Of a stretch of 28,624 nucleotides of DNA, positions 1 to 28,624 are shown piece after piece (positions within the stretch are counted from its first letter, which is position 1; each line of letters begins with the position of its first letter). The DNA comes from Streptomyces niger. GTDB lineage: Bacteria > Actinomycetota > Actinomycetes > Streptomycetales > Streptomycetaceae. The translations under genes were made by a program, and so were the position numbers. Location of the stretch: positions 1 to 28,624 of the forward strand of contig NZ_JOFQ01000041.1 of NCBI RefSeq assembly GCF_000718305.1, in the 5' to 3' direction. The notes beneath the pieces are model-generated. The model saw only the letters and a list, made by a program, of their open reading frames with translations. It was not told the origin of the DNA and did no database searches.

Positions 1-92
1 CGCCCGGTTACATTTCGAACCCGGAAGCTAAGCCTTTCAGCGCCGATGGTACTGCAGGGGGGACCCTGTGGGAGAGTAGGACGCCGCCGAAC
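1..92 (+). rRNA. 5S ribosomal RNA, 3' part
   Basis: The sequence starting CGCCCGGTTACATTTCGAAC and running through GGAAGCTAAGCC, GCGCCGATGGTACTGC and GGGAGAGTAGGACGCCGCC is the characteristic body and 3' end of an actinobacterial 5S rRNA. The 5' part, about 25-30 nt, lies outside the window. The exact 3' end is uncertain by a few bases. A strong terminator follows within 15 nt, so this is the end of a ribosomal RNA operon transcribed on the plus strand. Confidence 0.95.
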
Positions 93-102
93 AATTATTG
101 TG

Positions 103-136
103 GGAAAGCCCCGCACCGTATGGTGCGGGGCTTTCC
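103..136 (+). terminator. rRNA operon terminator
   Basis: A perfect 15-bp stem, GGAAAGCCCCGCACC (103-117) and GGTGCGGGGCTTTCC (122-136), closes on a GTAT loop. It sits directly behind the 5S gene. The downstream arm ends in TTTCC rather than a long U-run, which is common in Streptomyces. Confidence 0.9.
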
Positions 137-147
137 TGCGTTCTGGG

Positions 148-421
148 GGCATCGTGCGAGGCCAGCCTCTAGCGTTCCTCACGACCTATGAGCAGGCGGC
201 CCAGTACCCCGACGCGCGCTGGCAGGAGAATGCCCGGTCGAGCGAGCTGGGCCTCGGTGTCGTCACCTACGTAGGGGTGGCGCCGGACGGCGACTGGGTA
301 GGGCCCGGCGGGACCGGAGCAGGTCTTCCTGTCGGTGCATGAGCGCAACGTCCACGCGCAACGGCTCTACGAGGCCCAGGGGTTCATACGTACAGGAGAG
401 GCCATGGACGCGGTGAGCCTG
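148..421 (+). pseudogene. GNAT acetyltransferase remnant
   Basis: Two fragments in different frames read like one GNAT protein. The first, roughly 148-340, contains ELGLGVVTYVGVAPDGDWVG, matching the early beta-strands (a 'W.. A.D.DG.WVG' region). The second, roughly 316-421 and shifted in frame, reads EQVFLSVHERNVHAQRLYEA followed by QGFIRTGEAM. That is the classic GNAT C-terminal signature (V...N..A..LYE..GF..TG). The central acetyl-CoA loop (R/Q-x-x-G-x-G/A) between them is missing, so the gene has both an internal deletion and a frameshift. It has no recognisable start. It lies between an rRNA operon and the convergent end of cmdA. Confidence 0.7.
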
Positions 422-433
422 CCTGGCCGGTCC

Positions 434-2212
434 TCAGGCCGGCAGGGTGGCGTGTGGCCAGCGGGCGCGGGCCTGTTCGGGGGAGCGGAGCGTGGCGAGC
501 GTCAGCAGGCCCTGGGTGCTGCCCGAGGCGATGAGCTCCGGCAGCGCCGGCAAGGGGGCCAACGCCGCGATGTCGTCGAGGACGAGAGTGAGTGGTGGGT
601 CGAGGCGACCGTCAGATGACCGTTCGGCCATGCGGCGGCCGCGCTCGACCACGCTCGAGACGAGTGCGGTGAGCAATGGCATCGCACCCGGTGCGGTGCG
701 CGGGTCCTCGATGGACTCGCCCACAACGTAAAGCGTTCCCCCTTCGCCGACAAATGATTCGAGGGCGAGGGCATCAGCTCGCCCTGCATTGCTCGCGTCC
801 CGGATGTGCACGGAGGAGAGGGCTGCGAGCGCGCGGGCGACCAGTTGCTGGGCCATGTCGCGGCGTTCGGGGTGTGCGGTCAGCACGGACTCCAGCTCGC
901 CGGCCCGGCCGGACGCCGCCTTGGAGTTCGTACGGAGAATGCGTACGGGCTCGTGGGCGGCGCCGCTGCCCTGCGCCCAGCGGAGGATCTGCCGGAAGGG
1001 TCGGCCGTCCACCGCGGCCGCGTGCAGCCAGCAGCGCAGCAGCGTTTCCGCGGCGTCGGCCAGAGCAGAGTCGAGGGTGCTCATCGGGCGCACGGGGGCC
1101 AGGAGCGCGCCGGCGCGCGTACCGGCGACGGCGATGTCCGCACAGCCCGCGGTCGGGGACCAACGGAGGCGGGCGGGGGTGTCGAGGACGTGCAGCGGGT
1201 CGTACGCGTGCAACGGTCCGAGTTTCGCGCGTGCGTCCTTGGACTCGGCCCACAGGGACGGGTCGGTCGTCGCCACGAGGAGCGGCCCCTCGGCGGCATT
1301 GATCACGTCTAGCGCGGCGGCACGGGCGGCGGGGCGCTCGGAACGGTGGTGATAGTGGACGTGGGGGAGCGCGGTGCCGGCGGCCACCTCGGTCACGCTG
1401 CCGGCAGCACCGGGCGCGACAGGGGGCGCGACGACGGGCGTGACGTCGGGCACGGGGACGGGAGCTGCCGCGGGGGCGGGATCGGGCGCTGGAACGGATT
1501 CTGCTGCTGGGGCGGCGGCCGGCGCGGGTGAGGGAATCGGTGCGGGTGAGGGTGTCGGCGCGGGGGAGGGAGCCGACGCAGATGAGGGGCCCGGCACCGT
1601 GGTGGGAGTCGGCCCCTCCTGCTTCGGCCCCTCCTCCTTCGGTTCCTTGGTCATTGGTACGGAACCCTCAACACCCTTGAGCTGCTGAGCTCCTTCGGGC
1701 CCCTGAGCTCCTCCGGACCCCTGAGCTCCCCCGGGCCGTTCGCCGCCCGTACGCCCCTGCATGTGCTGCCCCGCGCGGCGTTGGGCGCGTACCGCGCGGA
1801 AGCGGGTGACCGTGCCGAGTACGAAGACGGTGAGGACGACCAGGATCATCAGCTCGCTGATGAAGACGCCCCAGAAGAGGCCATAGCCGGAGAGCTGGCG
1901 CGCCGGGGTGCCGGGCCAGGCGCCGGCCAGGTCGTGCGGCTCGGTGACCAGCTCGCGCATGGCGAGCGGGGTGCGCGTGAAGGACAGGTGCGCGGGCCAG
2001 CCGCCGTGGGCGAAGAGGCCGGAGAGCCCCGTGGCGAGCCAGACCAGGACCGTCAGGCCGAGGAGGAAGGCCAGTACGCCGACGAGCAGGGAGTCGGGGA
2101 CGCCGCGCCCCCGTCGCCGGGGTTCGGCCCCGCCGTTCGGGCCCGGTCCGCCGTGGCCGTGTTCCCCGTACGCGTGCCCCTGCCGGTCGTACCGGTCGTA
2201 CCCGTCGCTCAC
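434..2212 (-). CDS. cmdA: CmdA, membrane protein with degenerate TraG/VirD4 coupling-protein domain
   Basis: This 592-residue protein starts at GTG 2212. The N-terminus is hydrophilic and Gly/His-rich. Two membrane segments lie at about 41-68 and 110-133, then a long Pro/Ala linker (about 200-275), then a cytosolic domain (about 280-592). That domain follows the TraG/VirD4 coupling-protein pattern: GPLLVATTDPSLW (309-321), LRWSPTAGCAD (349-359), Walker B-like LTLVLDDIA (541-549) with LAPLPALPELIASG, and a terminal SPEQARARW. The P-loop expected just before residue 300 is absent; the region reads HYHHRSERPAARAAALDVIN. The protein also ends right after the last motif, without the usual C-terminal extension. 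It is the last gene of the cmd cluster, 90 nt after cmdB. From memory, deletion of cmd genes in S. coelicolor affects sporulation, chromosome segregation and actinorhodin production. The symbol is assigned from gene order (SCO4126). Confidence 0.85.
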   Translation of the reverse strand: MSDGYDRYDRQGHAYGEHGHGGPGPNGGAEPRRRGRGVPDSLLVGVLAFLLGLTVLVWLATGLSGLFAHGGWPAHLSFTRTPLAMRELVTEPHDLAGAWPGTPARQLSGYGLFWGVFISELMILVVLTVFVLGTVTRFRAVRAQRRAGQHMQGRTGGERPGGAQGSGGAQGPEGAQQLKGVEGSVPMTKEPKEEGPKQEGPTPTTVPGPSSASAPSPAPTPSPAPIPSPAPAAAPAAESVPAPDPAPAAAPVPVPDVTPVVAPPVAPGAAGSVTEVAAGTALPHVHYHHRSERPAARAAALDVINAAEGPLLVATTDPSLWAESKDARAKLGPLHAYDPLHVLDTPARLRWSPTAGCADIAVAGTRAGALLAPVRPMSTLDSALADAAETLLRCWLHAAAVDGRPFRQILRWAQGSGAAHEPVRILRTNSKAASGRAGELESVLTAHPERRDMAQQLVARALAALSSVHIRDASNAGRADALALESFVGEGGTLYVVGESIEDPRTAPGAMPLLTALVSSVVERGRRMAERSSDGRLDPPLTLVLDDIAALAPLPALPELIASGSTQGLLTLATLRSPEQARARWPHATLPA

Positions 2213-2302
2213 GCCACTGACCCGTCCTTCGTGCTGCCGTACTGTCCGTCCGAGGTCGCCGGAGACCTCGGGAGCGTCACAGGCTCGAAGCCGTCACCGG
2301 CC

Positions 2303-3748
2303 TCAAGCCACCGTCTCGCTCGATTCGTTGCTGAGTTGGCGTGCCATGGCCATGGCTTCGGCGCGTGCTTCGGCCTCGGCGTCCGCGGCGCGTTCCAGGG
2401 CGCGGGCCTCCTCCGTGGGTTGCGCGGAGGCGTCGGCGACGGAGGACTCGGTCATGGCGCGGTCGGTGTAGACCAGCGGACGTTCGGCCTCGGTGATCAG
2501 GTGCTTGACGACCTGGACGTTGCCGTTGACGTCCCAGACCGCGATGCCTGGCGTGAGGGTGGGGATGATCTCCACCGCCCAGCGTGGCAAACCCAGTACG
2601 CGTCCCGTGGCCCGTGCCTCGTCGGCCTTCTGGGCGTAGATGGTCCTGGTCGACGCCATCTTGAGGATGGCCGCCGCCTCACGGGCCGCCGCGCCGTCGA
2701 CCACGTCGCTGAGGTGGTGGACCACGGCGACGAAGGAGAGGCCGAGCCGGCGGCCGAACTTCAGCAGGCGCTGGAAGAGCTGGGCGACGAACGGGGAGTT
2801 GATGATGTGCCAGGCCTCCTCGACCAGGAAGATCCGTTTCTTCCGGTCGGGGCGGATCCAGGTGTGCTCCAGCCAGACGCCCACGATCGCCATCAGGATC
2901 GGCATCGCGATCGAGTTGCGGTCGATGTGGGAGAGGTCGAAGACGATCAGTGGCGCGTCGAGGTCGATGCCCGCGCTCGTCGGGCCGTCGAACATGCCGC
3001 GGAGGTCACCGTCGACGAGGCGGTCCAGCACGAGGGCCACGTCCAGGCCCCAGGCCCGTACGTCGTCCAGGTCGACGTTCATGGCCTCGGCGGACTCCTG
3101 CTTGGGGTGGCGGAGCTGCTCGACGATGTCCGTCAGGACCGGCTGGCGGTCGGTGATGGTGTCGTTGACGTAGGCGTGCGCGACCTTGAGGGCGAAGCCG
3201 GAGCGCTCGTCGAGGCCGTGGCCCATGGCCACCTCGATGATGGTGCGGAGCAGCGCCAGCTGGCCGGTGGTGGTGATCGACGGGTCCAGCGGGTTGAGGC
3301 GGATGCCGCCGTTCAGCGCCGCGGTGGGGTCCAGCCGGATCGGGGTTATGCCGAGTTGTTCGGCGATGAGGTTCCACTCGCCGACGCCGTCCTCGCCCTG
3401 CGCGTCGAGCACCACGACCTGGCGGTCGCGGAACCGGAGCTGGCGTAGGACGTACGTCTTCTCCAGCGCGGACTTGCCGTTGCCGGACTCGCCGAGGACG
3501 AGCCAGTGCGGGGCCGGCAGCTGTTGGCCGTACAGCTGGAAGGGGTCGTAGATGTACCCCTTGCCGCTGTAGACCTCGCGGCCGATGATCACGCCGGAGT
3601 CGCCGAGCCCTGGTGCGGCGGTGGGCAGATAGACGGCCTGGGCCTGCCCGGTGGAGGTCCGTACGGGCAGCCTGGTCGTCTCCACCTTCCCGAAGAGGAA
3701 GCTGGTGAAGGCCTCGGTGATCGCGGCGAGCGGATCGAGCATGGCCAT
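2303..3748 (-). CDS. cmdB: CmdB, VirB4/TraC-like ATPase
   Basis: I chose the ATG at 3748 (481 residues). It has a GGGAGG ribosome site about 10 nt upstream and follows the cmdC stop by 22 nt; longer versions in this frame lie inside cmdC. The start reads MAMLDPLAAITEAF. Walker A is GESGNGKS (86-93), Walker B is RIFLVEEAW (305-313), and FGRRLGLSFVAVVHHLSD (331-348) follows as in VirB4/TraC/HerA-type ATPases. NGGIRLNPLDP (146-156) is also typical. The C-terminus (about 440-481) is an Ala/Glu-rich helix. There are no obvious membrane spans, so it probably sits on the cytoplasmic face with CmdC and CmdD. VirB4 proteins power assembly and transport in type IV secretion. It is the only intact ATPase in the cluster. 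The symbol is from gene order (SCO4127). Confidence 0.9.
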   Translation of the reverse strand: MAMLDPLAAITEAFTSFLFGKVETTRLPVRTSTGQAQAVYLPTAAPGLGDSGVIIGREVYSGKGYIYDPFQLYGQQLPAPHWLVLGESGNGKSALEKTYVLRQLRFRDRQVVVLDAQGEDGVGEWNLIAEQLGITPIRLDPTAALNGGIRLNPLDPSITTTGQLALLRTIIEVAMGHGLDERSGFALKVAHAYVNDTITDRQPVLTDIVEQLRHPKQESAEAMNVDLDDVRAWGLDVALVLDRLVDGDLRGMFDGPTSAGIDLDAPLIVFDLSHIDRNSIAMPILMAIVGVWLEHTWIRPDRKKRIFLVEEAWHIINSPFVAQLFQRLLKFGRRLGLSFVAVVHHLSDVVDGAAAREAAAILKMASTRTIYAQKADEARATGRVLGLPRWAVEIIPTLTPGIAVWDVNGNVQVVKHLITEAERPLVYTDRAMTESSVADASAQPTEEARALERAADAEAEARAEAMAMARQLSNESSETVA

Positions 3749-3770
3749 GACGTACGCGCCTCCCAGCGGC

Positions 3771-5333
3771 TTAGCGGCGGATCCCGGTCGCGAACGGAAG
3801 CGTGTTGACGAAGGCCCGGTGGTGCTCGCGGTCGCACCACTCCAGCTTGAGGTAGGACTTGCCGGCGGAGGCGCGGATGGTCCGCTTGTCACGGGCCAGC
3901 GCCTCGGGCGAGCGGGACGAGACGGTGATGTAGCCGACGAGGTTCACCCCGGCCGCGCCGGACGCCAGGTCTTCGCCGCGCTGGTCGACACGGCCGTGGT
4001 GGGCCACGTCGCGCGGGTCCACCACGCGGTTCATCTTGGCGGCGCGGCTGGCTTCCGCGTCGTCGTTGGTCTTCTCGGTCAGCATGCGCTCGATCGCCAC
4101 CTCGGTCGGCTCCAGGTCCATGGTGACGGCGACCGTGCGGATCACGTCGGGGGTGTGGACGAGCAGCGGGGCCAGGAAGTTGACGCCGACCGGGGTCAGC
4201 GGCCACTCCTTGATCCACGCGGTGGCGTGGCACCAGGGCGCGCGGGTCGAGGACTCGCGCGTCTTGGCCTGGAGGTAGGTGGGCTCCATCGCGTCCAGCT
4301 CGGCCGGCCAGGCGTTGCGCTTGCTCATCGCCTGGATGTGGTCGATGGGGTGGTCCGGGTCGTACATGGAGTGCACGAGGGAGGCGAGGCGGGCCTGGCC
4401 GAGGGGCTGGCGTACGCGGATGTCGGCCTCGGCGAGGCGGGCGCAGATGTCGGTCAGCTCGCGGGCCATGACGACGGCGAGGCCGGCGTCCTTGTCCAGG
4501 CGCTTCCGCAGCAGGCCGCCGTTGTGCATGCGGGCCGCGCGGGCCATGGTCTCGGCCTCGGTGGCCAGCTCGCGGTTGTAGTGCATGCAGGCGACGAGGT
4601 ACGCGCGGTGCTGCTCGGAGGAGGTGGAGACCATGGACTGCAGCTGGTCGTAGGACTCCTGCAGCCATTGTGGGGCGCTGTGGTCGCCGCGCTGGGCGAC
4701 GTCCTTGGCGTGCGCGTCCGGGTCGGCGGGGAGCGTACGGGCCAGCATCTGCAGGCGCGTGACGAACCCGTCGCCGTTCGCGACGTGCTTGAGGAGCGTC
4801 CCGAAGCGGTCGACCAGGGCCTCCTGGTCCTCGCTGTCGCGCAGGCCGACGCCGGGGCCCTCGATCTCTATGGCCGCGGTGACCGTACGCCGGTCGGCGT
4901 GCAGCAGTACGGCGATCTCGTCCGGGCCGAAGGGCGCGGCGAGCCAGTTGATGCGGCCGATGCCGGGCGGCGGGCCGACCTCGACCTCACGGCCGTCGAG
5001 ACTGATGCCTGCCTCCTGGGCGCCGGAGCGGTACGTCGCGCCCTGGCGAAGCGTCCGCTTGTAGCTGCGGTTGATCTCGAACCACCTGTAGAACGTCCGG
5101 CCGCGGTACGGGACGTACACCGCGGCCAGTGCGATGAGCGGAAAGCCGGTGAGCGTCACGATGCGCAGGGGAAGGACGGGCACCAGCAGGCCGCACATCA
5201 TGCCGAGGAACGCGCCCGCGATGATCAACGCGATCTCGCCGGTCTCCCGGTTCTTGCCGATGACGGCGTTGGGCCGGGCGCGGCCGATGAGATACGTGCG
5301 TCGGGGCGTGATCGGGTGGGACTGGGTGCTCAA
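3771..5333 (-). CDS. cmdC: CmdC, SCO6880-family T4SS-associated membrane protein
   Basis: This 520-residue protein starts at TTG 5333. The TTG overlaps the cmdD stop in a 4-nt TTGA and is preceded by GGAGGT with 8-nt spacing, which supports it over an ATG at 5340 that is out of frame. The N-terminus RRTYLIGRARPNAVIGKNRE is followed by two membrane helices (about 34-56 and 58-76), then YRGRTFYRWFEINRSYKRT and a large soluble domain. This architecture matches the 'SCO6880 family', which accompanies VirB4-like ATPases in actinobacterial conjugation loci and resembles PrgI/TcpE-plus-cytosolic-domain proteins. The soluble part has no P-loop. Its likely role is to couple the CmdB ATPase to the membrane channel, which is inference from family context. 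The symbol is from gene order (SCO4128). Confidence 0.88.
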   Translation of the reverse strand: MSTQSHPITPRRTYLIGRARPNAVIGKNRETGEIALIIAGAFLGMMCGLLVPVLPLRIVTLTGFPLIALAAVYVPYRGRTFYRWFEINRSYKRTLRQGATYRSGAQEAGISLDGREVEVGPPPGIGRINWLAAPFGPDEIAVLLHADRRTVTAAIEIEGPGVGLRDSEDQEALVDRFGTLLKHVANGDGFVTRLQMLARTLPADPDAHAKDVAQRGDHSAPQWLQESYDQLQSMVSTSSEQHRAYLVACMHYNRELATEAETMARAARMHNGGLLRKRLDKDAGLAVVMARELTDICARLAEADIRVRQPLGQARLASLVHSMYDPDHPIDHIQAMSKRNAWPAELDAMEPTYLQAKTRESSTRAPWCHATAWIKEWPLTPVGVNFLAPLLVHTPDVIRTVAVTMDLEPTEVAIERMLTEKTNDDAEASRAAKMNRVVDPRDVAHHGRVDQRGEDLASGAAGVNLVGYITVSSRSPEALARDKRTIRASAGKSYLKLEWCDREHHRAFVNTLPFATGIRR

Positions 5334-6670
5334 CGCCCATCACCTCCTGCTGTCTTGCCGGTGCGGGCGGAACCGCCCGAGGCCGCGCCGGGACGCGGGC
5401 CGGGGCTCGTACGGGGCGCGGGTGGGGTGGCGGTGCCGGAGCCGCCGCGTGCGCTGTGCGCGGCGACGCCGCCGGCGACGGCGTCGGCCGGGCGGGACTG
5501 GCCGCCACTGCTGTTGCCGGTGTCGCCGGAGCCGCCGCCGCTGCCGCGGGAGCTGTGGGTCTTGATGCCCTGTGAGACGAGCGCGGCGGGGGAGGAGACG
5601 AGCGCCGCGGCCTGGCTGCCGTCGGTCGCGGCCTTCTTGTTGGTGCGGGCCGCCATGATTTCGTCGCCGAAGCCGGGGACGAAGCGGTAGATCATGGCGC
5701 TCGCGAAGATGGCGAGCAGGATGATGGCGAGGCCGGAGACGACGGCGGAGAAGGAGTCGGGGCCCTTTTCGGAGGAGAGCGCGCCGGCGATGCCGAGCAC
5801 GATCACGATGACCGGCTTCACCATGATCACGGCGATCATGATGCCGGCCCAACGGCGTACGTGGCCCCACATGTTCTTGTCGACGAGGCCGGCGTAGACG
5901 ACCGTGCCGAGCAGGGCGCCGACGTAGAGCAGGGCGGCGCGGATGACCAGTTCCAGCCAGAGGATGCCGGCGGCGAGCACGGAGACGAGGGCGACGACGA
6001 TCAGCATGATCGGGCCGCCGCCGATGTCCGTGCCCTTCTTCAGGGCTTCGGAGAAGGACCCGAAGAAAATGTCGGTCTGGGCGCCGGTGCCCTTGGCGAT
6101 GATCTCGGTGACGCCGTCGGTGGCGGAGACGATGGTGTAGAGGATCAGGGGGGTGAAGGCGGAGGCGAGGACGGTGAGCCACAGGAAGCCGACCGCCTCA
6201 CTGATGGCCTCCGTGAGGCGGACGCCGCGGACGGCGCGCTTGGCCACGGCGAGCAGCCAGAGCACGAGCGTGAGGACCGTGGAGGCGGCGAAGACGACGG
6301 CGTACTGCCGCAGGAACGCGGCGTTCGTGAAGTCGACCTGCGACGTTGCCTTCACGGCGTCGGACAGCTTGGTGACGATCCACGCGGCGGCATCGGCACA
6401 ACCCTTGGCCAACGACTGCAGGGGGTCGAGGGGGTTGCTGCCCGAGGCGGGCGTGGTCGAGCCGCCGCTCCCACCCGAGCCACGTTCCTCGCACAGCTCT
6501 TTGGCCTTGTCGGTGAGGAGGTCGCAGGGGTTGTCGGTCGGCTTCGGCGAGGGCGCGGCGAAGGCGCGTGAGGCGAAGAGGACGGCCCAGGTCTGGACAC
6601 CGGCGAACACTGCCGCGAGCGAGAGGCCGCGGCTGCCGGGCCCAACGGTGCGGGGAGACTTACCGGGCAT
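5330..6670 (-). CDS. cmdD: CmdD, VirB6/TrbL-like polytopic membrane protein
   Basis: I chose the ATG at 6670 (446 residues). GGAGGG lies 7 nt upstream, and the start overlaps the cmdE stop by 11 nt; the longer frame-open form begins with Arg-rich sequence that is a shadow of cmdE. A signal-like segment (about 14-39, ending SRAFAAP) is followed by a short extracytoplasmic stretch with cysteines at 49, 60 and 91. Six membrane helices follow at about 122-143, 161-183, 220-240, 242-262, 276-298 and 309-330. The tail is Gly/Ser/Pro-rich. Signal peptide, Cys-containing loop, multiple TMs and a low-complexity tail match VirB6/TrbL channel proteins of type IV secretion. It overlaps cmdC by 4 nt, so the two are translationally coupled. 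The symbol is from gene order (SCO4129). Confidence 0.88.
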   Translation of the reverse strand: MPGKSPRTVGPGSRGLSLAAVFAGVQTWAVLFASRAFAAPSPKPTDNPCDLLTDKAKELCEERGSGGSGGSTTPASGSNPLDPLQSLAKGCADAAAWIVTKLSDAVKATSQVDFTNAAFLRQYAVVFAASTVLTLVLWLLAVAKRAVRGVRLTEAISEAVGFLWLTVLASAFTPLILYTIVSATDGVTEIIAKGTGAQTDIFFGSFSEALKKGTDIGGGPIMLIVVALVSVLAAGILWLELVIRAALLYVGALLGTVVYAGLVDKNMWGHVRRWAGIMIAVIMVKPVIVIVLGIAGALSSEKGPDSFSAVVSGLAIILLAIFASAMIYRFVPGFGDEIMAARTNKKAATDGSQAAALVSSPAALVSQGIKTHSSRGSGGGSGDTGNSSGGQSRPADAVAGGVAAHSARGGSGTATPPAPRTSPGPRPGAASGGSARTGKTAGGDGR

Positions 6671-7517
6671 ACGTGAACCCTCCGAACCCTTCGACGGCCT
6701 TGGACATCTCCTCGGCCGTCGCGGCGGCCTGGTCGCGGCCGACCGGCGCCGGCCCCTTCTTCTGCGAGACGTCGGTGACCTTCCAGTCACCCCCGACCCA
6801 CTGCAGCTTCATGGTGGTCGTGTACCAGCTCTCCGTGACCGGGTTTTCCGAGCCCTCACCGGCCAGGCCGAAGAGGGAGGAGTACCAGACCGCGACCTTG
6901 GCGGACGTCCCCTCGAACGTGTCGACCTTCGTGCCGACCGGGTTCGCCCGGGACACGAACGTCTGGCCGTCCGGCGCCTTGCCCTCCTTGTCCAGGCCGA
7001 CGCCGGCCAGGAATGTCGGGTCGCCGTAGACCTTGCGCAGGGCTTCCTTACGGGCGGCCGCGGCGGACGGGGCGTAGACCGCCTCGACGATCGCGTCGCG
7101 CGTGCCGGAGCGGTACATGCCGTCGCTGGCGAGCGCCACCGCGTAATTCGCCGCCGCCGACTGGGCCCCCTGTTCGGATTTGGGGAAGCCGGAGGGGATG
7201 GCGGGGTTGGCGGAGTTCTTGCCGGAGACGGGGCGTTGGCCCGTGGGGGCGGTGGGCTGGGCGGCCGGGGCGCCGGAGTTGCCGTCGGAGTCCGTGCCGG
7301 AGCTGCCGCCGCCGCGGTTGGCGAAGGCTATGGCGGCGATGAGCAGCACGACCACGCCGACGATCGTGACGAGGTTGCGGCTGGACATGCCGCCGCGGGG
7401 CCGGCGGCCGGTGCCGTACACGTCGCCCTCGCCGCCGGGAAGTCTGGTACGTGTCTGGCCGGGGCCCTGGCCGCTGTACTCCCCGCCGCCGTACGCTCCG
7501 TCGTCACCGAGACTCAT
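6660..7517 (-). CDS. cmdE: CmdE, single-pass membrane protein with VirB8/TcpC-like (NTF2-like) domain
   Basis: This 285-residue protein starts at ATG 7517 (GAGGGGG upstream). A Gly/Arg-rich cytosolic N-terminus precedes one membrane helix at about 46-66 (LVTIVGVVVLLIAAIAFANR), then a Ser/Gly/Pro linker, then an extracytoplasmic domain. In that domain, AAANYAVALASDGMYRSGTR starts a long helix, and ESWYTTTMKLQWVGGDWKV gives the paired strands ending in 'W.V' typical of NTF2-like folds in VirB8/TcpC proteins. The fold call is from pattern only. In type IV systems VirB8-like proteins scaffold the channel in the periplasm or wall zone. A 433-nt non-coding stretch separates it from cmdF, so it may have its own promoter. 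The symbol is from gene order (SCO4130). Confidence 0.88.
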   Translation of the reverse strand: MSLGDDGAYGGGEYSGQGPGQTRTRLPGGEGDVYGTGRRPRGGMSSRNLVTIVGVVVLLIAAIAFANRGGGSSGTDSDGNSGAPAAQPTAPTGQRPVSGKNSANPAIPSGFPKSEQGAQSAAANYAVALASDGMYRSGTRDAIVEAVYAPSAAAARKEALRKVYGDPTFLAGVGLDKEGKAPDGQTFVSRANPVGTKVDTFEGTSAKVAVWYSSLFGLAGEGSENPVTESWYTTTMKLQWVGGDWKVTDVSQKKGPAPVGRDQAAATAEEMSKAVEGFGGFTYAR

Positions 7518-7950
7518 GGTGCCTGCGCCCCCTCAACCGACATCGCTGCCGTCTTCGCCGTCGCCTTGCCGCAACCCGGGTACGACCGTAGCCGCGTGGG
7601 AGGCGGCCCGGTCGTTCTGATACGAGTACACCCCACTGTGACGGAACGGCGAACCCGGCCGCATCGCCTGTGGACAACTGCACGGCTGGTGCGGGGTGGG
7701 CTGTGGACGAGTGGACGGAGTGGGCATCAGCATGTGGCCTCGGACAGGGATTTGGGCCAGGTGTGGCGGCCGCGCACAGACGAAGACCATGGGACGGGAG
7801 TTGGGGCACGGCGCGGAAGAGCGCGTGGCGGGCGCGTGGACGGACGGGCGGGGCGTACGCACGGGCGTACGAAGGAGACACGGGTCGGAAGGCGGCGGGC
7901 AGGCGGACGGCAGCGGCCGCGCGGCCCGGCGGAGGTGACGTTTCGGCCCG
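7518..7950. other. 433-nt non-coding gap inside the cmd cluster
   Basis: No credible gene is seen in any frame; open frames here are compositional. The stretch holds two DnaA-box-like nonamers on the minus strand (7669-7677, exact TTGTCCACA; 7702-7710, TCGTCCACA) and a run of CGTACG-type short palindromes around 7855-7875. Its size within an otherwise overlapping gene string suggests a separate promoter for cmdE-cmdA, but I cannot place -35/-10 elements with confidence. Confidence 0.6.
7669..7710 (-). promoter_or_regulatory. Pair of DnaA-box-like sites
   Basis: Minus-strand TTGTCCACA at 7669-7677 is an exact match to the Streptomyces DnaA-box consensus. A second site, TCGTCCACA (7702-7710), differs at one position. 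Both have the same orientation with 24 nt between them. They lie in the cmd intergenic gap. Binding is not shown by the sequence alone. Confidence 0.45.
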
Positions 7951-8259
7951 CTAGACCGCCATGCCGTAGACGATGGTGAAGAGGGTGCCCAGTGACCCGA
8001 TGATGAAGACGCCGGTCAGGCCGGCGACGATCAGGCCCTTGCCCTGTTCGGCGCTGAAGGTGTCGCGGAGGGCCGTGGCGCCGATGCGCTGCTTCGCCGC
8101 ACCCCAGATCGCGATGCCGAGGCAGAGCAGGATGGCGACCGCCATCACCACTTCGACCATCACCTTCGCCTCGTTGCCCAGGGTCCCGAACGGGCCCCAG
8201 TCCGGGGCGATTCCGCCGATAATGGTGGTGATGTCGCCCTTTTCGGCCGCAATGAACAT
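7951..8259 (-). CDS. cmdF: CmdF, small two-TM pilin-like membrane protein
   Basis: I chose ATG 8259 (102 residues; GGTGAG 7 nt upstream). GTG 8271 is a near alternative, and the frame stays open to 8310. The protein starts MFIAAEKGDITTIIGGIAPD. It has two hydrophobic helices: KVMVEVVMAVAILLCLGIAI (about residues 31-52) and a C-terminal one ending GVFIIGSLGTLFTIVYGMAV (about 76-102). Between them is a basic/amphipathic loop (AAKQRIGATALRDTFSAEQG). Size and two-helix layout match VirB2/TrbC-like pilins and the small membrane proteins that head Gram-positive type IV loci. It is the first gene of the cmd string and is divergent from the wall hydrolase gene. The symbol is from gene order (SCO4131). 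Confidence 0.85.
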   Translation of the reverse strand: MFIAAEKGDITTIIGGIAPDWGPFGTLGNEAKVMVEVVMAVAILLCLGIAIWGAAKQRIGATALRDTFSAEQGKGLIVAGLTGVFIIGSLGTLFTIVYGMAV

Positions 8260-8576
8260 TTGTGAACTCACCGCCCCTAATGGGTAGTTGTCTCCCGTAC
8301 CACACGGCACGGCCGGTCTCTATCTTCGCTGACGATTGCCCGTGCCGATGTCGACTTGGCGTCAAACTTTGGCGGATCCCGTGTGGGCGGCGGGAGCAAG
8401 GGTGCGTGCGTCGCCCATAGGGCTCATTATTCTCACCGTGTGTACCACGCTTCGTCACTCTGAGCAATATTGAGGCGGGAAGTGAACACGCGAAGTGAAC
8501 GGGCAAAGGGGAGGCGTGAAGCGAACAGGCGGGGCGGACAGGTGCTCGGTTCGTCGGTAGCCTGACGGGGACTGCT
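8260..8576. other. Divergent intergenic region cmdF / wall hydrolase
   Basis: These 317 nt must carry the promoters for both divergent units. The clearest structure is the 13-bp direct-repeat array at 8479-8543, described separately. The AT-richer stretch around 8425-8475 (CTCATTATTCTC, GAGCAATATTGAG) is the likeliest promoter zone. I see no small gene here. Confidence 0.55.
8479..8543 (+). repeat. Five-unit 13-bp direct-repeat array
   Basis: Units start every 13 nt at 8479, 8492, 8505, 8518 and 8531. The first nine bases are GAAGTGAAC, GAAGTGAAC, AAAGGGGAG, GAAGCGAAC and GGGGCGGAC, each followed by a 4-nt spacer (ACGC, GGGC, GCGT, AGGC, AGGT). Units 1, 2 and 4 are near-identical; 3 and 5 are degenerate. 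The array lies 34 nt upstream of the hydrolase start. It looks like an iteron or activator-type binding array. On the minus strand the core reads GTTCACTTC, reminiscent of PHO-box units, but the period is 13 and not 11. Confidence 0.7.
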
Positions 8577-9599
8577 GTGGGGGTGAGGGGTGCGGTGCGC
8601 AAGCTCTGGGTGGGAACGGGGATCGGTACGGGCCTCGGTGCCTGCTTCCTCGCGTTGCTGATCATCGGTACGTACGCCGCGGCCGGCGGGATCGGCGGCG
8701 CCGCCGGGCGGGCCGTCGGCCTGGCCAAGGGGGCGGTGCCGGCCGCGTACCAGCCGCACGTGCAGAAGTGGGGCACGCTGTGCCCCGCGATCAACCCGGC
8801 GCTCCTGGCCGCGCAGTTGTACCAGGAGAGCGGCTGGAACCCGAAGGCGCAGAGCCCGGCGGCGGCGCAGGGCCTCGCGCAGTTCATCCCCGGTACGTGG
8901 GCCACGCACGGCGTCGACGGCGACGGCGACGGCGACAAGGACGTGTGGGACCCGGTGGACGCGATCGCGTCGGCCGCCTCCTACGACTGCGAACTGGCCA
9001 ACTACGTGAAGAAGGTCCCCGGGGACGCCACGCACAACATGCTGGCGGCGTACAACGCGGGTGCCTACCGGGTCATCCAGTACGACGGCGTGCCGCCGTA
9101 CCGCGAGACGCAGAATTACGTCAAGATCATCACCACCCTCGCGAAGAGCTTCGAGGCGCCGGTCCAGAACGTGCAGCCCTCGCAGCAGGCTGCCGGTGCC
9201 ATCTACTACGCACAGAAGAAGCTCGGCACGCCGTACCTCTGGGGTGGCAACGGCACGGCGGACCAGGGCGGGCGGTTCGACTGCTCGGGCCTGACCAAGG
9301 CCGCTTTCAAGACGGTCGGCATCGACCTGCCCCGCGTCGCGAACGACCAGTGGAACGCCGGCCCGCACCCGAAGCGGAGCGAACTGCTCCCCGGCGACCT
9401 GGTGTTCTTCGCCAACGACCTGAACGACCCACGGTCCATCCACCACGTGGGCATATACGTGGGCGGCGGCTACATGATCAACGCGCCGTACACGGGTGCG
9501 GTGATCAGATTCGACAAGATCGACACACCTGACTACATCGGCGCCACCCGCGTCACCGAAGATGGCGCAAAAGCGCTCCCCCGTGAGAACGCTGCGTGA
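8577..9599 (+). CDS. Bifunctional lytic transglycosylase / NlpC-P60 peptidase (VirB1-like)
   Basis: This 340-residue protein starts at GTG 8577; GTG 8583 and 8592 are alternatives. A membrane anchor lies at about 13-35. The transglycosylase (SLT) domain spans about 65-190, with catalytic Glu84 in LYQESGWNPKA, then AAQGLAQFIPGTW and NMLAAYNAGAYRV. DGDGDGDKDVWDP (114-126) is an acidic, possibly calcium-binding loop. The NlpC/P60 domain spans about 203-330, with Cys236 in FDCSGLT, His290 in HHVGIYVGGG, and Asn302 at the third polar position (MINAPYTG), where His is common. Such two-domain enzymes open peptidoglycan for Gram-positive type IV secretion (VirB1/TcpG/Orf14-like). Its divergent position beside the cmd cluster fits that role. 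It corresponds to SCO4132 by gene order. Confidence 0.93.
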   Translation: MGVRGAVRKLWVGTGIGTGLGACFLALLIIGTYAAAGGIGGAAGRAVGLAKGAVPAAYQPHVQKWGTLCPAINPALLAAQLYQESGWNPKAQSPAAAQGLAQFIPGTWATHGVDGDGDGDKDVWDPVDAIASAASYDCELANYVKKVPGDATHNMLAAYNAGAYRVIQYDGVPPYRETQNYVKIITTLAKSFEAPVQNVQPSQQAAGAIYYAQKKLGTPYLWGGNGTADQGGRFDCSGLTKAAFKTVGIDLPRVANDQWNAGPHPKRSELLPGDLVFFANDLNDPRSIHHVGIYVGGGYMINAPYTGAVIRFDKIDTPDYIGATRVTEDGAKALPRENAA

Positions 9600-9829
9600 A
9601 CATAGGGCCTGAGCTGCGGCGATGAGTCAAGCTTCGATAACGTCCTGGTGATCATCCGGTGGAAAGTGGAACGTCGTGCGGGTACATGGCGTTTCCTTGG
9701 AGTGGGTGTGAGAGGCACTGCGGAGCGGAGCGGCGGATGACGCGACCGGCTCGGCACTGCTCGACGACCACGGGGGTTGGCAGCACTCGGATGGCGCTCG
9801 CGCGCGCGAAAGGTTAGGGGCCGCGGCAC

Positions 9830-10621
9830 ATGGCTGGACTCGCACTGGACGGGTCGAACCCCGACGTTGGTCTCCTCTACGAGGTCAACGGCCTCGCCAA
9901 GGATGCTCCGCACTGGGTCGACCAGCTGATGGAGTACGTCGGTGAGTACGGCATCATCGCCGGACTGGCGATCCTCTGTCTGGTCGCCTGGTGGGGTGCC
10001 CGCAAGAAGTCCGACGCACCCGCCGCGGTGGCGGGCCTGGTCTGGGCACCGCTGGCGGCCGGTATCGCGCTGCTGGCCAACATCCCGATCCGGGAGTTCG
10101 TGGCCCGGCCGCGCCCGTTCCGGGACCACACGGGCCTGCAGGTCCTGGTGGCGGGCAAGAACGACTTCTCGTTCGTGAGCGACCACGCCACGCTCACCAT
10201 GGCCGTCGGCGTCGGCATCTTCCTCGCGCACCGCAAGTACGGGCTGGTGGGCATCGCGCTCGCACTGCTCGAAGGGCTGTGCCGGGTCTACATGGGGGTG
10301 CACTACCCGACGGACGTCATCGGCGGATTCGCGCTGGGGACGGCGGTGGCGCTGCTGTTCGCGCCGCTGGCCCAGGCGCTCCTGGTGCCGCTGATGAAGG
10401 CGATCGCGACCTCCCGCGTCGGGGCGCTGGTCCAGGTCCCGCGCGCGGGGACGGCGCACGCAGGCGGAGCGGGCAAGGGGGACGGCGCGGCTGTGACGGA
10501 CGCGTTCGGGCCCGCGGGGGCGGCCGGTGCCGTCGGGGCCGAGGGCCCCGACGGGTTTCCGGAACCGCCCGGCGCGCCGCGCGACGGCCGCGTGAACCGC
10601 GACAAGGATCTGGCGGCCTGA
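9830..10621 (+). CDS. PAP2-superfamily membrane phosphatase
   Basis: This 263-residue protein starts at ATG 9830 (AGGGG about 9 nt upstream). It has the three PAP2 motifs: REFVARPRPF (88-97), FVSDHA (115-120, His119) and CRVYMGVHYPTD (151-162, with Arg152, His158, Asp162). The motif-2 sequence is SDHA rather than the usual PSGH. Membrane helices lie around 41-56, 66-84, 122-135, 138-150 and 165-188. The C-terminal 75 residues are Gly/Ala/Pro-rich and probably disordered. The family dephosphorylates lipid phosphates such as undecaprenyl pyrophosphate or phosphatidate, with the active site outside the membrane. The substrate here is unknown. It ends at a strong terminator and appears to be monocistronic. 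Confidence 0.92.
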   Translation: MAGLALDGSNPDVGLLYEVNGLAKDAPHWVDQLMEYVGEYGIIAGLAILCLVAWWGARKKSDAPAAVAGLVWAPLAAGIALLANIPIREFVARPRPFRDHTGLQVLVAGKNDFSFVSDHATLTMAVGVGIFLAHRKYGLVGIALALLEGLCRVYMGVHYPTDVIGGFALGTAVALLFAPLAQALLVPLMKAIATSRVGALVQVPRAGTAHAGGAGKGDGAAVTDAFGPAGAAGAVGAEGPDGFPEPPGAPRDGRVNRDKDLAA

Positions 10622-10653
10622 CGCCGCGTCGCCCGAGGGAAGACCTGCACGGA

Positions 10654-10680
10654 GGCCCCGCCCGGACACCGGGCGGGGCC
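10654..10680. terminator. Bidirectional terminator between PAP2 and flavin oxidase genes
   Basis: An 11-bp perfect stem, GGCCCCGCCCG (10654-10664) and CGGGCGGGGCC (10670-10680), with loop GACAC and followed by TTCG. It lies between two convergent genes and can serve both. Confidence 0.88.
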
Positions 10681-10719
10681 TTCGCGTCCGCGCCACCGGC
10701 CACCGGCCGGGACAGGTCG

Positions 10720-12279
10720 CTACAGCGCCTGCGGGAACGTCCGGAAGAGGTGCTTCGGGTCGTACGCCTGCTTCACCTCGGCCAGCCGGTCGGCGGCCGC
10801 CCCGTAGTACGCCTTCTTCCAGTCCTTCAGGGCCGGGTCCGCGTAGTTCTGGTAGGCGGCGCCGGAGGCGTGGCGCCGCATCGCGGTGTGCATTCCGGCC
10901 AGCCAGGCGTTCTGGGACTTGCCCGTGCCGCTGGGCGACCAGGAGGCGAGGTACTGCGCGAGGAACCGCGAGCGGCGGTGCACGAAGGCGGTGGCGGTCG
11001 GCTTCACCCGGTTGATCGCGCCACCCAGGGCGGTGAAGGCGACGTTGCCGTTGACGCCGTTGCGGCCCGCGCGCTCGATCTGGTCCAGGACCGTACGGAT
11101 GCCGGCCGCGCTCAGCGAGCGGTCGAAGAAGTCGGAGCGGGCCGCGTAGGTCTCCCGGCCCAGCTGCCCGGACGGGTTCCGGCCGGGGGTGCTGCCCGGC
11201 TGGTGGCACTGGGCGGTGGTCTTCGAGGAGCAGCCCGCGTAGGCCTCCATCGCGTCCAGGTACGCCGTCGGCTTGAGCGAGACCGAGGACGCCGGGCCGG
11301 GGCCGCCGGCGCGGTCGGCGAGCTTGTCGACGGCGTTCTGGAGGTCGCGGTACGAGCCGAGGGAGAAGGCGGCGACCGAGACGGTGGGCGTGGCGCCGGG
11401 GCGGGCGTCCAGGTGGCAGCTGGACCAGATCTCGTCGGCCTGGTCCGGACCCCACTCCTGCCAGGAGCGCAGCACGGCGGCGGCCTTGGACCAGGGCCAG
11501 GTCAGGTACGCCATGACCGCCTTCGGGGCCTGGTGCGTGCGGAAGCGCAGTTCGGTGACCACGCCGAAGTTGCCGTTGCCCGCGCCGCGCAGCGCCCAGA
11601 AGAGGTCGGCGTGTTCCTTCGCGTCGCAGTGCACGGTCTTGCCGTCGGCGGTGACGAGCGTCGCACCGACGAGGCTGTCGCAGGTCAGGCCGTACGCGCG
11701 GGAGACGACGCCATGGCCGCCGCCGAGGGTCAGGCCCGAGACGCCGACGGTCGGGCAGGAGCCGCCGGGGATGGTCACGCCGTGCTTGCCCAGGCCTTCG
11801 TAGACGTCGATGAGCTTGGCGCCGGCTCCGATGCGGGTGGTGCCGCCGGAGGGTGCGCCGACCTTGGAGAGCGCGGAGACGTCGACTATCAGGCGGTTGT
11901 CGCCGCTGGACCAGCCCGCGTACGAGTGGCCGCCGTTGCGGATGGCGACGGGCGTGCCGTTGCGACGGGCGAAGGCCAGGCACTCCGCTATGTCCCCGGC
12001 GTGCTTCACGTATGCCACGGCCGACGGCTTCAGCGTGTCGAAGCGGGTGTTGTAGAGGCGGCGCGCGGTGGCGTACGCGGCGTCGCCCGGCCGTATCAGC
12101 TGTCCGTCCAGGCCCTTGCGGAGCGCGTCCCAGGACGTCGTGGACGCCGCCTTGGATGCCGCCTTGGACGCCGTTGCCCTCGCGGCCGCGTGGCCCGCTC
12201 CCGTACCGCCCGTGGCGAACCAGGCCGCCGTGGTCGCCGCGAGCCCGCCGCCTGCCTGCAGAATTGTGCGCCGCTTCAC
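10720..12279 (-). CDS. Tat-exported BBE-type FAD-linked oxidase
   Basis: I chose GTG 12279 (519 residues; AAGGGGG about 7 nt upstream), because it puts the twin-arginine signal KRRTILQAGGGLAATTAAWF at the N-terminus. The long frame extending upstream to 12705 has no protein-like sequence. The FAD-binding PCMH domain runs from about 80 to 255: NGGHSYAG gives His118 and GGSCPTVGVSGLTLGGGHG gives Cys175. These two residues match the pair that attach FAD bicovalently in berberine-bridge-like enzymes. The C-terminal BBE motif ends QNYADPALKDWKKAYYG and YDPKHLFRTFPQAL. The protein is probably secreted and oxidises an alcohol or sugar; the substrate cannot be told. No biosynthetic genes surround it. 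The signal region contains a short SKAASKAAS repeat. Confidence 0.92.
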   Translation of the reverse strand: MKRRTILQAGGGLAATTAAWFATGGTGAGHAAARATASKAASKAASTTSWDALRKGLDGQLIRPGDAAYATARRLYNTRFDTLKPSAVAYVKHAGDIAECLAFARRNGTPVAIRNGGHSYAGWSSGDNRLIVDVSALSKVGAPSGGTTRIGAGAKLIDVYEGLGKHGVTIPGGSCPTVGVSGLTLGGGHGVVSRAYGLTCDSLVGATLVTADGKTVHCDAKEHADLFWALRGAGNGNFGVVTELRFRTHQAPKAVMAYLTWPWSKAAAVLRSWQEWGPDQADEIWSSCHLDARPGATPTVSVAAFSLGSYRDLQNAVDKLADRAGGPGPASSVSLKPTAYLDAMEAYAGCSSKTTAQCHQPGSTPGRNPSGQLGRETYAARSDFFDRSLSAAGIRTVLDQIERAGRNGVNGNVAFTALGGAINRVKPTATAFVHRRSRFLAQYLASWSPSGTGKSQNAWLAGMHTAMRRHASGAAYQNYADPALKDWKKAYYGAAADRLAEVKQAYDPKHLFRTFPQAL

Positions 12280-12458
12280 GGCCGCCCCCTTGCCGAACAG
12301 CGCCCGAGGCGCTTTCCCGATGCCTTCCGCCCAGCCAGATGCGGAAGTGGGGCTACGGGTTCCGTCGGGGAAGGGGCGCAGGCGGTGAAGGAGGGTGCTT
12401 CGGGTGCGTGTGGGGCGCTTTGCCCCGGTGCTGAATGCGCCAGGCGCCGGCGGCGCGG

Positions 12459-12659
12459 TCAGCGGTCGGCGGTGTGCCGCTCGGCGTCCGTGCGGGCCTG
12501 GGAGCGCGCGCGGCGGGCGGGGCCCGACCAGCCGCAGTCGCAGCGGGCCAGGCAGAAGGCGCCGCGCTCGACGGTCGTGGTGCGGTGGCCCCCGGTCGCG
12601 CCGCTGCCGGCGCTGTCGGGTTCGGCGGTCTGCTGCGGGTCCTGGGTCAGGTACGGCAC
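12459..12659 (-). CDS. Small Cys-containing conserved protein
   Basis: This 66-residue protein starts at GTG 12659. The stretch ERGAFCLARCDCGWSGPARR (about 31-50), followed by ARSQARTDAERH, recalls a small protein I have seen in Streptomyces genomes ('CxCGWRGPARRARxxAxxDAxxH'). Three cysteines (FCLARCDC) and a terminal His could bind a metal, though this is inference. No function is known to me. The ribosome site is weak. It lies 179 nt upstream of the oxidase, on the same strand, and is divergent from the lipoprotein gene. Confidence 0.6.
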   Translation of the reverse strand: MPYLTQDPQQTAEPDSAGSGATGGHRTTTVERGAFCLARCDCGWSGPARRARSQARTDAERHTADR

Positions 12660-12798
12660 ACAGCCACGCTACTGCCGGTTGTACCGGACGGGCGTGACGG
12701 GCCACATGAACGGTCGTTGAACGAAATGGTTGCCCGATGCCGGCCGCGCCGTGCGGCGGTGGGACGGCGGCGCGACACCGGCAGGGGGCCCGTGCGCG

Positions 12799-13656
12799 AT
12801 GGTGGTGCAGGACAGACGGATCGGCGGACCCGTCGCCGCCGCCGCGGCGGCGGGGCTGGCGCTGGGGGCCGGCCTGCTGGCGTCGGGATGTACGACGAAC
12901 GGCGCCGCGGCCGATGACGCGCCGGCGGGGCCGCCTCCCTCGGTGACGCTCCGGCAGGCCGCCGACGGCCTGGTGCGCGCCGCCACCTCCGAGGTTCGTA
13001 CCTCACTGGAGACCGCCAGCGGCGGCACCCGTGTCGCGATCAGCGGCATCGGCCACTACGACTACCGCCGCGGCACGGGCCGGCTGCGGCTGGTGTTGCC
13101 GGAGCCGGCGGGGCCGGACGGCCGGCTGCGCAAGCCGATCACCGAGATCCTCGCGCCCGGCGCGCTCTACATGAAGAACCGCGGGGCCGGGGTGCCCGCC
13201 GACAAGTGGGTGCGGGTGGACACCACCGCGCTGTCCGACGGCAACCTCGTCACCGGCGGCGCGACCGACCCGCTGGCCGCCGCGGAGCTGCTGCGCGGCA
13301 CCCGCCGGGCGACGTACGAGGGCGAGGCGCGGCTGCGGGGCGTACGGGTGCGGCACTACCGGGGCACGGCCGACATCGGGGTGGCCGCCGACGCCGCCTC
13401 GAAGGGCATCGCCCCCTCGCTGGCCGCCGCCGAGAAGGGCTTCACCACCGATGTGGTGCCCTTCGACGCGTACCTCGACGAGGCGGGGCGGCTGTGGAAG
13501 GTGCGGTACCGGTTCTCCTTCGCCAACGGCTCGCCGCGCGGTACGGAGGTGACGTCGACGGTCGGGTACGGCGGGTTCGGGGTCGGGGCGCCGGTCGAGC
13601 TGCCGCTCCGCGAGGACATCTTCACGGGCCGGGTCGCGGCGCCGGGCAGCGGCTGA
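12799..13656 (+). CDS. Secreted lipoprotein, LppX/LolA-like
   Basis: I chose ATG 12799 (285 residues); GTG codons at 12802 and 12805 are alternatives. The open frame continues upstream but is not protein-like. A basic N-terminus (QDRR), Ala-rich helix and lipobox LLASGC put the lipidated Cys at residue 31. After it come a Ala/Pro linker and a beta-rich domain. The motifs VAISGIGHYDYRRGTGRLRL, GALYMKNRGAGVPADKWVRV, RHYRGTADIG and FDAYLDEAGRLWKVRYRF resemble LppX/LprG-type lipoproteins with a LolA-like fold. Such proteins carry lipids or act as sensors at the cell surface. The ligand is unknown. It corresponds to SCO4134 by gene order. Confidence 0.88.
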   Translation: MVVQDRRIGGPVAAAAAAGLALGAGLLASGCTTNGAAADDAPAGPPPSVTLRQAADGLVRAATSEVRTSLETASGGTRVAISGIGHYDYRRGTGRLRLVLPEPAGPDGRLRKPITEILAPGALYMKNRGAGVPADKWVRVDTTALSDGNLVTGGATDPLAAAELLRGTRRATYEGEARLRGVRVRHYRGTADIGVAADAASKGIAPSLAAAEKGFTTDVVPFDAYLDEAGRLWKVRYRFSFANGSPRGTEVTSTVGYGGFGVGAPVELPLREDIFTGRVAAPGSG

Positions 13657-13820
13657 CGGCGCCGTGGCGGGCGGTCGGCGTCCGGTCTGCGCCGCTCGAT
13701 CGGTTCGGCGTGCCGGCGTAAATGGTCCATCCGTGCCATGCGCGGGGTGTGCACCCGTCCCTACCCTTGGCGGTAACCGCCAGAAGAGTGGCATGGGCCT
13801 CGAAGGAGGAGGTGTTGTAC

Positions 13821-14033
13821 GTGGCGCCGCACCGCAGTCAGACGACTCAGGACCACGTGGCCCTCATCGAGATCGATCTGGCTGGTGAGTTGATGATCGC
13901 GGCGGCGACGTCCCCCGAGGACCGCCTCAGTCCGGACCGGATCGACGAGGTGCTGGACGTGAGCGCGGACCGCGGCGACAGAAAGACCGCGGCGGAGGCG
14001 CGACAGCGCTCCGCGACCGCCGAGTGGCCGTGA
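13821..14033 (+). CDS. Conserved 70-residue protein of unknown function
   Basis: I chose GTG 13821 because GGAGGAGG lies exactly 8 nt upstream, the best ribosome site in the area. The longer open frame starts well upstream without one. The sequence begins VAPHRSQTTQDHVALIEIDL and continues AGELMIAAATSPEDRLSPDR, then IDEVLDVSADRGDR. It is acidic, soluble and has no signal or membrane segment. I do not recognise a domain. It is followed by about 120 nt of non-coding sequence and the convergent csoR gene. Confidence 0.72.
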   Translation: MAPHRSQTTQDHVALIEIDLAGELMIAAATSPEDRLSPDRIDEVLDVSADRGDRKTAAEARQRSATAEWP

Positions 14034-14155
14034 GAAACGTCCGTTTTCGGCCGCGGCCCCGGCGTGGAATTCGTCACGCCGGATCACTCACCCGCAGGAC
14101 CGGACCGTCACCGGGGCCCTGACCCTGCCCCGCTCCGGCCGGCCGCGGACGCGGT

Positions 14156-14557
14156 TCACGTGCGCAGCATGCGCTCGATCGCCTTGGTGGCTTCCTTGAC
14201 CTTCTCGTCGATGGCCTCGGGGCCCTTCACGGCCGCGTCGGCGACGCAGTGCCGCAGGTGTTCCTCGAGAAGCTGCAGGCCGAAGGACTGCAGACCCTTC
14301 GTGCTGGCCGAGACCTGGGTGAGTATGTCGATGCAGTAGACGTCCTCCTCCAGCATCCGCTGGAGGCCCCTGATCTGGCCCTCGATGCGGCGCAGCCGCT
14401 TGATGTGGGCGTCCTTCTGCTTCGCGTAGCCGTGAATGCCCAGGTCGTGGTCGGTCACGGCGTTCGGATCGCCCGGGGGCACGCGCTGCGGCTCCACACC
14501 GTGGCAGGACCCGGCGGCTGCGGTGGTGCCATCGGGTGCGGCGTCCGTGGTCGGCAT
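14156..14557 (-). CDS. csoR: CsoR, copper-sensing repressor
   Basis: This 133-residue protein starts at ATG 14557 (GGGGAG 8 nt upstream). A 40-residue flexible N-terminus precedes the all-helical CsoR/RcnR domain: DAHIKRLRRIEGQIRGLQRM, EEDVYCIDILTQ (Cys75) and LLEEHLRHC (His100, Cys104). Cys-His-Cys is the Cu(I) site. These residue numbers match those I recall for S. lividans CsoR (orthologue of SCO4136). Apo-CsoR represses, and Cu(I) binding releases DNA. A palindromic operator lies 30 nt upstream, so it is probably autoregulated. No copZ or copA is nearby, as in S. lividans, where they are elsewhere on the chromosome. Confidence 0.95.
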   Translation of the reverse strand: MPTTDAAPDGTTAAAGSCHGVEPQRVPPGDPNAVTDHDLGIHGYAKQKDAHIKRLRRIEGQIRGLQRMLEEDVYCIDILTQVSASTKGLQSFGLQLLEEHLRHCVADAAVKGPEAIDEKVKEATKAIERMLRT

Positions 14558-14586
14558 GGGCTTCTCCCCTGGTACGTAGCCGGTTC

Positions 14587-14607
14587 ATATACCCCTGGCG
14601 GGTATAT
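14587..14607. promoter_or_regulatory. CsoR operator
   Basis: A perfect inverted repeat ATATACCC (14587-14594) and GGGTATAT (14600-14607) with the 5-nt centre CTGGC. The G/C-tract flanked by TAT arms is the established form of CsoR operators. It sits directly upstream of csoR, overlapping the probable promoter. Confidence 0.85.
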
Positions 14608-14631
14608 GTTACAGAATTTCGCGCACGAGAG

Positions 14632-14670
14632 AGGTACCCCGTGCACCTCTTGGGGCAGGTACCCCGTGCA
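14632..14670 (+). repeat. Two 14-bp direct repeats upstream of the phosphate-transport pair
   Basis: AGGTACCCCGTGCA occurs at 14632-14645 and again at 14657-14670, with a period of 25 nt. TTGGGGCAG lies between them, so GGGG can pair with either CCCC. The repeats lie between the csoR operator and the PhoU-like gene. They could be regulator sites or secondary CsoR sites; the sequence alone does not decide. Confidence 0.6.
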
Positions 14671-14776
14671 GAGCATGCTGCCCGATGGGCGACACTGAGG
14701 TAATGCCGGTTAGCAGTGGCTGGATGATGCGCCTAGCATCAACTCGACCGAATCCGATGCACCCCGAGGATTTCAC

Positions 14777-15397
14777 GTGCGCTTTCGTCTGACCCCCAGG
14801 GAGACGAGCTTCTACGACATGTTCGCCGCCTCCGCGGACAACATCGTCACGGGCTCCAAGCTCCTGATGGAACTGCTCGGGGCGGACGCCTCCGCGCGGG
14901 CAGAGATCGCCGAGAGGATGCGAGCGGCGGAGCACGCGGGCGACGACGCGACCCACGCGGTGTTCCACCAGCTGAACTCCTCGTTCATCACGCCGTTCGA
15001 CCGCGAGGACATCTACAACCTCGCCTCGTCCCTCGACGACATCATGGACTTCATGGAGGAGGCCGTCGACCTGGTCGTCCTCTACAACGTCGAGGAGCTC
15101 CCCAAGGGAGTCGACCAGCAGATCGAGGTCTTGGCGCGGGCGGCGGAGCTGACCGCCGAGGCCATGCCGAACCTGCGGACGATGTCGAACCTCACCGAGT
15201 ACTGGATCGAGGTCAACCGGCTGGAGAACCAGGCCGACCAGATCCACCGCAAGCTGCTCGCGCACCTCTTCAACGGCAAGTACGACGCCATCGAGGTGCT
15301 CAAGCTCAAGCAGATCGTGGACATCCTCGAAGAGGCGGCCGACGCGTTCGAGCATGTGGCGAACACCGTCGAAACCATCGCGGTGAAGGAGTCCTGA
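14777..15397 (+). CDS. DUF47 / PhoU-like Pit accessory protein
   Basis: This 206-residue protein starts at GTG 14777 (GAGGA 7 nt upstream). The opening RFRLTPRETSFYDMF is typical of DUF47 proteins. Acidic, all-helical sequence with repeated E/D-rich turns follows: EHAGDDATHAVFHQLNSSFI, TPFDREDIYNLASSLDDIMD, IEVNRLENQADQIHRKLLAH and EEAADAFEHVANTVETIAVK. These match the PhoU-fold metal-binding ExxxD repeats. DUF47 proteins are co-transcribed with Pit permeases and modulate them. It ends 9 nt before pitH1. It corresponds to SCO4137. A short IR, TGATGC-GCCTA-GCATCA (about 14724-14740), lies in its leader. Confidence 0.93.
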   Translation: MRFRLTPRETSFYDMFAASADNIVTGSKLLMELLGADASARAEIAERMRAAEHAGDDATHAVFHQLNSSFITPFDREDIYNLASSLDDIMDFMEEAVDLVVLYNVEELPKGVDQQIEVLARAAELTAEAMPNLRTMSNLTEYWIEVNRLENQADQIHRKLLAHLFNGKYDAIEVLKLKQIVDILEEAADAFEHVANTVETIAVKES

Positions 15398-15406
15398 GCC
15401 CCGGCC

Positions 15407-16405
15407 ATGGACACCTTCGCGCTCGTCGTGACCATCGCGGTCGCGCTCGGATTCACGTACACCAACGGTTTTCACGACTCGGCCAACGCGATCGCGACCT
15501 CGGTCTCGACGCGTGCGCTGACGCCGCGGGCCGCGCTCGCGATGGCGGCGGTGATGAACCTCGCCGGTGCCTTCCTGGGCAGCGGGGTCGCCAAGACCGT
15601 CAGTGAGGGCCTGATCGAGACGCCCACCGGCGGGCAGGGGATGATGATCCTCTTCTCCGCCCTGGTGGGCGCCATCGCGTGGAACATGGTCACGTGGTAC
15701 TTCGGTCTCCCGTCGTCCTCGTCCCACGCGCTGTTCGGCGGCATGGTGGGCGCGGCGCTCGCCGGCTCCTCCACCGTCTACTGGTCGGGCGTCTGGGAGA
15801 AGATCGTCCTCCCGATGTTCCTGTCGCCGGTGGTCGGCCTGATCGTCGGTTACTTCGTCATGGTCGCCATCCTGTGGATGTTCAAGGGCACCAACCCGCA
15901 CAAGGCCAAGCGCGGTTTCCGCATCGCGCAGACGGTCTCGGCGGCGGGCATGGCGCTCGGCCACGGCCTGCAGGACGCCCAGAAGACGATGGGCGTCGTG
16001 GTGATGGCGCTGGTCATCGGCGGCGTCGAGGGCCACGGCGACCCGATCCCGATCTGGGTGAAGATCGCCTGTGCCGCGATGCTGTCGCTCGGTACGTACG
16101 CGGGCGGCTGGCGCATCATGCGGACGCTCGGCCGCAAGATCATCGAGCTGGACCCGCCGCAGGGCTTCGCGGCCGAGGCGACCGGTGCGTCGATCATGTT
16201 CAGCACCGCGTTCCTCTTCCACGCGCCGATCTCCACCACCCACGTGATCACCTCCGCGATCATGGGTGTGGGCGCGACCAAGCGGGTCAGCGCGGTGCGC
16301 TGGGGGGTCGCGAAGAACATCATCCTGGGCTGGTTCATCACAATGCCGGCCGCGGCAGCCGTTGCGGCTGCCGCGTACTGGGTCGTGAACCTGGCGTTCG
16401 GCTGA
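15407..16405 (+). CDS. pitH1: Low-affinity inorganic phosphate permease PitH1
   Basis: This 332-residue polytopic protein starts at ATG 15407. The two Pit/PiT signatures are present: the N-terminal GFTYTNGFHDSANAIATSVS (about 18-37) and the C-terminal AAGMALGHGLQDAQKTMGVV (about 180-200). Each contains the H-D/Q-x-x-N/K core of the inverted repeat. About ten membrane helices are seen. The family symports metal-phosphate with protons. It is co-transcribed with the PhoU-like gene and ends at a terminator shared with pstB. It corresponds to SCO4138; the symbol follows that orthologue. Confidence 0.95.
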   Translation: MDTFALVVTIAVALGFTYTNGFHDSANAIATSVSTRALTPRAALAMAAVMNLAGAFLGSGVAKTVSEGLIETPTGGQGMMILFSALVGAIAWNMVTWYFGLPSSSSHALFGGMVGAALAGSSTVYWSGVWEKIVLPMFLSPVVGLIVGYFVMVAILWMFKGTNPHKAKRGFRIAQTVSAAGMALGHGLQDAQKTMGVVVMALVIGGVEGHGDPIPIWVKIACAAMLSLGTYAGGWRIMRTLGRKIIELDPPQGFAAEATGASIMFSTAFLFHAPISTTHVITSAIMGVGATKRVSAVRWGVAKNIILGWFITMPAAAAVAAAAYWVVNLAFG

Positions 16406-16429
16406 GTCCCGGCTGCGGGCCGGTGGGCA

Positions 16430-16515
16430 CGGGGCTCCGCCCCGGGCCCCGGCCCTCAAATTCCCCCAGCTACCGCTGGGAGATGCCCCCAGGACGGGCT
16501 TGATCTTGCCGGGCT
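16430..16515 (+). repeat. Composite intergenic repeat with nested palindromic element
   Basis: The outer sequence, GGGGCTCCGCCCCGGGCCCC followed by GGCCCTCAAA and, after an interruption, ACGGGCTTGATCTTGCC, resembles a very common Streptomyces intergenic repeat. The interruption (16463-16493) is a palindromic element: CCCCCAGC, loop TACC, GCTGGG, then AGATG and CCCCCAGG. Its stem CCCAGC/GCTGGG is perfect. A related copy lies at 26126-26160. Recognition of the outer repeat is from memory. Confidence 0.65.
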
Positions 16516-16547
16516 CGGCAGGTCCCGGACGGCTTGCTTCTGCACAA

Positions 16548-16579
16548 ATGGGCCCGCCCCCTCGTGGGGGCGGGCCCAT
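16548..16579. terminator. Shared terminator for pitH1 and pstB
   Basis: A perfect 14-bp stem ATGGGCCCGCCCCC (16548-16561) and GGGGGCGGGCCCAT (16566-16579) with TCGT loop. It lies between the convergent phosphate-transport units and can act in both directions. Confidence 0.9.
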
Positions 16580-16655
16580 CGCCATGCGGTGGCACCGCCA
16601 TGCAGCACCGCAGGACGTACGGGGCGTCGGCCGGCCTGCCGTCGCCGTGGGCGAC

Positions 16656-17435
16656 TCAGCCGAAGCGGCCGGAGATGTAGTCCTCGGTGTCCTGGACCGA
16701 CGGGTTGGAGAAGATCCGCTCGGTCTCGTCGATCTCGACGAGCTTGCCGGGCTGGCCGACGGCGGAAAGGTTGAAGAACGCCGTACGGTCCGAGACGCGC
16801 GCGGCCTGCTGCATGTTGTGCGTGACGATGACGATCGTGAAGCGCTCCTTCAGCTCCCCGATCAGGTCCTCGATGGCGAGGGTGGAGATCGGGTCGAGCG
16901 CGGAGCAGGGCTCGTCCATCAGCAGGACCTGCGGCTCGACCGCGATGGCGCGGGCGATGCAGAGGCGCTGCTGCTGGCCGCCGGAGAGGCCGGAGCCGGG
17001 CTTGTTGAGCCGGTCCTTGACCTCGTTCCAGAGGTTGGCGCCCTTGAGGGACTTCTCCACGACGTCGTTCAGCTCGGACTTCTTCTTCACCGTGCCGTTC
17101 AGCCGCAGGCCGGCCGCCACGTTGTCGAAGATCGACATGGTGGGGAAGGGGTTGGGGCGCTGGAAGACCATGCCGACCGTGCGGCGGACGGCGACCGGGT
17201 CGACGCCCGAGCCGTAGAGGTTCTCGTCGTCCAGCAGCACCTTGCCCTCGACGCGGCCGCCGGGGGTGACCTCGTGCATGCGGTTCAGGGTCCGCAGGAA
17301 CGTGGACTTGCCGCAGCCGGAGGGGCCGATGAAGGCCGTCACCGAGCGGGGCTCGACGGTCATGGAGATGTCGTCGATGGCCTTGTGGCTGCCGTAGAAG
17401 GCGGAGAGGCCGCTGACGTCGATTCGCTTGGCCAT
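16656..17435 (-). CDS. pstB: PstB, phosphate ABC transporter ATPase
   Basis: I chose ATG 17435 (259 residues, the usual PstB length); GTG 17444 would add three residues. It has Walker [10 protein letters not shown] (37-45), the Q-loop in [19 protein letters not shown] (87-105), ABC signature LSGGQQQR (150-157), Walker B VLLMDEP (170-176) and switch His in VTHNMQQ (204-210). [12 protein letters not shown] is diagnostic of PstB. It energises phosphate import through PstC-PstA. It is the last gene of the operon, 58 nt after pstA, and ends near the shared terminator. Confidence 0.97.
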
Positions 17436-17493
17436 GGGAATCACTGCTTCTTTCTGGTGGCCCCGATTCGGCGGAGCCGCATCATCGGGTGCC

Positions 17494-18576
17494 TTAACGG
17501 CCGGTCTTGGGGGCCTTCCAGCGGGCGATGCCGCGGGCCACCAGGTTGAGGATCATGACGAAGGCGATGAGGACGAGGGCCGCGGCCCAGGCGCGGTCGT
17601 AGCTCGCCTCGGAGCCCTGCTGCCACTGCTGGTACACGTACAGCGGCAGGGACTGCTGGGCGCCTTCGAAGGGGTTGTTGTTGATCGTCTTGGCGCCCCA
17701 CACCAGGAGCAGCACCGGCGCGGTCTCACCGGTGATACGGGCGATGGCCAGCATGACGCCGGTGGTGATGCCGCCGATGGAGGTGGGCAGGACGACCTTG
17801 AGGATGGTGCGCCACTTCGGTACGCCGAGGGCGAGGGAGGCCTCGCGCAGCTCGTTCGGTACCAGCTTGAGCATCTCCTCCGTGGAGCGGACCACGACCG
17901 GCATCATCAGGATCGCCAGGGCCATGGAGCCGGCGAAGCCGGAGGGGCCGAAGCCGAGGATCAGGATCCACACCGAGAGGACGAAGAGACCGGCGACGAT
18001 CGAGGGGACGCCCGTCATGACGTCGACGAAGAAGGTGACGGCCTTGGCGAGCCTGCCGCGCCCGTACTCGACCAGGTAGATCGCGGTGAGCAGGCCGATC
18101 GGCGCGGCGATCAGGGTGGCCAGGCCGACCTGCTGCAGGGTGCCGGTGATCGCGTGGTTGATGCCGCCGCCGACCATGGCGTCCGGCAGGGTGCCCATGG
18201 AGTGGGTCAGGAAGTAGCCGTCCAGGACCTTGCTGCCGCGGACGACGGTCTCCCAGATCAGGGAGGCGAGCGGGAGGACGGCGAGCAGGAAGGCGATCCA
18301 GACCAGGCTGGTGGCCAGCCGGTCCTTCGCCTGCCGGGCGCCCTCGACCTTCGCGGCGACCGCGTAGGTACCGATGATGAAGAGCAGCGCGGCGATCAGG
18401 CCCCACTGGATCTTGCTGTCCAGGCCGGCGACGAGGCCGATGCCGGCGCCGGCGGCCAGCGCGACCAGTGCGAAGACCGGCGGCGACCAGCGCGGCAGGC
18501 GGGCCTGCCGGAGGGTGACGGGGGGCCGCGGCGCGCTGTCGGCGACCGGCCGCTTCTCGGTGATGACGTTACTCAT
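17494..18576 (-). CDS. pstA: PstA, phosphate ABC transporter permease
   Basis: This 360-residue polytopic protein has an ATG at 18576 that overlaps the pstC stop (ATGA). After a short cytosolic lead, two helices (about 35-50, 55-70) precede the canonical six-helix permease domain. The EAA loop reads [20 protein letters not shown], followed by [20 protein letters not shown] and GETAPVL, all typical of PstA. The extra N-terminal helices are common in actinobacterial PstA. It pairs with PstC to form the membrane channel. Confidence 0.96.
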
Positions 18577-19568
18577 GCGTTGGCCCCCGAGTACTCCTTG
18601 CGGCGGGCGATGATCAGCCGGGCCGCGCCGTTGACCAGCAGGGTGATGACGAAGAGGACGAGGCCGGAGGCGATCAGCGCGTCCTGGCCGAAGGTGTCGG
18701 CCTCACTGAACTTGCTGGCGATGTTCTGGGCGAACGTGCCGCCGCCCGGGTCCAGCAGGCTGAGCCCGATGAGGAAGCTGGGGGAGAGGACCGTGGCGAC
18801 GGCCATGGTCTCGCCGAGCGCGCGACCCAGGCCCAGCATCGAGGCGCTGATGATGCCGGAGCGGCCGAAGGGGAGCACCGACATGCGGATGACCTCCCAG
18901 CGCGTGGCGCCGAGGGCGAGCGCGGCCTCTTCGTGCATCTTCGGGACCTGGAGGAAGACCTCGCGGCTGACGCTGGTGACGATCGGCAGGATCATGATCG
19001 CCAGCAGGATGCCGACGGTGAACAGCGAGCGCGCGGCGCCCTGGGAGTAGCTGAAGATCCCGGTCCAGCCGAGGTAGTCGTCCAGCCAGCTGTACAGGCC
19101 CGACAGGTGCGGGACGAGGAAGAGCGCGCCCCAGAGGCCGTAGATGATGCTGGGGACCGCGGCGAGCAGGTCGATGACGTAGCCCAGCGGCGAGGCCAGC
19201 TTGCGCGGCGCGTAGTGCGAGATGAAGAGCGCGATGCCGACCGCCACCGGGACCGCGATGACCATCGCGATGATCGAGCTGACGACGGTGCCGAAGGCGA
19301 GGACGGCGATGCCGAACTTGGGCTCGGCGCCGGTGGGGTCCCACTCGAAGGTGGTGAAGAAGTTGGCCTTGTCGCCCTGGATGGCGAGGACCGAGCGGTA
19401 GGTGAGGAAGGCCGCGATGGCGGCCATGATCACCAGCAGTGCGATGCCGGAGCCGCGCGAGAGACCGAGGAAGACGCGGTCACCGGGGCGTACGGACTTG
19501 CCGCTGACCTCGGAGGGCTCGACGGGCGCTGCGGGGGGAGGGTTCTGGGGTATCGCTGAGGTATCCAT
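18573..19568 (-). CDS. pstC: PstC, phosphate ABC transporter permease
   Basis: This 331-residue protein starts at ATG 19568 (GGAGAA upstream). A first helix at about 38-57 (GIALLVIMAAIAAFLTYRSV) precedes the permease domain. Other marks are TLxxS-type periplasmic sequence, YVIDLLAAVPSIIYGLWGAL, the EAA loop EEAALALGATRWEVIRMSVL, and LGLGRALGETMAVATVL. It overlaps pstA by 4 nt. A stem-loop lies in the 93-nt gap to pstS. Confidence 0.96.
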   Translation of the reverse strand: MDTSAIPQNPPPAAPVEPSEVSGKSVRPGDRVFLGLSRGSGIALLVIMAAIAAFLTYRSVLAIQGDKANFFTTFEWDPTGAEPKFGIAVLAFGTVVSSIIAMVIAVPVAVGIALFISHYAPRKLASPLGYVIDLLAAVPSIIYGLWGALFLVPHLSGLYSWLDDYLGWTGIFSYSQGAARSLFTVGILLAIMILPIVTSVSREVFLQVPKMHEEAALALGATRWEVIRMSVLPFGRSGIISASMLGLGRALGETMAVATVLSPSFLIGLSLLDPGGGTFAQNIASKFSEADTFGQDALIASGLVLFVITLLVNGAARLIIARRKEYSGANA

Positions 19569-19618
19569 AGGTTCTCCGGTCTGCGGAGCCGGCGGGCTCC
19601 AGGCGGCGGTGCACCGGA

Positions 19619-19655
19619 GGGCGGCGGCCCGCGCGTCGTGCGCCGGCCGCCGCCC
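19619..19655 (-). terminator. Stem-loop between pstS and pstC
   Basis: A perfect 11-bp stem GGGCGGCGGCC (19619-19629) and GGCCGCCGCCC (19645-19655) with a 15-nt loop, just after the pstS stop. There is no U-tract. Such structures behind binding-protein genes usually act as leaky terminators or 3'-end stabilisers, giving more pstS mRNA than pstCAB mRNA. Confidence 0.75.
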
Positions 19656-19661
19656 GGTGGG

Positions 19662-20783
19662 TCAGGAGAGCGACGAGACGGCCTTGCGGACCTTGTCGGC
19701 GATCTCGGTGGGCAGCGGCGCGTAGCCCTGCTCCTTGAGGGTGGCCTGGCCGTCCTCGCTGGCGAGGTAGGTCAGGAAGGACTTGGTGGCGGGCAGGGTC
19801 TCGGCCTTGTTGCCCTTGTCGCAGGCGACCTCGTACGTCACCAGCGTGATCGGGTACGCGCCCTCGGCCTTGGTCTTGTAGTTCAGTTCCAGGGCCAGGT
19901 CCTCGCCCTTGCCGACCTGCTTGGCCTCGGAGATCGCCTTGGAGGCGTTCTCGACGGTGGCGTCGACGGGCTTTTGGGCGCCGGTGTTCAGCTTGGCCGT
20001 GTCGATCTTGCCGGCCGTCGCGTAGGACAGCTCGAAGTAGGAGATCGCGCCGCTGGTCTGCTTGACCTGCGAGGAGACGCCGGAGGAGCCGGAGGCCGCC
20101 TGGCCGCCCTTGCCCTCCCAGGTCTTCGCGGGCTCGTGCGGCCAGGCCTTGGGCGCGGCGCCCTTGAGGTACTTGGTGAAGTTGTCGGTGGTGCCGGAGT
20201 CGTCCGAGCGGTGGAACGCCTGGATCTTCAGGTCCGGCAGCTTGGCGCCCGGGTTCAGCTTCTTGATCGCCGGGTCGTTCCAGTTGGTGATCTTCGAGTC
20301 GAAGATCTTGCCCAGGGTCTCGGCGTCCAGCACCAGGTCGTCCACGCCCGGGACGTTGTAGCCGACCGCGATCGGGCCGCCGACCATCGGCAGGTTGATC
20401 GCCTCGCCGCCCTTGCAGATCTTCTTGGACTTGGCGACCTCCTCGGGCTTGAGCGCCGAGTCGGAGCCCGCGAAGGCGGTCTGGCCCTGCAGGAACGTGG
20501 TGATACCGGCGCCGGAGCCCGTGGGCTGGTAGTTGATCTCGGTGTCCTTGCAGGCACCGGAGTAGTTCTGCACCCAGACGTCCATGGCGTTCTTCTGCGC
20601 CGAGGAGCCGGAGGCGAGCAGCTTGCCCTTGCCGTCGCACTTGATGTTCGAGGTCTTGGCGGAGGAGGCGCCGGGCCCGCCGGTGGTGTCGTCCGAGCCG
20701 CACGCCGAGAGGGCCAGGGCTCCGGAGACGGCGAGAGCGCCAACCGCGAGGGCGCGAACCCGGTTCTTGCGCTGAAGCTTCAC
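19662..20783 (-). CDS. pstS: PstS, phosphate-binding lipoprotein
   Basis: This 373-residue protein starts at GTG 20783 (GGAAGGAA about 9 nt upstream). The signal peptide KLQRKNRVRALAVGALAVSG ends in lipobox LSAC, with the lipidated Cys at 28. Ligand-binding landmarks of PstS are present: KLLASGSSAQKNAMDVWVQN (around 54-73), GSGAGITTFLQGQTAFAGSD (the phosphate loop, around 88-107) and FHRSDDSGTTDNFTKYLKG (around 190-208). It captures phosphate at the cell surface and hands it to PstCAB. It heads the pst operon and follows four PHO-box units, so phosphate starvation probably induces it through PhoP. Confidence 0.97.
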   Translation of the reverse strand: MKLQRKNRVRALAVGALAVSGALALSACGSDDTTGGPGASSAKTSNIKCDGKGKLLASGSSAQKNAMDVWVQNYSGACKDTEINYQPTGSGAGITTFLQGQTAFAGSDSALKPEEVAKSKKICKGGEAINLPMVGGPIAVGYNVPGVDDLVLDAETLGKIFDSKITNWNDPAIKKLNPGAKLPDLKIQAFHRSDDSGTTDNFTKYLKGAAPKAWPHEPAKTWEGKGGQAASGSSGVSSQVKQTSGAISYFELSYATAGKIDTAKLNTGAQKPVDATVENASKAISEAKQVGKGEDLALELNYKTKAEGAYPITLVTYEVACDKGNKAETLPATKSFLTYLASEDGQATLKEQGYAPLPTEIADKVRKAVSSLS

Positions 20784-21158
20784 TGTCGAAGGTTCCTTCC
20801 TGGGGCCCGCCGTGGTCAGTGGCGTGCTGGGCCGTGAAATGAATCAGATGAGAGGTGTCCAGCTATGCGGTGTCGCGCTCGCCTCCGGGGCGTGACGCGC
20901 ACTCGGTAAGGCCGAAATTAGGCACATCAGGTGAAGGCGTCGATGGAGGAGAGTGAACGAGGGGTGAACCTCGGCCGTCGGCCGGGTGCGGCCGGTAATG
21001 CCCGCTCCGCGCCGGACCGGACGGTGATCTCCCGGAAGAAGTAGTGCGCTGCTCTTCTGCATTACCGGCCGGTATGGCAGCATCCGCGGCGGAGGCCCGC
21101 CGTACGGCGGAGCGCCCGCGCCCGGACGACGCGTACGGCGAGTGACCGGAGGTGGCCC
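20784..21158. other. Divergent regulatory region pstS / NlpC-P60 gene
   Basis: These 375 nt contain no credible gene. They hold the PHO box and probable -10 of pstS (20915-20969), a 12-bp inverted repeat with arms 58 nt apart (20989-21000 and 21059-21070), and the GGAGGT ribosome site of the downstream gene (about 21147-21152). Confidence 0.8.
20915..20969 (-). promoter_or_regulatory. PHO box and promoter of pstS
   Basis: Read on the minus strand, four 11-nt units lie exactly in register: GTTCACCCCTC (20969-20959), GTTCACTCTCC (20958-20948), TCCATCGACGC (20947-20937) and CTTCACCTGAT (20936-20926). Units 1, 2 and 4 carry the conserved TTCAC. This is the established Streptomyces PhoP direct-repeat pattern. 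TAATTT (20920-20915) is a candidate -10. No TTGACA-like -35 is seen, as expected for a PhoP-activated promoter. The start site is inferred. Confidence 0.9.
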
Positions 21159-22232
21159 ATGAGGAGCCCGGTGGAACGGCGGAACGTGGGACGCGGCGCG
21201 GCGGTGACCTGCGCCACCGTGGTGCTGTGCGCGATGGGCGCCCTGGTGGGCCCGGCCCCGGCGGCGTACGCCGACCCGGCACCCGACGGCAAGCGGGACC
21301 TGGAGGACGTACGCAAGCGCATCGACGACCTCTACCGGCGCGCCGAGCGGGCCACCGACGCCTACAACGCCGCCGAGGAGCAGGTCGAGCGCCAGCAGAA
21401 GGAGATCGTGAAGCTGGCGAAGAACATCGTCAGCACCCAGGAGCGGCGCAAGGAGCTGAAGCGGCTGGCCGGCAAGCTCGCCAGCGCCCAGTACCGGGGC
21501 GGCGGCCTGCCCGCCGAGGCCAAGCTGATGCTGAACAAGGACCCGGAGGGGTTCCTCGACCACGCCACCCTCGCCCGCAAGGGCCAGCACGCCGTCCGCA
21601 CCGTACTGGGCCAACTGGCACGCACCGAGAACGACTTGCAGGGGTACGCCGACGACGCCACCGCGCGCTGGGACCGGCTGGAGAAGACACGCAAGAAGAA
21701 GGCCGCCGCGAAGAAGGACATCGAGAAGAAGATCGACGCCGCCGAGCGGATCGAGTCACAGCTGAAAGCCGAGGAAAAGGAGCGGCTGAAGAAGCTGGAG
21801 GAGGAACAAGCCCGCCACGCGCAGGCGAAATGGCTGGACTCCGGAATTCTCGAGGAGATCGGCGGAACCGCGTCGGCCCAGGGTAAAAAGGCCATTTCCT
21901 ATGCCACCGCGCAGATCGGCAAGAATTATGTGTGGGGCGCGGAAGGCCCGGACACCTTCGACTGCTCCGGACTCACGATGCGGGCATGGGAAGCGGCCGG
22001 CCGGACCATTCCCCGCACCTCGCAGGAACAATGGCGGCAACTGCCCCACGTCGCCATCGAGGACATGCGCCCCGGCGACCTGATCATCTATCACGAGGAC
22101 GCCGGCCACGTGGGGATGTACCTCGGCGACGGGGCGATCGTGCACGCCCCGCGGCCCGGCCGCCAGGTGACGATCGCGGGGGCCGGTTCCATGCAGATAT
22201 TGGGCGTCGTACGGCCGGACGCGAAGGGCTGA
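21159..22232 (+). CDS. Secreted coiled-coil NlpC/P60 peptidoglycan hydrolase (RipA-like)
   Basis: This 357-residue protein starts at ATG 21159 (GGAGGT 6 nt upstream). A signal peptide (about 1-39, cleaving near AYADPA) precedes a long charged coiled coil in two blocks (about 44-110 and 155-225). The C-terminal NlpC/P60 domain (about 240-353) has Cys269 in FDCSGLT, His317 in AGHVGMYLGDG and His329 in IVHAPRPG, the expected triad. The family cleaves D-Glu-mDAP/LL-DAP bonds in stem peptides. The coiled coil probably recruits partners or autoinhibits the enzyme. It is divergent from pstS and ends at a stem-loop. Confidence 0.94.
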   Translation: MRSPVERRNVGRGAAVTCATVVLCAMGALVGPAPAAYADPAPDGKRDLEDVRKRIDDLYRRAERATDAYNAAEEQVERQQKEIVKLAKNIVSTQERRKELKRLAGKLASAQYRGGGLPAEAKLMLNKDPEGFLDHATLARKGQHAVRTVLGQLARTENDLQGYADDATARWDRLEKTRKKKAAAKKDIEKKIDAAERIESQLKAEEKERLKKLEEEQARHAQAKWLDSGILEEIGGTASAQGKKAISYATAQIGKNYVWGAEGPDTFDCSGLTMRAWEAAGRTIPRTSQEQWRQLPHVAIEDMRPGDLIIYHEDAGHVGMYLGDGAIVHAPRPGRQVTIAGAGSMQILGVVRPDAKG

Positions 22233-22581
22233 GTCGACGCACCGTATCGCCGCGCGTGCGTGCCGTGGCCGCGCGGCGATTGCGGCATACGGCCGGGAAC
22301 AACACCGTCACCGTCCGGTGGCCCAGCGTGTACCCGGGGGTGATGTTCGTCATTCCGCATTTCTCCCGGGAACGGCCAAAACGCTGCCCCACCCCGGTAT
22401 ATGCCCCGGGCGGCGTGTCGGCCGCCATTCCGTACGGGCCCGTACTGGCGCTAAGGTCACCTTCCAGTGCCCGGTGGCGCACCGCTCGGACCGACCGAAG
22501 AGCGGCGCGGAACCGGGCACGGTGGTGCGCCGGTCGGCCACCGCCGCCGCACCCTCGGGGGGAGGGAAGGAAACAGAGGAC
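22233..22581. other. Intergenic region before the PP2C gene
   Basis: No convincing gene is seen in these 349 nt, although the frame of the phosphatase stays open into it. It contains a terminator-like stem at its left end (22248-22278), a perfect 14-nt palindrome GTACGGGCCCGTAC (22432-22445), and a purine-rich leader (GGAGGGAAGGAAACAGAGGA) just before the ATG. Confidence 0.6.
22248..22278 (+). terminator. Terminator-like stem after NlpC/P60 gene
   Basis: A 9-bp perfect stem CGCCGCGCG (22248-22256) and CGCGCGGCG (22270-22278) with a 13-nt loop, starting 15 nt after the stop codon. No U-tract follows. Confidence 0.6.
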
Positions 22582-24003
22582 ATGTCCGTACCCGGTCCGC
22601 GTGAGCGCACGGCCGTGCTGCCCCAGGCGACAGGCCCGGCGAACGCCGCGCCCGAGTCCGCGCGCCCGGCGCAGGGGGATGCCGCACGCCCGCAGGGCGA
22701 CACCGGCCCGGCGGACGTCGAAACCACCGCCCCGGTCCCGGACCCCGCCGCCTTCCCGCGCTCGACCGTGACCGGCAGCGGCAGCCACGGGCTGACCCTG
22801 CTGGTGATCGGCGAGGACCCGACCAGCTCCGTCCCCGAGATGTCCGACGGCCAGGGCCACAAGGTCAGGGTCCGCACCGCCCGCAACCTCACCGAGGCCC
22901 AGCGGCTGCTCACCGACGACGTGCACTGCGTCCTGCTCGACCTGGCGGCCATGCCCGGCCAGGACGCGCGGGAGGCCGGCGACCGGGAGAGCCGCGCCGA
23001 GGACGAGACGGCCGAGGCGCCGGACGAGCTGGAACCGCTGCGCGCGGTCCTGCGGCTCGCCCCGCGCCACGCGGTCCTCGCGCTGACGGCGGAGGCGGAC
23101 GCGGAGCGCGGCGCCGAGGCGGTACGCGTCGGGGCCCAGGACTACCTCTCCCGCGACCAGCTGGACGGCACGGTGCTCAGCCGGGTCGTGCGCTACGCCG
23201 TGGAGCGCAAGCGCGCCGACCTCGCGCAGCGCCAGCTCACCGAGTCCCGGCTGCGCGCCCAGGAGAACGCCCGGCTGGAGCGCGGACTGCTGCCCACACC
23301 GCTGCTGGAGGGCTCCGACCTGCACTTCGCGGCCCGGTACCGGCCCGGCCGCAGCCGCGCCCTGCTCGGCGGCGACTTCTACGACACGGTCCGCACGCCG
23401 GACGGAACGGTTCACGCCATGATCGGCGACGTCTGCGGGCACGGCCCCGACGAGGCGGCCCTCGGCGTCGAACTCCGCATCGCCTGGCGCGCGCTGACCT
23501 TCGCGGGCCTGTGCGGCGACGAACTGCTCTCCACCCTGCAGCGGGTCCTGGAGAACGAGCGGGACAACGACGAGATCTTCGCGACGCTCTGCACCGTGGA
23601 CATCGCGGCGGACGGCCGGAACGCCGGGGTGTGCCTGGCGGGCCACCCCGCACCGCTGCTGGCCAGGGCCGGCCGCGCGCCGCGCCTGCTGCCGTTCGAG
23701 AGCGGCGGCCCCGCGCTCGGCCTGCTGCCGGGCGCCCGCTGGCCGCGCCACCAGGTGACGCTGGGCGGCGCCTGGAGCCTGCTGATGTACACCGACGGCC
23801 TGATCGAGGGCCGGATCGGGGACGGCAACCAGCGCCTCGGCCAGGACGGCATGGTCGACCTGATCGCCGCGAAGATGGCCGCCGGCCTGCGCGGCGAGCC
23901 GCTGCTCGACGCCGCCGTCACGGAGGTGCGCGACCTCAACGGCGGCGAGCTGACCGACGACCTCGCGGTGCTCCTGCTGGACCGCGGCGAGGCACGGGGC
24001 TGA
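22582..24003 (+). CDS. PP2C (SpoIIE/RsbU-type) phosphatase with degenerate receiver domain
   Basis: I chose ATG 22582 (473 residues); sequence upstream in frame is not protein-like. A disordered Pro/Ala N-terminus (1-65) leads into a receiver-like domain (about 70-210). There VIGEDP (75-80) replaces the acidic pocket, Asp120 in CVLLDLAAMPG is at the phosphoacceptor site, Thr169 is present, but the conserved Lys of 'DYLxK' is Ser190/Arg191. An acidic insert (131-152) splits the domain. A helical linker (about 205-236) leads to the PPM phosphatase domain with metal ligands Asp265 (LLGGDFYD), Asp283 (IGDVCGHG), Asp405 (MYTDGLIEG) and Asp460 (TDDLAVLLL). Such enzymes dephosphorylate anti-anti-sigma factors. 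The partner is not in the window. Confidence 0.93.
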   Translation: MSVPGPRERTAVLPQATGPANAAPESARPAQGDAARPQGDTGPADVETTAPVPDPAAFPRSTVTGSGSHGLTLLVIGEDPTSSVPEMSDGQGHKVRVRTARNLTEAQRLLTDDVHCVLLDLAAMPGQDAREAGDRESRAEDETAEAPDELEPLRAVLRLAPRHAVLALTAEADAERGAEAVRVGAQDYLSRDQLDGTVLSRVVRYAVERKRADLAQRQLTESRLRAQENARLERGLLPTPLLEGSDLHFAARYRPGRSRALLGGDFYDTVRTPDGTVHAMIGDVCGHGPDEAALGVELRIAWRALTFAGLCGDELLSTLQRVLENERDNDEIFATLCTVDIAADGRNAGVCLAGHPAPLLARAGRAPRLLPFESGGPALGLLPGARWPRHQVTLGGAWSLLMYTDGLIEGRIGDGNQRLGQDGMVDLIAAKMAAGLRGEPLLDAAVTEVRDLNGGELTDDLAVLLLDRGEARG

Positions 24004-24029
24004 CCGAACGAACGGGCCTGACGGAGGCT

Positions 24030-24092
24030 CGGCGACGCCCGTCAGAAGGTCGGCCACGCCGGTCAGCGGCGCAGCGATGCCCGTCAGGGCTT
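24030..24092 (+). repeat. Three 21-bp degenerate tandem repeats
   Basis: Units starting at 24030, 24051 and 24072 share the pattern CGGCGACGCCCGTCAGAAGGT, CGGCCACGCCGGTCAGCGGC plus one base, and CAGCGATGCCCGTCAGGGCT plus one base. The array fills the space between two convergent genes and runs into the stop codon of the DUF2516 gene. Confidence 0.6.
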
Positions 24093-24433
24093 CAGCGGCC
24101 GCCGTTCCACGGGCCGTACGGGCCGTCGGAGCTGGAGCCGCCGCGACGGGGCCCCTTGCCGCCGGACACCCGCTTGAGCGCGGGCCGGACGTCGACCATG
24201 TACACGATCGTCGCGATGAGCCCGAGGATCGGCAGGAACGCCATGACCCCGAACAGCACGTTCACCAGCGTCGCGAGGCCCAGGATGATCAGCCAGAACG
24301 GCTTGGACTGCTTGTCGGCGGCGCGGTAGGCGTCCTCACGGCGGATGGCGGAATCGATGAAGGCGAAGCCGGCGAACACCAGCATGGCCAGCGAAAGCAG
24401 CCACAGCAGATTGTTGAATCCCTGGATCAGCAC
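24092..24433 (-). CDS. Small membrane protein, DUF2516-type
   Basis: I chose GTG 24433 (113 residues) because GGTGGTGG precedes it and because the longer option (24499) would start inside the terminator stem of the upstream gene. Three hydrophobic helices are seen: NNLLWLLSLAMLVFAGFAF (near the N-terminus), FWLIILGLATLVNVLFGVMA and LPILGLIATIVYMVDVRPAL. The central AIRREDAYRAADKQSKPFWL is the family signature I recall. The tail is basic and Gly-rich. No function is known. Confidence 0.82.
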   Translation of the reverse strand: MLIQGFNNLLWLLSLAMLVFAGFAFIDSAIRREDAYRAADKQSKPFWLIILGLATLVNVLFGVMAFLPILGLIATIVYMVDVRPALKRVSGGKGPRRGGSSSDGPYGPWNGGR

Positions 24434-24487
24434 GCCGTTCCACCACCCGTTGACTGTTGGACTGTCCTCGTCACCGTACCGGTAGAA

Positions 24488-24518
24488 CGGGCCGGGCACG
24501 TCCAGCGTGCCCGGCCCG
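24488..24518 (-). terminator. Terminator after the HbhA-like gene
   Basis: A perfect 13-bp stem CGGGCCGGGCACG (24488-24500) and CGTGCCCGGCCCG (24506-24518) with a TCCAG loop, 18 nt past the stop codon of the upstream gene. It separates that gene from the DUF2516 gene on the same strand. Confidence 0.88.
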
Positions 24519-24535
24519 CCCGGTCGATCCGTCGC

Positions 24536-25204
24536 TCACTTCGACGGCGGCGTGGTCTTCTTCGCCGGCGTCGTCTTGCGGGCGGCGGGCGCCGTCGGCG
24601 CCGTCTTCTTCGCCGCGGCCGGCTTGGCCTCGGTACCGGCCTTGGCGGCGGCCGGCTTGCTCTCCTCGGCCTTCACCGGCTCGGTCTTGACCGGCTGGGC
24701 CTTGACCGCCGCGGGCTTGGTCTCCGTGGCCTTGGCCTCGGTGCCCTTCGGCTCGACCTTCGGCTCCGGCTCGATCGCCACCGCGAGGTCCTCGACCTCC
24801 TCGGCGACCTCACCGCGCCAGGTCTGCACCGCGCGCTGACCGCGCTCGGCCAGCTCGTCATAGGTCTCGCGGGTCTTGACGGCGTACTCCGCCGCCCGGC
24901 CCACGCCCTGCAGCACGAGGTCCTGGGCCTGCTCGCGGATCTTCTTCAGGTCGGTGTCCAGCGAGCCGAGCAGCTCGTAGAACTTGTCCTGGGCCTCCTT
25001 GGCCTGCTTGGACACGCGGTCCTGCACGGCCTTGGCCTCGGTGGTGCGCACCTCTTCGAAGCGCTTGGGCGCCTCGGAGCGGATCCGCTCGACCAGCGCC
25101 GGCACCTCCTTGAGCTTCTCGCTCGCGAGATCCGCGGTGCCGGCCAGGGCGTACAGGGGGGTGGGGTCGGTCACCTTCTTGACGATGTCGTCGGTGATGG
25201 CCAT
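24536..25204 (-). CDS. HbhA-like coiled-coil protein with Lys/Ala/Pro-rich tail
   Basis: This 222-residue protein starts at ATG 25204 (AGGAGGAA about 9 nt upstream). The opening AITDDIVKKVTDPTPLYALA, then GTADLASEKL, matches the start of heparin-binding haemagglutinin (HbhA)-like proteins. Residues 20-140 form an amphipathic helical coiled coil with many Glu/Lys/Arg. From about 150 the tail is rich in Lys, Ala, Pro and Thr, with repeated KPAAxKA and KKTxP units like those in DNA-binding H1/HU-type tails. There is no signal peptide. In mycobacteria HbhA binds heparin and lipid bodies; in Streptomyces a nucleoid or membrane role is equally possible. It is followed by a strong terminator. Confidence 0.85.
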   Translation of the reverse strand: MAITDDIVKKVTDPTPLYALAGTADLASEKLKEVPALVERIRSEAPKRFEEVRTTEAKAVQDRVSKQAKEAQDKFYELLGSLDTDLKKIREQAQDLVLQGVGRAAEYAVKTRETYDELAERGQRAVQTWRGEVAEEVEDLAVAIEPEPKVEPKGTEAKATETKPAAVKAQPVKTEPVKAEESKPAAAKAGTEAKPAAAKKTAPTAPAARKTTPAKKTTPPSK

Positions 25205-25231
25205 GCCGTTCTTCCTCCTGGAATCGGTTGC

Positions 25232-25723
25232 TCAGGTGGCGTGCGGGTCGCCGTCGGCCCCACGGGTGCCCTTCCTGCCCTTGCCCGTACCGCCGTGCCG
25301 CTCGTCGTCGCCGTGCTCGCCTTTCGGCGCGGGCCGGTCGAGGTCCAGCCCCTCGGCGCGCGCGACGTCCGAGCTGTAGCCGTTCTCCTTGCGGAACGAC
25401 TCGTAGATCTGCAGCAGCACCTGCTTCTGCTTCTCGTTCAGCGCCGGATCGGTCAGGATCGCGCTGTGCACCTCCAGGCCGTCCGGGTCCCGCCGTTCAT
25501 CGAGGATCCCCGCCTGGACGTACAGCGTCTCGGCCGAGATCCGCAGGGCCTTGGCCAACTGCTGCAGGATCTCCGCGCTCGGCTTGCGCAGACCGCGTTC
25601 GATCTGGCTGAGGTACGGGTTGGACACCCCGGCGGCATCGGCGAGCTGCCGGAGGCTCAGCTGCGCCGTGCGCCGCTGCTCCCGCAGGAACTCCCCGAGA
25701 TTGCCGACGTTGAGTGATGCCAT
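25232..25723 (-). CDS. XRE-family transcriptional regulator
   Basis: I chose ATG 25723 (163 residues); the open frame upstream is a shadow of the methyltransferase gene. A helix-turn-helix domain lies at about 8-67: LGEFLREQRRTAQLSLRQLA, DAAGVSNPYLSQIERGLRKP (recognition helix around PYLSQIE), SAEILQQLAKALRISAETLY. A helical region (about 68-125, ALNEKQKQVLLQIYESFRKE) and a disordered basic/Gly tail follow. An inverted repeat ACTTTTGC/GCAAAAGT sits 27 nt upstream of the start, fitting autoregulation. It reads toward the HbhA-like gene (27-nt gap) and may control it. Confidence 0.92.
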   Translation of the reverse strand: MASLNVGNLGEFLREQRRTAQLSLRQLADAAGVSNPYLSQIERGLRKPSAEILQQLAKALRISAETLYVQAGILDERRDPDGLEVHSAILTDPALNEKQKQVLLQIYESFRKENGYSSDVARAEGLDLDRPAPKGEHGDDERHGGTGKGRKGTRGADGDPHAT

Positions 25724-25749
25724 GTCCCCGATGGTGCCTCCGCTCGCTA

Positions 25750-25777
25750 ACTTTTGCAAGCAGCCGCTAGCAAAAGT
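25750..25777. promoter_or_regulatory. Operator-like inverted repeat upstream of XRE gene
   Basis: ACTTTTGC (25750-25757) and GCAAAAGT (25770-25777) form a perfect 8-bp inverted repeat with a 12-nt centre. Inner arms GCTAAC and GCTAGC flank it. This AT-rich island stands out in the GC-rich background and lies between divergent genes (XRE and methyltransferase). Confidence 0.75.
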
Positions 25778-25849
25778 GTCTCGTGTCATGCGGTCGGCAC
25801 CGGACGGAAATCGTTTGCCGCTGATCGGGGGCGGGGCGAGGATGCAGGT

Positions 25850-26644
25850 ATGGAGCGCGGGTTCGACGACTTGGTGGCCGAGGCGGCGGAGGTGTCCGTG
25901 GCCGGTTGGGACTTTTCCTGGCTGGACGGGCGGGCGACCGAGGCGCGGCCCTCGTGGGGGTACCAGCGGCTGATGGGGGAGCGGCTGGCGGGCGCGTCGG
26001 CCGCGCTGGACATCCAGACCGGCGGGGGCGAGGTGCTCGCCGGGGCGCCGAAGCTGCCGCCCGTGATGGTGGCCACCGAATCCTGGCCGCCGAACGTCAC
26101 CAAGGCCACCCGACTGCTCCACCCTCCCCCATTGCCTGAAGGGCATGGGAGGTACCCCCATGGCGCGGTGGTCGTCGCCGACCCGGACGAGCCGCCGCTG
26201 CCCTTCGCCGACGCCGCGTTCGACCTGGTGACCAGCCGTCACCCGGCGACCGTCTGGTGGGCGGAGATCGCCCGCGTACTGCGGCCCGGCGGCACGTACT
26301 TCGCGCAGCACGTGGGGCACGAGAGCGTCTTCGAGCTCGTGGAGTACTTCCTCGGGCCGCAGCCCGAGCAGACCCGGCGGGCCCGGCACCCGGACGACGA
26401 GCGGGCGGCGGCCGAGGCCGCCGGGCTGGAGATCACCGACCTGCGCTTCGAGCGGCTGCGCATGGAGTTCTTCGACGTCGGCGCGGTCGTGTACTTCCTG
26501 CGCAAGGTGATCTGGATGGTGCCCGGGTTCACCGTCGAGCAGTACCGTGACCGGCTGCGCGAGCTGCACGAGAAGATCCGGGCCGAGGGGCCGTTCGTCG
26601 CCCACTCCACCCGCTCCCTCTTCGAAGCGCGCAAGCCGGAGTGA
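25850..26644 (+). CDS. SAM-dependent methyltransferase carrying an in-frame palindromic insertion
   Basis: I chose ATG 25850 (264 residues). SAM-binding motif I reads LDIQTGGGEVLAGAP (53-67), followed by ATESWPPNVTKATRLL (75-90), acidic VVADPDEPPLPFADAAFDLV (108-127) and ARVLRPGGTYFAQHVG (141-156). This is a class I (UbiE-like) Rossmann methyltransferase. Between TRLLHP and VVVADPD lies PPLPEGHGRYPHG (about 93-105), encoded by a palindromic element (26126-26160) and likely absent from relatives. It falls in the loop after motif I, so activity may survive. The substrate is unknown. It is divergent from the XRE gene. Confidence 0.9.
   Translation: MERGFDDLVAEAAEVSVAGWDFSWLDGRATEARPSWGYQRLMGERLAGASAALDIQTGGGEVLAGAPKLPPVMVATESWPPNVTKATRLLHPPPLPEGHGRYPHGAVVVADPDEPPLPFADAAFDLVTSRHPATVWWAEIARVLRPGGTYFAQHVGHESVFELVEYFLGPQPEQTRRARHPDDERAAAEAAGLEITDLRFERLRMEFFDVGAVVYFLRKVIWMVPGFTVEQYRDRLRELHEKIRAEGPFVAHSTRSLFEARKPE
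26126..26160 (+). repeat. CCCCCA-type palindromic element inside a gene
   Basis: CCCCCATTGCCTGAAGGGCA then TGGGAGGTACCCCCA. The 5' CCCCCAT pairs imperfectly with ATGGGAG, GCC pairs with GGC, and the CCCCCA end is repeated directly. The copy at 16463-16493 has the same ground plan (CCCCCA, hairpin, TGGGAGATG, CCCCCA). Confidence 0.75.
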
Positions 26645-26681
26645 CGGCGCGACCGGCCGACTGCCGGGGCTCGTCCGGAGG

Positions 26682-26712
26682 TTGACTTCGAGTGCGCTCC
26701 AACTCCTACCGT
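26682..26712 (+). promoter_or_regulatory. MerR-type promoter with 19-bp spacer
   Basis: TTGACT (26682-26687) and TACCGT (26707-26712) are separated by exactly 19 nt. The spacer TCGAGTGCGCTCCAACTCC contains the imperfect dyad GAGTGCGCTC. The overlong spacer with a central dyad is the hallmark of promoters activated by MerR/SoxR-family regulators. It lies 64 nt before the aldo/keto reductase start. Confidence 0.75.
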
Positions 26713-26775
26713 CCCTGACGTGAGCCCGACGCGGTCCTCACCCACGGGGGACGGGGCACTTCCAGGAGGTATGAC

Positions 26776-27761
<986 letters not shown>

Positions 27762-27762
<1 letters not shown>

Positions 27763-27860
27763 TTCGGCGGTGGTGGGGCCGGCCCGGCGGTGGCGGGCGT
27801 CGGCCTGGCGGTGGCGGGCGCTGACCCGGCGGTGACGAGCCTGACCCGGCGGTGACCGAG
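27762..27860 (+). repeat. Degenerate ~21-bp tandem repeats after the aldo/keto reductase
   Basis: Five units follow the stop codon: GATTCGGCGGTGGTGGGGCC (27761-27780), GGCCCGGCGGTGGCGGGCGT plus one base, GGCCTGGCGGTGGCGGGCGC plus one base, GACCCGGCGGTGACGAGCCT, and GACCCGGCGGTGACCGAG. The shared core is CGGCGGTG. No gene overlaps them. Confidence 0.7.
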
Positions 27861-27887
27861 TTGTCCACACCCCCGGACTCGTCCACA
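27861..27887 (+). promoter_or_regulatory. Pair of DnaA-box-like sites
   Basis: TTGTCCACA (27861-27869, exact consensus) and TCGTCCACA (27879-27887, one difference) lie in the same orientation with a 9-nt spacer. The same two variants form the pair at 7669-7710. Confidence 0.45.
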
Positions 27888-27908
27888 GGTCCGCTCGCCC
27901 CGCGCCGT

Positions 27909-28083
27909 TCACGCCGTAAAGTGACGCAGGTCCGCCTCGGTCCGGGCGGCGAGTGCCATGGTGTAGACCCGTTGTAGACCTTTCGGACCAGCCGAACGTG
28001 CGCGACAGCTCGGCTGCCTGCTCGTCCGTGGGGTGGAAGCGGTACTTGAACGCCCGCTTCACATGCGGTGAGGCCACGCTCAC
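27909..28083 (-). pseudogene. TnpB (IS200/IS605-type OrfB) N-terminal remnant
   Basis: Reading from 28083, SVASPHVKRAFKYRFHPTDE then QAAELSRTFGW matches the conserved start of TnpB proteins (usually '..YRFYPT..Q...L..TFGC'). The true start was probably the GTG at 28062. The frame then breaks; a neighbouring frame continues VYTMALAARTEADLRHFTA, matching 'VYN.ALA.R...', and stops at 27909-27911. Only about 55 codons remain of roughly 400. No catalytic RuvC or zinc-finger part, left or right end, or tnpA is visible. Confidence 0.82.
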
Positions 28084-28142
28084 AAACCAGTGGGGCGTGG
28101 GGCCACGGTGGAGAAGCCGGGGGTAGCCACGAAAGGACTCAG

Positions 28143-28562
28143 ATGAGTGAGGACGAGGGGAGCGTGCGGATCGACAGCTGGATCTGGTCCGTGCGGCTCA
28201 TGAAGACGAGATCGATGGCGGCCACGGCCTGCCGGGGCGGACACGTGCGGGTCAACGGCGAGCGCGTGAAGGCGGCGCACGGCGTGCGGAGCGGCGACGA
28301 GGTCCGGCTGCGGCACGCCGGACGCGAGCGGATCGTGGTTGTGAAGCGGCTCGTGAAGAAGCGTGTCGGCGCGCCGGTCGCGGTCGAGTGCTACGTCGAC
28401 AACAGCCCGCCACCGCCCCCGCGCGAGGCCGCCCTGCAGGTCCCGGTGCGCGACCGCGGCGCGGGCCGCCCGACCAAGCGCGACCGCCGCGAAATGGAAC
28501 GCCTGTGGGGCCGCCCACCGGGGGCCGCGGGAGACCAGACACACCAGACACCGAAACCGTGA
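28143..28562 (+). CDS. S4-domain RNA-binding protein (Hsp15-like)
   Basis: This 139-residue protein starts at ATG 28143 (AAAGGA about 7 nt upstream). The S4 domain lies at about 8-70: VRIDSWIWSVRLMKTRSMAA, TACRGGHVRVNGERVKAAHG and VRSGDEVRL. VVVKRLVKKRVGAPVAVECY follows, as in the Hsp15/RlmJ-associated S4 group. The tail is Pro-rich then basic (GRPTKRDRREMERLWGR), typical of actinobacterial members. Hsp15 binds stalled 50S-nascent chain complexes in E. coli; the same role here is inference. It is preceded by the TnpB remnant. Confidence 0.93.
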   Translation: MSEDEGSVRIDSWIWSVRLMKTRSMAATACRGGHVRVNGERVKAAHGVRSGDEVRLRHAGRERIVVVKRLVKKRVGAPVAVECYVDNSPPPPPREAALQVPVRDRGAGRPTKRDRREMERLWGRPPGAAGDQTHQTPKP

Positions 28563-28624
28563 GAAGGGGGCGCGGGGAATAGCAGCAGGTGCAGTCAGGG
28601 GGAGTGGGTGGGGCGGGGGGAGGG
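28563..28624. other. G-rich end of window
   Basis: G-rich sequence with no gene or hairpin that I can support. A possible downstream gene lies beyond the window. Confidence 0.5.

Follow-up and report, generated by a model that had tools for sequence, protein, structure and literature searches.

A chromosomal cmd operon of Streptomyces with a split VirB4 motor and a degenerate coupling protein, and plasmids that may borrow it

Organization of the cmd locus

The window, which is the whole stretch of Streptomyces niger DNA analysed here, has 28,624 bp and runs from base 1 of contig C41 of an 8.5 Mb genome of Streptomyces type. Seven open reading frames (ORFs), six on the minus strand and one divergent on the plus strand, lie where an earlier reading from the sequence alone (the sequence-only reading) had placed them, and their third-position GC has the signature of coding DNA. 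The operon and its neighbour are orthologous to cmdABCDEF and tgdA of S. coelicolor (SCO4126-4132). Read in their own direction, the minus-strand genes begin with cmdF and end with cmdA, with tgdA divergent. The first gene, cmdF (7951..8259), encodes a protein of 102 aa, the length of many of its homologues; hydropathy predicts two membrane helices, and its size and position are those of a pilin or VirB2. It is followed by cmdE (6660..7517), encoding one membrane helix with an NTF2-like domain behind it, and by cmdD (5330..6670, the start at 6670 being assumed), which encodes a polytopic membrane protein with six hydrophobic segments that is VirB6/TrbL-like by topology and position. Next come cmdC (3771..5333), a member of the SCO6880 family with a predicted membrane segment, cmdB (2303..3760, start approximate), encoding an ATPase, and cmdA (434..2212). 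On the plus strand, tgdA (8577..9599; SCO4132 orthologue) encodes a wall hydrolase. The true starts of CmdB, CmdD and CmdF are probably downstream of the longest-ORF starts.

The 3' part of a 5S rRNA gene, clipped at the window edge, occupies positions 1..92 of the plus strand (Rfam RF00001, 64.8 bits). An rRNA operon had been proposed as the neighbour of cmd; this 5S part is in place, and the remainder of the operon is out of view because the window begins at contig base 1. Among 52 loci with sufficient flanking sequence, 22 have a 5S gene beyond cmdB, therefore rRNA adjacency is common in Streptomyces and not general. A tRNA search of the window found none. As in the sequence-only reading, no relaxase was seen with the genes: Pfam gave no relaxase match among 17 window ORFs (several of ten in one scan being in the wrong frame), and the TrwC relaxase profile, searched over the whole genome, had no match on C41 and found one broken copy, on contig C23. 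Taken alone this absence is weak evidence, because the SLP2-type linear plasmid L141 is also without an annotated relaxase.

A VirB4 motor split into two genes

The analysis of the motor used 78 cmd loci, composed of 63 from a locus search, 14 further loci (L012-L025) and the window. CmdB is above the Pfam threshold for AAA_10 (E 4e-12), and its sole match among PDB sequences at E 0.01 is the VirB4-like entry 4ag5 (3.2e-6). Walker A and Walker B are intact in all 78 loci. CmdC passes the NCBIfam model SCO6880_fam (1.6e-55), and its closest named relative, at 98%, is from Streptomyces sp. Ru73. CmdC, CmdD and CmdF had no match in Pfam at E 1, and the CmdC profile found one irrelevant match among PDB sequences. 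At the level of fold, CmdC corresponds to the VirB4 N-terminal domain, with a match to that domain of TrwK/VirB4. An identity as a TcpE/PrgI protein only was ruled out for CmdC, since its residues 121-515 match the N-terminal domain of VirB4; the proposed structure check thus returned a type IV secretion system (T4SS) fold and not the TcpE-only identity. By sequence and modelled fold, VirB4 is shown to be split across two genes, with CmdC as its N-terminal half and CmdB as its ATPase half. Both domains of a VirB4 ATPase are therefore encoded, and the VirB4-like component proposed earlier holds for CmdB as the ATPase half and fails as a single gene.

The fold of CmdE is VirB8-like, with the NTF2 domain behind one membrane helix that is expected of this T4SS subunit, and it agrees with the prediction made for it; the CmdE profile matched nothing among PDB sequences. 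Together with CmdB and CmdC, this fold supports the T4SS ancestry that the sequence-only reading had claimed. For CmdF, identity is 79-94% across L012-L024 and 63% in L025; a T4SS_pilin match (E 5e-4, sub-threshold) was seen in the distant cluster L030 only. TgdA passes the Pfam thresholds for NLPC_P60 (2e-24) and SLT (9.5e-17), the domains of a VirB1-like hydrolase, and a divergent TgdA is present in 59 of the 69 cmd loci holding CmdF, so that the hydrolase is conserved beside cmd as had been expected. Insertions in tgdA and in cmdBCDEF have been reported to cause the same increase in actinorhodin (PMC6585502).

Conservation in the order and paralogous clusters

Of 293 genomes of the order, 291 contain CmdB, each matching row having a best E no higher than 1e-160, which supports fixation of the operon in the core chromosome. 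CmdC orthologues are present in 37/37 members of the genus and 15/15 other members of the order. They match in two of nine other members of the class, at 71% identity in one (G058) and weakly in the other. In a class-wide sample at E 1e-60, CmdC was found in 41 of 394, and 40 of the 41 belong to the genus, own genome included. The order thus has the operon as a core trait, and elsewhere it was rarely present in these samples. Judged from the sequence comparison, this conservation would argue against mobility, i.e. against an integrative conjugative element.

Paralogous clusters also occur. No relaxase was found by Pfam among ten ORFs flanking such clusters (10 of 175 listed, from two genomes), nor in the four non-cmd ORFs of cluster L026. 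The ORFs examined there included an IS110 transposase and an IstB-like ATPase.

Cmd could also be an old integrated conjugative element in decay, the mutant phenotype being a side effect. The decay of CmdA described below would fit, and a 2022 screen of 11 Streptomyces strains reported that each has a 'defective ICE' close to mid-chromosome (PMC9513070), which may be the cmd operon. However, the 79-94% identity of CmdF (63% in L025) and the near-universal CmdB point to selection and not drift, and deletion has been reported to disturb sporulation in three species (PMC2782261). We consider decay very improbable.

A coupling protein without an ATP site

Against Pfam, CmdA gives one sub-threshold match, to TraG-D_C (E 0.013). 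It aligns to VirD4-type proteins of the paralogous cluster L026 and the distant cluster L030, and these relatives pass the Pfam model T4SS-DNA_transf (PF02534; 3.8e-17 and 2.7e-24, respectively). Through these relatives CmdA is shown to be of VirD4 ancestry. The VirD4-like assignment made before thus stands as to descent, with the correction that Walker A is missing. In the cmd lineage a proline-rich linker replaces the Walker A stretch and the C-terminus is truncated; hydropathy indicates that two N-terminal membrane helices are retained.

A CmdA match was obtained in 54 of the 78 cmd loci, 52 of which are alignable at Walker A (L077 and L096 are not and were excluded). The motif GxxxxGK[ST] is absent from the aligned place in every one of the 52, and no working VirD4 coupling ATPase was recognized in them. 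The same motif is present in 20/20 paralogous loci (L026 and L032 being one locus). In L014, L087 and L094 the pattern occurs elsewhere in CmdA, off the aligned place, and was not counted. The decay looks graded, because the CmdA of L020, from another family, has a near relic (GPARSGKA) at Walker A and the Actinacidiphila loci retain the stretch in still more eroded form. In the other 24 loci, some at contig ends, CmdA was undetected, also with five divergent CmdA queries. By name, these are 11/11 Kitasatospora, seven Streptomyces and one Saccharothrix; the others are 4/4 of family f3, and L025, which is uninformative on cmdA loss as its contig ends beside cmdB. From these comparisons, the coupling subunit of cmd appears either to have lost its ATP site or to be undetected. 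Bordetella Ptl and Brucella VirB are T4SSs without VirD4, therefore a dead CmdA counts against DNA coupling and not against T4SS membership.

Published phenotypes support the developmental role proposed in the sequence-only reading. Every single deletion except that of cmdA gives paler colonies, and chromosome segregation is reported as disturbed in the cmdB and cmdA-F deletions, where scored (PMC2782261). The cmdA single deletion leaves sporulation visibly unaffected (PMC2782261), which fits a CmdA without an ATP site. These data bear on the idea, favoured in the sequence-only reading and also raised in Xie 2009, that Cmd is a working channel through which a developing cell moves its own DNA across a membrane or septum. 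The cmdB and cmdA-F deletions agree with it by their segregation defects and anucleate spores (PMC2782261), as does the intact VirB4-type motor, but CmdA lacks Walker A in 52/52 alignable loci and is undetected in 24 of 78, some at contig ends, no TrwC-type relaxase is on the contig, and the cmdA deletion has no visible effect in sporulation. We regard a DNA channel as quite unlikely, and the earlier suggestion that the machine moves DNA is not upheld.

Plasmids with copies of the channel proteins

A tblastn search with CmdD against 72,556 plasmid records matched 26, of which 22 are labelled 'non-mobilizable'. Ten of the 26 (34-40% identity) also have relatives of CmdB and CmdC and are complete paralogous systems. 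The other 16 (44-61% identity) are Streptomyces plasmids of 24-129 kb; nine of them carry a CmdE relative and two a CmdF relative, and one more plasmid has CmdF without a CmdD match. Fifteen plasmids were tested, namely 14 of the 16 and the CmdF-only one; the two omitted resemble tested ones in size and match identity. The CmdB and CmdC profiles matched none of the 15 whole records at E 1, in a search with no internal positive control. In a full-sensitivity local search of plasmid stretches, where positive controls for both profiles were detected, the best CmdB-profile match was 0.22, against 3.4e-62 for a distant SLP2-type control.

The TrwC relaxase profile was matched by ten of the 15 plasmids and the VirD4 profile by the identical ten, comprising nine CmdD plasmids and the CmdF-only plasmid. 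[GA]xxxxGK[ST] is present in the coupling proteins of all seven examined among the ten. The CmdF proteins of the three plasmids that have one share 91-95% identity with their best chromosomal counterpart in the set. The remaining five plasmids (four linear, one circular) have neither a TrwC-type relaxase nor a PF02534 coupling protein, and may have a motor of their own, because four carry another P-loop protein, which in one of them matches AAA_10 weakly (8e-5).

Some plasmids thus carry the parts that Cmd is missing together with copies of the host channel proteins, which suggests that they may borrow the host machine. Of 47 plasmid records returned by a MobF query, 25 belong to Streptomyces (24 under that name, plus [Kitasatospora] papulosa); 22 of the 25 were tested, with a positive control for the CmdB profile detected in this search too. 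VirB4 is present in 0/10 MobF plasmids with CmdD or CmdF and in 5/12 without (Fisher two-sided p 0.040). The other seven of these 12 have neither, which counts against borrowing; they would either borrow the whole machine, depend on some other helper or be unable to transfer.

A tree built from 48 CmdD proteins places 14/14 plasmid copies inside the chromosomal clade, within Streptomyces. With the long branches L135, L139 and L140 dropped, and with L090, L104, L027 and L041 of the first tree also absent, an AU test rejected a single clade of the 25 chromosomal rows at a p-AU of 0.0135, an optimistic value because the group was chosen after the tree was seen. From tree and test, the plasmids thus seem to have acquired cmdD from the host.

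The plasmid CmdD, CmdE and CmdF could instead serve to inhibit or exclude, by jamming the host machine or keeping out rival plasmids. Inhibitors are also expected to resemble host subunits, and the seven MobF plasmids with neither VirB4 nor CmdD/F indicate that these proteins are not required by every such plasmid. Nevertheless, nine of the 14 CmdD plasmids and the CmdF-only plasmid carry a relaxase and a coupling protein, which would be superfluous for an inhibitor, and we hold this role to be rather unlikely.

A proposed working of Cmd

We propose, with a probability of roughly 0.6, that Cmd, a membrane machine descended from a T4SS, has become fixed in the chromosome across the Streptomyces order as a motor without its own choice of DNA. 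CmdB-CmdC would be the motor, and CmdD, CmdE and CmdF the membrane channel or polymer; acting within the membrane on the pilin-like CmdF and the VirB6-like CmdD, the motor would build or drive this structure, and TgdA would open the wall at those sites in aerial hyphae. The product would there support septation and segregation, both of which would be upset by its loss. Cmd alone should no longer select DNA, because it encodes no live coupling protein.

As a more tentative extension, which we place somewhat short of even odds, Cmd may be a conjugation chassis provided by the host. VirB4-less plasmids would dock their relaxase, coupling protein and CmdD/E/F on CmdB-CmdC and TgdA, and transfer. 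The chromosome would retain the motor for development, and plasmids would have shed their own because every host provides one. Less certain than the motor itself is that DNA selection would return to it through plasmids bringing host-derived CmdD/E/F together with a live coupling protein and a relaxase. If plasmids use Cmd, the ability to transfer would be partly a host trait in the main genus of antibiotic producers, and the 'non-mobilizable' label would need revising for many of the CmdD plasmid records. The published cmdB deletion strain makes the borrowing idea immediately testable.

Comparison with known systems

The T4SS link of cmd was published in 2009 and is not new. That paper described the operon, its cotranscription, the sporulation and segregation phenotype and the VirB4 similarity of CmdB, with relatives noted in SLP2 and SCO6878/6880/6881, and suggested a type IV-like channel (PMC2782261). 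Its accessible text mentions neither a VirB4 divided between two genes nor a dead CmdA nor plasmid copies, and in the open-licence literature, mostly at title and abstract level, we found no description of the first two features or of plasmids with the complementary parts. One review section describes Gram-positive T4SSs as almost exclusively devoted to DNA transfer, and Cmd is not discussed in that section (PMC12857230). Cmd would be a core-chromosome T4SS required for bacterial development.

Among solved structures, the VirB/D4-type Trw system of R388 resembles cmd by fold, in the TrwK/VirB4 N-terminal domain for CmdC and in VirB8 for CmdE. In contrast to Trw, cmd has VirB4 in two genes, a degenerate coupling protein and no relaxase found nearby. 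TraM of pIP501 and PrgL of pCF10, T4SS proteins of Gram-positive bacteria, are also close to cmd but differ in being borne on conjugative plasmids. The SLP2-type plasmid L141 (NZ_CP101650.1) matches the CmdB profile (1.3e-63) and the CmdC profile (3.6e-8) and has a lytic transglycosylase/C40 protein. It differs in being plasmid-borne, in having an FtsK/SpoIIIE-type protein, and in a CmdB only 34% identical. SLP2.21-23 are reported to resemble SCO4127-4129, and transfer of the SLP2 derivative pQC542 to be unchanged in a cmd deletion (PMC2782261), as the borrowing view predicts, because SLP2 has its own CmdB relative. A parallel to borrowing is SGI1, which is reported to remodel the mating apparatus of its IncC helper (PMC5389848); that helper is a plasmid, whereas the helper proposed here is part of the core chromosome.

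Genomic surroundings and related loci

Downstream of the cmd operon, at 16656-20783, the window carries genes for the ATPase of an ABC transporter, for a PBP-like binding protein and for two permeases, which we infer to be, probably, the phosphate (pst) operon. A TrwC-type relaxase is present in the same genome, on a contig other than that of the window (C23, 27035-28003), and is broken. In the cmd locus of another genome (L013), two frames apparently share cmdA (5809-7466), a split consistent with pseudogene decay or with a sequencing error.

Two uncharacterised protein families are common to the plasmids that carry a CmdD relative but no TrwC-type relaxase (L130, L132, L135, L139 and L140). 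The first, of about 630-705 aa, is found on L130, L132, L135 and L139, and the second, a P-loop family of about 690-760 aa, on L130, L132, L135 and L140.

Some Streptomyces carry a second, paralogous cmd-like cluster (L026-L028 and L032-L048), whose F, E, D, C, B and A genes lie on a single strand together with a TgdA-like gene. Its coupling protein is intact, and its CmdC shares about 40% identity with that of cmd. CmdE has about 437 aa in the second cluster and 285 aa in cmd, and the two proteins match in two stretches.
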